Below are positions 1 through 64,000 of a DNA stretch of 64,000 nt, in pieces. Under the pieces are notes generated by a model. It was not told the origin of the DNA. It worked only from the letters and a program-made list of their open reading frames with translations, and did not search any database. This DNA is from Candidatus Sumerlaea chitinivorans. GTDB lineage: Bacteria; Sumerlaeota; Sumerlaeia; Sumerlaeales; Sumerlaeaceae. The DNA is taken from positions 2,244,572 through 2,308,571 of the forward strand of contig CP030759.1 in the NCBI GenBank assembly GCA_003290465.1, given 5' to 3'. The translations under genes were made by a program, and so were the position numbers. Position 1 is the first letter of the stretch; every line of letters begins with the position of its first letter.

Positions 1-219
1 CGCCCCCGAAGAAGCACCGTGCGTCGGGCTCCGCAGGGTCCAGCCACCACGTTGGACCTGTGATTGTGAATCTTTTTTAGACTGGGGTATGGTTCTTGCC
101 TTTTCCCCAGTTGTGGTGTCTAAAGCATATAAATGGACCAGAGTGTGACCGTTTTTCGGACGGCGCACACCTTGTGCCGCATAAGCTGGGTGAAACTGAC
201 CGAAAAGGTGGGGTAGACC
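1..219. other. left-edge intergenic region
   Basis: No convincing gene. One plus-strand frame is open from base 1 to a TGA at 61-63 (20 codons), so it could be the last residues of a gene cut off by the window edge, but it is too short to assign. An inverted repeat ACTGGGG (81-87) / CCCCAGT (105-111) encloses a 17-base loop. No T-tract follows it on either strand, so it is not an obvious terminator. It may belong to the 5' leader of the lipoprotein gene that starts at 220. Confidence 0.3.
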
Positions 220-3075
220 ATGATGAATAAACCTGATTCCGAAACTTGCGCAACCTGCCGAACTCCACGCCAAGATCGTGCCCTCTCTACGGGGAGCTGC
301 CGCAATTCGAATGCTGAACGCCCCCACGTGCTGCGTTGGATCCTGTGGGCAATCGTCGCAGGGGCCTGCGTTGTCGTGCTGTCAGGTTGTTGGGAAAAAG
401 CGGCGCCTCCTGCTGAGCCGACCGCCGCAGCTCAAGGCGGCAGCGCGCCGCCCCCACCCGAGCCCCTCCGGAACCTGCAGGCGTTTGTCGCAAGCCCGAC
501 CGAGGTATTGCTGGCTTGGGACCCACCAACCACCGGCGTCACCCACTTGACGATTGAACGAAAAACGGGCACCAGCACGGATTTTGTGACGCTTGTGCCG
601 AAATTGCCCGCAAGCGAACCCGACTACCTCGACACCGTCGAGCCCGAAACCGAGTATACGTACCGGGTGTTTGCATGGATGGGAGACGTGCGTAGCCCCC
701 AGCCCGCCGGGCCGGTGACCGTGAAAACCCCACCTCTGCCCCCAGCGCCCCCCGCGTGGATCAAAGCGCAGGCGACGGCTCCCACCCGTGTCGTCGTGAC
801 GTGGGGAGAAGCCCCGCGCGCTAAGAAATTCGCAGTTTTGCGCACCGACGAAGCAACCCGCGAATTCGTCGTCGTCGAAACCGTCGAGGGCAAACAGACC
901 TTTACGGACGAAAACGTGTCCCCCAAGACTCGCTACTGGTACAAAGTCCGGGCAATGAACGACAACCCCGAAACGACCGAATCCAAGACCGTCTCGGTGC
1001 GCACTCCGTCGGCGAAACCTGCACCCGAGCAGGTCCCCACCGCACCGCCCGCCGTCGAGCCGGAGTGGGTCAGTCCTCCGCCACCACCGCCACTCCCCCA
1101 ACCTGAGATTCGCGACGTCAAGATCACCGACGCAGGAGTTCTTCTCCAGTGGCGTGGTCCAACCCGGCGTGGCTACACATACGCCGTCCTGCGCACTTCG
1201 CGCCCCAGCCTCTCCTACTTTGTGCTGGATTACGTCGAGGGCGCGCTAAGCTACGAGGACCGTCGCGTCAACTGCGGTAGCTCCTACTGGTACAAGGTGC
1301 GCCTGTACGCACCCGACGGCCGGTGGACTGAGAGTGATCCCGTTCAGGTTTACGTTCCGGCCCCGTGGGAAGTGGGCCTGCCGACCTTGCCGCCCATCGT
1401 CATCAACCCCCTAGTGGTTGTCGGCACGTTGCCTCCACCACCACCGCCCTCACATCTTGAGATTACAAACGTCACCGAGGACCGAATCGAACTTCGTTGG
1501 CGCCCCGTGCCCTACGCCGAACGCTACTACGTCATGCGAAGCGAGCGGCGCGGCGGGCGTGACTTCCACGTCCATGACGTCGTGTATGGGCGGCCACGTT
1601 ACACCGACCGCGACGTGGAGCCCGACCGTCAATACTGGTATTTCATCCGCGCGTGGAATCCCAACGGCTACGCCGACAGTGAAATCGTGAGCGCACGGAC
1701 GGCGCCTTCGTCGCGCCCGACGCCCACGCCAGCCCCCGAGCCCGAAGCCCCACGCTACGTCCGCGCCACCGCGCTGAGCTCTACGGAAATCAAAATCGAG
1801 TGGGGAGAGGCACACAATGCGACCTCGTTTATGGTTTTGCGAGCGGAGCGCGAGGGTGGCGACTACCTGCCTGTCGAGCGAACGAGCCGATTCTCGGTGG
1901 TGGATTCCGGGCTGAGACCAGACCGTACCTACTTCTACAAAGTGCGCGCGTTCAACGAGACCGGTGCATACGCCGAAAGCCGCACGGTGTCCGCACGCAC
2001 CTTGCCAGCACCCACGCCGACGCCGTCTCCATCACCCACTGCTTCGCCAACCCCGACGCCGACGCCGTCGCCTTCGCCTTCACCAACGGCAACGCCCACG
2101 CCAACGCCGGCGCCAACCCCATCACCGACCGCAACGCCAGAACCCACGGTAACTCCCACGCCAACGGCTTCGCCGAGTCCGACGGAATCGCCGGCGCCGA
2201 GCCCAACGCCCGAGCCGTCCCCAACAGCTACCCCTACGCCGACACCGACGCCGGAACCCTCGCCAAGTCCCACGCCGACGCGCACCCCACGGCCGCGCCC
2301 AACTCCGACGCCCGAGCCTACGCCGGCTCCTACGGCGACGCCGGAGCCCTCGCCTGTGCCAACAGCGACACCGACTGCAACCCCAGAGCCGACGCCCACA
2401 AGCACGCCGACGCCGGAGCCATCTCCGAGCCCAACCCCAACGCGAACTCCAAGACCGCGGCCGACCATCACTCCGCCACCGGAGCCCACCCCTCCTGAGC
2501 CAACAGTCACCCCAACGCGCACGCCTCGGCCACGTCCAACACGTCCGCCATTCTTGACACCGACGCAGGGGCCATCGCTGACTCCAGTCGCACCCAAAAT
2601 CCCCATGACCCCTGAGCCGGCCCAGCCCGTGGAGTCCCCAGCTCCCACGGCCACTGATGCCAGCGAGACCCGCCACCAACCGCGAGAGCGCATAGAGAAT
2701 CGTTCGAGGACGCTCGAGACGCTGCGCACGCGGGAAAGTGTGCGCCCGACCGTTACCTCAACTCGGAAAATCGAGCAGGTGCCCGCGGAACCCACGGTTC
2801 GGCCGATCGCGGTAAACGAAGCGACGCCCGTGCAAGGGACGTCTGGGGTAAACCCCTCGAGGGATCGCCAAGAGCTCTTGCGCACCGTCCGGCAACGGCA
2901 ATTGGAGCGCGCGACACCCACACCGACTCCGCCCCCGGGAAGCACAATCCCCGATCGCGTGCGCGCAATCCGCGAACAGCGTGGAGTGCGAACCCCAGCT
3001 CAAACGGCCAAGCCAGAAATTCAAGCGACCGCAACTCCCTCGCCGACACCTCCATCCGTGGAAACCACGCCGTAG
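220..3075 (+). CDS. multi-Fn3 lipoprotein with Pro/Thr-rich stalk
   Basis: Predicted cell-surface or periplasmic lipoprotein of 951 residues. A hydrophobic segment near residues 40-56 ends in a lipobox (VVLSGC), so the mature chain should be lipidated at that cysteine. Five fibronectin type III-like units follow at about residues 83-170, 171-262, 295-380, 410-495 and 508-595. They show the usual W near the start and Y-W/Y-Y-K-V-R strands near the end. Residues from about 596 to 800 are a low-complexity stalk of P-T-P, P-S-P and P-E-P repeats with the block [11 protein letters not shown] repeated. The last ~150 residues are Arg/Thr-rich with no recognised fold. There is no catalytic signature, so an adhesive or structural role is inferred. 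The SD-like GGTGGGG lies before ATG 220, and ATG 223 is equally possible. The stop is TAG. Confidence 0.8.
2005..2560 (+). repeat. Pro/Thr-rich low-complexity coding repeat
   Basis: This segment of the lipoprotein gene consists almost entirely of degenerate CCG-ACG-CC-type codon repeats encoding P-T/P-S/P-E dipeptides. A longer block encoding [16 protein letters not shown] occurs twice, with a third shortened copy. Because all frames stay open, it throws up long spurious frames on both strands, which should be ignored. Length variation between strains would be expected here. Confidence 0.8.
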
Positions 3076-3139
3076 CTTGTTAGGGCGAGAGGTGCACCGT
3101 GGCTGAAAGCGCTCCGCAAGCTTTGGCGCACAGTTTACG

Positions 3140-3169
3140 TTGACGCCTTAGCTGCAGCGTGTGCATACT
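3140..3169 (+). promoter_or_regulatory. possible sigma-70-type promoter for the kinase gene
   Basis: TTGACG (3140-3145) and CATACT (3164-3169) are separated by 18 bases, matching 5 of 6 and 4 of 6 positions of the classical -35 and -10 boxes. A start site near 3176 would leave a very short leader before the ATG at 3189, whose GGAG lies at 3177-3180. The match is by eye and the organism's sigma-factor preference is unknown. Confidence 0.3.
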
Positions 3170-3188
3170 CTGATTCGGAGAGCTACCG

Positions 3189-4766
3189 ATGACTGAGATG
3201 CGGCCGGATTCCGAAAGCGGCGGGCTGAAAATCGAAACTCGAACCATTGGCCGCTACACGGTAGTGCGTTCGCTCGGACGCGGCGGCATGGGGGAAGTGC
3301 TCAAGGCGATTGACCACGTCCACAACCGCCACGTCGCCCTCAAAGTGCTGGACGCGGAAGCCTATCGCGATCCCGAAGCGCTCCGTCGCTTCGAGCGGGA
3401 AGCGCGCAGCGCCATGGCGCTCGATCACCCAAACATCGCACACATCTACGGCATTGAGCACGACCAACGCGGACGCCCTTTCATCGTCATGGAGTATATC
3501 GAAGGTGAACCCCTCGACCGCTTCGCACGCGGTGGCGTTCAGGTGCCCTTCTCTCAGCTTGTGGACTTTGTCATTCAGGCGGCCAAGGGTCTGCAATGCG
3601 CCTACCGCCACTCCATTATCCACCGGGATATCAAGCCCTCGAACCTACTTGTCACGAATGACTTTGTGGTGAAGATCATCGATTTTGGCCTCGCGAAGTC
3701 GCTGTGGGATCAGTCGTTTCTCACTGCGACGGGGATGGTGGTGGGCACGCCTCGCTACATCCCGCCCGAACAGGCAATGGGCCGCACGGTGGATCATCGC
3801 TCGGATATCTATTCGTTGGGCGCAACGTTCTACGAACTCGTCACGCACCAATGCCCTTTCGATGGCGACACACCCATGGCCATCATGCTCAAGCACATCA
3901 ACGCCCCGCTCGTGCCCCCCTATATGATCAACCCGCAGGTGCCCGGCGACATCAGCGAGATCATCTGCCGCATGATGGCCAAGGATCCGAACGAGCGCTA
4001 TCAGGACTATGAGTCACTTCTCCAAGACCTTGAGGCAGCAAAGCTCCACCGATTGGCAAAGGAGCGCCGAACACATCCCCAGCATGGTGCCGATGAGACT
4101 GTGGCACCCACCGTTCTACTCGACGAGTTAGCGGAGAGCAACGTGGGCGGCTCGCACGCCCCCACGACAGGGTATCTCTCCGAGGGAATTGTGAACATCG
4201 AGCCCAACGAGCTGCCCGAGGCGCCTCCGCCCTCGCGAGCCCGAATCTACATTCTATCGCTTATCGCGCTTTTTGTCCTTGCGATCGTCGTGGTCACTGC
4301 GCTCCGGCAGGTCGAGGACACTCCTGATCGCCAACCCTCGTGGCTCGCTCTCCGGATCCGTGAGTGGGTCCAAGGGAGCCGCAAAAGCGAGTCGCGTACC
4401 GTGGAGGACGTCATCCGCGAGGATAACGAACGCATCCAGCAAACGGTTCAGCGGATGGAGGGGCTTGCGGTGCGGGCGCTCGAATATAAACGTCAAAATG
4501 CCGGCCGCTTGCCGACCGCACGTGAACTCGTGCGCGCCGGCGTGATTCAGGAAGCTGATGCCGTGGATGGTTGGGGGCACCCTCTCTTGATCACCTCCGA
4601 AGAAGGCGGGAAAATTGTCGCCACTGGGCGAGATGGGATCGAGCGAACCAGCGATGACTTCGTGCTTCCCCTCATGGGAGGCACACGCATCATCCCGCCC
4701 CCGCTCTCCCAGAGCGATGCCGCTATCCTCGCTCAAGAGCGAGAGGGGCAGAGCGCCAGCAAATAA
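3189..4766 (+). CDS. membrane Ser/Thr protein kinase with pseudopilin-like C-terminal domain
   Basis: PknB-type eukaryotic-like kinase of 525 residues that should phosphorylate protein Ser/Thr in the cytoplasm. The kinase domain spans about residues 22-285 and contains the glycine loop LGRGGMGEV, the VALKVL lysine, the catalytic loop HRDIKPSN, DFGLA, and TPRYIPPEQ in the activation segment. A single membrane helix lies at about 351-370. The ~150-residue region beyond it would be extracytoplasmic. It contains a stretch (about 425-495) resembling the C-terminal part of type II secretion major pseudopilins: a helix ending in N-A-G-R-L-P-T, then D-x-W-G-H-P-L and an acidic G-R-D-G...D-D end. The sensor is therefore pseudopilin-like instead of the usual PASTA repeats. 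That assignment is by pattern only. SD GGAG lies 8 bases before the ATG. Confidence 0.88.
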   Translation: MTEMRPDSESGGLKIETRTIGRYTVVRSLGRGGMGEVLKAIDHVHNRHVALKVLDAEAYRDPEALRRFEREARSAMALDHPNIAHIYGIEHDQRGRPFIVMEYIEGEPLDRFARGGVQVPFSQLVDFVIQAAKGLQCAYRHSIIHRDIKPSNLLVTNDFVVKIIDFGLAKSLWDQSFLTATGMVVGTPRYIPPEQAMGRTVDHRSDIYSLGATFYELVTHQCPFDGDTPMAIMLKHINAPLVPPYMINPQVPGDISEIICRMMAKDPNERYQDYESLLQDLEAAKLHRLAKERRTHPQHGADETVAPTVLLDELAESNVGGSHAPTTGYLSEGIVNIEPNELPEAPPPSRARIYILSLIALFVLAIVVVTALRQVEDTPDRQPSWLALRIREWVQGSRKSESRTVEDVIREDNERIQQTVQRMEGLAVRALEYKRQNAGRLPTARELVRAGVIQEADAVDGWGHPLLITSEEGGKIVATGRDGIERTSDDFVLPLMGGTRIIPPPLSQSDAAILAQEREGQSASK

Positions 4767-4794
4767 CGCATCTCCCCCGTTTTCCACTTTCCCC

Positions 4795-6246
4795 TCACTC
4801 CTTGCGCCTGAGCACCACCATCTCGAATCCATCCCACTGCGGAAAGTGGGGCCATGTACGCACAAAACCGTCTGGAGAAGTGAGACGCTGGAGAAGTTGG
4901 GCTATTGGGGCGTCTGGCTCGCCTCTCGCGGCCGCTTCGGTCGCAACCGACCGAATCCCAACCGATTCTTGCGCACGTTCCGCCGACGGCGGCGCCACCG
5001 CAAATTCGGGATGACGCTCCAGAAACCTTAGGACGACCTCCGCATTTTCAGTATCCATGGGCGAGCACGTAGCATAGACCATCCTGCCACCGGGCCCCAC
5101 CAAGCGGGCAGCCAGATCGAGGACCTCCTCTTGCACACGCGCAAACCGCGCCAAATGGGCGGGCGTGATCCGCCAGCGGATCTCCGGGTGACGCCGAATT
5201 GTCCCCAAGGCCGAACACGGCGCATCCACGAGCACAGCGTCGAACGCTTGCGCCTGCTGCTCCGCCACTGCCCGCACTCGCTCATAGTCCCAGATTTCCA
5301 CATTCGGGGAGCCTAACCGCGCCACGTTCTCGCGAACAAGCTCCAGCCGCTCCGCGTCCTGATCCGTAGCCACGACCTGCACCTGCCCGCCCGCAAGCTC
5401 GGCCAAATGGGTCGTCTTCCCCCCGGGCGCGGCGCAAAGGTCGAGAATGCGCTCACCCGCTTGCGGCATCACCACGTGGGCAACGAACTGGCTCGCACAA
5501 TCCTGAACATAGAAGAATCCATCCCGGAATTCGGGGGTCGCCACTGCGCGCGAAATCAGCGAGGGATCCGGAAGAACAACCGCCGACGGTAGCTCCGGGC
5601 AAGGACTCGCCTGAATCTGGTGACGTTGCAGTCGCTCGATAAGCTCACGCGCTGAACATTTCAGAATGTTGACCCGCAGCGTGGTCACCGGTTCGTCTCC
5701 GAGCGTCGCGAGCAACTCGCGCGTGGGCGCCTCCCCATACTTGCGCAGGAAAAGCCGCACAAGGAACTCTGGGACAGACCACCGCGCGGATAAGTAGCGA
5801 ACTGGGTCGCGTGCCTCCGGTTCGCGCGGCTGCTCCTGCGACACGATCTTCCGCGCCACCGCGTTCAGAAATCGCAACTCGCCCTCTCTCAGCCGAAAAA
5901 CTCGCCGTCCAAGCTCCACCGTTTCATGGACAATTGCGTGGGGCGGGATGCGATCAAACAAAAACCGTTGGGCTGCCGCCAACCGCAGCAACACCCGCAC
6001 TGGCGGTTTAACTTGGGTTGGCGCAATGCGCAAGAATGGTCTATACTGCACGTCGAGGTACGAGGCGTATCGAAGGACAGCCAAAGCAAGCGCCGCCGCG
6101 AGCCGACGGTCCCGGTCGTCGAGCCCTAAGCGTGTGGCCTGATGGTCGAGAAGGGCTTGCAGCTCACGGTCGGGAGCTTCCGCCAGCTCCAGCAGAATCA
6201 AACAGGCGGCGGTGCGGCCGGGCGAAATCCCGTGTAGATCATTCAT
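4795..6246 (-). CDS. rsmB: 16S rRNA (cytosine-5)-methyltransferase RsmB
   Basis: SAM-dependent m5C methyltransferase of the RsmB/NOL1-NOP2-sun family, which modifies C967 of 16S rRNA. The N-terminal ~140 residues are a NusB-like helical domain. The catalytic domain shows the SAM-binding motif DLCAAPGGKT, then DAPCSALGTIRRHPEIRW with the motif IV cysteine, and YATCSPMDTEN with the motif VI nucleophile cysteine. I prefer the ATG at 6246 (483 residues), which has AAGG 8 bases upstream. An in-frame ATG at 6264 lacks such a site. The gene converges on the Ser/Thr kinase gene, with 28 bases between the stops. Confidence 0.9.
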   Translation of the reverse strand: MNDLHGISPGRTAACLILLELAEAPDRELQALLDHQATRLGLDDRDRRLAAALALAVLRYASYLDVQYRPFLRIAPTQVKPPVRVLLRLAAAQRFLFDRIPPHAIVHETVELGRRVFRLREGELRFLNAVARKIVSQEQPREPEARDPVRYLSARWSVPEFLVRLFLRKYGEAPTRELLATLGDEPVTTLRVNILKCSARELIERLQRHQIQASPCPELPSAVVLPDPSLISRAVATPEFRDGFFYVQDCASQFVAHVVMPQAGERILDLCAAPGGKTTHLAELAGGQVQVVATDQDAERLELVRENVARLGSPNVEIWDYERVRAVAEQQAQAFDAVLVDAPCSALGTIRRHPEIRWRITPAHLARFARVQEEVLDLAARLVGPGGRMVYATCSPMDTENAEVVLRFLERHPEFAVAPPSAERAQESVGIRSVATEAAARGEPDAPIAQLLQRLTSPDGFVRTWPHFPQWDGFEMVVLRRKE

Positions 6247-6393
6247 GCTGCTTGCCTTGCGCATTCATTTTGGTGCGTCTCGATCTCTAAATCACGACTT
6301 TGCGCTTGCACTCAAAAGTTCAAACTGTGAAAAAATTTCACTAAGAATCCATTCGCGGTGGTAAATGGATTCTGTCGCGTCGGAGGTTTAACC

Positions 6394-7503
6394 ATGTCAT
6401 TTTTACGAAATCCAATTTATCTGACGCGGCTCTTCTTTGTGCTGATCACCACACTGGTCGGCTACTGGGTTGGCCGCGTACAAGTTCCAAGCCGCGGCCT
6501 CGACTATTCCATCGTTGCCTTTTGCTTAGCCAACATCTTGGTCCTTGTCGAGGTCTCCACCAACCTTATTTCTTCGAAGAAGATTCTCGTCTCGGCGGTG
6601 GGACTGCTTTTTGGTCTCGTCATTGCGTGGTTCATTTATCCAACCATCCCCCCCAGCATCTTCGGCACCGATATCGAGCTCGGTCAGCTGCAAGCACGCA
6701 TTTTGTGCAATTTGATATTTGGCTACCTTGGCATTATCCTGGCGGTGAAGCATGCCAACCGCTTTAGCTTCTCGCGGCTGAACTTCATCATGGCGTCGCC
6801 GAGCGAAATTGCCCGCATCCTCGACACGAGCGTCATCGTAGATGGCCGTATCAAGGAGCTCATTGCTTCGAATTTCCTTCAAGGCAACTTCCTCGTTCCG
6901 GAATTCGTACTGGATGAACTCCAGCGCATTGCCGATTCCGCGGACCCGAAGAAGCGCGCGCGGGGGCGTCGCGGCCTTGATATGCTCGACGAGATCAAAG
7001 ACGTCACGCCCCGGCTCGCGATCTGGGAAAAGGACTATCCCGATATCAAGGACGTGGACCACAAACTCATTGCATTGGCGAAGGAAATCGGCGGTGAGCT
7101 CGTGACCAACGATTACAACCTCCAAAAAGTCGCCCAGCTCCACAAGGTGCGTGTCCTCAACATCAATGAGCTCGCGAACCTGCTCAAGCCGTCGGTCTTC
7201 GTGGGTGAAACCCTCACCCTCTTTATTTCTCGCGAAGGTAAGGAGCCACACCAAGGTGTCGGCTATTTGGAGGACGGCACGATGGTGGTGGTTGAGGAAG
7301 GGCGCTCCAAGATCGGCACCGAGGTGGAACTCATCGTGACCAGCATCCTGCAGACGCCTGCTGGCCGGATGGTCTTCGCCAAGCTTGCCGATCAGCCGCA
7401 GACCCCCGTGGACCTACGCGCAGTGCGCAACTCGCGTCCCGTGGCGCCGCAAACTCCACCTGCCTCCCCCTCGCCACGGGTTGCGGATCGAGTCGAAGAA
7501 TAG
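6394..7503 (+). CDS. PIN-TRAM domain integral membrane protein (YacL family)
   Basis: Membrane-anchored PIN-domain protein of 369 residues. About four hydrophobic helices occupy residues 1-130. A PIN nuclease-like domain begins at RILDTSVIVDGRI, with conserved acidic residues in the D-T-S and V-L-D-E-L motifs and the K-D-V-D-H-K and V-T-N-D-Y segments. A C-terminal TRAM-like RNA-binding domain (about 275-340) is followed by a Pro-rich tail. This is the architecture of Bacillus YacL-type proteins, whose substrate is not settled; RNA binding or cleavage at the membrane is inferred. The ATG at 6394 has GGAGG at 6382-6386. A possible start at 6358 would add 12 unlikely residues. Confidence 0.85.
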   Translation: MSFLRNPIYLTRLFFVLITTLVGYWVGRVQVPSRGLDYSIVAFCLANILVLVEVSTNLISSKKILVSAVGLLFGLVIAWFIYPTIPPSIFGTDIELGQLQARILCNLIFGYLGIILAVKHANRFSFSRLNFIMASPSEIARILDTSVIVDGRIKELIASNFLQGNFLVPEFVLDELQRIADSADPKKRARGRRGLDMLDEIKDVTPRLAIWEKDYPDIKDVDHKLIALAKEIGGELVTNDYNLQKVAQLHKVRVLNINELANLLKPSVFVGETLTLFISREGKEPHQGVGYLEDGTMVVVEEGRSKIGTEVELIVTSILQTPAGRMVFAKLADQPQTPVDLRAVRNSRPVAPQTPPASPSPRVADRVEE

Positions 7504-7581
7504 GACCAACGAGGTCCTGTATTTTCTCCATCGAGTGGTCCGTGGGACCACCACATCTTACTCTTGAAAACGAGACCAGCC

Positions 7582-8340
7582 ATGAGATCTCGGACAAGCC
7601 GACGCAAGTTTCTGCTCACCATTGGAGCCGCAGCACCCGCTCTTGCCGCCGTCACCTCCAACCTGCTCCACGCGGCCGAAGGCACCACCGGTAGCGCCGC
7701 CCAGCAATCGGCGGCCACGGCGTCTACGGGGGGCCCCTTCACCCTGCCACCGCTTGGCTACGCCTACGAGGCGCTCGAGCCAACCATCGACGCCCAAACC
7801 ATGCGCCTCCACCACGGCAAGCACCACGCCGCGTACGTCGAGAACCTCAACAAAGCCATCGCAGCGCATCCGGAGCTTGCCAACTGGAGCCTTGAGAAGC
7901 TGCTGACGAACCTCTCAGCCGTCCCCGCGTCCGCCCAGACCGCAGTGCGGAATCACGGAGGCGGCCACTGGAACCACACCTTTTTCTGGAAACTCATGAC
8001 TCCCGGCGGGGCCAAGCAACCTTCGGGCGAGCTCGCCGACGCCATCCAAAGCACCTTCGGCGACTTTGCGAACTTCAAACGCCTCTTCGAAGAAGCCGGC
8101 GCCAAGGTCTTCGGCTCCGGGTGGGTGTGGCTTGTCCGTACCCCCGAAGGCAAGCTTCAAATCACGACCACCCCAAATCAGGACACGCTGATATCTTCGG
8201 GCCAGACCCCTATTCTCGGCAATGACGTCTGGGAACACGCCTACTATCTGAAATACCAAAACCGCCGTGGCGAGTACCTCAAGGCTTGGTGGAACGTCGT
8301 GAACTGGGACGTCGCAGCCGCAAATTTCGCGCAAAAATAA
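7582..8340 (+). CDS. Tat-exported Mn/Fe superoxide dismutase
   Basis: Iron/manganese-family superoxide dismutase carrying a twin-arginine signal ([10 protein letters not shown] followed by an Ala-rich helix). It should fold in the cytoplasm and act in the periplasm or outside the membrane. Metal ligands are visible in [13 protein letters not shown] and NDVWEHAYY. Gly in GGGH and Gln in TPNQD are features more typical of Mn enzymes than Fe enzymes. The dismutase domain (about residues 52-252) closely resembles the second SOD at 25436-26047. The ATG at 7582 is used; a TTG at 7564 in the same frame is an alternative and would add six residues before the Tat motif. The gene follows the PIN-TRAM gene by 78 bases. 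Confidence 0.92.
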
Positions 8341-8516
8341 GGAGGACGCGCCCCCGCGCCGGCTGTGGAGCATCCCCCGATCCTTCCACCTCTCGCCGGC
8401 GACCGCGCGTCTAACAGCACAAACCAAGACAGTGCGGGCCCGACTGCATCACCGCCTGTCCGGCTCGCCGCTGGCGGGTGAAAGCAAAGCCGTGCTTCTG
8501 CGACAGCCTCTGGCGT

Positions 8517-9521
8517 TTAGCTCATCGAAATCTCTGAGCTATCGCCGACGTTCAGCCGCATCATGTTGCCGCAGACCTTAGCATTATCGCTGATGATGGA
8601 GTCCTGCAGGACTATGTTCGTGACCTCGGCGCTTTCGCCGATGATCGAGTTGCGCACGATGCACGAGCGCAAGCTCGTCCCCGCCGAAATGCTCACGTAC
8701 GGCCCGACGATGCTGCTCTCGATCTTCACACTTTCGTCAATCGCCACGGGCATGATGATCACTGACCCCGGATAGCGATCGTTGAGCCGGCCGTACTCCG
8801 CAAAGTCCTGAATTTTGTAGTCGAGCAGATCCCGATTCGTCAGGAGCATCGTCTCCGGCTTTCCGCAATCGTACCACCCCTCGACCATGAACACGCGCAT
8901 CTGCTCGCCCCGTTCGAGCATGAGCTGAAGTGCGTCCGTGAGCTGAATCTCGCCCTTCGTGCGCTTGCCCGAGGCGATGTTCTCGTCCAAGCAGTCGAAG
9001 AGCACTTTCGGGCGGCGAACGAAGTAGAGCCCCACGATTGCCAAGTTGCTGGGCGGAACATCCGGCTTTTCCACCAGCCGCTTAATGTGCCCCGATTTAT
9101 CCAGCTCCACCACACCGAACCTGCGCGGATCCTCCACCTTCTTTACCCCGATGGCCGTCTCCTCGCCTTCGATCACGCTCGCCAAGTCCGCTTTGAAGAT
9201 CGTATCGCCCAGCACGATGAGCACAGCTTCGTCCTCGTAGTGGTAGGGCTTGGCCAGACTAATGGCATGGCCGAGCCCCAGCATTTCCTCTTGCTCCACG
9301 AAATTCGTGCGGAATTTCACTGTCCGCTCCACATATTCGCGGATCATCTCTCCCTTGTAGCCCACGATGAACGTCACTTCCTCGATCCCCAATTCCGTTA
9401 GGTCATCGAGGATATGCCCAAGAATCGGCTTACCGGCGACCGGCAGCAGGACTTTCGGCGCCGTGTAGGTGTGGGGACGCAAACGCGTGCCAATCCCCGC
9501 CACTGGAACGATTGCTTTCAT
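8517..9521 (-). CDS. sugar-phosphate nucleotidyltransferase with left-handed beta-helix tail
   Basis: Nucleotidyltransferase of 334 residues that should make an NDP-sugar from a sugar-1-phosphate and NTP. The signature GIGTRLRPHT with K-V-L-L-P-V near the N-terminus and the LGDTIF metal-binding segment define the family (RmlA/GalU/archaeal glucose-1-phosphate thymidylyltransferase type). From about residue 245, short hexapeptide-like turns (SVIIMPVAIDES, VGPYVSISAG, RNSIIGESAEV) indicate a left-handed beta-helix for regulation or oligomerisation. The exact sugar and nucleotide cannot be read from motifs. It stands alone on the minus strand. A role in surface polysaccharide precursor supply is inferred from envelope genes elsewhere in the window. 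Confidence 0.85.
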   Translation of the reverse strand: MKAIVPVAGIGTRLRPHTYTAPKVLLPVAGKPILGHILDDLTELGIEEVTFIVGYKGEMIREYVERTVKFRTNFVEQEEMLGLGHAISLAKPYHYEDEAVLIVLGDTIFKADLASVIEGEETAIGVKKVEDPRRFGVVELDKSGHIKRLVEKPDVPPSNLAIVGLYFVRRPKVLFDCLDENIASGKRTKGEIQLTDALQLMLERGEQMRVFMVEGWYDCGKPETMLLTNRDLLDYKIQDFAEYGRLNDRYPGSVIIMPVAIDESVKIESSIVGPYVSISAGTSLRSCIVRNSIIGESAEVTNIVLQDSIISDNAKVCGNMMRLNVGDSSEISMS

Positions 9522-9917
9522 GCTCCTCGCCTCAATCAGAGAATAATGCGCGATCCCGCGAAAACGATCTCACCGAATCGCACCTTGACGCTCATCCAAC
9601 GCTGAGGCGCCACGCAAGCACGTTTTCGCGCAATCGATGTCCTGTCCCCAGTCGTCTCGCATCCCAGCCTCGGGGGCCGCCCTCCTCTCCCACTATCACG
9701 GCCCAACACCGCTGGCACGTTGCGCCCCGCACTTAGCCACTTTCAGTCAGCTCGCGCCACCTTCCTACCGCCCCCGACCCAACACCACGGACGCGCTCAT
9801 GAGTGCATGTGAAAAAAGTCGCGAATAAGTCACATTCCTCGTTGACTTTTCGACGTGTGGGGTCCAGAGGCCAGCTATTCTACTTTCTGACAAAATTAGC
9901 CTTGGAGTGAGCGAACC
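9522..9917. other. intergenic region between divergent genes
   Basis: About 400 bases between the divergently transcribed nucleotidyltransferase and porin genes. I see no gene. TTGACT at 9842-9847 and TATTCT at 9876-9881 look like promoter boxes but are 28 bases apart, too far for one sigma-70 promoter. The promoter for the porin gene is presumably here but I cannot place it. Confidence 0.4.
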
Positions 9918-11558
9918 ATGAAATATTGGGTGCGGTGGGAGGCGCGCGAACGTCGAGCGCAGCAGAAGGTTTCATCCTTTGCGTGGAGTCTCAGACATTC
10001 CCCGAGGGGCGTTCCAAGGACGCCGATTCTTCTTGTAGCGCTTCTCCTCGCAAGCGCCGCATTCGCTCAGCAGACCACAACCAGTGAGCTTGTCGCGTCG
10101 CCCGCGAAGCGAGAGGCAGTTTCCGCACCTAACGCACAACCCGCGGCCGAAAAGAAAGCCGAACCGATCGTCGGCGAGGACCGCCAACCCGCAAAGAAGG
10201 CGCCCGCCGTGACCGCCGAAACCAAGCAGGCCCCGAAGCCCGAAGAACGTGAGCACCTCCTGCCGCCGCTCGTCTGGGGGCAAAACGATGAGTGGAAGCT
10301 CCAATTCGGCGGCAGCGTCCAATTCCGCAACGAGTACCGCCACAACTTCGACATGCGCAGCGAAATCTCCGACAACGACCACCTTTCGTTCGTGCGCACC
10401 TATATCAATCTCGACCTCACCTATCGCGAGATCGTCCGCGTCTTCTTCGAAACCCTCGACGCCCGCGTCTGGGATGAAAACGTCGACCGCATGGCCACCG
10501 ACCACTGGGACGTTCAGCAATTCTTCGTCGAGCTCAAGGACGCGCCCAAATCCCCGTGGACCCTGCGCCTCGGCCGCCAACGCCTGCCCATCATCAGTGA
10601 GGGCTACGTCTGGGGCCTCCCGCCCGTCGAATACTACTGGTGGAACTTCGTCCCCGTCTTCGACGGCGCCATGCTCGACTACAAAACCAAGGACGTCCAA
10701 ACCCACATCTTCCTGCTCCAACCTCTCACCTTTGCGCGCATCCGCGACGGCGTGATGACCACCGGCCACGCCAGCGAACTCAACCGCACTTGGCACTACG
10801 GCATTTATAGCCAGCTCAAGAAGTGGGCCCCGCACACCGTGGACCTCTTCTTCCTCGGCCTCTCCGATCAGGACAACGACCGCACATGGCCCGCCCCCAA
10901 CCTCAGCGAGCAAGGGCGCAACGGCACCACCAACCGCTACACCGTCGGCACCGCCCTGCGCGGCCCAATCCGCAAGTACGACAGCGGCACCCTTGGCTAT
11001 GGCCTTGCCACCGCCTACCAGTTCGGCAACTGGTCCAACAACGACATCCGCGCGTGGATGCTCCATGCCGACATCAACTACACGTGGGAGCATCACCCGT
11101 GGAAGCCCAAACTCACCCTGCTGACCAACATCGCCAGCGGCGACCGCAAGCCCGGCGACGACGTCAACAACCGCTTCAATCCCCTCTACGGTGCCTCCCA
11201 CTACGGCTACGGCGTCATCGATTTCTTCCGCCTGAGCAACATCCGTCAGATCGGCGTCACTTATGCCATCAAGCCCCACGAGAAGGTCAAGTTGGTGGCC
11301 GAATACCACCACTTCTGGCTCGACTCACGCACCGACGCATGGGGCTCACCCATCGGCATGAATTTCGGGCGCGACCCATCCGGCAACTCCGGACGCGACG
11401 CCGGCGACGAAGTCGACCTCACCCTCACCTACACCCATTCGAAGCGCTGGCAGAGCGAGCTCGGCTTCGCCTACTTCTTCCCCGGCAACTTCGCCAAGAA
11501 GCAAGGCCGCGACGACGGCGCCCACTTCCTCTTCCTGCAGACAATCTATAAGTTCTGA
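9918..11558 (+). CDS. outer-membrane porin, alginate-export (AlgE-like) family
   Basis: Predicted 546-residue beta-barrel protein of the outer membrane. A long positively charged N-terminus and a hydrophobic stretch ending at A-F-A-Q (about residue 51) form the signal peptide. An Ala/Lys/Pro-rich linker (about 55-115) precedes the barrel. Alternating amphipathic strands carry features of the alginate-export family, including RLGRQRLP, WWNFVPVFDGAMLDY and a C-terminal aromatic residue (T-I-Y-K-F) typical of BAM substrates. Family members move anionic polysaccharides or act as general porins; the substrate here is unknown. GGAG lies upstream of ATG 9918. The transcript appears to run through the 24-bp repeat array to the terminator at 11788-11826. 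Confidence 0.8.
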   Translation: MKYWVRWEARERRAQQKVSSFAWSLRHSPRGVPRTPILLVALLLASAAFAQQTTTSELVASPAKREAVSAPNAQPAAEKKAEPIVGEDRQPAKKAPAVTAETKQAPKPEEREHLLPPLVWGQNDEWKLQFGGSVQFRNEYRHNFDMRSEISDNDHLSFVRTYINLDLTYREIVRVFFETLDARVWDENVDRMATDHWDVQQFFVELKDAPKSPWTLRLGRQRLPIISEGYVWGLPPVEYYWWNFVPVFDGAMLDYKTKDVQTHIFLLQPLTFARIRDGVMTTGHASELNRTWHYGIYSQLKKWAPHTVDLFFLGLSDQDNDRTWPAPNLSEQGRNGTTNRYTVGTALRGPIRKYDSGTLGYGLATAYQFGNWSNNDIRAWMLHADINYTWEHHPWKPKLTLLTNIASGDRKPGDDVNNRFNPLYGASHYGYGVIDFFRLSNIRQIGVTYAIKPHEKVKLVAEYHHFWLDSRTDAWGSPIGMNFGRDPSGNSGRDAGDEVDLTLTYTHSKRWQSELGFAYFFPGNFAKKQGRDDGAHFLFLQTIYKF

Positions 11559-11567
11559 GGACCGCGA

Positions 11568-11781
11568 TCGAGCCTGAATGACAACGCACAACTGAGTCTG
11601 GATGGGAACTCACAAGCGAGTCTGAACAAGAGCGCACAACACCGTCTGGATGAGAAGAAACCATCGAGCCTGAACGACAACACCCAATTAAGTCTGAAGG
11701 AGAATGCAGAATCGTCTGCTTGAGGATGCACAACGAAGTCAGAAACAGAGCACACAAGCGAGTCTGAAAAAGGTTGTATCA
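11568..11781 (+). repeat. 24-bp degenerate tandem repeat array, about nine units
   Basis: Nine head-to-tail units begin at 11568, 11592, 11616, 11640, 11664, 11688, 11712, 11734 and 11758. All are 24 bases except the seventh (22 bases). The shared core is AGTCTGAA followed by a purine-rich stretch ending in CACAA. The array lies between the porin stop codon and its terminator, hence in the predicted 3' untranslated region. Units 1-6 continue in the porin reading frame without a stop and would encode an eight-residue repeat of S-L-N/D type; the short seventh unit breaks the frame. There is no start codon with a ribosome-binding site. Confidence 0.85.
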
Positions 11782-11787
11782 CTCCCC

Positions 11788-11826
11788 AAGCTCTCGGCCC
11801 CTCCCCCGCCGAGGGCTTCTTTTTTT
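11788..11826 (+). terminator. intrinsic terminator after porin gene and repeat array
   Basis: An 11-bp stem AAGCTCTCGGC (11788-11798) / GCCGAGGGCTT (11808-11818) with one T-G wobble and a 9-base pyrimidine loop is followed by seven T residues (11820-11826). This is a strong rho-independent terminator for plus-strand transcription. Confidence 0.88.
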
Positions 11827-11995
11827 GTGGCCATTCCGACAACCCGCCCCCCTCGGTTTCATGCGCACTTGACAAAACGCAGGTCTTGGCAGAGATGACA
11901 TGGATAAACTTTCAAAATAAGCTTGCGATAGCGATTGCTGCCTGTCCAAATCAGGGATGAATCATAGCAATCACGGGGGGCGGAGAAAGACCCAG

Positions 11996-12856
11996 ATGAG
12001 TGGTAAGAGAGGTTTTTCGGTAACGATTTTCATCCCCACGGGTGAACCAGAGGGCTTACGCATTGTGGAAAAAACCAATTGGAGCGGGGTTGGTGTTGTG
12101 TTTCCACGCGCTCAATTCCCTCTAGCACGCCAGCGGAAGGAACTACAATGCGCAGGCGTTTATATCCTTTGGGCACCAAACGAGACCGGCCTTCTGCCAC
12201 GGGTCTATATCGGTGAGGGGGATCCCGTATTGTCCCGTCTCGACCAACATGCCAAGCAAAAAGACTTTTGGACACACGCGGCGGTCTTCACAAGTAAGGA
12301 CCAGAATCTGAATAAAGCCCACGTCCAGTATCTTGAGGCAAGACTTGTGGCATTAGCAAATGACGCAAGACGGGCTGAACTAGACCATGGCAATGTCCCC
12401 AAACTTCCTGCTCTTTCCGAAGCTGAGAGCGCCTATGCAGAAGCGTTTCTTGACGATGTCTTGCTCTGCCTCCCCGTGGTGGGAGTGTCGTTTTTTGAGA
12501 AGGCAAAGATCGATGCACCGAAATCCAGCGATTTAATCATCAGGTCCAAGAAGTGCATCGAAGCGAGAGGCGTTGAAACTCCTCAGGGATTCATTGTCCG
12601 CGCTGGCTCTCAGGCTGCTAAGGACGAGACACGCTCCCTTTACGAGACCTATAGAAACTTACGCAACTCCCTACTCAAACAGGGGATTCTTAAAGATGAG
12701 GGGTCTCACCTTGTCTTCACGCAAGATTATCCATTCGAATCACCATCGGCGGCAGCCGCTGTCGTCCTCGGGAGATCAGCCAACGGACTCACGGAATGGA
12801 AAGACCCCAAAGGTCGCATGCTCAAAGAAATCAGGCAAGCATTTTTCGTGGAATGA
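11996..12856 (+). CDS. GIY-YIG nuclease domain protein with DUF4357
   Basis: Protein of 286 residues with a GIY-YIG-type nuclease core: GVYILW at 54-59, VYIGEG at 70-75, the catalytic-type Arg in RLDQH (R81), the family segment FWTHAAVFTSKD, and the Glu in QYLEARL (E114). The C-terminal part (about 215-280) resembles DUF4357, a small domain often attached to GIY-YIG or restriction-modification proteins. The ATG at 11996 fits the family N-terminus (GFSVTIFIP) and has GGAG upstream; an ATG at 11957 would add 13 residues. Base composition is more AT-rich than the neighbouring housekeeping genes. It opens a four-gene island that runs to 17127. DNA cleavage is inferred from the family; the target is unknown. 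Confidence 0.82.
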   Translation: MSGKRGFSVTIFIPTGEPEGLRIVEKTNWSGVGVVFPRAQFPLARQRKELQCAGVYILWAPNETGLLPRVYIGEGDPVLSRLDQHAKQKDFWTHAAVFTSKDQNLNKAHVQYLEARLVALANDARRAELDHGNVPKLPALSEAESAYAEAFLDDVLLCLPVVGVSFFEKAKIDAPKSSDLIIRSKKCIEARGVETPQGFIVRAGSQAAKDETRSLYETYRNLRNSLLKQGILKDEGSHLVFTQDYPFESPSAAAAVVLGRSANGLTEWKDPKGRMLKEIRQAFFVE

Positions 12857-12994
12857 GTTTAGCAGCTGGAGAGATGATTGTACGCACACATTTTGCGAAT
12901 TACGGGATATTCAAGGTTGAGGCTACCATGTTATGTTGTGAGTTGCAATTACCAACCGTAGGGGGTTGAATGTAAGGATGCGAACTCTGTTGCT

Positions 12995-13025
12995 AAAACG
13001 AGTCAGAACAACTCTGTCGTTTTTT
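12995..13025 (+). terminator. weak candidate terminator after the GIY-YIG gene
   Basis: AAAACGA (12995-13001) pairs with TCGTTTT (13017-13023), with GAG/CTC possibly extending the stem inside, and the T run continues to 13025. The stem is AT-rich and the call is tentative. If real, it separates the nuclease transcript from the helicase gene. Confidence 0.3.
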
Positions 13026-13115
13026 GCTTCAGCAGCTTTTGCCCCGCCACAATTCTCCCAAGTAACTTTCTCCGACCAACGTCGCTAAGAACTACTTGTT
13101 AAGGGAGTCACCACG

Positions 13116-15500
13116 ATGAATGCTGATATCCGTACCGATATTGATCTTGGATTTATCCAGTATTTGAAGGAGTTTGATGCCCTCCGCGATAACGATGAGA
13201 TAGCTACGCATGTCGAGTCTGCATCGTTTCCTGCGTTCGCAACAGACGCTGAAATGAACGAAGTTCTGAAAAAAACCGGACTCGGCTCAAAGCTTTTAGA
13301 AGCTTTAAGACGAATGAATATTTCCAAGCTCTATAAGCATCAGGTTGAAGCCATTTTAGCCATATTAGGTGGCCAAGACGTCGTACTCGAAGCAGGGACT
13401 GCAAGCGGAAAGACCCTCAGCTTTAACATCCCAGTGGTTTCACAAATACTTAAGGAGAAGTTTAAAGCACACGCCCTTGTCATTCATCCCATGAAAGCCG
13501 TTTCAAATGATCAGTACCGCCAATTTACAACCCTCACAGAGCACCTCACAGCTCAAGGACTAAATAAGGTGGAAGCTTGGGTTGTGGATGGAGACACAGC
13601 AAAGGAGCACCTGGGCTGGTTGAAAGAGACGCCTGTTCCAGTTTTGTTCACAAATCCAGAGATGCTTCATTTAACCTTCCTACAGGCTTTCGACAAATGG
13701 CGGCCATTTCTTTCAAGGTTACGGTATGTAATACTCGATGAGATCCATGAGTATCGTGGGTATTTCGGGACAAACGTCGCTTTCTTGTTACGTCGCTTCT
13801 TTGCCAAACTCGCTCTTGAAGGCATACGTCCTCAAGTCATCTTGGCCACGGCTACATGCGGAAATCCGTTGGAACACGCACAACGACTCACTGAACGCAA
13901 CTGTACATTGGTCCGCTTGCCAAATCGAGTTAATCCTGAACGGCATTACATCTTTGTGGTACCGTCTCTGCCAGAGCATGATTTTATGACGATTTACAAG
14001 CTACGGATTGCGCTCGCAACTCTTGCAGCTGTTTCGAAAGGGATGTCCACAATCGTTTTTTGTCCCTCTCGGAAAATGGTTGAAGATTTAGCGTCGTGGA
14101 CTCGTAAGAAGGCACCAGAGTACGGTATTCCTGCCGAGCTAATCGCTCCTTACAAGTCTGGATACACTTCTGAACAACGCCGGTCGGTCGAAGAGAAGCT
14201 TCGCGAAGGCGAGATTAGGGCCGTCTTCTGCACCAATGCCCTTGAAATTGGTATCGACATTGGCCGACTTGATGTCTGCATCCTCGCTGGATTTCCTGAC
14301 AGTGTTTTGTCAACTTGGCAACGTATTGGACGAGTTGGCCGAAGTTTTGACAAAAAAGCGTACGTGCTGGCGTATGCACTCAATAATCCATTTGATAAGC
14401 TATTAGCCGCGCAGCTCGAAACCTTTTTCACTAAACCATTGGATCAAATTCTTGTGGCCATCAATAACGAGGAAATCTTCGAACGGCACGTACCATTAAT
14501 TCGCCACGAATGTGGTTTACCCCATAGCTCGCGGTCTCCAAACATTCCTGCGGTTATTCGTGATGCTTTTGGTCCGTCCGTAACCCAAATGCTCGCCCAA
14601 AAACTAGCAAACCGTAATTTCGCAAAAGGCATTAAGCCTAATTATGGATCGTTAAGCCTACGAGGTAATTTTGACCATGTTCTTAAACTGGTACACAAAG
14701 GCACAGAAATCGGCGAAATTTCCGCAACACAGCAATTCCGGGAAGCTTATCTGGGCGCAATTTACCAGCACTTTGGGACTTCCTACAAAGTGATCTCACA
14801 CTTGGCTGATAGCATCGAACTTGAGCTGGAGGAATCCTATCTTGCAACAGAAGGCAAGTTTTGGACGAATATAGATCGTTCCGAGACTTTGGCTGGCCGA
14901 AGATTTGGCGAACAAGTTGCAACGTATTTCGGAAAAATCACCGTTTACGAAAATTTTGGCGGTTACCGATTAATTGATACGCGCACACAGTCTTGTCTTG
15001 AGGACACAAAGGCCAACAGTGCTCGCCAGCTTTCCGTTCGTGGGTTTTGGATCCACTTTGAGGACGTTGCTGTTTTTGACCAATCCCTGAATCATGACCA
15101 GCAACTAAAGCATTTACTTTTCCATCTCGAACAACTCCTTCGAATTGGTGCTCCGTTTATCTTGCCTTGTGATCGTCATGATTTTGCTACTCATTCAAGC
15201 GCAGACTGCGTATACCTCTACGAGACTGTACCCGGCGGAATTGGCATTGCCGAAAAAACACTCGAGATTTGGCCAGAGATTATTCGCACAGCCTTAGACA
15301 TTGTGGAGAAGTGTAGTTGCAAACGTGGGTGTCCCAAATGTATCATCCCTCCACGCACACCGGTAGAAGAGACAAAAGTACATAAAGAACATGCTCTCGC
15401 CGTGGGGAGGCGACTCCTCGAGCTTTATCATCGCTTTGCCTCGGAGTCTCCAATGCGTTTGGATCCCGCGACAGGGGCATGGGTTTCGGAACTTTTATGA
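13116..15500 (+). CDS. superfamily 2 DEAD/DEAH helicase with DUF1998 (MrfA-like)
   Basis: ATP-dependent SF2 helicase of 794 residues. Visible motifs are GTASGKT (motif I, about residue 93), DEIHEY (motif II, about 207), ATATC (motif III) and QRIGRVGR (motif VI). The C-terminal ~170 residues form a DUF1998-type zinc-binding region with the four-cysteine cluster CSCKRGCPKC near residues 733-742. Length and order match Bacillus YprA/MrfA, a DNA-repair helicase. DUF1998 also marks the helicase modules of the DISARM and Druantia anti-phage systems. GGGAG lies 8 bases before the ATG. Codons such as AAA, ATT and TTA are much commoner than in flanking genes, suggesting lateral transfer. The next gene follows after 54 bases on the same strand. 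Confidence 0.88.
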   Translation: MNADIRTDIDLGFIQYLKEFDALRDNDEIATHVESASFPAFATDAEMNEVLKKTGLGSKLLEALRRMNISKLYKHQVEAILAILGGQDVVLEAGTASGKTLSFNIPVVSQILKEKFKAHALVIHPMKAVSNDQYRQFTTLTEHLTAQGLNKVEAWVVDGDTAKEHLGWLKETPVPVLFTNPEMLHLTFLQAFDKWRPFLSRLRYVILDEIHEYRGYFGTNVAFLLRRFFAKLALEGIRPQVILATATCGNPLEHAQRLTERNCTLVRLPNRVNPERHYIFVVPSLPEHDFMTIYKLRIALATLAAVSKGMSTIVFCPSRKMVEDLASWTRKKAPEYGIPAELIAPYKSGYTSEQRRSVEEKLREGEIRAVFCTNALEIGIDIGRLDVCILAGFPDSVLSTWQRIGRVGRSFDKKAYVLAYALNNPFDKLLAAQLETFFTKPLDQILVAINNEEIFERHVPLIRHECGLPHSSRSPNIPAVIRDAFGPSVTQMLAQKLANRNFAKGIKPNYGSLSLRGNFDHVLKLVHKGTEIGEISATQQFREAYLGAIYQHFGTSYKVISHLADSIELELEESYLATEGKFWTNIDRSETLAGRRFGEQVATYFGKITVYENFGGYRLIDTRTQSCLEDTKANSARQLSVRGFWIHFEDVAVFDQSLNHDQQLKHLLFHLEQLLRIGAPFILPCDRHDFATHSSADCVYLYETVPGGIGIAEKTLEIWPEIIRTALDIVEKCSCKRGCPKCIIPPRTPVEETKVHKEHALAVGRRLLELYHRFASESPMRLDPATGAWVSELL

Positions 15501-15554
15501 CCGGTTTGTCAGCACAATTAGCTCCGTAATTCCGCTTTTCTGGGAGAGTCGAAG

Positions 15555-16139
15555 ATGAACGAAGCTGACAACAACTTAGCGAAGGCATTCGAACTGCTCG
15601 TCGAAGAGCTAAACCGATCCAGCAAAACCGTCGTGGAGCAGGGAATCGAGGCCATGCGGTTGGGCGACTACGAGAAGGCCCGGCACAGTACCGTCCATGC
15701 AGAACGCCTCAGAGAGCTGGAATCAAGAGTCAGAGCTTTGCAGCATGAATGGCTCCAAATAAAAACTGAAACACGGAGTCCGCGAGACACCAAACTGTTA
15801 GCGCTATCGAAACGACCTCGGGTTTCTCACCGCCAGGGCGAGCGCACCCCTCACGAAGCATTTCGAAAACCCATCTTGGAGGCTCTTGTGAAACTTGGTG
15901 GCAAAGCTCCGGTTAGTGATGTACTCTTGCTCGTCCGCGAACAGATGCGGCCTTACTTCAAACCTGCCGATTGGGCTCCCTTGGCTTCAAACCCCACCAC
16001 TTCTCGATGGAGAAATGCTGCCCAATGGTGTCGACTCTTCCTAGTGCAGGAAGGACTACTGAAAGAGGACTCGCCCCGCGGAATTTGGGAGATCACCGAG
16101 GCTGGGCGGGAGTGGCTGAAACATGAAACCTCGGAGTAA
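15555..16139 (+). CDS. coiled-coil/winged-helix protein resembling the Mrr N-terminal domain
   Basis: Protein of 194 residues. The N-terminal half is charged and helical (about 5-75), probably a coiled coil. The C-terminal half (about 105-192) resembles the winged-helix Mrr_N domain found at the front of Mrr-type restriction endonucleases: a helix with I-L-E-A-L-V-K-L-G-G, then R-W-R-N-A-A-Q-W-C and a wing containing G-I-W-E-I-T-E-A-G-R. No nuclease domain is present, so DNA binding or recognition is the likely role. The gene has GGAG 8 bases before ATG 15555. Its last 17 bases overlap the start of the DUF3644 gene, which implies translational coupling and a shared task. Confidence 0.65.
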   Translation: MNEADNNLAKAFELLVEELNRSSKTVVEQGIEAMRLGDYEKARHSTVHAERLRELESRVRALQHEWLQIKTETRSPRDTKLLALSKRPRVSHRQGERTPHEAFRKPILEALVKLGGKAPVSDVLLLVREQMRPYFKPADWAPLASNPTTSRWRNAAQWCRLFLVQEGLLKEDSPRGIWEITEAGREWLKHETSE

Positions 16140-17127
16140 AAAACTACTCGAGCGCGCTGTCTCCGCTATGGTGGCAGCCATTGATGTCTACAACAAGCCC
16201 GATTTTCAGTATCGGGCCGAGTCATTTACTATTCTTGCCTTGAACGCGTGGGAGCTCCTATTGAAAGCCAAATGGCTTGAGCTTCACCATAATCGCCTTA
16301 GTAGCCTTTTTGTCAGGCAGGGGAAAGGAGGCAAACATCCACGCTACAAGCGAACGCGCTCTGGAAGCCCCTTCACCCACAGTCTTGACTATCTGGTTAA
16401 GAAGCTTACTGAACAAAAGCGAATCGACGAGGCATGTCGCAGGAATCTGGAAGCGTTAACCGAACTCCGCGACACCGCCGTCCACTTTTACCACCCTAGT
16501 CCCAAACTCGTGGAGTCGGTCCAAGAAATTGGCATGGCAGCCGTTAGAAATTTCGCAACGGCAGTACACGATTGGTTTAATGAAGATCTTTCTCGCTTCA
16601 ACTTCTATGTCATGCCACTAACTTTTGTGCAACCGCCCCAACTCGTTAAGGCTATCGAACTCAACAAATCAGAAGAAAACTTGTTGAAGTATTTCCAGCA
16701 ACTTGTGCAAGAGTGCGATAAGCCTCAGAGTATTTCTGCAGGTTCTTCACCCCCCTACTCGGTTGCAGTCAACATCGAGGTTCGATTTGTCGGATCAAAA
16801 GCAGTGTCTGGAATTCCTGTTCGCTTCACTACGGATCCAAACGCCTTAACAGTCCAGTTGACGGAGGAGGAGTTCAGGGATCGCTATCCATGGGATAACG
16901 AAGAGCTGACAAACCAGTGCCGGAAACGTTATGCCGACTTTAAAGTAAACAAGGAATACCACAAGCTACGCAAGTCCCTTGAGACCAACCCTCGCTTCGC
17001 ACTTGAGCGGCGACTTGATCCTGAAAAGCCTCGGCCCAAGAAAATGTTTTACTCAACAGCTATCTTGGATGAGCTCGACAGGCATTATCAGAAGCATAAA
17101 GCATCCCAACGTACCACAACTTCGTGA
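16123..17127 (+). CDS. DUF3644-type protein with HEPN-like Rx4H motif
   Basis: Protein of 334 residues whose first ~160 match the DUF3644 pattern: a long helix starting KKLLERAVSAMVAAIDVYN, then F-T-I-L-A-L-N-A-W-E-L-L-L-K-A-K. At residues 116-121 it carries R-D-T-A-V-H, which fits the R-[N/D/H]-x3-H signature of HEPN ribonuclease toxins, placed at the start of a helix as in that fold. Residues 165-334 match nothing I recognise. It is translationally coupled to the winged-helix gene (17-base overlap). Its stop lies 6 bases from the convergent prmC stop, marking the right end of the AT-richer island. RNase toxin activity is an inference from the motif, not an established property. Confidence 0.65.
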   Translation: MKPRSKKLLERAVSAMVAAIDVYNKPDFQYRAESFTILALNAWELLLKAKWLELHHNRLSSLFVRQGKGGKHPRYKRTRSGSPFTHSLDYLVKKLTEQKRIDEACRRNLEALTELRDTAVHFYHPSPKLVESVQEIGMAAVRNFATAVHDWFNEDLSRFNFYVMPLTFVQPPQLVKAIELNKSEENLLKYFQQLVQECDKPQSISAGSSPPYSVAVNIEVRFVGSKAVSGIPVRFTTDPNALTVQLTEEEFRDRYPWDNEELTNQCRKRYADFKVNKEYHKLRKSLETNPRFALERRLDPEKPRPKKMFYSTAILDELDRHYQKHKASQRTTTS

Positions 17128-17133
17128 ACGACC

Positions 17134-18027
17134 TCAGGCCTCTCCCCTCACCCTGATGTGACTAAAGCTCAGCCGGGCGAGGCGGGGGAGGCCGGCGTAG
17201 TCGGGGAGGATGGTTTCCACAGTCAGGCCGCGGACAGCGGCCGCACGGCGCACGAGCTCGCCCTGCGTCGAGCCGATCTCGAAGAGCATGAAGCCTCCGG
17301 CCACGAGCCGCTTTGGGCCTTCGTCCATCAGCCACTCGATCCACCGCATTCCGTCGGGGCCACCAAACAGCGCCTGGTGGGGTTCGTAGCGCACGACGTC
17401 GGGCGGAAGGGTGGCGGCTTCGCTTTCCGCCACGTAGGGGGGATTGCTCACCAGCGCGTGAAAGGGCCCGGCGATCCCTTCGAAATCCGGCTGCACGCGG
17501 ACCTCCACACGATCCGCGACGCCATGACGTTCGGCGTTGCGTCGTGCGACTTCCGCCGCTGCAGGGCTTGCCTCCGTCGCCACGACCTCGACCTCGGGCA
17601 TTTCGGCGGCGAGCGAGACCGCGATCGCGCCACACCCCACCCCAAACTCGAGTACGCGCAAGGGCTGGCCGCGGCCGAAATGTCGCTCGAGCTCGGTCAA
17701 GGCATGCTCGACAAGGAGCTCGGTTTCGGGGCGCGGGATGAGGACGGCGGGCGTCACCTCGAACTCGCGCGAGCGAAACTCCCGCTTGCCAAGGATATAA
17801 GCAACGGGCTCGCGTGCCGCGCGCCGCCGCACCAGTTCGCGCGCGCGCTCACGCTCGGCCTCCGTCATCGGGCGATCGCGCTCAAGGTACACCTGAAGGC
17901 GCGTCAGGCCGAGGGCATGGCCGATGAGCAGCTCGGCGTCCAAGCGCGCAGTCTCCACGCCGTGCCGCGCGAGGTACTCGGCAGCGCGCATCACGACTTC
18001 GCCAATGGTGAGGAGTTTTCCCGTCAT
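17134..18027 (-). CDS. prmC: peptide chain release factor N5-glutamine methyltransferase
   Basis: PrmC/HemK of 297 residues, which methylates the GGQ glutamine of release factors RF1 and RF2 using SAM. The N-terminal helical domain binds the release factor. The Rossmann domain contains VLEFGVGCGAIAVSLA for SAM binding and the diagnostic NPPYV motif that contacts the glutamine side chain. Length is normal for the family. It is the downstream partner of the DUF4432 gene (38-base gap) on the minus strand. GC content returns here to that of the surrounding chromosome. Confidence 0.93.
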   Translation of the reverse strand: MTGKLLTIGEVVMRAAEYLARHGVETARLDAELLIGHALGLTRLQVYLERDRPMTEAERERARELVRRRAAREPVAYILGKREFRSREFEVTPAVLIPRPETELLVEHALTELERHFGRGQPLRVLEFGVGCGAIAVSLAAEMPEVEVVATEASPAAAEVARRNAERHGVADRVEVRVQPDFEGIAGPFHALVSNPPYVAESEAATLPPDVVRYEPHQALFGGPDGMRWIEWLMDEGPKRLVAGGFMLFEIGSTQGELVRRAAAVRGLTVETILPDYAGLPRLARLSFSHIRVRGEA

Positions 18028-18065
18028 GGTTGTCCTTGTGGTCCCTGCACCGTTGCGGTGCGCTC

Positions 18066-19172
18066 CTACACGAGCTGCGAGCCGTAGTGAGGCTCGCCCG
18101 GCGCGACCACGGAGATTTCGCGGTCGAAGGCGGCGATTTCATCGGGTCCCGCCAGCACACCGATTTCCAGATGGAAATCAATCTCCTGCTCAGGCTCGAT
18201 CATTTGCACCACGCCCAGCGCCTTTTGTTTTTCCAGCGAGAGCCCGAAGCTATTCGATGGCTCGATGCCCATCACGTAGGTGCCTTCGCCCATCATCTTC
18301 CACTGGATGAGGATGGGCAGGCGTGTGGGGTCGTACTTCACGTAGAGGCCGAGTCCGCCATCGAGCTCGGGGTTGATGACCGCCACCCACGCGCGCCCGT
18401 CGGTGCATGGCATCATCTCGTGGTAAAACACCTGCTCGGTGAAGTCCGGGGTCGGGTCCTGACAAAGTCGCCAATGCTCTTTCTCGTCGAACGAATGTTG
18501 ATCGCGCGGCGTGATCATGCGCGTGGACGCCGAGACGTACGAGTCGCGCGTCAGCACCGGGAAGCCAGCGTTCACGTGATAGATGATCTGGTACGGCACC
18601 GGCTTGTGCCCCTCGTTGACGAGGGTGTCGTGGATGCGCAGGAAATTATCGCCCGAGCGCGCCTGAATGCGGCGTTTGAGCACGAGGTTATACATGTTCT
18701 GCCGCACCTCGCGCATTTCGCCTCGTGCGAGCAGGAAAAGGTCGTCGCCGGCCCACACCGTATCGTACGACACGTTCGTCGCAGGCAGGTATGAGATGCG
18801 CCCATGGGCTCCTTGAGCCTCGTTGTTCACCACGTCTGGCGCGCCCACGTTGAGCAGGCCACACGTCGTGAGCAAGCCGCCAAAGAACCCGCGAATCCAA
18901 CCCCAGCCCTCCGGCTCGTAAAAGGCCGGCGCCACGATGCCTGTCGGCGACACCCAACAGAGGCTGCGCCCCAAATAATCGGCATACGCGATGTCCATCC
19001 CGCGATCAGGCACCACGGTGAAGCTGAAGCCGCTCGCGGTCTGGAAGACCAAGGCGCGCACACCACGCTCGCGACCGTCATTGAGCTCGCACGACAGGAT
19101 GCGCGCGAGCTGACGGGTGGAGCCGCAGTGCTGGAGGAGCTGCTCCCGACTGTATTCTCGTCCGAAAAACAT
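18066..19172 (-). CDS. DUF4432 aldose-epimerase-like protein
   Basis: Protein of 368 residues resembling DUF4432, a galactose-mutarotase-like beta-sandwich family. Features seen are TVVPDRGMDI near residue 55, LTTCGLLNVG, and a late segment with F-Y-H-E-M and a W-V-A-V-I-N-P-E sheet strand. Family members are presumed to bind or interconvert sugars; the substrate is unknown. The start ATG at 19172 is followed directly by MFFGREYSREQL, a conserved-looking N-terminus. It is probably co-transcribed with prmC. Confidence 0.75.
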   Translation of the reverse strand: MFFGREYSREQLLQHCGSTRQLARILSCELNDGRERGVRALVFQTASGFSFTVVPDRGMDIAYADYLGRSLCWVSPTGIVAPAFYEPEGWGWIRGFFGGLLTTCGLLNVGAPDVVNNEAQGAHGRISYLPATNVSYDTVWAGDDLFLLARGEMREVRQNMYNLVLKRRIQARSGDNFLRIHDTLVNEGHKPVPYQIIYHVNAGFPVLTRDSYVSASTRMITPRDQHSFDEKEHWRLCQDPTPDFTEQVFYHEMMPCTDGRAWVAVINPELDGGLGLYVKYDPTRLPILIQWKMMGEGTYVMGIEPSNSFGLSLEKQKALGVVQMIEPEQEIDFHLEIGVLAGPDEIAAFDREISVVAPGEPHYGSQLV

Positions 19173-19353
19173 AGTCCGCCTTCAATGATATGTCACAACG
19201 TTTCAGGAAACGACCGCCGGCAAGCAAGCGAAAAGCCGGCGGGCCCCCCGACTGTGCCACGGCATACTTGGCCAGCCACGGTTTGGGTTGTGTGAAGGAA
19301 CAACGAGCGACGCATCGCACACCGGAGACACACCCGCCCCGTTTATCCACATG

Positions 19354-20334
19354 CTAACTTGTTAGCATTACCTGCTCAGGCTGCCGGCGGGTCAGCTCGA
19401 AGAAGAACTGCCTCAGCGTCTTGCGCTGCGGGATGAATGCGCGCGGCGTTAGCCCACGCTCCACGAGTTCCTCAATCAGGCGTGTGGCAAGGCCCTGCTT
19501 CACGCGGATCCAAAGCGCATTCTCGCCTAAGAGCGCGGCAGCCACGGCCTCGCCCTCGGGCGTCGCGAGGATTTCCACTCCCTCACGCGCCTCAAGGTAG
19601 CGCTGCGCCGCCGCGCGCTTCTCAGCGTTCTCAAACAGCAGCAAGTAGTCTTCCTTGGAAAAGAAGAGGAGCTTGCGCACCTCATCGCATGCCACCAAAA
19701 CGCCTCGATTGATGACGGCGATGCGGTTACAGCCCTCTTCCACTTCGTGGAGCAGATGGCTGGAAATGAAGATCGTGATCCGTTCCTGTGCCACCAAGTT
19801 GCGCAGGAGTTCCCACACGCGCACGCTGCCCTCGGGATCGAGTCCGCTCGTTGGCTCATCGAGCAGGAGGAGTTTAGGCTTCGCGAGCAAGGCCTGCGCG
19901 ATACCCAAGCGCTGACGCATGCCGTGCGAATAATCCTCCACGCGATCGCGCGCCCGATCGCGCAACCCTACCAGCTCAAGCACTTCATCCACACGCGTGC
20001 GAGGAATGCCGGGCTGAAGGCGGGCGAGGATCTCGAGATTTTTGCGCGCCGACAAGAATTCGTAGAACGCGGGAACTTCGATGAGCATCCCCATCTGCGA
20101 GCGCACACGCAGAAAATCCGTGTGTGGTCGGCCGAAGATCTCAATCTCGCCCCCGCTCGGGTGCACGAGACCCGCGATCATATACATCGTCGTGGATTTC
20201 CCCGCGCCGTTCGGGCCGAGGAACCCGAAAATATCGCCCTCGTACACGTCAAACGAAATCCCCGCCACGGCGGTCACACGGCCAAACCGCTTGCTCAGAT
20301 TTCTCACTCGTAAGACGACCGGTGGCGTGGTCAT
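19354..20334 (-). CDS. ABC transporter ATP-binding protein
   Basis: ATPase subunit of 326 residues. It contains Walker A GPNGAGKST, the signature YSHGMRQRLG, Walker B LLLLDEPTSGLDP and the H-loop in ISSHLLHEVEE. The C-terminal ~90 residues resemble the extension of ABC-2-type export ATPases. No permease gene follows in this window: the next feature is DUF4432 after 181 bases, so it is an orphan or pairs with a subunit encoded elsewhere. Its ATG overlaps the stop of the RadC-fusion gene by 4 bases (ATGA), implying coupled translation. The exported substrate is unknown. Confidence 0.88.
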   Translation of the reverse strand: MTTPPVVLRVRNLSKRFGRVTAVAGISFDVYEGDIFGFLGPNGAGKSTTMYMIAGLVHPSGGEIEIFGRPHTDFLRVRSQMGMLIEVPAFYEFLSARKNLEILARLQPGIPRTRVDEVLELVGLRDRARDRVEDYSHGMRQRLGIAQALLAKPKLLLLDEPTSGLDPEGSVRVWELLRNLVAQERITIFISSHLLHEVEEGCNRIAVINRGVLVACDEVRKLLFFSKEDYLLLFENAEKRAAAQRYLEAREGVEILATPEGEAVAAALLGENALWIRVKQGLATRLIEELVERGLTPRAFIPQRKTLRQFFFELTRRQPEQVMLTS

Positions 20335-21854
20335 GTCGGCGCTATCTCTCCATTCTCCGCGAAACTATAGTACTCATCCGCACCCACAATCACATGGTCA
20401 AGCACTCGTATGCCAAGCGTTTGGCCGACTTCGACCAACCGGCGTGTCAAAGCACGATCCTCGGCGCTGGGTCGCGGATCACCACTCGGATGATTGTGCA
20501 GCAGGATCACCGCCGCCGCACTTTCGCGCACCGCGTCACGAAAGACGTCGCGGGGGTGGACGATACTTGAGTTCAACGTCCCACGCGAAACACACCGCTG
20601 ACCCATCAGCCGGTTTTTCGTGTTCAAAAGCACCACCCAAAACTCCTCCTGGCCCTTGCCCTGAAACAGGGTCCGAAAATGCTCGAACACCGCACGTGGC
20701 CGGCTCATCTCCCGCGCGGTAACGCGAGGATCACCGGACGCGGCCCACGCCCGCCGCCCCAACTCGAATGCCGCTTTCAGCGACGCTGCTTTCGCTGGGC
20801 CCACCCCACCAACTCTCGCCTCGCGAAGCTTGGCCATGATTTCGCCGGGTGCGGCTGCACCGATTCGCGCAAGGCTCCCGCCGAATGCCTCCAGGATCCC
20901 CCGCGCAAGCTCGACCGCGCTCAGCTGCGGGGTCCCACTCCCCAACACAATCGCCATGAGCTCTGCATCGCTGAGGTCCCGCCCTTCAAGCAGACGCTCG
21001 CGCGGACGCTCCGTTTCGCTCCATTCGCGAATAGGGCGGCGCAGCTTTGGCTGCCTGTTTGCCGACGCATGGCGCGCATGTTCGCAGAGGTGGGCGACCG
21101 GGCAGAGATCGCATTTCGGCCGACCGGCACAGCGTGCAGTCGCCGCATTTCCCCGCACAGCTCCTGCGAAAAAGGCGAAGAGCATGCTGACCTCGGCCGG
21201 CGGCACTGCGGCCAAATGGGCCACTCGAGCCACTTGCTCCTGAAACTCTTCGCGTGCCGACTTCGTCTTCGGCTGAGCTCGCACCACCCCAAGGCGAAAT
21301 AGAAACGTCACCGAACGAGCATGCGCAACAGCGATCGGATAGCCGATCCGCGCAAGAAAATCCACAGCACTAAGCTCAGTAAGCGAGCGACAACTTGCGC
21401 GCACCAACCTGACGGCACCCTTTATATTGGGTTCGCGAGCCAGCGCATGGAGCAGGCGCCGCAGCTCCTCATCACTTCCCGCCAGCTCAGCAAAGTTCCG
21501 ACTGCGCTCCTCTTGCTGAAGGGCAGAGTGGGGCGCCTCGGCTGTGGGCATTGCGACAACCGAGGCGTTCGATTCAGCGACCGAAAGCTCGTCGTGTGCA
21601 ACGACCTCGCGAGAGTTCCGACGGAGTGCCTGCGCAACGAACGCCCTGACCGCGCGACGTCCCACGGGGGTATCGGCGGGTTGGCCGAGCAGGCATTGCG
21701 CCAGCGCGTCGCGCACCGCCTCGGGGGCGACGTCGGGGAATGCGCGGGCCCGCGAGCGCAAGCGGCTAAGTTCCTCGTCCAAATCGGGATTCTGGCTAAG
21801 CACGAACGCGCGCACCGCCTCGAGCGCGTCCACAAATTCGAAGTTGCTGAGCAT
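20331..21854 (-). CDS. fusion of EndoIII-like Fe-S domain and RadC JAB domain
   Basis: Protein of 507 residues with an unusual architecture. The C-terminal ~230 residues are a complete RadC (DUF2466): helix-hairpin-helix GVGPAKAASLKAA, then a JAB/MPN metal site LLHNHPSGDPRPSAED. The region before it resembles the endonuclease III HhH-GPD fold and ends in C-x5-C-x2-C-x5-C (around residues 240-257), which fits the 4Fe-4S loop apart from one missing spacer residue. The catalytic Lys and Asp positions of EndoIII (G-V-G-x-K and V-D-T-H) are not recognisable, so the glycosylase half may only bind DNA. ATG 21854 is preferred. A longer frame to 22043 adds 63 residues that look non-coding. RadC's function is itself unsettled. 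Confidence 0.8.
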   Translation of the reverse strand: MLSNFEFVDALEAVRAFVLSQNPDLDEELSRLRSRARAFPDVAPEAVRDALAQCLLGQPADTPVGRRAVRAFVAQALRRNSREVVAHDELSVAESNASVVAMPTAEAPHSALQQEERSRNFAELAGSDEELRRLLHALAREPNIKGAVRLVRASCRSLTELSAVDFLARIGYPIAVAHARSVTFLFRLGVVRAQPKTKSAREEFQEQVARVAHLAAVPPAEVSMLFAFFAGAVRGNAATARCAGRPKCDLCPVAHLCEHARHASANRQPKLRRPIREWSETERPRERLLEGRDLSDAELMAIVLGSGTPQLSAVELARGILEAFGGSLARIGAAAPGEIMAKLREARVGGVGPAKAASLKAAFELGRRAWAASGDPRVTAREMSRPRAVFEHFRTLFQGKGQEEFWVVLLNTKNRLMGQRCVSRGTLNSSIVHPRDVFRDAVRESAAAVILLHNHPSGDPRPSAEDRALTRRLVEVGQTLGIRVLDHVIVGADEYYSFAENGEIAPT

Positions 21855-22076
21855 TCTCTCGATTCCGCCCTCCCAGCTTTGCCATGCGCTGCCCCTGTGG
21901 CGCAAGGAAAACTCCCACGAATAAGAGACGAGCACAGATTTGCGCTTCAGGAACACTGAATGCGCCCACGTGGGCAGGTGCACATGCGCGACAGGAAGCT
22001 TCGCGCAGTTCCGCATTCGTGCAGCGACATTAATTATGGGCACCCCTCGTCCAACCGATGGACCGAACGTGGGGCC

Positions 22077-23636
22077 TTATCGGCTTGCCAGCTCCAAATC
22101 CGCGACCGTTACTTTGCCCGCCTCGACACGCACAGTTCGCACCGTGGGCTGCGCACCGCTCCCACTCACCGATAGAGTGTGGGAGCCCGGTGCCACGCGC
22201 GCGAATGCGTAAAAGCCCGTACCGTCGGTCCATGTGCTTTCGCCATCGAGCGTCACCTGCGCACCATCCACCGGCTTTCCGTTGCGTCGCACCACGCCGC
22301 GCACAAGGCCCTCGGTGGGACGCGCAAGCCACGGCGCCACCGGCACCCGCGCGGGTTGGGTGAACACCTGCGAACGCAAGGTCTGGAAAAATTCCACATC
22401 CGGCGGTGGTGGGCTCCCCTTGCGCGTCTCCGCGTAGCAATACGTCGCGATTCCCGCAATCCCGCGCATCGAGCGCGTGGCGCGGATCTGCGCCAGCACA
22501 TCAGGGAGCGTGTTGAGCGTTTCTCCGTCCACGCCGTTGACGCCGAAGCGACCCGATTGCGCTGCCACTTGCCCAAGAAAAGCGGCCCACTCGCGATGCG
22601 CCCGCGCTTGCGACGCCACACTTTCGCGCTTGTAGTTCATGGGGACCGCAATGTCGAGGATGCCCGCGCGCAACATCTCTGGCCAATCCTGAAAGATTTT
22701 GCCGTAGGCATCGGTGCGTTCGAATCCTCCGCTTACAGTACCCCATGTGATAGTTGCCGCCGAGACTTTCACATCCGGCCGCCACTCGCGCACGTGCGCG
22801 TAGACCTTTCGCACAAGGTGAAAGATCTGTCGTCGGCGAAATTCACACCACTGCGGGTCGTTGGGTGCCGGCTTGCCGCTTCGGCCGTAAAGACGATTGA
22901 ATCGCTCGATCGCGATGGGATGATACCCCCAGACGTTGCCTGCCCCTTCGGTCTCGGGATAGCGAATGTAATCAAAGTGGATGCCGTCGACGTCATAGCG
23001 CGTCACGAGGTCACGCACCACCTCGAGCGTGTAATCGAGCACGGCGGGAACCCCCGGGTCGAGGTAGTAGCGTCCGGGGTTTTCCCCCTTGTCCTCTTTC
23101 TCGCCCCGAATCGTCTGGCTCAGCCACTCGGGATGCCGCTGGAAGACGTGCCGTGGATTCTTCCACGTGTTGTCGAACGGCATCCGGCAGCGATAGGTGA
23201 CCAGCCACGCATGGACCTCCAGCCGCTGCTCGCCGGGGCGTGGATTGTGAGCCCGCTCAAGGATATAGGCCAGTGGATCGAAATCTGGTGCGATCGCCTC
23301 ATTCTTGGGCTCCACGCGGGAGTTGTAGAAGGCGTCGCAGGCCTTGCGCACCTGCACGATCAGCGCGTTGTAATTTGCGCGGCGCGCCTGCGCCAACATC
23401 GTCTCGATTTCCTGAGGGGTGCGAAGGCCCGGATGGAAGACGTCCACCCAAAGCATCCGGTACTCACTTGAGGGCGCTCCCGAAACATGGCCCACGCCGA
23501 AAGGCATTAGCGCGAGTACCACGAAGCCAAGCCTCGCGCCCACGCGCTTCGCTTGCTGAAATAACGCCCAACCCGCCGCAAAAAACCACAGGGGGGCGCC
23601 TTGTCGGGTGCGTGCAAAGCGGTTCAAAGGTTTCAA
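22077..23636 (-). CDS. GHL10-family glycoside hydrolase-like secreted protein
   Basis: Protein of 519 residues of the GHL10/DUF187 family of TIM-barrel glycoside hydrolase-like proteins. A hydrophobic N-terminus (about 33-50) suggests secretion. The barrel (about 58-420) starts with MLWVDVFHPGLRT and has the family segments ALIVQVRKACDAFY, LEVHAWLVTYR and VDGIHFDYIRYPE, followed by A-V-P-M-N-Y. The last ~90 residues form a carboxypeptidase-regulatory-like beta-sandwich (V-R-G-V-V-R-R-N-G-K-P-V-D-G). The start codon is TTG at 23636, supported by AAGGAG upstream. A related barrel occurs in the 1370-residue protein at 59022. Polysaccharide or peptidoglycan-glycan cleavage is inferred from the family. 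Confidence 0.8.
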   Translation of the reverse strand: MKPLNRFARTRQGAPLWFFAAGWALFQQAKRVGARLGFVVLALMPFGVGHVSGAPSSEYRMLWVDVFHPGLRTPQEIETMLAQARRANYNALIVQVRKACDAFYNSRVEPKNEAIAPDFDPLAYILERAHNPRPGEQRLEVHAWLVTYRCRMPFDNTWKNPRHVFQRHPEWLSQTIRGEKEDKGENPGRYYLDPGVPAVLDYTLEVVRDLVTRYDVDGIHFDYIRYPETEGAGNVWGYHPIAIERFNRLYGRSGKPAPNDPQWCEFRRRQIFHLVRKVYAHVREWRPDVKVSAATITWGTVSGGFERTDAYGKIFQDWPEMLRAGILDIAVPMNYKRESVASQARAHREWAAFLGQVAAQSGRFGVNGVDGETLNTLPDVLAQIRATRSMRGIAGIATYCYAETRKGSPPPPDVEFFQTLRSQVFTQPARVPVAPWLARPTEGLVRGVVRRNGKPVDGAQVTLDGESTWTDGTGFYAFARVAPGSHTLSVSGSGAQPTVRTVRVEAGKVTVADLELASR

Positions 23637-23761
23637 CGTTTGATCTCCTTCGTGAATTTCGATTGAGGATGCGCGCGTCTGTTGCCCGCTTGCGCCGAGA
23701 GGACGCCTCGCCTGTTTGAGCGCAAACGCCCAATTTCCCGCGGCGGGGGACTCGTCCCGCC

Positions 23762-24268
23762 TTACTCCTGCGGAGGCTCCTCCTTCGGCGGTTCAGGCGC
23801 CTCCGGCTCAAGCCACTTCACGACCCACGACTCCGGCACAGTGTACTGCGTGCCGTCCTTATCTTTCACCTCGAAGACCTTCCCGCCGTCCGGATGATGC
23901 CACACATCTACAACGCGCCCACGCGTCAGGCACTTGCCCTTGAAGACGAGCTCGCGCCCGACTTCTTTTTTCATGATGTAGCCAATGCACGCCTCGGCCG
24001 TTTCGCGGTCGTATTTCGCGGTGTAGTAGGTCTTCATCGCCTTGAGGCTCGCCTCCTCGTCGAGATTCAGGCAAAAGTACTGTTTGCCCTGAATTGCGCA
24101 CATGCGCTCAAGAATATCCGTGACTTCCAGCGTGCCCTCGCCCGGCCCCATTTCCTCGGTGAGTTGGCGAATCGCCTCCTGCGCCAGCATTTGTGCTCGC
24201 GATTTCTTGATGACGTAGTACTTGTCGTAATATAGCGATTCGGTAATATCTGGTCGTTTCTTTGGCAT
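23762..24268 (-). CDS. uncharacterised acidic-tailed protein
   Basis: Protein of 168 residues that I do not recognise. It begins MPKKRPDITESLYYDKYYV and has a helical middle (A-Q-E-A-I-R-Q-L-T-E-E-M and C-I-G-Y-I-M-K-K-E-V). A beta-rich part (about 110-150) contains F-K-G-K-C-L-T-R-G-R-V-V-D-V-W, and the tail is Pro/Glu-rich. There is no signal peptide or membrane helix, so it is probably cytoplasmic. ATG 24268 has AAAGGTGGGG upstream; an in-frame ATG at 24340 adds 24 unlikely residues. It lies 125 bases upstream of the GHL10 gene on the same strand. Confidence 0.6.
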   Translation of the reverse strand: MPKKRPDITESLYYDKYYVIKKSRAQMLAQEAIRQLTEEMGPGEGTLEVTDILERMCAIQGKQYFCLNLDEEASLKAMKTYYTAKYDRETAEACIGYIMKKEVGRELVFKGKCLTRGRVVDVWHHPDGGKVFEVKDKDGTQYTVPESWVVKWLEPEAPEPPKEEPPQE

Positions 24269-24663
24269 CGGCCCCACCTTTCTCATTCCTTTGCATGAGG
24301 GATTGGCGGCGGGCGAAACGCCTGCCCGCAACCGCCGCAATTAGGAATGCAACCCGCCCGTGGCTTTCAACGAGAATCGTTCTCGCTCGTGCGGGAGAAT
24401 AAAACGCGGTAGGAATTCGTGTCGATAAGTCCTTCAATTGGAATCATTTGTAGGCATTTGGGCTTTGTGCCCCGCTACGCCCTGCCATCTTCCCCGCACG
24501 GTTCCCCTTCAGCGCATCGGGGACGCAAACGCACACCAGTGAGAGATGTCCACCAGCCGGCATGACTCCCCCACGCATTCCTCCACAAATGAACCTACTG
24601 CGATGCATAGGAATCTGCCCGGGAGGGAAAACCACACAGTATGGGGTTTGCTGGGCGAGGCGG
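24269..24663. other. intergenic region without recognised gene
   Basis: About 395 bases between the end of panD and the uncharacterised gene, both on the minus strand. The region has short GC-rich inverted repeats near 24305-24325 but no T-tract and no frame with a plausible start and codon use. A promoter for the downstream minus-strand genes is likely here but was not located. Confidence 0.35.
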
Positions 24664-25056
24664 TTAGTCCTCGAACGACACTCCAGCCGGCTCAGTGACC
24701 CGCTCGACGCGCACGACGCGATTTGCTGCGTTGACGTGCACCACGCGTGGCACGTGGCGTCGCGCTTCCTCCTCCGTCATCATCGCGTAAGAAATGATGA
24801 TTAGCACGTCGCCGGGTTGGGCAAGCCGCGCAGCCGCCCCATTCATGCAAATGGTGCCGCTTCCTCGCTCCCCCTCGATCACGTACGTTTCCAGCCGCGC
24901 GCCATTATTGTTGTTCACTACCTGCACGCGCTCGTTCGGCAGCAGATCCGCAGCGTCCATGAGGTCGCGATCAATGGTGATCGAGCCAACATAGTTCAGG
25001 TTGGCTTCCGTCACCGTCGCGCGGTGGATTTTCGATTTCATCATGAATCGCCACAT
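24664..25056 (-). CDS. panD: aspartate 1-decarboxylase
   Basis: Pyruvoyl-dependent enzyme of 130 residues that converts L-aspartate to beta-alanine for pantothenate and CoA synthesis. The self-cleavage site is visible in Y-V-G-S-I-T-I-D near residue 26; chain cutting at Gly-Ser creates the pyruvoyl group. The segments [25 protein letters not shown] and [10 protein letters not shown] are typical of the family. The ATG at 25056 has AAAGGCGG upstream; M5 is an alternative and a longer upstream frame is rejected. No other pantothenate gene is adjacent. Confidence 0.95.
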
Positions 25057-25435
25057 AGGTTGCCGCCTTTCGCCTGAGGTACATACACATGCCAGTCGGT
25101 TTTCAATCGCCCTGAGGCCGCCAAGCACCGCCCCAAGTGAGTCCGGGGCTCCTCTCCCCCCGCGGGAAGGCCGGTCTATTCGCCTGCACGCCAATAAGCG
25201 TGCGCGTTCACCGGCCTCGCTTCTCGGGCCCTAAATTCCCCTGCAAGAGAACTCCCAACTGGCGTTCAACAGATCTGCGTTCTTAAAGACGTCGAAATCC
25301 CGCACAATCGTTGAATGAAAAAGCGGGACAAAAATAGTACACAATGAAACATCAAGTAAGTCCGCTCAAGCGGACTCGCATCTGGGGTGAAAAACGAAAC
25401 AGACTGACACAATCTTGTCAGAGGAGAGAAAATCA
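25057..25435. other. divergent intergenic region panD / SOD
   Basis: About 380 bases between divergently transcribed panD and the cytosolic SOD gene. No gene is seen. The SOD-proximal 80 bases hold two dyad symmetries, listed separately. The rest shows nothing I can name. Confidence 0.4.
25359..25421 (+). promoter_or_regulatory. two dyads upstream of the SOD gene, possible operator
   Basis: AGTCCGCT (25359-25366) and AGCGGACT (25369-25376) form a perfect 8-bp dyad with a 2-base spacer, too tight for a normal hairpin and typical of a dimeric repressor site. CTGACA (25404-25409) and TGTCAG (25416-25421) form a second 6-bp dyad whose last base is the first base of the SOD Shine-Dalgarno GAGGAG. 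Either could tune the SOD. No regulator is encoded next to it. Confidence 0.4.
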
Positions 25436-26047
25436 ATGCCACACGAAGTTCCCCCCCTACCCTACGCGTACAACGCACTCGAACCCTACATTGACGAACA
25501 AACGATGATCCTGCACCACGATAAGCATCATGCCGCCTACGTTACGAACCTCAATGCGGCTCTTGAGGGATACCCCGATTTGCAGTCAAAGTCGATCGAA
25601 GAGCTGATTCGCAACTTGTCCGCCGTTCCCGAAGCCATCCGCACTGCGGTTCGCAATCATGGCGGCGGGCACCTCAACCACACGATTTTCTGGGACATCA
25701 TGACCCCCGGCGGCGCGAAGCAGCCAGTCGGCGAGCTTGCCGAGGCCATCAACGCCACGTTCGGGAGTTTCGAGAATTTCAAGAAACAGTTTAACGATGC
25801 CGGACTCAAGCGCTTCGGCTCAGGCTGGGCTTGGCTAATCGTCACGAATGCCGGCAAACTCGAAGTGGTGTCCACCGCCAATCAGGACAGCCCACTGAGC
25901 GAAGGTCACCACGTGGTGATCGGCAACGACGTTTGGGAACACGCCTACTATCTCAAGTACCAGAACCGCCGCGGTGAGTATCTCGAGGCGTGGTGGAATG
26001 TGGTCAACTGGGATAAAGCGCTCGAGCGCTTCAAGGCGGCAAAATAG
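25436..26047 (+). CDS. superoxide dismutase (Mn/Fe family), cytosolic
   Basis: Superoxide dismutase of 203 residues without a signal sequence. Metal-ligand segments [13 protein letters not shown] and NDVWEHAYY are intact, and the Gly in GGGH plus Gln in TANQDSPLS suggest Mn or cambialistic use. It shares the long block [20 protein letters not shown] with the Tat-exported SOD at 7582, so the two are likely paralogues divided between compartments. ATG 25436 has GAGGAG 9 bases upstream; a TTG at 25415 is rejected. A strong terminator follows at 26113. Confidence 0.95.
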
Positions 26048-26112
26048 TCTCCTCCCGAGAACGGTGGAAGCCTCCCCTCGTCCACCGCTTCTCCTCCCCG
26101 CACCCCTACAAA

Positions 26113-26150
26113 GGAAGCCCCGCGGTGCAAGCCGCGGGGTTTCCATTTTT
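26113..26150 (+). terminator. intrinsic terminator after the SOD gene
   Basis: A 13-bp stem GGAAGCCCCGCGG (26113-26125) / CCGCGGGGTTTCC (26132-26144), with one G-T wobble and a 6-base loop, is followed by ATTTTT. It lies between the SOD gene and the convergent argF gene. Confidence 0.85.
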
Positions 26151-26244
26151 AGGAGAACGTTCGTGTGGCGTTCTTACTTTCGTGGAGTGCTCCACACTTC
26201 GCCTGAACTGCCTCAGAAGCTTTCGCTGGACGCGCCAATGCGCC

Positions 26245-27198
26245 TTAGCGAACCCCCAGCGAGGCTGCGGTGCTTTCGGCCATGCCTAAGCACTCGAGGA
26301 TAATCGCTTTCTGAATGTGCAGTCGGTTTTCCGCTTGGTCGAAAATAATGGACGCCGGCGAATCCATCACCTCGTCGGTGATCTCTTCGCCGCGATGCGC
26401 CGGCAGATCGTGCATCACAAACGCGTTGGGTGCGGCCAATTTCATGAGTTCAGCGTTGACCTGATAGGGCACAAAAACTTTGCGGCGCTCCTCGGCCTCG
26501 TGCTCGCGTCCCATGCTCGCCCACACGTCCGTATAGACAGCGTGGGCGCCGCCCACAGCCTCCCGCGGATCCGTCGTCACAATGAGTTTCCCGCCATTGA
26601 CCGCATGCCGGCGTCGGGCTTCCTCGACGATCGTAGGCGCTGGAGCGTACTGCAGCGGCGTCGCCACCCGGATCTCCACTCCAAGATTTGCCGCCGTGAT
26701 CATCAACGAATGACACACATTGTTACCATCTCCAACATACGCGAACACAAATTCCGACCACTTCACCCCTTTCTCGTAAAGGGTGAAAAAGTCGGCCATA
26801 GCTTGGCAGGGGTGCTCATCATCACTCAGAGCATTCACTACGGGGGGCGCCGTCGCGGCTGCCAAATCCTCAATGTCTTTCTGAGCGAAAACACGTGCGA
26901 TGACGATGTCCACCCACCGCTCCAGATTCTTCGCGACGTCATACACGCTCTCGCGCTGGCCCATGCCAACCTCAGCGGGCGACAGGTACATGGCGTATCC
27001 GCCCATTTGCTGCAGGGCTAGCTCAAACGTCACGCGGGTGCGCAGCGACGGCTTTTGAAAGAGTAAAACCCCCGACATGCCGCGCAGCACGTCCAAATAC
27101 TCTCGCTTCTTTGCACGTGCCTTGATGGCCGCCGCCAGCTGAAAAAGCTCCATCGTCTTGCGACCGTCGAAATCGGTCGCGCGTAGATAATCGCGCAT
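26245..27198 (-). CDS. argF: ornithine carbamoyltransferase
   Basis: Arginine biosynthesis enzyme of 317 residues that makes citrulline from ornithine and carbamoyl phosphate in the cytoplasm. The carbamoyl-phosphate loop reads FQKPSLRTRVTFE, with Leu where most members have Thr. DDEHPCQAMAD is typical. The ornithine-binding motif, usually H-C-L-P, reads MHDLPAHRGEE, with Asp replacing the conserved Cys. Overall length and fold markers are otherwise normal. It is 6 bases downstream of argD, forming an argD-argF operon. The Cys-to-Asp change could signal a different substrate among transcarbamylases, but the pairing with argD favours ArgF. Confidence 0.88.
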   Translation of the reverse strand: MRDYLRATDFDGRKTMELFQLAAAIKARAKKREYLDVLRGMSGVLLFQKPSLRTRVTFELALQQMGGYAMYLSPAEVGMGQRESVYDVAKNLERWVDIVIARVFAQKDIEDLAAATAPPVVNALSDDEHPCQAMADFFTLYEKGVKWSEFVFAYVGDGNNVCHSLMITAANLGVEIRVATPLQYAPAPTIVEEARRRHAVNGGKLIVTTDPREAVGGAHAVYTDVWASMGREHEAEERRKVFVPYQVNAELMKLAAPNAFVMHDLPAHRGEEITDEVMDSPASIIFDQAENRLHIQKAIILECLGMAESTAASLGVR

Positions 27199-27204
27199 GC
27201 TTTC

Positions 27205-28467
27205 TTACCTCACAGATGTGTTCGAAGACAAAGTGTTGGGTTGTGGCGCCGCGGCCGCTTGCCCGCCGCGCACGTGCTCAAGGCGCAGCACCTCGCCGAG
27301 AACGCTTGCCGCGCGGTCACATTCTTCTTGCGTGACGGTCAGGGGCGGCAACAGGCGCAGCACATTCCCCATCGTGCAGTTGATGATGAGCCCGCGTTTG
27401 AGGCACTCCTTCACGACTTCCGCGCCCGGATGATCGAGGACAATCCCGACCATGAGTCCAAGCCCTCGGATCTGTTTCACGTTCGGACAATCGGCCAGTT
27501 GCTCCGCAAGACGCGTGCGGAAGTACTCACCCATTTGTTCCGCGCGTTCAGGGATCCGTTCGCGCGTCATCGTCTCGATCACGGCCAACGCGGCAGCGCA
27601 CGCAGGCGGGTTCCCGCCAAAGGTCGAGCCGTGCGTTCCCGGCTCCAGCACCTGCGCGACTTCCTCGCGGGCCAGCATCACCCCAATGGGGTAGCCATTG
27701 CCAAGTGCCTTGGCCAACGTCATAATGTCCGGCTCGATGCCGTAAACTTGATAGGCAAAGAGTTTCCCGCAGCGCCCCATGCCGCACTGCACTTCGTCAA
27801 AGATGAGGAGCAGGTTGCGCCGCGTGCACTCTTCGCGCAGCTCGCGCAGAAAGTCTTCGCGCGCCGGCACCACGCCGCCTTCACCTTGCACGGGCTCAAG
27901 CATGACCGCGCACGTGCGTTCGCTCAGCGTCCGCCTCACGCTTTCGATGTCGTTGAAATCAGCGTACACGAAGCCGGGCACCAAGGGTTCGAATCCCTTC
28001 TGAACCTTCTCTTGCCCCGTGGCACTGATCGTGGCGAGGGTGCGCCCATGAAAGGAATTGCGCATCGTAACGATTTCGTAGCGGCCCTCACCAAACTTTG
28101 TCTTTGAGTAAAGACGCGCAAGCTTGATGGCCGCCTCGTTTGCCTCGGCCCCGCTATTCGCAAAAAACGCACGATCCGCAAAGCTCAGCTCACACAGCCG
28201 CGCAGCAAGCTCGATTTGGGTGGGAATCAAATAAAAGTTCGAGCAATGCATGAACTCGGCGATTTGCCGGCTGAGCGCTTCGACCACCGCCGCCGGGCAG
28301 TGCCCCAAATTGTTCACGCTGATGCCCGAAAGAAAGTCGAGGTACTCGTTGCCCTCCGCGTCCCACACCCGCGTGCCGGCGCCACGCACCAGCACCAAAT
28401 CACGCCTCCCATAGTTTGGTGTCAGGTATTTTTCTGCCAGCTCACGATACTCGCTTGGAGTTCTCAA
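27205..28467 (-). CDS. argD: acetylornithine aminotransferase
   Basis: Class III PLP aminotransferase of 420 residues that converts N-acetylglutamate semialdehyde to N-acetylornithine. The PLP site region is visible as LIFDEVQCGMGRCG followed by the Schiff-base lysine in TLAKALGNG, with NSGAEANEAAIKLAR for phosphate binding. The gene precedes argF by 6 bases. The last ~20 residues form a short tail beyond the usual end. Substrate choice over other class III enzymes rests on the argF linkage. Confidence 0.92.
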   Translation of the reverse strand: MRTPSEYRELAEKYLTPNYGRRDLVLVRGAGTRVWDAEGNEYLDFLSGISVNNLGHCPAAVVEALSRQIAEFMHCSNFYLIPTQIELAARLCELSFADRAFFANSGAEANEAAIKLARLYSKTKFGEGRYEIVTMRNSFHGRTLATISATGQEKVQKGFEPLVPGFVYADFNDIESVRRTLSERTCAVMLEPVQGEGGVVPAREDFLRELREECTRRNLLLIFDEVQCGMGRCGKLFAYQVYGIEPDIMTLAKALGNGYPIGVMLAREEVAQVLEPGTHGSTFGGNPPACAAALAVIETMTRERIPERAEQMGEYFRTRLAEQLADCPNVKQIRGLGLMVGIVLDHPGAEVVKECLKRGLIINCTMGNVLRLLPPLTVTQEECDRAASVLGEVLRLEHVRGGQAAAAPQPNTLSSNTSVR

Positions 28468-28779
28468 TTTCGCTCTACACTCTCCAAATGAACTTGTGAT
28501 CGCACACTGCCGCGCGGACAGTCCAACACCGCCGCTCGCAAACGAGAAGGCACGAAAACAACCTTTTCACTATCGGCGCTCAAGTCAAAAATTCGCACGA
28601 AGGGTTCCCAACCATTCGCGAAGAGACATTTGCCCGCCATGAGGAGCGACACCCAGCCGGTTGGGTTGCCACCCCTCCATAGGCTGCGGAGTGACTGTTT
28701 TCTGTTGAATCTTCAGCTTTTGTTGTACTACAAAATAGAGCGCAACGGTTAACCATTCCAAATGAATGGAGGTTAGGAG
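28468..28779. other. divergent intergenic region argD / small secreted protein
   Basis: About 310 bases, no gene seen. The final 35 bases contain a palindrome and a hairpin overlapping the Shine-Dalgarno of the small secreted protein, listed separately. Promoters for both divergent genes should lie here. Confidence 0.4.
28747..28774 (+). promoter_or_regulatory. hairpin overlapping a ribosome-binding site
   Basis: GGTTAACC (28747-28754) is a perfect palindrome. It leads into CCATTC (28753-28758), which pairs with GAATGG (28764-28769) across a 5-base loop, and AACC can also pair with GGTT (28771-28774). The right arm covers part of the GGAGG (28768-28772) that serves ATG 28780. Folding would hide the ribosome-binding site, so translational control is possible. 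Confidence 0.35.
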
Positions 28780-29013
28780 ATGATGAAGAAGGTTGCGTTG
28801 CTTGCAATGGCAGTTGCGATGTTGGCTCTCCCGCTTACCACCGAGGCAAAAACCCACAAGAAAAAAGCCGTGGTGTGCAAACCCGCACCAGCGACTTGCG
28901 TAGCGCCTTGCTTCAATCCGCTCGCCCCAGTGGGAGCGGTCTTTGAGGCTGTGGGTGACGTCTTTGAGGCTGCTGGAAAAGGCATCACGGGAATCTTCCG
29001 CTGCCCGGAATAA
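28780..29013 (+). CDS. small secreted cysteine-containing protein
   Basis: Protein of 77 residues with a clear signal peptide (KKVALLAMAVAMLALPLTTEA). The mature part of about 54 residues starts with a Lys-rich patch and has Cys-Lys-Pro, T-C-V-A-P-C and a final R-C-P-E, so two disulfides are possible. A short amphipathic helix is suggested by V-F-E-A-V-G-D-V-F-E-A-A-G-K. I do not recognise the family. GGAGG lies 7 bases before ATG 28780; ATG 28783 is an alternative. A strong terminator at 29092-29123 supports a real, probably monocistronic transcript. Confidence 0.72.
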   Translation: MMKKVALLAMAVAMLALPLTTEAKTHKKKAVVCKPAPATCVAPCFNPLAPVGAVFEAVGDVFEAAGKGITGIFRCPE

Positions 29014-29091
29014 GCCCCACAGCACGCTAAGGCGTTCTGCGAGGTCTGACCTTGCAGAGCAGTGTGAGATGCTAAGTCTCATCGAAGAGAT

Positions 29092-29123
29092 GGGGCAGCC
29101 GCTTTTGCGGTTGCCCCTTTTTT
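29092..29123 (+). terminator. intrinsic terminator after small secreted protein
   Basis: Stem GGGGCAGCCGC (29092-29102) / GCGGTTGCCCC (29107-29117), 11 bp with one G-T wobble and a TTTT loop, followed by six T residues (29118-29123). Confidence 0.9.
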
Positions 29124-29276
29124 GCAACTCAAGTTCAGCTGAAGACTTGCTATAGGTCAGCAGAAAAAGCTCCGCCCGCCGACTTTCTCAACAACATGCG
29201 CAAAACAAAAACTCCCGCAGTCGGTAACTCCGCACGATGTTGATTCATTCTTGAGGATTCGGAGGCGAAGGCGTCG

Positions 29277-30194
29277 GTGATTTCTCCGTGGCAGGCGATC
29301 GTTCTTGGTGCCCTTCAGGGCTTGACCGAGTATCTTCCCATTTCCAGCTCCGCCCATCTGCTGATTGTCCCGTGGCTCCTTGGCTGGGAACCGTTTCACA
29401 ATCAGATGGCGTTCGACGTCGCGCTCCACTTTGGGACCTTGCTGGCGGTGCTCATTTACTTCTTCTTCGATTGGCTGCTGATCATTGCTTCATACATTGG
29501 GGACCTCCGCCAGCGCCGGTGGTTAGGAGGCGCTCGCGGCTCGCTCTTGCCCAAGATCGTCGTTGCGACAATCCCCGGCGCCGCCGTAGGAAAGCTTTTC
29601 GAAGACCCGATCGAGAAATTCTTTTACACGCACCACTACAACCTTTGGCTCATTGCCGGCACGATGTCGCTTTTCGGTCTCGCGCTCTTTATCAGTGAGC
29701 GAGTCGGAAAGCAAAAACGCGAGATCACAGAGCTCACTTACCGCGACGCACTCCTGATCGGTTGCGCTCAAGCGCTTGCCATTATCCCAGGCGTGTCGCG
29801 TAGCGGCATCACCATCCTCGTGGCCTTACTGCTTAGCTTGAAGCGGCCTGCCGCAGCACGCTTCTCATTTCTTTTGGCGACCCCCATCACCTTTGGCGCT
29901 GTGATACTCAAAGCCAAGGATCTCACGCCGGCGGACCTCAACCTCTCTCTGGGGCTTGGAATCCTATCGGCAGCGATTGTCGGCATGCTCGCGATTCGTT
30001 TCCTTCTGACGTATGTCCAGAACCGACGTTACGACCTATTCGTTTACTACCGCTGGGTCGTTGCTGCGGTAATCATCGCGGTGTGGTTCCTGCGCGGTCC
30101 TGTTCCCGAGCAGCGTGCGGTGCCGGCGGCGCCCACTCCGGCCCCACAAACCATGGCCCCCTTCCACACTTTTAACGTCCTTGCACAAAAATAA
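29277..30194 (+). CDS. uppP: undecaprenyl-diphosphatase (BacA/UppP)
   Basis: Polytopic inner-membrane enzyme of 305 residues that dephosphorylates undecaprenyl diphosphate to recycle the lipid carrier for peptidoglycan and polysaccharides. The two family motifs are present: GLTEYLPISSSAHL near the N-terminus and PGVSRSGITI in the second half. About eight hydrophobic helices are evident. A Pro/Ala-rich tail of about 30 residues after the last helix is longer than usual. The start is GTG 29277, with GGAGG upstream; the reading MISPWQAIVLGALQ fits the family N-terminus. Confidence 0.93.
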   Translation: MISPWQAIVLGALQGLTEYLPISSSAHLLIVPWLLGWEPFHNQMAFDVALHFGTLLAVLIYFFFDWLLIIASYIGDLRQRRWLGGARGSLLPKIVVATIPGAAVGKLFEDPIEKFFYTHHYNLWLIAGTMSLFGLALFISERVGKQKREITELTYRDALLIGCAQALAIIPGVSRSGITILVALLLSLKRPAAARFSFLLATPITFGAVILKAKDLTPADLNLSLGLGILSAAIVGMLAIRFLLTYVQNRRYDLFVYYRWVVAAVIIAVWFLRGPVPEQRAVPAAPTPAPQTMAPFHTFNVLAQK

Positions 30195-30225
30195 AAGTCC
30201 GGTGCGCTGCGCCGCACACCGGACT
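30187..30225 (-). terminator. intrinsic terminator for htpX (minus strand)
   Basis: The 9-bp arms AGTCCGGTG (30196-30204) and CACCGGACT (30217-30225) enclose a GC-rich 12-base loop. Read on the minus strand the stem is followed by TTTATTTTT (complement of 30195-30187), as expected for a terminator of the htpX transcript. It abuts the uppP stop codon on the other strand. Confidence 0.8.
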
Positions 30226-30278
30226 CTATCGTGTAGCCGTCGGTGGGTAGCTGCTTGGGCTCCCAGCCAACGTCTGCG

Positions 30279-31169
30279 TTAATGCATTCTCCCAATTGAA
30301 AGCTCGCGCGCGAGCTGACGCAGCCGGGCAATCCGCTTGTGGGTGGGCGGATGCGTGGAGAACCACGAAGCGACCTCCTCGCCCGAAAGCGGGCTCACGA
30401 TCCAGAGGTTTTCGGTCGCGGCCAGCTCTTCCATCGGCATGCGCTGAGCAATCAGCTCCAACCGCTCGAGTGCGCTGGCAAGCCCCTCCGGGTTGCCAGT
30501 TGTGCGGGCAGCAAATTCATCCGCTGCGTACTCACGCGACCGCGAGATGGCCATCTGCACAAGCATCGCGATGATCGGGGCGAGGATCGTCATCAGAATC
30601 ACCAGGATCAACCCGAGCGGATTGGAATTGCCCTCGCTGTCGCGCCGACCTCCCCCCAGCAGCAAGCCCCACCGCGCGCTGGAGCTCGCCATGCTGATTG
30701 CCGCGGTAAGGGTTGCTGCAATCGTCGCTACCAACGTATCGCGGTGACGAATGTGACCCAGTTCGTGGGCCAGCACCCCTTCAATCTGCTCGGGCGTCAT
30801 CGCACGTAGCAGTCCTTCCGTCACCGCAACCGCAGCGCGCTGCGGGCTCCGCCCCGTGGCAAATGCATTCGGAACCTCCACCGGCACAAGGTACAGCGGA
30901 GGCTTCGGAATCCCAGCGCGCTGCGCCAGCCGGCCCAGCATTTCATGGAGCTGCGGGGCTTCTGACTCGCTCAGAGGCCGCGCGCCGTACATTGCCAGCA
31001 CGATCTTGTCCGAAAAGAAGTAGGTCACCCAGTTCATCACGATTGCGATGAAGAAGAAGATCCAAACAAACCTGCCTCCGCCACCGAGGAAATAATCGAG
31101 CGCCCATCCAAACCCCGTCAGAATGGCGGTCATCAGGAGCAGCAGAAGGTAGGTTTTCATCATGTTCAT
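30279..31169 (-). CDS. htpX: membrane zinc metalloprotease HtpX
   Basis: M48-family membrane protease of 296 residues involved in degrading misfolded inner-membrane proteins. Two N-terminal hydrophobic helices (about 5-22 and 32-52) are followed by the zinc motif HELGHIRHRD, with the HExxH glutamate. The third-ligand segment SREYAADEFAARTTGNPEGL lies at about 215-235, and two further hydrophobic stretches lie between. The conserved late segment STHPPTHKRIARLR is present. GAGG lies 10 bases before the ATG at 31169. No heat-shock element was identified. Confidence 0.94.
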   Translation of the reverse strand: MNMMKTYLLLLLMTAILTGFGWALDYFLGGGGRFVWIFFFIAIVMNWVTYFFSDKIVLAMYGARPLSESEAPQLHEMLGRLAQRAGIPKPPLYLVPVEVPNAFATGRSPQRAAVAVTEGLLRAMTPEQIEGVLAHELGHIRHRDTLVATIAATLTAAISMASSSARWGLLLGGGRRDSEGNSNPLGLILVILMTILAPIIAMLVQMAISRSREYAADEFAARTTGNPEGLASALERLELIAQRMPMEELAATENLWIVSPLSGEEVASWFSTHPPTHKRIARLRQLARELSIGRMH

Positions 31170-31684
31170 CGTTCACACACCTCACGCTTTCTTCTTGTGG
31201 CGCCAGCCTTGTCCAGCCAGACAAGGCAAGCCACCAGCTACAAGCTTTCGCAAAATAGTTATTTCTCGCTCGAAGAGAGTCTTCTTAGAAATCGGTATGG
31301 GCTTGTCCGATTTTTGGTCGGCCCTTTCCACCCGCTTTTTCCGCGTTGTGATGGCGGGCGCGGCTTTACTCCTGCGGCTTGGGGAACAAAGAAATGAGTC
31401 ACGTGGCCACGGGCGCCGGCGGTGTGGACAGACAGAATGGGAAACCCGCTTGCTCCCCGCAGCCCGCGAAGCCCAGAGCACGCCCCCGCAGTCAAATCCC
31501 TTTTCAGCAACCTTTCATTTTGTAGCAGGCACAGCACAGCCCCCCTCTTCCCACGGCTCATGGGGCTGCGGTCCATCTGCCGAGAAAAGATTGGGCACAA
31601 TCGCAGTCGGCAATTGCGCATACGCCTTCGAGCCGCTCGCCCCTACGGCGTCAAAGGCTACCCACGAACTGCCCTACACTCTTC
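31170..31684. other. intergenic region without recognised gene
   Basis: About 515 bases between htpX and the substrate-binding protein gene, both minus strand. Several short frames exist, but none has codon use or an N-terminus like a real gene. No repeat or terminator was recognised. The htpX promoter should lie near 31180-31260. Confidence 0.35.
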
Positions 31685-33706
31685 CTATTTCACATAGATC
31701 TCCTCGGCATTCCAGAGCAGTTCGTGGCTCAGCGCCGTGGGCTTGATGTTACCGAAAGTGTTGCGGACAGCGACAAACACCTTCGACGTCCAGAGCGGCA
31801 AGATCGGCAACTGTTCCGCCATGATCTCTTGCATCCGGAAGTAGATGCGACGCTGTTCTTCGATGTCGAGCGTGGCGTTGAATTCCCCCGCCAATTTATC
31901 GAGCTCGGCCTCCCACGGCGTCGCGGGCTTTTCCTGTCGCGGGTTGAACAGATGCGTGCGTCCGCTCGATAGATAAACATTCATGGACGTTGCGGGGTGA
32001 ACTCCGCCCCCGCCCAATCCCAACAGACACGCTTCGTACTCAAACGTGCTGTCAAGCTGCGTCACCAACGCGTTGAAATCCATGAACTGCGGGCGCCCCT
32101 CGACGCCCACCTGCGCCCAATCCTGCTGCATGAGGCTTGCCACCCGCTCCCGGACTTTGTTGCCCTTGTTGGTGATAAACGTAAAGCTCACCTTGTTGCC
32201 CTCTGCGTCCTCGCGGATGCCATCGCCGTTGCGGTCACGCAGGTCCATTTCATCCAGTAGGGCTTTTGCCCGCTCGGGGTCATAGGGATAGGTGGGTAGG
32301 TTCGGGTTGAACCAGAAAGTGTTTGCCGGCGTCTCCAGTCCCCACACGCTCACCGCCAGCCCACGCAGCTCCGTCCGGATGATGCTTTCCTTGTCGATTG
32401 CATGAAGCATGGCTTTGCGGAAGCGCGCGTCCTTGAACCACTTCTGCTTCACGGGATCCACGAAGGGTCGGCCACTCTGCGGGTTGTTTCCTTCCTTGAG
32501 ATTGAACCAGAACAGATTCGCCCCATCGCTCGGGCCGCAATCATAGAGCGTATAGTTGCCCTTCGCCTGCCCGTCGGCGAGGTCGGGAATTGCGTCGGGA
32601 CGCGGCCGCACAATCCCGTCAGCGCTCCCGCCCGTAAACCGCGCCAGCATCTGGTCCATGTCCGGCGCATACGTAAAGATCAGCGTGTCGAGATAGGGCA
32701 ATTGGGTACCGTTGCGATCGTACTTATAGTAGTGGGGATTCCGCTCGAGAATCACCCGCTCCCCGGGCACATACTGCTTAAGCCGGAACGGTCCACTGCA
32801 GACGATTTTCTCAGGAGCCACATTGATGCCCATCGCGGTATCAAACTGCCCCGCCTTATAAGCCTCCTCGTAGGCTTTCTTGGACACAGGCCCCCACCCC
32901 ATCATCGCGAGGAAGGAACCCGTGGGCGCAGCCAACTTCACGCGCACGGTCAAGTCGTCCACTTTTTCAAACTCAAACGGCTTGCCCGCAACCTGCATGA
33001 TGTCGCGAATTGGCGTCGAAATGTTCGGGTCGTAGATGATCTGAGCAGTGAAGAGAATATCGTCGGCCGTAATGGGCGAGCCGTCCGACCATTTGAGCCC
33101 CGACCGCAACCGCAGGATCCAGCAACGCTTGTCCTCCTCCATGTACCACTCCTTGAGGAGGCCGGGGACGTAGATCCGCCGCTCGTTGTCGTAGCCGATG
33201 AGCGACTCAAACATGCGGCCGATAATGTCCGAACTCGAGCTTTCGTTTGTAGTGATCGGATTGAAGCTTTTAGGCCCTTCGCCGAAGCTCACAAACGTAA
33301 AGCTTCCGCCACGCTTTCCGGGCTCGATCTCGGTCACGACTTCGGCATCGGGGAATGGCAGTGGGACTCCGGCCGGCGCGGGCTGAGCCCGATGCTCGAG
33401 GCTCATGCTGGTCGGTGCACTCCGCGGCTTCACCACCACAATGTTCGACGGCACGGTCGGCATCGTTGCCGCCCCACTGGTCGCTGCGACGTTAGCCTCT
33501 GAAGCTGCAGTGGCAGTCGTCGCGGTTTGGATCGTCGCGCTTTCTGCAGCAGGAGGCACCGCTTCGTGGACGTTTTCGCGCGGAGCACACGCCGTCAGCC
33601 CCACCGCAACCCCAACCGCAACCAAGAGCAGGCGGGGATGCCCTGCCCGATGCTTTGCTGGCGCACAAGCTGAGTCACTTTTCTGAGACGCACTTGCCAT
33701 CCACAT
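31685..33706 (-). CDS. ABC-type oligopeptide/solute-binding lipoprotein (family 5)
   Basis: Periplasmic binding lipoprotein of 673 residues. A signal ends in the lipobox GLTACAP, then a Thr/Ala-rich linker of about 90 residues leads to the family 5 (SBP_bac_5) fold. Seen are GGSFTFVSFGEGPKSFNPI, RSGLKWSDGSPITADD and GTQLPYLDTLIFTY. The C-terminal half has the usual AKALLDEMDLRDRNGDG segment. These proteins deliver peptides or other solutes to DppBC/OppBC permeases, none of which is encoded in the window, so the partner is elsewhere or the protein works alone. AAGGA lies before ATG 33706. Confidence 0.88.
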   Translation of the reverse strand: MWMASASQKSDSACAPAKHRAGHPRLLLVAVGVAVGLTACAPRENVHEAVPPAAESATIQTATTATAASEANVAATSGAATMPTVPSNIVVVKPRSAPTSMSLEHRAQPAPAGVPLPFPDAEVVTEIEPGKRGGSFTFVSFGEGPKSFNPITTNESSSSDIIGRMFESLIGYDNERRIYVPGLLKEWYMEEDKRCWILRLRSGLKWSDGSPITADDILFTAQIIYDPNISTPIRDIMQVAGKPFEFEKVDDLTVRVKLAAPTGSFLAMMGWGPVSKKAYEEAYKAGQFDTAMGINVAPEKIVCSGPFRLKQYVPGERVILERNPHYYKYDRNGTQLPYLDTLIFTYAPDMDQMLARFTGGSADGIVRPRPDAIPDLADGQAKGNYTLYDCGPSDGANLFWFNLKEGNNPQSGRPFVDPVKQKWFKDARFRKAMLHAIDKESIIRTELRGLAVSVWGLETPANTFWFNPNLPTYPYDPERAKALLDEMDLRDRNGDGIREDAEGNKVSFTFITNKGNKVRERVASLMQQDWAQVGVEGRPQFMDFNALVTQLDSTFEYEACLLGLGGGGVHPATSMNVYLSSGRTHLFNPRQEKPATPWEAELDKLAGEFNATLDIEEQRRIYFRMQEIMAEQLPILPLWTSKVFVAVRNTFGNIKPTALSHELLWNAEEIYVK

Positions 33707-34240
33707 GGTCGTTCCTTCTTCTTAGAAATCTCAGTTTAGCCGATGTACCAATCTTGGGCCGCCTTGTGCCATTTGGCGAATCTAAAGGCAAAAGAATTGC
33801 GCTGGGGTACGCTTCGCCACAGCAAAATCGCGCCGCGCTCCTTCTCAGCACAGTATGAGAACCCTTCGTGCCTAAGACAAGAGTACCAAGGTGCAAAGTT
33901 GGCTACGCGAGTGAACAAACCCATTCAGTTGCCATGGCTACAAAGAGGGAAGCGGAGCGACTCTCAAGGCTGGGCCTCACGCCAAAGACAGCATGACGCT
34001 TAGCGCCCCATAGTCACGCAACTGGCTACCCGCCAACCCCTCGCCTTGAGGTTTTGATTGCCATTCACGTTGAGCTCATCCCCCCAGGTCCTTCTTGACG
34101 CATAGCGGGGATGCCCCCATCACACGTACTCATTGACAGAACCTAATCGCCGCGAACGAAGCTACCCGTTAAGGACCGCGAGCCCGCGTGCGACGAGCCG
34201 TCCACGGAAGGGATTCGCCAAGGGAGGGGAACCCATCCAG
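33707..34240. other. divergent intergenic region
   Basis: About 530 bases between the binding-protein gene and the first DUF3137-like gene. A frame opens at TTG 34133, but it leads into the gene without a ribosome-binding site and is not used here. The same bases read TTGACA (34133-34138), a perfect -35 box, without a convincing -10 at the right distance. No gene or RNA is recognised. Confidence 0.35.
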
Positions 34241-35113
34241 ATGACGTGGCCATCCGACGACATCGAGAAACCTCTGTACCCGCGTTTTCCGAGACGTGGA
34301 TCCCATCCGTTTCTTGCTTTCGCGCTTTTTGCCCTTGGCCTCACATGCCCGGCATTCGCGTACGCAAGCTGGACTTCCGACGACGTCAAAGGCCTCCTCG
34401 GGCTTGGTGCCATAGCAATGGGCTTTTTGCTTGTTTTGCTCTGGGCGGCCAGTATCGCCGAGGCCGAGCGAAAACGCGTGGCGGAGTTGCCTGAATTTGC
34501 CCAAGAGTTCGGCTTCCAATACGTGGAAGGGCCCGAATACGAAATACCGCACGAGTTTCCCTTCCTCCCCCACCTTGACGACGGCATCCGTGTGCGCGCG
34601 GAGAACATCATTTACGGCCAATTCGAGGACCATTGGTTCATAGCTTTCGACTACCTTTACGAAACGATGCATAAGGACAAAGACGGGAAAATCTACTTCA
34701 GGACCACCAGCTTCGGCGTTTTCGTTTTCGAGTTGGACTTTCCATGCTACCCGCTGGCAATTTCCTCGGAGGCCTCACGCGGTTTTCTCGAACGCCTGTT
34801 CGACTCCGATGATATTGATTTCGAATCCGTTGAGTTTAACCGCAGATTTTACGTCCGGTCGTCAGACCGAAAGTGGGCGTACGACATCATTCACCCGCGG
34901 ATGATGGAGTTCTTGCTCGAGTATTATCGGGACTGGATGGGCACGATCATATTGTCGGGGAACCAAATCCGAATCATCAACACGAACCGGCTACGCTGTG
35001 CCACGGAATACAAGGCGCTTCTGTACTTCACCCTTGGGATCGTACAGCTGATTCCCAATTACGTGCGGCAGCAGCAACTTGCCCTGCTCGAGGATAGCGC
35101 TTCTGACGGATGA
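34241..35113 (+). CDS. two-helix membrane protein, DUF3137-like paralogue A
   Basis: Protein of 290 residues. Two hydrophobic helices (about 18-38 and 48-66) anchor a cytoplasmic or periplasmic domain. That domain contains SDDIDFESVEFNRRFYV and DRKWAYDIIHPRMMEFLLE, which the neighbour at 35552 repeats almost residue for residue. The pattern of an E-F-N-R-R-F strand, then a charged turn, then a helix ending in M-E-F-L-L resembles DUF3137 proteins, which often sit beside LemA. A LemA gene follows at 36607. The function is unknown. ATG 34241 is chosen for GGGAGGGG upstream; a TTG at 34133 is an alternative. Confidence 0.65.
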   Translation: MTWPSDDIEKPLYPRFPRRGSHPFLAFALFALGLTCPAFAYASWTSDDVKGLLGLGAIAMGFLLVLLWAASIAEAERKRVAELPEFAQEFGFQYVEGPEYEIPHEFPFLPHLDDGIRVRAENIIYGQFEDHWFIAFDYLYETMHKDKDGKIYFRTTSFGVFVFELDFPCYPLAISSEASRGFLERLFDSDDIDFESVEFNRRFYVRSSDRKWAYDIIHPRMMEFLLEYYRDWMGTIILSGNQIRIINTNRLRCATEYKALLYFTLGIVQLIPNYVRQQQLALLEDSASDG

Positions 35114-35551
35114 GGCAACAGAAGTACCCACCAAGGTTGTGTTCGAAAGTCACGACACGTGAATTCTGCAATCGCGTAACCGAAATCGGGACGACCGGAT
35201 CGCACCACTCCGGGCAAAACGGCCTAAAGCGCGACCGCATTTCCCAACACGACTGCAGACCAATCCATGGCCGTCCCCGTGACATCTCTTTTGTATAGAA
35301 ATGGGTGAGTTGTTTGGGGCAAAGTCCCACCACGAGGAGACAGAGCGTGACCGTTCGCAGCGTCCCCAGATCTTCCGCGCGCGGGTAATAGACTTCGGGA
35401 TAGTTCTGCGAGCCAATGAATCCTGCACCCTCCACCTGGTGATCACCCTCAGGGATGAAAAAGTGGAGTAGGAAATGCGGCTGCTTCAAGCCTTGCCACA
35501 GCAACTCAACCGTGGCACCAAAGAACCGACTTCGTAAGTGAGGCGTGCCCG
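35114..35551. other. intergenic region between the two paralogues
   Basis: About 440 bases separating the two DUF3137-like genes. The short frames here have no plausible codon use, and a 158-codon minus-strand frame (35028-35504) overlaps the upstream gene and looks spurious. No similarity to either paralogue was seen, so it is not an obvious remnant of a third copy. Confidence 0.35.
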
Positions 35552-36403
35552 ATGAAAAAAGTCATTTTTGGAATCATGACAGGGCTCACGTTGGGGGGTG
35601 TCGCCCTGCAATTCCATTATTCCGCGAAGCCTTCAGGATCACCGAGTGGCTATGTGTTTCATCCCTTCCACCTATTCTTAGCTTTTCTCGCGTTGGCGAT
35701 CCTTGCCGCTATTGTGTCCTGGCAGTTGGAGGAGAAACGCCGCCGAGCTCTAAGGGAATTTGCCTTAAAGCACGGGCTCACCTTTCGGCGGGAACACAAT
35801 ACGAAGATTCGCGAAGAATTCCCTTGGATCAGCGAGCTCCACCGAGGCGAAAACCGCTATGCCTATAACATCCTGACCGGTGAGTGGGAATCGCATCCCG
35901 TTCTTGCCTTTGACTACCACTACCAGATCACCACCCACAGCAAAAATGGCTCCCACACGACCCACTACAATTTCACCGTGGTCACTATGGACGTGGGGTT
36001 CCCGGTTTCCGATCTACTCATCCGTCGGGAAGGGCTGTTCGATAAACTGGTGCAGGCGGTTGGGTTCGAGGATATCGACTTCGAGTCCGCAGAGTTTAGT
36101 CGCAAGTTCCTCGTCAAGTCGAAGGATCGCAAATGGGCGTATGATATCATCCACGTGCGACTGATGGAATTCTTGCTCGAGACTGATCCCAAATTCGCCA
36201 TCCAAATGGGAGGCACCTCGGTCGCGATTTACAATGCCCGAAAGCGCGTGGCACCTGAGGAATACGCCGACCACTTCGAGTTTTGCCGCAAGTTTGTGGA
36301 ATTTATTCCCGCCTACGTCCGCGAGCAGCGCCTGAGCGAGGCTTCCGCCCGCTCGCCCGAGCAGGCCATGCCCAACCGTGAAGCTTCAAGCCTGCAAGCC
36401 TAA
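35552..36403 (+). CDS. two-helix membrane protein, DUF3137-like paralogue B
   Basis: Protein of 283 residues homologous to the gene at 34241. Hydrophobic helices lie at about 5-22 and 38-56, followed by a basic stretch E-E-K-R-R-R-A-L. The shared core reads FEDIDFESAEFSRKFLV and DRKWAYDIIHVRLMEFLLE, and a Tyr/Thr-rich beta section (about 110-150) differs from paralogue A. The tail is Ser/Ala-rich. DUF3137-like assignment is by pattern. GAGG lies upstream of ATG 35552. With LemA downstream, the trio probably acts at the membrane together, though the gaps (about 440 and 200 bases) argue against one tight operon. Confidence 0.65.
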   Translation: MKKVIFGIMTGLTLGGVALQFHYSAKPSGSPSGYVFHPFHLFLAFLALAILAAIVSWQLEEKRRRALREFALKHGLTFRREHNTKIREEFPWISELHRGENRYAYNILTGEWESHPVLAFDYHYQITTHSKNGSHTTHYNFTVVTMDVGFPVSDLLIRREGLFDKLVQAVGFEDIDFESAEFSRKFLVKSKDRKWAYDIIHVRLMEFLLETDPKFAIQMGGTSVAIYNARKRVAPEEYADHFEFCRKFVEFIPAYVREQRLSEASARSPEQAMPNREASSLQA

Positions 36404-36606
36404 CGCGCGCCGAAGTCCTTCAAGAGGGACACGCGCCGGAATTAAGGACGTGTCGTAGCACTTTTTCAATCCGCGCTTGAAGAAAGGCCCATGCGTTCGC
36501 CTCTCGGACCTTTGTCGCCTCCAGACTTCGCACCCCAGCTTGATCGAGATTCCCGATATTTTTCAGTGGAACTTACGTGGCGAAACGCTTCAAGGTTTGG
36601 CAAACC

Positions 36607-37305
36607 ATGAGATCTATGCTAACGATTCGAAGAGCTTGGGACTTGATTGTGGCCACAAGCACGTACTGGTGGCTCGAAGCCGCCGCACACGCACAGCAGT
36701 GGCCGGCCCCCTACGCACGTTCGCACCAAGAAGTGGGGGGAGGGCGCATTGTCGGGTACATCGTCATCGGGATTCTGCTCTTCATCCTCATCTGGATCAT
36801 CGCGACTTACAACGCCTTCGTGCGCCTAAAGAACTACTGTCGGGAAGCGTGGGCGGGAATCGACACGGAGCTGCGGCGCCGTTACGATCTCATCCCCAAC
36901 CTTGTCGAGGTCGTCAAAGGTTACGCCAAACACGAGCGCGAGGTCTTGGAGGCAGTCATTCAGGCCCGGGCTCGGGCGGTAGCAAATCAGGGGCGACCGA
37001 CTTCACAGGCGGCGGACGAAAACCAGCTGGTTCAAGCATTGGAGCGACTGCTCTTACTTGTGGAAAATTACCCTCAACTGCGCGCGAATGAGCAGTTTTT
37101 GGCGCTCCAACGCGAGCTCGTCAATACGGAGGACCGCATCCAAGCCGCCCGCCGTTTCTACAATGCCAACGTCCGCGAGCTCAATACGCGCATTCAGGTT
37201 TTCCCCTCGAACATCATCGCATCTCTCTTTGGGTTCACCCCTGAAGAATTCTTCGACGTTGCGGAGCTCCATGTGCGCCAAGCTCCGGAGGTCAAAATGA
37301 GCTGA
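36607..37305 (+). CDS. LemA family membrane protein
   Basis: Protein of 232 residues. A membrane helix (about 50-68, IVGYIVIGILLFILIWII) precedes the LemA core: YNAFVRLKNYCREAWAGID, then RRYDLIPNLVEVVKGYAKHE with the conserved D-L-I-P-N-L. A long helical bundle ends in ARRFYNANVRELNTRIQ and FPSNIIASLFGF. The extra ~45 residues before the membrane helix include a possible signal-like segment. A GTG at 36577 is an alternative start. LemA proteins have no settled biochemical function and are often linked to DUF3137 or membrane stress proteins, matching the neighbours. Confidence 0.88.
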   Translation: MRSMLTIRRAWDLIVATSTYWWLEAAAHAQQWPAPYARSHQEVGGGRIVGYIVIGILLFILIWIIATYNAFVRLKNYCREAWAGIDTELRRRYDLIPNLVEVVKGYAKHEREVLEAVIQARARAVANQGRPTSQAADENQLVQALERLLLLVENYPQLRANEQFLALQRELVNTEDRIQAARRFYNANVRELNTRIQVFPSNIIASLFGFTPEEFFDVAELHVRQAPEVKMS

Positions 37306-37519
37306 CCGCAGCCCAACACATCGTGTGAGACGTGGAAGGCAAACGCCGACCGAACACCCCACTTTTCCGGCCACGCGCACTGTGTTGGCACGTCGTCCAG
37401 CCGGATGGCCCTTTACCCGTCCAGCTTTCTGGTTCGTTTCTTGCTCGCATGAGAGTTGAAATGGAACTTCGAGCCAATCACTATTGGAACCGATACGTTG
37501 CTTGCGTGGAGCGATCTTC

Positions 37520-38269
37520 ATGGATAAACTGAAACCCCGTATGCAGCCCTCGAATGCTCAGCCGAATGGGAACCCCACGAGAGTTTCAGCCCTTGGGCAC
37601 ATCCCACGGACCGCCGCGGGAGTGATTTTCGTGGCGTTGGCCGGCGTGCTTCTCACTTTAGGCCTGCTCACCATCAGCGGTTGCCAACGGGAGAAGGTCG
37701 TTGAGCCGCTGAAGAAGCCCGAGGAAGTGCGCGCCGCTATGGAAAAAGAAAAACAGGCCAAAACACAAAAACCGAAGCCGACCCGACGCCCCTCCCGCGA
37801 GGGGCGACAGGCCCGCGCTACCGCCACTCCTCCCCCCGCCGCGCCGTCGCCCACCGTGGTCGACATGAGCCCCATCGTCATCGAAGCCGCCAGCATGGCG
37901 ACAGATAAAGCCACGACGGATCCTCAGGGGGGCAAAAAACTCACCCGAAACGGATTTTTACAAATCGACAACGTCAACATCCCGTACCCAGTCACAAAAG
38001 TTTTGCTGGAAATGAAGGGCACCCCCGCGGGTAATGTGTGGCCGGAAGTGGACCTCAACATGTATAATCGCACCGAAAAAAAGAACTTCTTTCCTTGGAA
38101 ACGCGACTACGTGACCACCTCAACGTTCCATGTTTACCAGGGCGTCCAGAACCCACCTCTGCCGCCCGGAACGTATTTGATCACGTTCCGTTACTACAAT
38201 GACGATGGCGGATCGGTCCCGAACGAGGACCGCTCGGTAACCTTGCGACGGATCATGATTCAGCCGTGA
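37520..38269 (+). CDS. lipoprotein of unknown function with beta-sandwich domain
   Basis: Protein of 249 residues. A hydrophobic stretch ends in the lipobox L-T-I-S-G-C (Cys near residue 53), followed by a Lys/Glu-rich then Pro/Ala/Thr-rich linker. A C-terminal domain (about 135-249) has alternating strands such as VTKVLLEMKGTPAGNVWPEV and PPGTYLITFRYYNDDGG, consistent with a small beta-sandwich. No family is recognised. ATG 37520 has GGAG upstream. Its TGA overlaps the GTG start of the GT39-type gene by 4 bases, so the two are translationally coupled and may act together at the envelope. Confidence 0.68.
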   Translation: MDKLKPRMQPSNAQPNGNPTRVSALGHIPRTAAGVIFVALAGVLLTLGLLTISGCQREKVVEPLKKPEEVRAAMEKEKQAKTQKPKPTRRPSREGRQARATATPPPAAPSPTVVDMSPIVIEAASMATDKATTDPQGGKKLTRNGFLQIDNVNIPYPVTKVLLEMKGTPAGNVWPEVDLNMYNRTEKKNFFPWKRDYVTTSTFHVYQGVQNPPLPPGTYLITFRYYNDDGGSVPNEDRSVTLRRIMIQP

Positions 38270-39975
38270 GCCCTCACAAAATGGATTTTCGCTCCTTGAT
38301 TCAGCGCCTCACGAAGCTGCGTCTGCCCGGGTTTAGCGCGACAAGCTCCAAGTCCGCCCGCTGGAAAGCACTCGAACCTCCCACCTCCGACCATTTGCTG
38401 GTGGGCGGCCTCATGCTAACGTCGTTCCTCCTGCGGCTTTGGATCGCAAGTAAGCAGGAACTTTTTCAGGACGAAGCCCTTTACTTTTTCATTGGTCAAC
38501 GCCTGCCTTGGACGTTTAGTCCCCATCCGCCCGGCACTCCCTTGCTGGCTTATCTGGGCAGCGTGCTCCTGGGCCGACATGAATTTGCAATTCGGTTCAT
38601 GAATCTCGTTTTTCTCACCGCCACCATCCCGCTCATTTTCATGCTTGGCCGCGAACTTGGCAGCCTTCGCATCGCGCGGTGGGCCACAATTGCGTTTGTA
38701 CTCACTCCGTTTTACTTTGCAATCGGTACCATTTGCACCCCAGACGCCCCCCAACTCTTCTTTTGGGCGTTGGCCATGTATTGGCTGTGGCGAGCTACAA
38801 ACTCCAAATCGCGTCCAAGCTTCATTGCTGCCGGTGTCGCTCTCGGGCTCGGCCTCTACTTCAAGTACATTCTGATTCTTGTGCTGCCTTCCTACGCGTT
38901 GTTTCTCTTGCTGAGCGGCAAGTGGAAACAAGCCTTGCGGGACCGCGACCTCTGGTCATTCCTCGCAATCGCCGCACTGCTGTTTCTGCCCTTCGCCCTT
39001 TGGAGCGAAGCGCGCGAAGGTTGGCCAGCTCTTCGCTATCACCTGCAGGACCGCCAAACGTTCGTCCTCCCGACTCTTAACAACATCGGCGAATATCTCG
39101 GCGTTCATCTGCTTTACTACTCGCCACTGCTTTATTTAGCCGCCGTGGGCGGGGCGCTATATTGTGGGTGGGTCGGACTCCGCAACGCAAACCGCAAGTG
39201 GCTGTTTCTCAGCTCTTTCTTCGTTGTTCCATGGCTTTTCTTTTTACTTATTGCTGCGTTCACGCGCCGCATCCTGAGCCGTGAGCAGTGGGATGCTCCC
39301 GCCTACATCGCGGGCCTCATTGCTGCGGCGATCCTTTTCGATCGGGTGTTGAGCGCCTTGCCGCCGAGCCCGATCCGCCGGCGTGTTCAGGAGCTTGGGA
39401 TTGCTGCAGTTGCTCTGGGCGGACTTCTCATCGCGGGAGCTGCAGCCGAGTCCGTGGCCGAATTGCCGAGTCACCTCTTAGGCCGGCCCCCTTTCTTCAG
39501 CTCCATGGCAGGCTGGCGCACCATGGCTCGCGCGGCGGATCGGCATCTGGAGGAGGAAATGGCCACGGGGGCCTCCCCCTACCTTCTCGGGAATTCTTTT
39601 CTGCCGGTGCTGCAATACGCGTTCTACGGAAAGTACTCGCCGAAGCTCTTTACGCTCAATCACAGTCAAAACCGCAAATACGGGCTGACGCACTTTTTAG
39701 ACCGTGCGGGGCTGAGCGCGCGCCATCTCGCCAGTGTGGGGCAAGCTCCCGCTTTGTTTGTCGCGGAATCGGACGATTTCGATGAGACTTCTCAGCGATT
39801 GATTGAGCTCGAACAGAAGCTAAAAAATCATTTCGCCGAGGTCACGCCGCTTCCACCGGCCGAGGAACGAGACGGCAACCGGATCCTAAAACAATTCCTC
39901 TTTTTCCGATGCCGAGGCCTCCTGACGTCGCCGAATCGGACCGCCAGCCCCCCATCCGGCAATGCAACCCCTTAG
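38266..39975 (+). CDS. GT39/ArnT-like membrane glycosyltransferase
   Basis: Polytopic GT-C-type transferase of 569 residues. After a 45-residue cytoplasmic start come about ten hydrophobic helices. The first periplasmic loop carries ELFQDEALYFF, where the acidic D-E is the usual catalytic region of GT39/PMT enzymes. HPPGTPLLAYL and ICTPDAPQLFF are also typical. Such enzymes transfer a sugar from a polyprenyl-phosphate donor to lipids or proteins; acceptor and sugar are unknown. The start GTG overlaps the upstream lipoprotein stop. The last ~130 residues form a soluble domain. It converges with the receiver protein gene, stops 18 bases apart. Confidence 0.82.
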   Translation: MSPHKMDFRSLIQRLTKLRLPGFSATSSKSARWKALEPPTSDHLLVGGLMLTSFLLRLWIASKQELFQDEALYFFIGQRLPWTFSPHPPGTPLLAYLGSVLLGRHEFAIRFMNLVFLTATIPLIFMLGRELGSLRIARWATIAFVLTPFYFAIGTICTPDAPQLFFWALAMYWLWRATNSKSRPSFIAAGVALGLGLYFKYILILVLPSYALFLLLSGKWKQALRDRDLWSFLAIAALLFLPFALWSEAREGWPALRYHLQDRQTFVLPTLNNIGEYLGVHLLYYSPLLYLAAVGGALYCGWVGLRNANRKWLFLSSFFVVPWLFFLLIAAFTRRILSREQWDAPAYIAGLIAAAILFDRVLSALPPSPIRRRVQELGIAAVALGGLLIAGAAAESVAELPSHLLGRPPFFSSMAGWRTMARAADRHLEEEMATGASPYLLGNSFLPVLQYAFYGKYSPKLFTLNHSQNRKYGLTHFLDRAGLSARHLASVGQAPALFVAESDDFDETSQRLIELEQKLKNHFAEVTPLPPAEERDGNRILKQFLFFRCRGLLTSPNRTASPPSGNATP

Positions 39976-39993
39976 GCCCCTTGCGAGCCGAGC

Positions 39994-41247
39994 TCACTTC
40001 TCGTTAGGAGTTGCCGGGTTCCTGAGGGTTTCAAAAAGCTTTCCAAACGGATTCTGGATGGGAGCAGGCGTGGGCTGGGGTGGCGGCGCTTTGCGTGAGG
40101 GCGAGAAAATGCCGCCGGGCGCAAAAAGCTGAAGCAGAACCACCAGCGCGACTCCCCCCAAAAACGTGTAGATCATCACCTTCATCAGCTTGCGGGCGCG
40201 CCGCGTCACTGTCTCCACGGCTTCCCGCACGTAGGGGGCAAGTTTGAGGCGCATTTGCCCCTCGATCTCCTGCCCCACCATGGCCTGCACGTGCTTGGGT
40301 AACTGCGTATCGATGGCGTTTGCGACCTCGCGCTCTACGATTTCTTGCGTTAGCTCGCGCGCGATCTTTGGAACGATCTTTTGCGCTGCGGCATCAATGA
40401 CAGTGACCACTCGTTGCGAGGCCTCAGGAACAAGGTTTTCTGCCTCCTTCTGTACGCGCCGCTGAACCTCTTTTGGCAGCACCTGCTCGATCGCCTCTCG
40501 CACGCGCTCGCGGGCCAGATTGGGCAATACGCTGTCGGCCACGCGCCGCACGGCTCGCTCCGTCTCGTCGCGCAGGACCGCATCGATCGCTTCCGAGATT
40601 TTCCGCTCCGCAAGCTTCTCGACCATGCTGCGGGCCACCTCTTGCACTGTCATCTTCACGAGCTCTTCCTGCTTTGCCGCGCTTAACTGCGTGACCCGCT
40701 CATCCACTTCTTTTCGGGCGCGCTGGTCCACCTGCGACACCACCAGCTGGAGCGCTCGCTCAATAATGATCTGTGTTTTCTGCTCCACGGCCTGCTGAAT
40801 ATAGGTCTCCGCCAGCCGCTTCATCATGGCATCGGCAGCTTGCCGGAGGTGCTCACGGCTTCGCTCAAGGATTTGTTTCTCCTCGAGCATCGTTTGCACT
40901 TTCTTCAGTAGCGTCTCGGGCTCAAAGGGCTTCTTGAGCCAACCATTTGCTCCCAGTAAGGTCAGGCTTTCGTTCTTCGGAATCTCTGTTTCATGAAATA
41001 GCAGGAGGATGGGCAATTGGTGGAGGGAGTCGTCGCTGCGCAGGAGGCGGGTGGTGTCGAGGCCGGACATCTCGGCCATTGCATTATCCAAGATCACCAG
41101 ATCCACACCTTCGAGATCCGGAAAGCCGACCGCCGCGACGCCATTCGAGGCCACGGTGACCTGATAACCGTTGGGTTCCAACGTGGCGCGCACGAGCTCC
41201 TGAACTGCAACCGAATCATCTACGACGAGTATGTGTTCACCGGCCAT
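39994..41247 (-). CDS. receiver domain protein with long helical region and C-terminal membrane anchor
   Basis: Protein of 417 residues. Residues 1-120 are a response-regulator receiver: acidic pair in LVVDDS, phospho-acceptor Asp in LVILDNAM, and Lys in GWLKKPFEP. Residues 120-350 form a long helical region with repeated R-x-V-x-E-A-I-E/V-x-P-K-x-V-type segments, likely a coiled coil or helical rod. A membrane helix (about 362-382) and a Pro-rich tail close the protein. Having the receiver in the cytoplasm tethered by a C-terminal anchor is unusual. It is 19 bases downstream of the PATAN gene, so the two share an operon. Confidence 0.8.
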   Translation of the reverse strand: MAGEHILVVDDSVAVQELVRATLEPNGYQVTVASNGVAAVGFPDLEGVDLVILDNAMAEMSGLDTTRLLRSDDSLHQLPILLLFHETEIPKNESLTLLGANGWLKKPFEPETLLKKVQTMLEEKQILERSREHLRQAADAMMKRLAETYIQQAVEQKTQIIIERALQLVVSQVDQRARKEVDERVTQLSAAKQEELVKMTVQEVARSMVEKLAERKISEAIDAVLRDETERAVRRVADSVLPNLARERVREAIEQVLPKEVQRRVQKEAENLVPEASQRVVTVIDAAAQKIVPKIARELTQEIVEREVANAIDTQLPKHVQAMVGQEIEGQMRLKLAPYVREAVETVTRRARKLMKVMIYTFLGGVALVVLLQLFAPGGIFSPSRKAPPPQPTPAPIQNPFGKLFETLRNPATPNEK

Positions 41248-41266
41248 CGTTCGCTGCTAACGCTCC

Positions 41267-42616
41267 CTATGCATAGATCTTGTCGGCGTACTCCTGAAAA
41301 TAGAAGTCCTCGCTGTGCTGAATTTTGGAGCGCTGGCGATAGTCCTGGCAAAACTCGGTGAAAAGTTTCTGTGCTACTCGCGTCCCCATCCGCTCCGCCG
41401 CCTCAACGAAGATCAGCTTCATTAGCCGCGCCAGCGCATCGAGTGTCTCATTCATCACCCCTTCAAACGGCCCTTTGGTGCCGACCACCTGCGCGTAGCG
41501 CTCAAACTCGCTCGCATCGAGCTTGTTGCCGCGCGCCGTCACGAGGTCTGCTTTCGGAAAACTCATGAGCACTTGGCGCCAGTAACGTTCCACGAGCCGA
41601 TCGTCGCGCTCACCACGGTAAAACTCAGGTTCATCGCAAAGCTGTCTCATCAGAGCATTGATCATCGAAGCCACAAAACCGACCGGCGTCAGAAATTCCA
41701 TCACTGGGGCCGGTTCGCGCTTGAGCTGCGGAGCTTCTCCTGTTTCCTCTGCTACTTTCCGCCGAACAAACATAGCCAGAATCCGCGCCGACGTTGAGCC
41801 CGTCGACTGCTGAGGAGCGTCCGGGGTTTTCGCCTTGGGGACAATGTTCTCTAAATCGAGCGCTGAATACGTTTCGGGCAAAAGCTCTTCTTCTTCCGGC
41901 ATGCGGAGGCCAATGTAGCCCGCCGCCAGCAAGGCGTTGAGGATGCGGTAGGTCTCGAACTTGCCCACCCCGCTGCGGTTTGCGATCGAACCCACATTGT
42001 ACACGCCGTTGATAAGCGACAACACCTTCCATTCGCTGTCGCTAAACTGCATCTCCTCGCGCGCACTATCGAACGCCAACGGCCGCACATAGGGGATAGC
42101 CTGATCTCCGGGAATGTTTCGCACGATTCGGACCCACTCATCCAGTCGGCGCGTCCCCTCGATGATCAGCGGCTCCACATCCAACTCCACCAAAACGTCC
42201 GGCGGATGCCCCTCATCCCCGTAATCAAATTTGAACGACCCTTCCTGCAGCGAGAAAAGGTCCCACATTTCTTCCTCAAGCTGGAGCCGAATGGCCTGCC
42301 GGAGCTGGTCGCGCGTCAAGACCCCACGTTCAATTAGGATTTGTCCCAGAGGGGGCGGATTGGGAAGCGTCCGCTGGTAGCGAAGGGCCTCCTCCACATC
42401 CTGCCGAGACACGAGCCCCTGATTGACCAGCATTTGCCCGATCTTGCGCGGCCGCCCCAAACTCGACGAATTGACCAGTTTCCCCCCACGCAAATGAAGC
42501 TGAACCGAGTAGTGCCCATGCGACACCGTCAGCGTGCCCGTAAGTTTCCCCATGCTTAAAAACTGGAGAATCTCCGGCAAGCTAAGTGTCGGGTTGAGCC
42601 TACCCTCAAGCTCCAT
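41267..42616 (-). CDS. PATAN/DUF4388 protein with GspE-N-like repeats
   Basis: Protein of 449 residues. The N-terminus MELEGRLNPTLSLPEILQFL followed by GKLTGTLTV is the DUF4388/PATAN pattern, a domain found with receivers in signalling proteins. Two MshEN/GspE-N-like units follow (IGQMLVNQGLVSRQDVEEAL and LGQILIERGVLTRDQLRQAI). Then comes a winged-helix-like region (about 195-240: WKVLSLINGVYNVGSI with G-K-F-E-T-Y-R-I-L-N). The C-terminal ~140 residues are helical without a recognised family. It leads the operon with the receiver protein and is divergent from the Hsp70-kinase gene, 210 bases away. A role in signalling or in motility or secretion control is inferred. Confidence 0.78.
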   Translation of the reverse strand: MELEGRLNPTLSLPEILQFLSMGKLTGTLTVSHGHYSVQLHLRGGKLVNSSSLGRPRKIGQMLVNQGLVSRQDVEEALRYQRTLPNPPPLGQILIERGVLTRDQLRQAIRLQLEEEMWDLFSLQEGSFKFDYGDEGHPPDVLVELDVEPLIIEGTRRLDEWVRIVRNIPGDQAIPYVRPLAFDSAREEMQFSDSEWKVLSLINGVYNVGSIANRSGVGKFETYRILNALLAAGYIGLRMPEEEELLPETYSALDLENIVPKAKTPDAPQQSTGSTSARILAMFVRRKVAEETGEAPQLKREPAPVMEFLTPVGFVASMINALMRQLCDEPEFYRGERDDRLVERYWRQVLMSFPKADLVTARGNKLDASEFERYAQVVGTKGPFEGVMNETLDALARLMKLIFVEAAERMGTRVAQKLFTEFCQDYRQRSKIQHSEDFYFQEYADKIYA

Positions 42617-42826
42617 CGCTCTCGTCTACATCCTCCTACTGGTCAGTCGGCTGCCTAAAGGTCATTCAGTGATATATTCTTATGGCGTTGCAATGGAAAA
42701 ACGGTTGAGCATAGCGCGTCGGCGCTGCTCGACTATACCCGAATGGGTGTTCGTGAATTGGGTTTTCTTGCACTCACCATTTATAGGACGAAGTGAGAGA
42801 CGATCTCAAAGGACATTCTTCTTTCT

Positions 42827-45800
42827 ATGGCTAACGATATTGTTATCGGCATTGATCTGGGAACAACCAATTCCGTAGTTGCGGTTGTTGAGGGGGACGA
42901 GCCCAAGGTCTTGACCAATGCCGAGGGATCCACGCGCACCCCCTCCGTCGTCGCGTTTCCCGATCCAAACGGACCTCCGCTCGTCGGCGAGCTGGCAAAG
43001 CGCCAAGCCACGATTCATCCGCAAAACACCATCTTTAGCATCAAACGCCTCATGGGGCGTTCGCTTGCCGACGTTCAAAACTTGGGCATCGAAGTGCCCT
43101 ACGACCTCGCCGAAGAGGACGGCCAACTTGTGGTCCGTATTGGCGAAACTTGCTACACTCCGACTCAAATGTCGGCTTACATCCTCGCGAAGCTCAAGAA
43201 GACCGCGGAGGAGTACTTTGGCGAGCCAGTGGATAAGGCCGTCATCACTGTGCCCGCGTATTTCGACGACCTTCAGCGCCAAGCGACCTACGAAGCAGGT
43301 GAACTGGCCGGCCTTCAAGTCCTGCGGCTGCTCAACGAACCCACGGCCGCCGCGATGGCTTACGGCCTTGGCCGTAGCCGTGACGAAAGAGTCGCTGTCT
43401 ACGATTTTGGAGGGGGAACGTTCGACCTCACCCTCCTCGATATTTCGAACAACGCATTTGAAGTCCTTACCTCAGTGGGCGACACCCACCTTGGCGGCGA
43501 CGACATCGACGCCCTCATCGTCAACCACCTCCTCCGAGCGATCTGCCAGAAAGTCGGTCACGATTTTTCTCCCGACGCGATGGTCAGACAGCGCCTGAAA
43601 GAGGCGGCGGAGCAGGCTAAATGCGAGCTCTCATTATCGCGCCAAGCCACGATCTACCTACCATTCCTCACCTACGTTGGCAGCGAACCCGTTCACTTGG
43701 AATACGTGCTGACGCGCGATGAACTCGAACGCATGATTGCCCCACTGGTGGAGCGCACGATCGAGTGCTGCAAAAAAGCACTTCAATCCTGCAACCTCAC
43801 ACCCGACGATATTGATCGCGTCGTCATGGTCGGCGGCAGTTGCCGAATCCCCTACGTGCAGGATCGCGTCGAGGACTTCTTTGGAATCGCCCCGTTCAAA
43901 GGCATCAATCCGGACGAAGTGGTGGCCGTAGGAGCTGCCATGCAAGGCGCCATCCTTGTCGGCCGCCTCAAGGAAGTCGTCCTGCTCGACGTCACCCCCC
44001 ATTCCTTGGGGATCGAAGTGGAGGACGGAAAAGTTTCCCGCATCATCGAGAAGAATTCCACTATCCCAATTAAAGCGGCGAAACTCTTCACCACGACAGA
44101 GGACAATCAGGAAATGGTCATCGTCCACGTCCTCCAAGGCGAAGGCGAGACCGTGGAGAATTGCCGCTCCCTCGGCAAATTTGTCCTGACCGGCATTCAA
44201 CAAGCAAAAGCGGGCCTCCCACGCATTCAGGTAACCTTCCACATCAATGCAGATGGCATGGTCGAGGTCTCGGCCGAGGATCTCGCAACTCGTCAGCAGA
44301 AAGCGATCTCACTGGCAATTGCTCCCGGCGATGAAGAGCCGCCACGTGAGCGCAAGCGCAGGGGAACACGGCGTCAGCCGGCGAAACAGCCCACTTCCCC
44401 CGAGGTGGTGGCTGCGCCGCCCCCTCGCACCGCCGAGAAAGCCAACGCACAGATTCACGTCGAACGGTTCCATACGGCGGCATTCCGGCCGTTGCGCAAA
44501 GGCGACACGGTTGCGCGCTCGGACGAGCACGCTTCCCATGCAACCAAACAGCCGGCATCGCCGACAGGCACCCAACAGCCCTTGCCCGACACTGCCGACA
44601 AAACATGGCCAGAGATTCCGCATCCGTCAGAACTTGAGCTGACACCGACCACGGCTCAGCTATTAGAGCAGTTAGCGAGCGGGGAGGCGAGTGCCACTTC
44701 CCTATCCGCCGAAGTAGTGAAAGCCGCCCAAGCAGAGCTCGAAAACCTACTCGCTACGACCCCCGGTAACCAAGCGGCCCGCGAGTGGCTCATTCGCCTT
44801 CTTGTGCTCAACGGAGATATCTCTGAGGCCACGAGGGAGCTGAGGGAGTGGCTGCAGCAACCCGCATCGTTAAATCCTCGCGCGCTTTTGCGATGCGTTG
44901 AGTATCTCGAACAAACGACCGCTCCATCCGACGCAATCGTTGAAATCCGATTGCGGGCGCTCAGTGCCCTCGGTCGCTACGAAGAAGCGCTTGAGCTCAT
45001 TGACAACCTTTACCGGGGAAAAGATGTTCCGCAGGAGATCCTCCAACTGGAAGCTGACCTCTGCAAAAGCGCTCTCATAGTCTCGCCCTCCCCCAAGATT
45101 GAGTTTCGGTTAGGACGTGCGCTGGTTCGCTTGGGTCACATCGAACAAGCCGTGCCTTATTTCCAGTCGTGTAGTAGCGCGTCGGAGCTTCGCAAATCTG
45201 CCAATCACGCCCTCGCGCTTTGCTACTGGAAAAAGGGCTTGCTCTACCTGGCGTGGCAAAAGCTCCAGGCCATGGAGCCCGACGACGAAGTGAAAGATAT
45301 GATGTACCGGCTCGCGCTGGATATGATCCAGTCCGGCGACCTTCAAAACGCACGGGAAGTTCTCGAACGACTGGAGGGTTTGGAGCCAAATTATCGCGAC
45401 GTGAGAGCCCAACTCGCCCGGTTGCGGGAAAATTCCACGAGCCAACTTGCCGCCCCGACTTCCATCGCAGAGGCGAATGAGGCATTTGCAAACTCGCGCT
45501 TTATGATCCTTGAAGAGATCAACCGAGGCTCTATGGGCGTCGTGTATCGCGCGCGGGATAAGATCCTCGATGAAATCGTGGCTCTTAAAGTTCTCAACGA
45601 CTATCTTGCAAACGATCCCAATGCGGTGGAGCGGTTCAAGTCCGAGGCTCGTGCCGCCAAGCGCCTGTCGCACCCCCATATCGTGCGCATCCATGATATG
45701 TTCGAGATTGGCCCCAAGAAGGTCCTCTCCATGGAATACATCGAAGGCCGCGACCTGAAAACCATCCTCCACGAGCGCGGCCGCTTGGAGCCCACAGAAG

Positions 45801-46276
45801 TTGTTCGGATCGCGAAAGCAGTGGGCGAGGCTCTCGCATACGCGCATGAACTGCAGATCATCCACCGCGACATCAAACCGGCAAACATCATGGTCACGAA
45901 CACGAATCAGGTGAAAGTTACCGATTTTGGAATCGCGAAAATTCTGCAGGCGGGCCGCGAGGTTACGCGGTCGGGATCCCAGATCATCGGCACCCCCCTC
46001 TATATGGCACCCGAGCAAATTCGCGGCGACCAGGTGGACGCTCGAACCGATATCTATTCGCTTGGCGTCACGCTTTACGAGCTACTCAACGGTCTGCCGC
46101 CGTTCTATGAAGGGAACATCGAATACCATCATTTGCACACCACGCCGCCTCCCTTTACAATTGAGCTGCCCATGGAACTTGCTCAGATCATCTTGCGATG
46201 CTTGAGCAAATCTCCCGACAGCCGATTCCAGAGTGCCCCCGAACTACTCGAAGCACTCGAGAGTGTGGAGCTATAG
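42827..46276 (+). CDS. Hsp70 - helical repeat - Ser/Thr kinase fusion protein
   Basis: A 1149-residue fusion. Residues 1-375 are an Hsp70 nucleotide-binding domain (VIGIDLGTTNSVVAV, VYDFGGGTFDLTLLDI, VGGSCRIPYVQ). Residues 376-510 match the substrate-binding beta domain (VTPHSLGIEVEDG, G-D-E-E-P end), but the helical lid is missing. A Pro/Arg-rich linker leads to TPR-like helices (about 610-870). A PknB-type kinase occupies about 885-1149: GSMGVVYRA, VALKVL, HRDIKPANIM, DFGIA, TPLYMAPEQ. The first glycine-loop Gly is Asn (INRGSMG). AAAGGA lies 10 bases before the ATG. It is likely cytosolic, as no signal or membrane helix is seen. Coupling of chaperone and phosphorylation is inferred from the fusion. 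Confidence 0.9.
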   Translation: MANDIVIGIDLGTTNSVVAVVEGDEPKVLTNAEGSTRTPSVVAFPDPNGPPLVGELAKRQATIHPQNTIFSIKRLMGRSLADVQNLGIEVPYDLAEEDGQLVVRIGETCYTPTQMSAYILAKLKKTAEEYFGEPVDKAVITVPAYFDDLQRQATYEAGELAGLQVLRLLNEPTAAAMAYGLGRSRDERVAVYDFGGGTFDLTLLDISNNAFEVLTSVGDTHLGGDDIDALIVNHLLRAICQKVGHDFSPDAMVRQRLKEAAEQAKCELSLSRQATIYLPFLTYVGSEPVHLEYVLTRDELERMIAPLVERTIECCKKALQSCNLTPDDIDRVVMVGGSCRIPYVQDRVEDFFGIAPFKGINPDEVVAVGAAMQGAILVGRLKEVVLLDVTPHSLGIEVEDGKVSRIIEKNSTIPIKAAKLFTTTEDNQEMVIVHVLQGEGETVENCRSLGKFVLTGIQQAKAGLPRIQVTFHINADGMVEVSAEDLATRQQKAISLAIAPGDEEPPRERKRRGTRRQPAKQPTSPEVVAAPPPRTAEKANAQIHVERFHTAAFRPLRKGDTVARSDEHASHATKQPASPTGTQQPLPDTADKTWPEIPHPSELELTPTTAQLLEQLASGEASATSLSAEVVKAAQAELENLLATTPGNQAAREWLIRLLVLNGDISEATRELREWLQQPASLNPRALLRCVEYLEQTTAPSDAIVEIRLRALSALGRYEEALELIDNLYRGKDVPQEILQLEADLCKSALIVSPSPKIEFRLGRALVRLGHIEQAVPYFQSCSSASELRKSANHALALCYWKKGLLYLAWQKLQAMEPDDEVKDMMYRLALDMIQSGDLQNAREVLERLEGLEPNYRDVRAQLARLRENSTSQLAAPTSIAEANEAFANSRFMILEEINRGSMGVVYRARDKILDEIVALKVLNDYLANDPNAVERFKSEARAAKRLSHPHIVRIHDMFEIGPKKVLSMEYIEGRDLKTILHERGRLEPTEVVRIAKAVGEALAYAHELQIIHRDIKPANIMVTNTNQVKVTDFGIAKILQAGREVTRSGSQIIGTPLYMAPEQIRGDQVDARTDIYSLGVTLYELLNGLPPFYEGNIEYHHLHTTPPPFTIELPMELAQIILRCLSKSPDSRFQSAPELLEALESVEL

Positions 46277-46680
46277 CTGCACCGACCAATGACGGGGTGG
46301 GCACCCTCTGCCTCGGAATTCAGGTTTTACCTGCCAACACAGCGCCACCGCCCCTTTTGCCACACCTGCAGCCCCCGCGGAAGGAACGCCTTAGCCATGC
46401 AACGCGGCCCATGCGGCCGACAGCCATGTTGGCCACTTTTCAAGTGCGGCTCACCTGTAACGAGAACGGTTTTCACGTCGCCCTTCGTAGGAGGGCTTCC
46501 ACCGGCTCCCTTCCTAAGTTGGCTTGCCATAGCGGTCAGCCGCGGCGCTCGTGACACGAATGTGACAACCTCTCGCGAAAAACGAATAACTTTTCTCAAG
46601 ATTGTAAAAACACTGTTCGCGACCGGCGCGGACATGAAAGTGCATCTGGTTGCTCCGCTGCAACCTCTGGGAGTAAAATA
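46277..46680. other. intergenic region without recognised gene
   Basis: About 400 bases between the Hsp70-kinase stop and nrnA. GC-rich, with no terminator hairpin or credible frame. The last 100 bases are AT-richer and probably contain the nrnA promoter. Confidence 0.35.
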
Positions 46681-47736
46681 ATGAATCCGAGTGCGCCGAA
46701 ATCAAACAACGGCTGGCCGAGTGAACCACCTGTGGTAGAGGAAATCTGTCGCGTCATCCGCGCCAATTCCCGATTCCTGATCTGCGGTCATGCCCGCCCC
46801 GACGGCGATTGCTTGGGCTCGTGTCTGGGCCTGTACGGAATCCTTCAGGAGATGGGGAAAACGGTCCGCTTTTTCACCCCCGGCCCAATCCAAGAGTTTT
46901 TTCACTTTCTGCCTAACATCGAGCACACGATCACCACACCGCCTCAACCTATCGAAGGCGAGATCGTCATTTACGTGGACTGCGGCGACTTTGACCGCGT
47001 GGACGAGCTTTATCGCCCCGCAGGGTTTGTGATCAACATTGACCACCACCTAAGTAACGCAACATTTGGAGCGCTGAACTGGGTGGATACAGAGGCAGCA
47101 GCCGCCGGCGAGCAGATCTATCGCCTCGCCCGCGCTCTCGAAGTGCCCATTTCACGAAATGTGGCCACTTGCCTCTTTACAGCGATCATGGCCGACACCG
47201 GCGGCTTCCGTTTTTCCAACACCGACCAAAACGCTTTCCGCGCGGTTGCTCATCTTGTGGAGTGCGGCGCCAACCCCGCCGCCATCGCCGAAGCCGTTTT
47301 CGAAAACCGAAAACCCCAAGCGGTTTGGATCACAGGCCACATCTACCAAACCCTGAAATACGAGTTCGACGGGCGCTTTGTGTGGAACGAGATGCGCCGT
47401 GATCTCTACGAGGCCGCCGGAGGAGACGAGTTCGAACCCGAAGGGCTCTGCAGTGACATGCGGGCCATCGCGGGTGTCGAAGTGTCCGTGCTCTTCCACG
47501 AGACGCCAGAGGGTTGGTGTCGCATTGGGCTGCGCAGCAAGGGCAAGGTCAACGTCAGCGAGCTCGCCCGAATGCTTGGCGGGGGTGGCCATCACAATGC
47601 CAGCGGCGCTTACGTGAAGGAACCTTACGAAAGCGCTCGCGATCGCGCACTCGAAACCATTCGGGCCTATCTCGCCGCGCGGTTCGAGCAGCCCGACGCC
47701 TTAACCGCCGCGACTGCCGTGGCGCCCAAGGAGTAA
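46681..47736 (+). CDS. nrnA: DHH/DHHA1 phosphoesterase, NrnA type
   Basis: Mn-dependent phosphoesterase of 351 residues that degrades short oligoribonucleotides and pAp. DHH-family motifs: ICGHARPDGDCLGS (motif I), YVDCGDFDR (motif II), NIDHHLSN (the DHH motif III) and VDTEAAAAGEQIY. Late in DHHA1 the nucleotide-binding GGGGHHNASGA loop is present. Length is usual for NrnA. GGGAG lies 7 bases before ATG 46681. Linkage to c-di-AMP turnover is conceivable, since related GdpP-type enzymes also use this fold and cdaA is nearby at 54053, but the single-domain layout favours NrnA. Confidence 0.9.
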   Translation: MNPSAPKSNNGWPSEPPVVEEICRVIRANSRFLICGHARPDGDCLGSCLGLYGILQEMGKTVRFFTPGPIQEFFHFLPNIEHTITTPPQPIEGEIVIYVDCGDFDRVDELYRPAGFVINIDHHLSNATFGALNWVDTEAAAAGEQIYRLARALEVPISRNVATCLFTAIMADTGGFRFSNTDQNAFRAVAHLVECGANPAAIAEAVFENRKPQAVWITGHIYQTLKYEFDGRFVWNEMRRDLYEAAGGDEFEPEGLCSDMRAIAGVEVSVLFHETPEGWCRIGLRSKGKVNVSELARMLGGGGHHNASGAYVKEPYESARDRALETIRAYLAARFEQPDALTAATAVAPKE

Positions 47737-47854
47737 GCAGCTCGCTTCCGACGACGCTGGGGGATGTCTAACGTGGGCACAAATCGCATCAGCATTGCGC
47801 CATGTCAGCCTTCATTTGTGCGGCCCGACCCTCGGGGTGCCGCCGAATCAACGT

Positions 47855-49297
47855 TCACGGATAAAGCCCACGCATCATGGTCGCATCAGCCACCGCCTTG
47901 ACACCGATCATTTGCGCAGCCGTGCGCAGGTCACATTTCTCTCGCTGCGCCATGTCCCAGACGCGGTCAAATGCCCGCTCCATGACGTTACGCAGTTGCG
48001 CATTCACCTGCTCCTCACTCCAGAAGAAGGATTGCAGGTCCTGCACCCACTCAAAATAGGAGACGGTCACGCCTCCGGCATTTGTGAGAATGTCGGGCAG
48101 AACCAGTATCCCACGCCGTTGTAGGATCTTGTCGGCCTCGGGGGTTGTGGGGCCGTTCGCCCCTTCCGCGACAATGCGCGCCTGAATGCGATCTGCGTTC
48201 ACGACGGTGATTTGGTTCTCCGTCGCGGCGGGCAGCAGCACATCGCACTCAAGCGTCAGGAGGTCACTGTGTGAAATCGGCTCTGCCCCCGGGAACCCCA
48301 CGATCTTGCCCGTGCGCTCGACGTGCTGGACCAAACGAGGAATGTCCAGCCCCTTGGGGTTGAAGATGGCTCCATAACGGTCCGCAACCCCGATGACTTT
48401 CATCCCGTATTCTTCATGGGCAATGATGGCGGCATGCATACCGACGTTTCCAAAACCTTGGATGACGAGGCGGGCATTGCGAGGCCGCATGCGCAGCTTC
48501 TTCATCGCGCGTTCCACGACGATGAGTGCGCCGCGCCCCGTGGCCTGCTTGCGTCCATGCGATCCGCCGAGACTCAGTGGCTTGCCCGTCACCACGCCGA
48601 GCACCGTCACGCCTTTGCCCATGCTGTAGGTGTCCATCACCCACGCCATCGTTTGCTCATTCGTGTTCATGTCCGGCGCCAAGACGTCGAGGTCGGGGCC
48701 AATATGCGGGCTCAGCTCGAAAGTGTAGCGACGCGTTAGGCGCTCCACCTCGCCGATGCTCAGCGCACTCGGATCGCAACACACCCCGCCTTTTGCGCCA
48801 CCAAACGGGATATCCACGACCGCACATTTCCACGTCATCCACATTGCAAGGGCAGCCACCTCGCTCACCGTCACCTCGGGACTGTAGCGGATACCGCCTT
48901 TGCCGGGACCACGGCTCGAGTTGTGGAGCACACGGTAACCCTCGAACAACTCAATCCGCCCGTCGTCCATCCTCACCGGAAACGTCACGGTGACGATGCG
49001 CTCAAAGCGCCGCAGCATGTTAAGCGAGTTCTGATCCATGCCAAGACGCTCCGCCGCACAGCGCAGCTGCTCGAGCGCCATCTCGAGGGGCTCCACCGCG
49101 CCTTCTCCCTGAGGCACAAAACGTTTCATCGGCGCCACCGAGAGGCGGCCACTCCCTTTCCCACACTCCTCAATCAGCATGACGAGACCTCCCACCAGCT
49201 CGTTGTGAGCCCACTCCTGATAGTCCAAAACGTAAGTTGCAAGCTTCGAACGAAGAGAACGGGCGCTGAACAAAGTGCAGACCACCGTGTAGACCAT
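47855..49297 (-). CDS. Glu/Leu/Phe/Val-type glutamate dehydrogenase
   Basis: NAD(P)-dependent amino-acid dehydrogenase of 480 residues, most likely glutamate dehydrogenase. Substrate-lysine and family motifs are RGPGKGGIRY, VVDIPFGGAKGGV, DVLAPDMNTNEQ and GRKQATGRGA. The Rossmann domain follows (LVIQGFGNVG). Residues 1-56 extend beyond the usual family start near MKRFVPQGEG. Yet the longest start, ATG 49297, has GAGGAGG six bases upstream, a stronger site than the internal ATG at 49129. Both starts could be used. The enzyme links 2-oxoglutarate and ammonia to glutamate. Leu/Phe/Val specificity cannot be excluded. Confidence 0.9.
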   Translation of the reverse strand: MVYTVVCTLFSARSLRSKLATYVLDYQEWAHNELVGGLVMLIEECGKGSGRLSVAPMKRFVPQGEGAVEPLEMALEQLRCAAERLGMDQNSLNMLRRFERIVTVTFPVRMDDGRIELFEGYRVLHNSSRGPGKGGIRYSPEVTVSEVAALAMWMTWKCAVVDIPFGGAKGGVCCDPSALSIGEVERLTRRYTFELSPHIGPDLDVLAPDMNTNEQTMAWVMDTYSMGKGVTVLGVVTGKPLSLGGSHGRKQATGRGALIVVERAMKKLRMRPRNARLVIQGFGNVGMHAAIIAHEEYGMKVIGVADRYGAIFNPKGLDIPRLVQHVERTGKIVGFPGAEPISHSDLLTLECDVLLPAATENQITVVNADRIQARIVAEGANGPTTPEADKILQRRGILVLPDILTNAGGVTVSYFEWVQDLQSFFWSEEQVNAQLRNVMERAFDRVWDMAQREKCDLRTAAQMIGVKAVADATMMRGLYP

Positions 49298-49526
49298 TCA
49301 GCCCTCCTCTCGAGGTGTCTCGGCAGTCCGCTGTCCGCATCGTGGCATAAGCCCCGCGTGTTGAATGTATGTATTGCTTGGAGCAGTGAGCCCAAAGCGC
49401 GACGAGAATCCAGAGCCGCATTCATGATCAGCGGGAAGGATTCCGGCGAGAAGGGCCCACTTACGTTCCGAGCCTCGGTTGCGGATTCGCAAACCCGAAG
49501 GCGTGGCAGTACAATATTGAGTTTCT

Positions 49527-51938
49527 ATGGCAAAACAAACCAAGGCAAAAAAATCAGCCCTCGAAATCCCAACGCAACCCCAAGAAGCCGAGTGGGTGGC
49601 TCAACGCAGTGAGTTACTGCCAACAATCACCCTGCGGGACTTCGTGATTTTCCCCTCATGCATGGCTCCTCTCTATGTTAGCCGTCCGAGGTCGGCTGCG
49701 GCTTTAGAGGAAGCGACCCAAGGCAACCGACGTGTTTTCCTTGTCGCCCAGAAGTTTCCCGACATCGAGAACCCAGCGGGCGACGACCTCTACAGCGTTG
49801 GAACCATCGGTGAGATTCTTCAGGTCATGCCTCCGGCCGATGGCATGTTCAAAATACTGGTGGAAGGGCAAACGCTGGCCCGTGTGCTCGGCTATCAGGT
49901 CACGGACCGCATCATTGAGGCGATGGTCATGCCCCTCGCTGTTCAACCCACGCCAGAGAGCGAACAACTCACAGCTCTTGTGCGCGTCGCCGTCAATCTC
50001 TTCGAGCGATACGTTTCGCTTAGCCACCGCATTCCCGACGAAATTTTCCTCACCGTCCGGAATCTTGAGGACCCACTGGTCATCGCGAATTTGATCTCGC
50101 ACTACATCAACATCAAGACGGCCGAGAAACAGGAGTTGCTCGAGGAGCTGAACGTCGAACGTAAGCTCCGTAAACTTGTCGAAATCCTCAAACGAGAAAA
50201 TGAGCTGCTGGCCCTTGAGGAGCAAATCACCCAGCAGGTTGCCCATCAAATTGCGAAAAATCAGAAAGAGTATTTCCTCAACGAGAAGCTGAAAGCCATC
50301 GAGCACGAACTCGGCATCCAAAGCGACGAGGACGAGGAGATCGAAGAACTCGAAGAGCTGATCGCGCGCTCGCGTATGAGCCGCGAAGCTCGGGAGAAGG
50401 CGGAACGCGAACTGAGCCGGTTGGCCAAGATGGCACCCATGAGCCCCGAAGCCACGGTGTCGCGCACCTACATTGAATGGCTACTCGATCTGCCGTGGGG
50501 CAAATTTACGCGCGACAAGACCGACATCGCGAAAGCGCAGCAAATCCTCGACTCGCAGCACTACGGGCTTGAAAAGGTCAAAGACCGCATCCTCGAGTTT
50601 CTGGCTGTCCACCAGCTCACGAAACATGTCACGGGACCCATCCTGTGCCTTGTCGGCCCACCCGGCGTAGGCAAAACTTCGTTGGCCCGCTCAATCGCGC
50701 AGGCTCTTGGACGCAAATTCGTGCGTGTGTCGCTCGGCGGCATTCGCGACGAAGCCGAGATCCGGGGCCATCGCCGAACGTACGTCGGTTCGCTCCCCGG
50801 CCGCATCATCCAAGGCATGAAGAAAGCTGGGTCGATGAACCCGGTCTTCCTTCTGGACGAAGTGGACAAAATGTCCTCCGACTTCCGCGGCGATCCGGCG
50901 AGTGCACTGCTCGAGGTACTTGACCCCGAGCAAAACAAGAACTTCAGCGATCATTACCTCGAGGTGGATTTCGATCTCTCTCGCGTTCTTTTCATCACGA
51001 CCGCGAACACAGTGGAGGGAATCCCCCTGCCACTGCTCGACCGCATGGAACTCATCCGCATCCCCGGCTACACCGAGTACGAAAAGCTGAAGATTGCGGA
51101 GATGTTCCTCGTCCCCAAGCAGCTCAAAGCGCACGGCCTGAACAACCGCCGGGTGAAATTTGAGACGGAGGCCATTCGCACGATTATTACTGCGTACACA
51201 CGTGAGGCGGGCGTCCGCAACCTTGAGCGCGAGATTGCGCGCATCTGCCGTCGTGTGGCACGCGAAATTCTTGCCAAGGGAACTACCTCCGGGCGCCGAG
51301 GCGGCATCACGATCACGCCCGATAAGGTACGCGAGTACTTGGGGCCTGTCCGCTACCGCGATCTCGAAGTGGACAAGAAACCCGCCGTAGGCGTCGCGAC
51401 GGGCCTGGCGTGGACCGAGGTCGGCGGGGAGATCCTCCCCACCGAGGTCACCGTGATGAAAGGCCGCGGCAACCTTGTCCTCACTGGCAAATTGGGTGAG
51501 GTCATGCAGGAGAGCGCAAAGACAGCGTTGAGTTACATTCGTTCGCGGCAGGAAGAGCTCAACATTCCGCGCGACTTCTATCGGACGCTCGATATCCACA
51601 TCCACATACCGGAGGGAGCGGTGCCGAAGGACGGTCCAAGCGCCGGCGTTACGATGGCCACCTCCATGGTCAGCGCGCTCACCAACCGCCCTGTGCGCCA
51701 AGATGTGGCCATGACCGGCGAGATTACATTGCGGGGCAAGGTCCTCAAGATCGGTGGTCTGAAGGAAAAAATCCTCGCCGCCCATCGCGCTCACATCCAC
51801 CACGTGATCATTCCTCACGAGAACGAAGATGAACTTGAGGAAATCCCAGCCGAAATCCGGCAGGAAATGAAATTCACCTTGGTGGATACAGTGGATGAGG
51901 TTCTACAGACGGCCTTGTTGCGCAAATCAGGAAATTAG
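49527..51938 (+). CDS. lon: ATP-dependent Lon protease
   Basis: LonA-type AAA+ serine protease of 803 residues, degrading damaged and regulatory proteins in the cytoplasm. The N-terminal substrate-recognition domain begins at [12 protein letters not shown], followed by a long helical region. The AAA+ module has Walker [10 protein letters not shown], Walker [10 protein letters not shown] and [19 protein letters not shown]. The protease domain shows the catalytic Ser in [11 protein letters not shown] and the Lys in [12 protein letters not shown]. Length is typical. A Shine-Dalgarno before ATG 49527 is weak. No heat-shock promoter is evident in the 230 bases shared with divergent gdh. Confidence 0.96.
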
Positions 51939-52063
51939 TGACGACGTTGCACCCTGAGAGGGAGCCTTAGTTATCGCCGGCAAGCCTGGATTTGAGCTTC
52001 TCACCTTCCACCATACGGATTTACCCGGCCATGAATTCTGGCGCCTGCGCATCCCTACCTGGC

Positions 52064-53869
52064 TCATCTTTCCAATTGTAGGGAACCAAGCCTGTAAACA
52101 AACCATTCTCGATGAAGCTTTTTGAGGGTCGACACAGAGGGATTTGGCGGCCAACGCAGTAGTGAGCTACAGAACTCCTGAAGTGTGAGGGCACGCACAA
52201 CGCGGCCGGGCAACCGCACGTGTTTCAGCAGCTCCAAGCCAGTAGGGAAGTTCAGCGTTCCTTTTATCTTCGTCATGTGGGTCGGCCATACGACAATCCC
52301 TCGCTGAGCAGTGAGCTTGGTTGGTTCCACTACAATCACGGCTGGTTTGGCTGAATCACGGTTTAACAGTAAAGCAAAGTTCTGAAACGGCTCGCGTCTC
52401 CAATCGCCCAGAAGGTACACAGTTTGCCCCTCGGCGATCAAGTTACGGCACGTCTCAACGACCTCCCCGTCGATATGCTCTCCCCGCTCATATTCGATGC
52501 GGAAGGCTTCGCGCGAGATCACGCCGCTGATGGTCAGATAAGCTGTAGCGAATGCGGTCATCCCAAGAGCAGACGCCGCAGGCCATGCAATTTTCGCGCG
52601 GCCGAACAAAAACACACTCACCAATAGGGCGCACACGACGAGTGGATCGGCCCGGGATACAACTACAGCAAGGACGCCAACGCCCCCGAGGACAAATGCC
52701 ACGGCAGGACGCAGTCGCCGAACTAACTGCACCCACGTCACCACTCCCATCCCTGTGAGAATTGCCAAAGTGTAGGTTGGAACCAACTGATAACGTGGCA
52801 GAGTGTGAGGCCAAGGCAGATAAGCCAAGCTGACGGTCAGTCCAAGCAGCAGCCATAGAAGTTCGCTACGCATCGCCCAACAGGCAATCGCCACCCCACG
52901 CCTCCAACTCATGACCGCAAACCGGAGAGCCAGCATCGTCAAAACTACGGCCGGCAAAATCCCAAACGTTGCTTCGAGGAATCCCCGCAGCCACCTCCAA
53001 CCTTGCAACACGGTCTTGAGGTCCCAATGATACGCATCGGCGTACGTGCGGACAGAGGAAGGCGAGCCGTAAGCGTAGCTCGTAATCCCAAATGTGAGCA
53101 GCGCGATAATGCTCGCGAGGGTAAAGACAACCAAGAGCAAGCGGGCATGCCGATGACGCAACACAAGAGCCACAATGACCACCCAAGCGAACCCGGCCCC
53201 CGTCGCAAAATAAACTGGTTTGCATGTCGTCGCGAACCACCAACTCGCCGCGCTTAGGACTGTCCACAGACGAGCTTTCGTTGCCTCACGTGTGTCGATT
53301 GCCCGAATCAGGCCCTAGCCACCGATGGCAAGAAAGACGAGAGCAAGCGGGTCCGTGCAGTAGAGCCTGAACCAACTTGCTCTTAACCCGTGGAGGTTGG
53401 TCCACCCGGGCGTTTCTGCCAGACAAAATATACCCCAAAAGACCAGTGCTCCAAGCGGGCCCCAGCGCAAACGTGTGGATGTTTTCCGAGCATAGCCAGC
53501 GATTATAGCGGTACCCAGCGCGAGCACTGTAACCAGCCGGAGTAACTTCTCGAGGTGGAGTACGGGAGTGTTGTGGTTCGTGAGAGTCCGCACGACAATC
53601 CAGTGGCGCAGAGCTGTGGGATTCAATTGTCCGGCGGACAAACCAATTTCGTCTCGCAGCGCTTCCAAGAGATTGCCCTGCTTCCAATGGCTGGCGATCT
53701 TCCTTGCAAACCATTCCACCTGTGGGTCGTCGATAAGCGAGGGCGGCAAACGAAGGGCGCTGCCAAACCCATAAACGAATACAAACCCACCGACCACCCA
53801 AACCGTTATCCAAGCAAGTGGCAATCGCCGGATTTTAGCCATGTGCGTTGTCATCGTGCTGCTCGTCAA
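52064..53869 (-). pseudogene. polytopic membrane protein gene interrupted by in-frame TAG
   Basis: Two open segments, 53869-53315 and 53182-52064, lie in the same frame, and the 44 codons between them are also coding-like, so they form one gene of about 600 codons broken only by TAG at 53317-53315 (codon 185). The conceptual product has many hydrophobic helices (SLIDDPQVEWFARKI loop near the start; TFGITSYAYG, PWPHTLPRYQLVPTY) and a soluble C-terminal part, compatible with a GT-C-type glycosyltransferase. That is only a guess. TAG ends other genes here (for example at 3075, 7503 and 46276), so it should be a true stop. Either the gene is decaying or the base is a sequencing error. Confidence 0.75.
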
Positions 53870-54052
53870 CTACGCCTAAGTGTCTCGTACCCAAGTATGG
53901 CACCTGCGCCCTGGCACGTGGATAACATTTGCAATTTTACTGGCCCCTGGGATTTGGCACAATCACTTTCTGTCAGGCCGTATAAAAATGCCTTTTATGC
54001 GCTTCTTGCGTGACAAGGTCAAGTACCTTCGCTTAGGGTTGTTTGCGAAATA

Positions 54053-54886
54053 ATGGACGAATTACTGGATTTCATCGTAACGATTCGGCCTGCCGACGTT
54101 CTGGACGTCCTCGTCGTCGCAGGTATTTTCTTCGCGATTCTTGCGATCTTGCGCGAGACCCGTTCCTCCGCCGCGCTCAACGGTTTGATCGGTGTGATCT
54201 TGGGCGGGTTTGTTCTCTATGCGCTCGCACGCATTCTTCACCTCACCGCCACGCAACTACTTTTTGAGAAGTTCTGGATCGTCATCGTGCTCATGTTCCT
54301 CATCGTCTTTCAAAATGAGTTCCGCAAAGCCCTCACCGATGTTGGCCAGCTATGGTTGTTTCGTCGTCTCTTCGCACGCAGTGGCGAACACATGGAAGAA
54401 GTGCTCAAGGCGGTGCGCGCCTTTTCGCGGCAGAAGGTTGGCGCCCTCATCTGCATCGAGCGCCGCACCCCGCTCGACCGCTACGCCGACACGGGCACGC
54501 TCGTGGATGCTCTCATCTCCTGCGATCTGCTGCGGACGATTTTTATGACCTATTCGCCTCTGCACGATGGCGCAGTGATCCTGCGCGGGGACCGCATCGT
54601 GGCCGCCGCTTGCATTCTTCCCTTGTCGAGCAACCCCTCACTGAGCTCTGAACTCGGCACTCGCCACCGCGCCGGCATCGGCTTGAGCGAAGAAACCGAC
54701 GCCGCAGTGATCATTGTGTCGGAAGAGACGGGAACGATCTCACTTGCGGTTCGTGGGAAACTCGAACGCCCCCATACCATCGAATCATTACGCGAAGCCC
54801 TTCAGGATTTGTTAGATGCCAAACGGGAATCCGAAGAAGAAGAACAAGAAAAGGCCGAGCAGTCAGTTACGAGCCAAGGTCGTTGA
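54053..54886 (+). CDS. cdaA: membrane diadenylate cyclase CdaA
   Basis: CdaA/DacA of 277 residues, which makes cyclic di-AMP from two ATP at the membrane. Three hydrophobic helices (about 15-95) are followed by the DAC domain. The catalytic D-G-A in SPLHDGAVIL and the R-H-R in GTRHRAGIGLSE are both intact. A Lys/Glu-rich tail ends the protein. The downstream YbbR gene overlaps the 3' end by 71 bases, matching the widespread cdaA-cdaR pair in which CdaR regulates the cyclase. The ribosome-binding site before ATG 54053 is weak. Confidence 0.94.
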   Translation: MDELLDFIVTIRPADVLDVLVVAGIFFAILAILRETRSSAALNGLIGVILGGFVLYALARILHLTATQLLFEKFWIVIVLMFLIVFQNEFRKALTDVGQLWLFRRLFARSGEHMEEVLKAVRAFSRQKVGALICIERRTPLDRYADTGTLVDALISCDLLRTIFMTYSPLHDGAVILRGDRIVAAACILPLSSNPSLSSELGTRHRAGIGLSEETDAAVIIVSEETGTISLAVRGKLERPHTIESLREALQDLLDAKRESEEEEQEKAEQSVTSQGR

Positions 54887-55889
54887 GAACCTCAACCTGA
54901 TCCTTGTGGCGTTTGCTCTGGCGTTTGTCACGTGGATCTTCGCCAAAATGGGCGAGAGTGAAGAGGTCGGTCTCACCATCCCGGTGGTACCGATGCCCAG
55001 CGACCCTCGCGTGGAAGTGAAGGTCAGGCCATCCAGCCTGCCAGTAGTGCTCCGCTACCCCAAAGACCTCCGCAACTACATCTCCAGCGAGAACTTCATG
55101 TTCGTCGTGGATATCTCGGACTTGCGTGAGAAGCTCGGGCTGGAATGGAAAACCAAGACGGAACCGATGAACGAGAAGAACTTGGTGGCCAACATTCGCG
55201 GGGCCCGTCGTGTGACCCTCGTCAAAGTCGGTGCTCCCAGCAACACTGTGCGCGTTGAAGCGCGCTGGAATGCCACACCTGCGATCGTGGAGCCCGACCT
55301 TGCCGGGGTCGATCGTATTCCGCCGGGCTATCAACTGCTCACGCCCGTACGGGTGATTCCTCGCGAGGTGTGGGTAACCGGCGATCCTCAGGCGCTTGCC
55401 ACCTTGCCGCGCGACGAGCTTACCAGCAAAGTTCGCCTTCTAACCGAGAAAGTCAGTGTCGCAGACAGAACGCAAGGGGGACTCGTCACCGTCCCCATCC
55501 GTCTACCTCAAGGGGTCGAAATCGTCCACCCCCCGACCACCACCGCCGAGATCGCCCTCGAAATCCAAGAGATTCAAACAGTGCGTGAGATTCGCGGCGT
55601 GAAACTCGACTTCTCAGCAGTTGCTCCAGAATCTCTCGACCTCTCCTACGACGTTAAGACGGCCACTGTCACGGTCTTCGGACCGCAAAGCTTGCTACCC
55701 AAAGTGACGCCAGAAATGATCGAGGTCACATTTGTGCGTCCAACAGAGGAACTTCCCAACACGACGAAAGAGGTGGCGTTAGAGGCACATTTTGCTGCAA
55801 CGGCCCCGGAAGAGATTCGCTCGAAGCTGACAATTCGCTCGATCGAGCCCCGCACCATCAAGATCACATACTTGCCGCGCCAACGCTGA
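54816..55889 (+). CDS. cdaR: YbbR-repeat protein CdaR-like
   Basis: Regulator of CdaA, 357 residues. A basic N-terminus (NGNPKKKNKKRP) and one membrane helix (about 27-45, NLILVAFALAFVTWIFAK) are followed by YbbR-like repeats across the extracytoplasmic part: VGLTIPVVPM, RVIPREVWVTGDPQ and REIRGVKLDFSAV strands. In Firmicutes CdaR binds CdaA and modulates c-di-AMP synthesis; glmM, the usual third gene, is absent here. The start ATG 54816 lies inside cdaA. The 71-base overlap in a different frame is long but leaves the basic leader intact. Confidence 0.85.
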   Translation: MPNGNPKKKNKKRPSSQLRAKVVENLNLILVAFALAFVTWIFAKMGESEEVGLTIPVVPMPSDPRVEVKVRPSSLPVVLRYPKDLRNYISSENFMFVVDISDLREKLGLEWKTKTEPMNEKNLVANIRGARRVTLVKVGAPSNTVRVEARWNATPAIVEPDLAGVDRIPPGYQLLTPVRVIPREVWVTGDPQALATLPRDELTSKVRLLTEKVSVADRTQGGLVTVPIRLPQGVEIVHPPTTTAEIALEIQEIQTVREIRGVKLDFSAVAPESLDLSYDVKTATVTVFGPQSLLPKVTPEMIEVTFVRPTEELPNTTKEVALEAHFAATAPEEIRSKLTIRSIEPRTIKITYLPRQR

Positions 55890-56043
55890 CCGTCTGCTGC
55901 GCGGCGATGGCCCACAACATCATGAAAATCATCATGGGCGGTACGCCGGAGTCTCGTAAGCCTATCGAGCAGAAACGATAGAGTCATACCAGCAGCATTT
56001 TGGTTAAGAAAGCAGAAACCGGTGTTGACGGCGCCACGATTCC

Positions 56044-56077
56044 CCAAGCCCACGCCTTCAACGCGTGGGATGCTTGG
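56044..56077 (+). promoter_or_regulatory. hairpin upstream of pdxJ
   Basis: CCCACGC (56049-56055) / GCGTGGG (56063-56069) pairs with a 7-base loop, and CCAAG (56044-56048) / CTTGG (56073-56077) extends the stem past a 3-base bulge. There is no T-tract, so it is not an intrinsic terminator. It lies about 105 bases upstream of the pdxJ start and could be part of a leader, but no known riboswitch is recognised. Confidence 0.3.
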
Positions 56078-56182
56078 TAGGAATAAACGCATGTTTTGGC
56101 GCTCAACCGTCCAATGTTTATCCTTGTCCGGCGAAGGATCATGGGCCATGTAATGTAGCGACTCCTGACGGAGGGCTTAGGA

Positions 56183-56956
56183 ATGGCAAAACTATGCGTG
56201 AACATCGACCACGTTGCGACGGTGCGCCAAGCACGGCGCATCACAGAACCCGACCCCGTTGCTGCCGCCCTACTCGCAGAGCTCGCGGGTGCCGCAGGGA
56301 TCACCTGCCATCTGCGTGAAGATCGCCGCCACATCCAAGACGACGACGTTGTGCGGTTGAAGCAGAGTGTGCGCACTCGCCTGAATCTTGAGATGGCACC
56401 CGTGGATGAAATGCTCGCGATTGCGGAGTCCGTCCGCCCCCACATGGTCATGTTTGTCCCCGAGCGGCGCCAAGAGATCACCACCGAAGGCGGGCTGGAT
56501 GTGGCGGGGCAGCTCGAGCGCATCCGCGAAGCCACCCAACGCATGAAAGCCGCCGGCCTCCTTGTCAGCCACTTCGTGGACCCCGACCCCAAGCAGGTGG
56601 ATGCGGTAATCGCCTGCGGCGCGGATTACCTTGAGCTCCACACGGGGGCCTATGCCAACGCCGCCAACGAGAGCGCACGGCTCGCTGAACTCGAGAAGCT
56701 CATTCAGGCCGCTCGCTACGCCCAAGAGAAGGGGATCCGCGTGAACGCCGGCCATGGTTTGAATCTACGCAACGTGCTGCCCGTGGCTGCGATCGCGGGG
56801 ATTCACGAGCTGCACATTGGTCATTCGATCGTAAGCCATGCCGTCCTTGTCGGGTTTGAGCGGGCCGTCCGCGAAATGGTCGAGGCCATTGCGCGCGCAG
56901 AAAACCTCGCACGGGTCTACACCCCGCAGGAGATCCTGCGTCTCCATTCGGCATAA
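56183..56956 (+). CDS. pdxJ: pyridoxine 5'-phosphate synthase
   Basis: PdxJ, 257 residues, condenses 1-deoxyxylulose 5-phosphate with 3-amino-2-oxopropyl phosphate to form pyridoxine 5'-phosphate in the DXP-dependent vitamin B6 route. The TIM-barrel signatures are clear: [15 protein letters not shown] at the start, [45 protein letters not shown] and ELHIGHSIV. Length is typical. GGAGG with a further AGGA sits just upstream of ATG 56183. It is 293 bases after the cdaR-like gene, so it is probably a separate transcript. Confidence 0.95.
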
Positions 56957-57018
56957 ACGCAAACCCAGCCGCAGCTATCGCGTCTGGGCGCCTCTTCGCC
57001 TGAAATAAAAAACTCAGC

Positions 57019-57275
57019 ACGCGAAGCCGCGACGGGCGCGAAGCTTCTTTTTTCCTTCGCGGCTTCGCGCCTTCGCGTGATTCCCTTATTCTTTTTCTTC
57101 TTCGCGTTCTTCGCGGCTTCGCGCGCGATCGCTCTGTTTGCTTCTCTTTGCGCAAAAGACACCCACACCCACACTCCTTCCCCCTATTCCCTGCTCTTCT
57201 CTTCGCGATCTTCGCGGCTTCGCGTGATGTTTATTTTTTCGCGCCTTTGCGTGATGCCCCTTTTCCCTTCGCGCG
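57019..57275. repeat. CTTCGCG-rich degenerate repeat patch with inverted repeat
   Basis: Between pdxJ and the glycosylphosphotransferase gene, CTTCGCG/CGCGAAG heptamers recur in runs (for example 57056-57077, 57101-57120, 57201-57224, 57271-57277). They are often phased as CTTCGCGGCTTCGCG and are spaced by pyrimidine-rich DNA. A 13-bp perfect inverted repeat, CGCGAAGCCGCGA (57020-57032) and TCGCGGCTTCGCG (57057-57069), starts the patch. All frames here encode Arg/Ser/Lys-rich junk; no gene is called. Similar CGCGAAG arrays occur between genes in various bacteria and have no known function. Confidence 0.7.
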
Positions 57276-57282
57276 ACGCCTC

Positions 57283-58737
57283 TCAGTATGCGTTCTTTCG
57301 CGCAAAGAGCGTGAAGAACAGGATTTTTAAATCCAACCAGAAACTCCAGTTCTCGATATAATAGAGGTCGTAGCGCAGGCGCTCATCGATCGAAGTGTTT
57401 CCGCGTAGCCCATGAATCTGTGCCCACCCCGTCATCCCGCATTTGACTCGGTGTCGAGCCATATAGCGCGGCACTCGCTCACGGAATTGCTTAACGAAAT
57501 GCGGACGCTCGGGACGCGGTCCCACCAAACTCATCTCGCCTTTCAGCACATTCCAGAACTGTGGCAGCTCATCCAAATTCCACCTGCGAAGGACGCGGCC
57601 GACCGGCGTAACCCGCGGATCGTTCTCTGTCGCCCACACTGGCCCCGTGGCTTCCTCGGCGTCCTGATACATCGAACGAAATTTGACGATTTTGAACCGC
57701 TGGCCATCGAGCCCCACTCGCGTTTGACGATAAAACACTGGCCCCGGCGAGCTCAGCTTCACGGCCAAGGCAATCAGCAGCATCAGGGGCGAAGCCAACA
57801 CCAACACGACCGCACTCACGACGATGTCAAACGCGCGCTTGAACACCACGTTCCACCCCTGAAGCGGCGTCTCGCGCAAGCCGAAAAGCGGGATGCCGTC
57901 AATCTGCTCCACACTCATTTCCACGAGCATAGCCTCGAGCAAGTTGGGCACCACGCGAATCGTTACGAGCTCCTTTTCGCACTCGAGAATGAATTCCAGC
58001 ACCTCCTGCGGATCCAGGCTTGGCTCCGCAACAATGATCTCCTCGATCGCGTGGCGGCGAATCAACTCACGCGTCTGTTGGAAATTGCCCAGAATGGGGA
58101 GTTGGAACGCCCCAGTCTCTCCCTGCGGGGAAGCAAGATGCGCTTCTCCACTTGGTGCGTCGCTCGCGGTCTCAGAGCCACGGATCAACCCCACCACTTG
58201 GAACCCAAGGTACGCATGCTGCGCAATGCGTTGTGCGAGCTCGAGCGCCAACGCATTTGTCCCAACGATCGCCACCCGCGTCGCGCGGATGACACCACGC
58301 CGGCGCAGGTGTGCCAGTACACGGTCCAGCGCCAGTCGCGCGGCACTCAGCGACACAAAACACGTCACCATCGCCAGCACGTACATCAGCCGCGAGTACT
58401 CCAGCGTGCGCTCAAAAAAGTGCAGCGTGACCAGCGTCATGACCGCGAGCAGGTCAGCCTTCGCGAGCTTTTTAAGAATCTGCAGGTTGAACGCACGCGC
58501 GCGAAAATCGTAGCCACCCAACTGATTGATCCAAAAAAGCCACACCACGATGGCCAGAGGAAGGATTCGCGCATAGGCTGCGGGCGAGTAACCCTTCACT
58601 ACCGGCACGATTTCGGCGTGAAATCGCAAAAAGTAGGCGAAGAGCAACCCGCAGCAAACTGCCACTGCGTCCGTGGCAGCAAAAACCAACATGTGCGTTA
58701 GATAAGCGCGTCGGCTGCCCATTGCTCCTCCGTGCAA
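57283..58737 (-). CDS. polyprenyl glycosylphosphotransferase (WcaJ/WbaP type)
   Basis: Polyisoprenyl-phosphate sugar-1-phosphate transferase of 484 residues that starts exopolysaccharide or O-antigen repeat synthesis. Five hydrophobic helices are seen (four N-terminal, about 15-125, and one near 310-330), with a CoA-binding-like Rossmann domain between ([17 protein letters not shown]). The C-terminal catalytic domain has [55 protein letters not shown] and the usual LKILFFTLF end. The start is ATG 58737, or M5 at 58725. The linked sugar nucleotidyltransferase, GT39 and UppP genes elsewhere in the window fit a polysaccharide pathway. Confidence 0.93.
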
Positions 58738-59021
58738 TTGCTTAGAAAACTACCCGCGGCAAGCAAAATGCATGTGTGTCGTCGGTCCCCACCACTTCGT
58801 CCCACGGCGTTTGTTACGCAACTAAGCGTCACCACGACCTCGCGCCGTCACTTTCGCTCCCGATTTATCACTTTTTCACTTGCAAGTTTCAAAAAGCTTT
58901 TTTACGCAATGCTGTCCAAGCACTGGGCTGAATCGCCCTCACCGCACTCGCCAGAATCACTGGCAAGATGGGCCCGCCCAGTACGAAATTTCATGATCAA
59001 CCCGTGGGAGGGTAAGACAAA

Positions 59022-62000
59022 ATGAGGCGAGCGACGTACCTATGGAACGCGGCCCTCGGCCTTTGCGCCCTTGCAGCGAGCGCCTTTGCTGCAAATCCTC
59101 TAGTCACGGTGCTCGAGGATTTTGAATCGGGCACTACCCGCAACGCCACCCCTGTGGACCAGTATAATAGTTCCGCGGGAGGCGCCAGCAACACCGCCGT
59201 CGCGAACGTGCTCGAATCGGGTTCGCGGCGACTCCAACTCACCGATGCCGATGGCACCTACAATGGCGTTTATATTCTTTTCTCCGGCGCCATCCCGCAG
59301 GCAGGTTATTACCTGATCACTGCGGACGTGAAGGTGGACAACGCCAGCGCCCCCATCGGCACGTTCGGTATGGCGGTTGCAGTCGGTGGCCCCTCCACCG
59401 CAAAAATCTCCGACGTTAATGCTGGCTACGTGATGAATCTCACGGGAACCGGCGACGCGGTGCTCGGCTACCAGACGATTGGTGCCGCCCTCAATGTTCC
59501 GAACTCGGGGACCTTCCCCAAAGATCTGATCATCTATTTTAGCACGGACCCCTCCGGCAACAGCTATAACGCCCCCGCCGCCGACGGCAACTTCAACGGC
59601 ACGCACCGCGGCGCCGCCAATACGTGGCCCGCTGGGTCCTCGAACGCCGTGTACATTGACAATATCAAACGGATCGGACCCGGCAACTTCCGCGAGGAGC
59701 GCCACCTGTGGATTTCGATCGGCGATGGATTCACCAATCTCTCCACGCTTGAGAATCTCCTCGTTGCGGCTAAGAACAACAACTTCAACTGCGTGGATAT
59801 CCTCGCGCGCTATCGGGCAAATGCCTACTACGTGCCAAACCGCTACAACACCACCTATCCCAATCCTGAGCCCTTCGCTCCGGGTGCGAGCGCCTCTAAC
59901 GATCCAATCCAGTACGCCATTGATCGGGGAAGAGAGTTAGGACTGAAAATTTTCGCTTCCTTTAGTTGCTTTGCGGTTACGGACGGTTCTGACACGTACC
60001 CGTCTTATCTCCCCTCTGGCAGCGTGATGTGGTATTATAATGGCGGCTCGCCGCGCGCGATGACAAAGGCCGACGTCGGAGGCGAAGGTCTGTGGGCAGA
60101 CGTTAGCCGGGCCGACGTACGCAACTACACGAAAAACGTCATCCTCGACTTTGTCGCGAACTACGACGTGGACGGCATCATTCTCGACCGGGTCCGCTAC
60201 CCGAATTACTATTTCAGCTACAACCCGCAGGGATTGACGGAGATGGGCATCTCGGGAACACCCTCGCCCACCGACGCCACATTCCGCACTGCGCGACGCA
60301 ACGCTGTGGCAACATTCATTCAGGACGTCTACGACAGCGCGACTGCCCTCAAACCGTGGCTAATCATCGGCGCCGCCCCCATTGCTTACAGCGACTCCCT
60401 TGTGGACACCTATAATTCCGTCATGCAGTTCTGGCCAGCATGGACTTCGCGTAAGACTTCCCAGCGAGCCGTGAGCTTCGGCGTCCTCGATCTCTTCCAG
60501 CCGCAGTTCTATCGGTTACCGTCAACTACCCCAGCGGGGCCCGCTGCAAACACCACTCTAATGAACAAAGCCCAGTTCGGCGACGTTGCTGCCTACAGCT
60601 TGGACAACGGCCTCATGCCGGGCGCACTCAGCGTGGTCTCTCCGATTTTCTACCACCCGTCGAGTGGCGATGTGAGTGTCTCGAACTGCAACGCCCAAAA
60701 CATTACCGATGCGCGCGCCCTCGCCATGGGCGGTGTTGGAATTTTCCCGGCAACTCCGACGCTTGCGGACATTTCCTACATTCGTGACCCGAATGCGTCC
60801 TCCGCCGGCGTGGACGTGCTGGGCTCGGCGGCTCCCCACACCGACTATCTCTTCAAGAAAGATTACGACAACGTAAAACCCAACGCGGTGTCGAACTTCA
60901 CGGCTTCGCCCCAATCCGACGGCCGTGTGATTCTCTCGTGGACACCACCGTCACCAGCGGCCGACGGCGAAACGGCGGATCAGTACCTCATCTATCGCTC
61001 GACGACGACTCCGGTGAAGGAGTACCGCTCCAATCTGGTGACGTTTGCGAAGATCCCCGGCTCCGCCACTTCCTACACCGTGCCGACCGGCTGGGCGGGA
61101 ACCTACTACTATCGCATCGTACCCGTGGATGATTACAACAACCGCGGCCCAGCGCGCGAAGTCGGGCCGATTACCGTCACGGGCGAACCCACCCCACCCG
61201 CGGACATCATCGTGGATAACCCCAGCGCTACCTTCGCGGGCACATGGTACACCGGAACCAGCGCAACCGACAAGTATGGGAGCGACTACCGCTACGCCTA
61301 TGCTGGCACCGGAAGTGCAACCGCCACCTTTGCCGCCACGATCCCGGTGACTGGCACCTGGACGGTGAGCGAGTGGCACTGCGCGGGCACCAACCGTGCC
61401 ACCAACGCTCGCCACACCATCAACTACGCGGGCGGCTCGACGGTGGTCACCGTGAACCAAACGGTCAACGGCGGAAAGTGGAACGCACTTGGGCAATACA
61501 ACTTCAACGCTGGCACCCAGTATTCGGTGGTGATTGACGACATCTTCTCCGGCTCGGTGGTCATTGCGGACGCCATCAAGTGGTCCTACGTCATTCAACC
61601 GCCCGCTGCGCCTAGCGGCCTCACCGCAACCGCCGTCAGTCAGTCGCAAATCAACCTGACGTGGACCGACAACTCCTCTAACGAGCGGAACTTCATCGTG
61701 GCGCGCGCCACGACCTCAGGCGGACCCTACACAGATATCGCAACATTGGGCGTGAATGTCACGTCTTACAGCGATACGGGGCTGAGCCCGAACACCACCT
61801 ACTACTACGTGGTGCGTGCCTCGAACTCTGCAGGTGCTTCGGCAAATTCCAGTCAGGCAAGCGCAACGACCTTGCCTAACCCGCCGGCGGCGCCGAGCGG
61901 CCTCAGCGCCACCGCCGTCAGCAGCTCCCAGATCAACCTCACGTGGACCGACAACTCCACGAACGAGTCGAACTTCGTGGTTGCACGCTCCACTACATCT

Positions 62001-63134
62001 GGTGGGCCCTACACCGACATCGCGACCCTGCCGGCGAACACGACCTCGTACAGCAACACAGGGTTGAGCGCCAACACCACCTACTACTACGTCGTGCGCG
62101 CCACAAATGCTGGCGGCTCCTCCGCGAACTCGAATCAAGCGAGCGCAACCACGCCAGTGCCGGATATCATTGTGGATAACCCGTCAGCCACGTTCTCGGG
62201 AACATGGACCACCGCCTCAAGCGCAACGGATAAGTACGGGGCCGACTACCGCTACGCCACATCCGGCTCCGGCGCCACGGCAACCTACAATGCCAACGTT
62301 CCCATCGCCGGAAACTATCGCGTGAGCGTCTGGTACAGCCAAGGAACGAACCGGGCAAACAATGCTCCCTACACAGTGAACTTTAGTGGCGGGTCGCTCA
62401 CCTACTCCGTCAATCAGCAGACGAACGGCGGCACGTGGGTGACGCTTGGCACGCATTACTTCGCTGCCGGTGGCGGGCAAGTTGTCATCGGCACCGCCGG
62501 CGCGAATCCGTCCGTTGTCATTGCAGATGCGGTGCGCTTCACCTATCTCAACTCCAATGCCCCGGTGACAGTCACCTACGATGCAGTGGCTACGGAGGAT
62601 GGCTACGTGCTCGAAAGTAGCGAAACCTCGAATGTGGGCGGCACCATCAATTCCTCGAACACAACCTTCGCAGTTGGCGACAACAGCCAGCGGCTACAGT
62701 TCAAAGGAATTCTCAGCTTCGACACATCGCCGATCCCCGATGACGCCACCATCCAGAAGGTCACGCTCAAACTCACCCAGTATTCGATCAACGGCGGCGA
62801 CCCATGGGCAAGCCTCGGAACCCTCAGCGTGGACCTTGCGGTACCCAGCTTCGGAGCGGCGACAACTTTGGCCACGGAAGACTTCGCAGCGGCCGCAACC
62901 GTCACAAACGTGGCCACGGTTTCCAAGCCGTCGGGAAACAATGTCACTGTCTCGTCCGCTCTCTCGAGCGCGGGAGTTCTGAGGGTCAGCAAGACGGGTA
63001 AAACGCAGCTGCGCCTCCAGTTCGCGCTCGACGACGACAATGACTCGGCGAACGACTACGTGAACTTCTACTCCGGCAACTACAGCACGAATACAGCCTA
63101 TCGGCCAAAACTTGAGATTGAATACACACGTTAA
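59022..63134 (+). CDS. secreted GHL10-like protein with Fn3, golvesin-like and DNRLRE-like modules
   Basis: A 1370-residue secreted protein. A signal peptide (1-23) precedes a beta-sandwich (about 27-210). A GHL10-like TIM barrel (about 224-600) has VDGIILDRVRYPNYY, comparable to VDGIHFDYIRYPE in the protein at 22077, with Asp-Tyr changed to Asp-Arg. Then come Fn3 (615-715), a golvesin/xanthan-lyase-like module (725-858), two nearly identical Fn3 units (859-952 and 953-1045), a second golvesin-like module (1046-1170) and a DNRLRE-like beta-sandwich (1181-1370). There is no lipobox. Binding and possible hydrolysis of extracellular glycan is inferred. GGGAGGG lies 9 bases before ATG 59022. Confidence 0.82.
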   Translation: MRRATYLWNAALGLCALAASAFAANPLVTVLEDFESGTTRNATPVDQYNSSAGGASNTAVANVLESGSRRLQLTDADGTYNGVYILFSGAIPQAGYYLITADVKVDNASAPIGTFGMAVAVGGPSTAKISDVNAGYVMNLTGTGDAVLGYQTIGAALNVPNSGTFPKDLIIYFSTDPSGNSYNAPAADGNFNGTHRGAANTWPAGSSNAVYIDNIKRIGPGNFREERHLWISIGDGFTNLSTLENLLVAAKNNNFNCVDILARYRANAYYVPNRYNTTYPNPEPFAPGASASNDPIQYAIDRGRELGLKIFASFSCFAVTDGSDTYPSYLPSGSVMWYYNGGSPRAMTKADVGGEGLWADVSRADVRNYTKNVILDFVANYDVDGIILDRVRYPNYYFSYNPQGLTEMGISGTPSPTDATFRTARRNAVATFIQDVYDSATALKPWLIIGAAPIAYSDSLVDTYNSVMQFWPAWTSRKTSQRAVSFGVLDLFQPQFYRLPSTTPAGPAANTTLMNKAQFGDVAAYSLDNGLMPGALSVVSPIFYHPSSGDVSVSNCNAQNITDARALAMGGVGIFPATPTLADISYIRDPNASSAGVDVLGSAAPHTDYLFKKDYDNVKPNAVSNFTASPQSDGRVILSWTPPSPAADGETADQYLIYRSTTTPVKEYRSNLVTFAKIPGSATSYTVPTGWAGTYYYRIVPVDDYNNRGPAREVGPITVTGEPTPPADIIVDNPSATFAGTWYTGTSATDKYGSDYRYAYAGTGSATATFAATIPVTGTWTVSEWHCAGTNRATNARHTINYAGGSTVVTVNQTVNGGKWNALGQYNFNAGTQYSVVIDDIFSGSVVIADAIKWSYVIQPPAAPSGLTATAVSQSQINLTWTDNSSNERNFIVARATTSGGPYTDIATLGVNVTSYSDTGLSPNTTYYYVVRASNSAGASANSSQASATTLPNPPAAPSGLSATAVSSSQINLTWTDNSTNESNFVVARSTTSGGPYTDIATLPANTTSYSNTGLSANTTYYYVVRATNAGGSSANSNQASATTPVPDIIVDNPSATFSGTWTTASSATDKYGADYRYATSGSGATATYNANVPIAGNYRVSVWYSQGTNRANNAPYTVNFSGGSLTYSVNQQTNGGTWVTLGTHYFAAGGGQVVIGTAGANPSVVIADAVRFTYLNSNAPVTVTYDAVATEDGYVLESSETSNVGGTINSSNTTFAVGDNSQRLQFKGILSFDTSPIPDDATIQKVTLKLTQYSINGGDPWASLGTLSVDLAVPSFGAATTLATEDFAAAATVTNVATVSKPSGNNVTVSSALSSAGVLRVSKTGKTQLRLQFALDDDNDSANDYVNFYSGNYSTNTAYRPKLEIEYTR
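61198..62560 (+). repeat. duplicated Fn3 and golvesin-like modules inside the 1370-residue gene
   Basis: Two tandem Fn3-coding units (about 61600-61879 and 61880-62160) share long identical stretches encoding INLTWTDNS and TSGGPYTDIATL. They are flanked by two copies of a golvesin-like module (from about 61198 and 62161), each opening with DIIVDNPSATF and containing A-T-D-K-Y-G. The pattern golvesin-Fn3-Fn3-golvesin suggests recent internal duplication and makes the area prone to recombination or assembly collapse. Confidence 0.75.
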
Positions 63135-63171
63135 GTCCCCGGAGAGGATGTGAGGGGACCCACACCGCAGA

Positions 63172-63209
63172 AGGGGTGGCAGGCCCGACAGCCTGCCACC
63201 CCTCACTTT
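63172..63209 (+). terminator. intrinsic terminator after the 1370-residue gene
   Basis: A perfect 13-bp stem AGGGGTGGCAGGC (63172-63184) / GCCTGCCACCCCT (63191-63203) with a 6-base loop is followed by CACTTTTC. The T-tract is short but the stem is strong. A weaker 6-bp hairpin (GTCCCC 63135-63140 / GGGGAC 63154-63159) lies just before it. Confidence 0.75.
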
Positions 63210-63385
63210 TCTTGCGACCCAACTTGTGGACTGGGTCATCCCCAAGCGCAATGGACCAATGGGGCTTCGGCCCTTTCGCCAACGAAAACGCCGGTGAGCA
63301 GCGTTTCCTCCTTGCATCGCTCATTTGCTCGCCCCAAACCCCTTGCTAAATTCGACGCGCAACTTGCGGAGCAAGGGTCGGCATC

Positions 63386-64000
63386 GTGAACAAAGACAAA
63401 AGCTCAAACGATTTGGCGTCGCGTCCGCCCATTCAACTGATAGTCTTTGACCTCGATGGCACGCTTGTGGACGCCTTTGAGGACATCGCTCTCGCCGTGA
63501 ATCACATGCTCGCGCTCGATGGGCTACCGCCCCGTTCTGTCGAAGAAGTCAAACGCCACGTTGGGCGCGGCGTTCGAATGCTCATTCAAGGTATCCTTGG
63601 GACGGATGACCCCGCCGTGCTCGACGAAAAAGTGCACGTCCTGACTGAGTATTATCGCCAACATCCCATTCGAACAGCTCGTCTCTACAACGGCGTGGTG
63701 ACGGGGCTCGAGAAGCTTCGCGCCGCTGGCCTTCGCCTTGCCGTCGCCTCAAATAAGCCCCACGCCTTGACGTGCTATCTACTCGAACATTTGGGTGTCG
63801 CACGGTTCTTCGATTGGATCGAAGGCCAATCGGACGCATTCCCGCGCAAGCCTGCGCCCGATGTCCTTTATCATCTCATGAAACTTGCGGGGGCCCAACC
63901 TGCGACCACCCTAATCGTAGGCGACAGCCCGACAGATGTGGAATTTGCGCGCGCTGCCGGCACAGAGGTCGTGTGCGTGACCTACGGTCAATGCACTCGC
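63386..64000 (+). CDS. HAD-family phosphatase, phosphoglycolate phosphatase-like (partial)
   Basis: The first 205 codons of a gene that runs past the right edge. HAD motif I is VFDLDGTL, motif II SNKP, motif III K in FPRKPAPD, and motif IV GDSPTD, so the active-site aspartates and lysine are all visible. The helical cap between residues 35 and 100 matches the Gph/PGP group. Such enzymes remove phosphate from 2-phosphoglycolate or related small metabolites; substrate certainty is low. The start is GTG 63386 with GGAG 15 bases and AAGG 10 bases upstream. The first 15 residues before the HAD core are polar. Confidence 0.85.
   Translation, partial: MNKDKSSNDLASRPPIQLIVFDLDGTLVDAFEDIALAVNHMLALDGLPPRSVEEVKRHVGRGVRMLIQGILGTDDPAVLDEKVHVLTEYYRQHPIRTARLYNGVVTGLEKLRAAGLRLAVASNKPHALTCYLLEHLGVARFFDWIEGQSDAFPRKPAPDVLYHLMKLAGAQPATTLIVGDSPTDVEFARAAGTEVVCVTYGQCTR

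Follow-up and report, generated by a model that had tools for sequence, protein, structure and literature searches.

The fusion gene and its RadC part

The window, a stretch of 64,000 nucleotides from Candidatus Sumerlaea chitinivorans, contains on its reverse strand a gene in which RadC is preceded by a long N-terminal front domain (Table 1). The initial annotation, which described this ORF as RadC fused to a domain resembling the Fe-S DNA-binding part of endonuclease III (EndoIII), had its strand, coordinates and reading frame right. The fusion gene is the single RadC gene of the genome according to a search of the one 3,289,105-bp contig.

Table 1. Features of the HhH-GPD/Fe-S-RadC fusion gene and its downstream neighbor (positions in the window)
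Feature	Residues	Position	Strand	Basis
Whole gene, HhH-GPD/Fe-S-RadC fusion	1-507	20331..21854	-	ATG at 21854, stop 20331-20333, 507 aa
N-terminal helical segment and variable linker	1-127	21474..21854	-	helices in L091 model
HhH-GPD-like helical core	128-232	21159..21473	-	PDB profile matches Ogg2/EndoIII; Foldseek of L091
Degenerate hairpin and stretch aligned to EndoIII catalytic Lys/Asp	157-190	21285..21386	-	alignments
His178 codon, catalytic Asp column (EndoIII Asp138 equivalent)	178	21321..21323	-	hhalign to Nth, column counts
C-x5-C-x2-C-x5-C, putative EndoIII-type Fe-S loop	242-257	21084..21131	-	PF10576 E=0.001-0.002, slightly under cut-off
UPF0758_N, RadC helix-hairpin-helix part	275-357	20784..21032	-	PF20582 E=1.6e-18
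RadC JAB domain	384-502	20349..20705	-	PF04002 E=6.8e-46
JAMM core H-x-H-x7-S-x2-D	453-466	20457..20498	-	sequence, column counts
ABC transporter ATPase, downstream neighbor, not a proposed part		19354..20334	-	overlap 4 bp (ATGA)

That the protein contains a full RadC, with both the helix-hairpin-helix (HhH) part and the JAB metal site, was borne out by family models. It scores above the cut-offs of PF04002 (155.6 bits, cut-off 22.1), PF20582 (67 bits, cut-off 27.1) and NF000642 (216.7, cut-off 180). The JAMM residues E403, H453, H455, S463, and D466 are all present and, judged from column counts, near-invariant among the relatives. The JAB domain resembles that of the solved RadC structure 2qlc by sequence as well as by predicted fold, and UPF0758_N is matched by all 30 class members analyzed (30/30).

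The ABC transporter ATPase gene adjoins the fusion gene in 7/7 members of its own family, and other genes are found at this place elsewhere; in the second phylum described below the neighbor is an RrmJ/FtsJ-like methyltransferase, as judged by eye. Neighbors are conserved within families only and provide no repair operon context. A role in a defence system was rejected, as PADLOC gave only weak generic JAB matches. Two other ORFs in the window (7564-8340 and 25415-26047, forward strand) resemble Fe/Mn superoxide dismutases by eye, and one of them has a twin-arginine-like leader.

Distribution of the fusion

The initial annotation proposed a search for other HhH-GPD-RadC fusions, and such a search found them throughout the class, in a second phylum and in one further genome. 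Within the class the fusion occurs in 34 of the 38 other genomes, in one of them split over two contigs, and its architecture is collinear across the relatives. Two of the remaining four genomes have a RadC that is cut at a contig end, and the other two are 66–71% complete and have no RadC match. The five class relatives found by a six-sequence profile all belong to Candidatus Sumerlaeota/Sumerlaeia. The one genome from another class of the phylum gave no RadC match. A tree of the JAB domain largely follows the families within the class and has too few columns to tell a single origin of the fusion from a repeated one.

Among about 350 genomes of other phyla, the fusion was seen only in genome G086 and in the phylum of G259 and G118. 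In this second phylum it is present in about 30 of 52 genomes (25 by the first profile and five more by the RadC search), and most of the genomes examined have no RadC other than the long form; those short RadC copies that could be read are without the cysteine motif. The front domains of the class and of the second phylum are homologous (hhalign prob 98, E=9e-14). A profile of second-phylum sequences alone found no HhH-GPD match in PDB, and its link goes via the class profile. UPF0758_N is undetectable in 19 of 19 second-phylum sequences, with its G-h-G largely lost, and the JAMM residues and the four cysteines are intact. In the third lineage (G086, L051:4419-5864) the HhH-GPD part is shortened, but none of the four cysteines is missing and RadC is intact. 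These searches confirm that RadC is joined to a glycosylase-derived, putative Fe-S domain in a conserved arrangement that extends across phyla. No relatives of the fusion were found in the viral contigs searched.

Genome G036 contains, beside a standard copy (L016), a second divergent paralogue of the fusion (L059:1315-2820), in which a VESREIF-type segment is found instead of VHPRE near the JAMM site. The 9.7-Mb second-phylum genome G417 has five short RadC copies (L177, L188, L190, L193, and L194) in addition to the fusion, and these short copies are perhaps located on mobile elements.

Fold of the front domain

When the front domain was scanned as a single sequence against family models, all matches were sub-threshold, none reaching a curated cut-off, and PF00730 was not matched. 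Profiles were therefore built from 30 relatives and run against the full set of PDB sequences. A few weak matches to unrelated chains aside, they matched HhH-GPD glycosylases only, among them the Fe-S loop of EndoIII (8a5c, E=8e-4) and the core of Ogg2 (9o00, E=8e-4 to 1e-3). Comparison with hhalign gave prob 94.8 and E=5e-8 for Nth of the same and related genomes, and prob 94.1 and E=1e-7 for MutY, both being one-to-one E-values.

The full-length AF2 model of the 507-aa protein is good for RadC only and poor in the front domain, and the fold of the latter is therefore assigned by homology. The front domain of the relative L091, which shares ∼26% identity with that of the 507-aa protein, was modeled from a 6-row alignment (pLDDT 79.4, pTM 0.77). 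The best 50 PDB folds found with Foldseek for this model are all HhH-GPD glycosylases (prob 0.85–1.0), with Thermotoga Ogg at the top (prob 1.00, TM 0.69 normalized to target). The Foldseek E-values are modest (best 8.6e-3), and the weight rests on the consistency of the matches. The initial annotation had made its reading of the helical front domain depend on HhH-GPD similarity in a profile search, and this similarity was found both there and in the structure search with the L091 model. Homology thus identifies the front domain as a diverged HhH-GPD glycosylase domain that carries a putative Fe-S loop of the EndoIII type. In the alignment of class relatives, this domain does not conserve the canonical G-h-G hairpin.

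Among close pairs the front domain is under purifying selection, with dN/dS mostly 0.05–0.3 (some saturated pairs have no value); the JAB domain has lower values, mostly 0.02–0.12. Residues 1–127 are the least conserved part (dN/dS 0.14–0.38), and residues 128–272 have a net charge of +11.

The cysteine motif

The four-Cys loop sits on the C-terminal side of the HhH-GPD domain, as in EndoIII-type Fe-S proteins, and reads C242-x5-C248-x2-C251-x5-C257. There are 7 Cys among the 507 residues, and such a motif appeared in 3 of 200,000 shuffles of the protein. The Fe-S Pfam model PF10576 matches slightly under its cut-off (E=0.001–0.002), and 17 of the 30 class members match it at E<=1. Conservation in the front domain is highest at the motif cysteines, with Cys in 30, 29, 30, and 30 of the 30 class sequences at the successive columns; all four are present together in 29/30 sequences of the class and 19/19 of the second phylum, and Pro246 is invariant in both groups. 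The likening of this cluster to the EndoIII Fe-S loop, which the initial annotation would have given up had the cysteines varied among homologs, agrees with this conservation and with the profile and alignment matches. In one class member (L029 of genome G019) Tyr replaces the second cluster cysteine (CGEKPFYSKCPLANYC).

The canonical EndoIII spacing is x6-2-5, as found in Nth of the same genome (CQARKPQCDRCPLTELC). The fusion relatives L004 and L005 have the canonical x6, and most class members have x5. We infer that the front domain probably carries a [4Fe-4S]-type cluster.

Catalytic residues

The alignments to Ogg2 and to Nth, which are independent of each other, both place the catalytic Asp at column 178. 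This residue is His in the 507-aa protein, and among the 30 class sequences it is Asp in 18, Glu in 4, and Ser in 4. No member of the protein's own family has Asp (0/7), whereas 18 of the 23 class members outside this family have it and Glu occurs in 3 of the others. The position of the lyase Lys corresponds to column 160 or 161; Lys is found there in 1/30 sequences, and it is conserved nowhere among the relatives aligned. In the second phylum, for which 17 sequences were listed, there is no Asp in the corresponding register before a conserved R-x-W-x-R-F motif.

The expected Lys and Asp are as invisible as the initial annotation had stated. Its further reading of the domain as catalytically dead is likely to be right for the 507-aa protein, which has no such Lys and has His for Asp, but is unproven for the family because the Asp persists in most of the relatives that lie outside this protein's own family, a point that could not be read from the single sequence used for the initial annotation. 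Judged from these alignments, lyase chemistry by the front domain is very unlikely and glycosylase chemistry by the 507-aa protein is unlikely. The loss of glycosylase chemistry in the Asp-bearing relatives, L091 among them, is unproven, since an HhH-GPD protein with Ser for Asp is an active glycosylase (PMC11754123).

Proposed role and alternative explanations

RadC is widespread in bacteria and its role is disputed; to our knowledge no substrate has been described for its JAB domain. That the fusion is conserved through most of one class and in a large part of a second phylum suggests that DNA is what RadC acts on. Since the RadC HhH has decayed in the second phylum while the Fe-S loop has been kept, the front domain seems to have taken over the DNA contact. 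Retention of the fusion despite decay of RadC's own DNA-binding hairpin is evidence, at the level of domain architecture, for a function of RadC on DNA. Context has likewise been used in published work (PMC5512222, PMC3482391) to argue for nucleic acids as the target of the RadC JAB domain.

We consider it rather probable that the front domain serves as an Fe-S binder of DNA structure, without catalytic activity of its own, and positions the RadC metal site on DNA. It would bind double-stranded DNA via its HhH and Fe-S loop, the target probably being bent, abasic or otherwise distorted DNA, and would not cut the base. Binding would bring the RadC HhH and the JAB metal centre to the DNA, and there the JAB centre might cleave or process nucleic acid, or a protein adduct on the DNA. 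A DNA-structure or damage role, as put forward in the initial annotation, is a plausible one for the fusion. More tentatively, and with considerable doubt, RadC might here be a lesion- or structure-guided nucleic-acid processor, in which a disabled Fe-S glycosylase locates distorted DNA for cutting by the JAB metal site. If this reading of lesion-guided cutting is true, the RadC family would gain a biochemical activity. The fusion protein also offers a handle for finding the target DNA of RadC through the front domain.

The clusters of EndoIII and MutY are chiefly known for structural and DNA-binding roles, and the L091 model retains the whole HhH-GPD fold, beyond the cluster loop. Both points make it unlikely that the Fe-S cluster, rather than binding DNA, serves mainly to regulate RadC as a redox or oxidative-stress switch, although such a switch would fit with Fe-S conservation that outlasts the glycosylase residues and with the fusion of RadC-like domains to DinG helicases with Fe-S domains (PMC11981726).

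The front domain might instead be an active, perhaps monofunctional, glycosylase, with RadC acting on its product, e.g., an abasic site. The Asp or Glu found at the catalytic column in most class members outside the protein's own family and the active Ser-for-Asp protein mentioned above speak for this. We nevertheless regard it as quite unlikely, given that the lyase Lys is conserved nowhere and that both the own family and the listed second-phylum sequences are without the Asp.

A motif of four Cys alone cannot separate Zn from Fe-S, and most class members have x5 where the canonical EndoIII spacing is x6. The cysteines could accordingly bind zinc in a protein-interaction module without DNA contact. 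This is improbable, as the loop aligns with the Fe-S loops of EndoIII and MutY, with which it shares the Pro and, in many cases, a basic residue preceding Cys2, and as EndoIII-related proteins with x5 exist (L052 and L061).

A chance or annotation artefact, be it the joint reading of two neighboring genes or a remnant in decay, is contradicted by the conserved continuous frame (∼34 class relatives and ∼30 second-phylum genomes) and by the purifying selection on the front domain, and is highly improbable even though in the G259 copy (L054:2433-3305, reverse strand, and following bases) one in-frame stop separates the Fe-S part from a JAB that is otherwise intact. The stop in G259 could be a sequencing error or a sign of a broken gene.

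Comparison with known systems

In the literature searched no published account of an HhH-GPD/RadC fusion was found, which is not proof of novelty. Only two papers there bring HhH, DNA glycosylase and RadC together, and both look unrelated by title and abstract; RadC is not mentioned in a review of extra domains in glycosylases. The fusion shares the HhH, the JAB domain and all JAMM residues with RadC (UPF0758; PF04002, PF20582, TIGR00608; 2qlc). Usual RadC proteins are ∼220–240 aa long, whereas the fusion has ∼270 more N-terminal residues with the HhH-GPD/Fe-S domain. Escherichia coli radC mutants have normal sensitivity to DNA damage.

The RadC-like DinG proteins (PMC11981726) also have a RadC-like JAB domain and an Fe-S protein acting on DNA in one chain. 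In DinG, however, the Fe-S protein is a helicase and the RadC-like part is N-terminal, while in the fusion the partner is a glycosylase-derived domain and RadC is C-terminal; no helicase family, and hence no SF2 helicase domain, is among the family-scan matches of the 507-aa protein. PMC11981726 describes the RadC-like DinG proteins as uncharacterized and cites "RadC, a misleading name?" for the lack of a repair phenotype.

With the HhH-GPD glycosylases (Nth, MutY and archaeal/Thermotoga Ogg2) the fusion has in common the predicted fold, the Fe-S loop and the position of the Asp-bearing segment. It differs from them in the missing lyase Lys, the change from Asp to His, the hairpin glycines that are not conserved and the unmatched PF00730. 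A related case is Mag2 of fission yeast, which is not known to have glycosylase activity. Mag2 is distant from the fusion and without a RadC part, but as an HhH-GPD homolog that sculpts abasic DNA (4b21, with abasic DNA; Foldseek rank 47) it provides a precedent.
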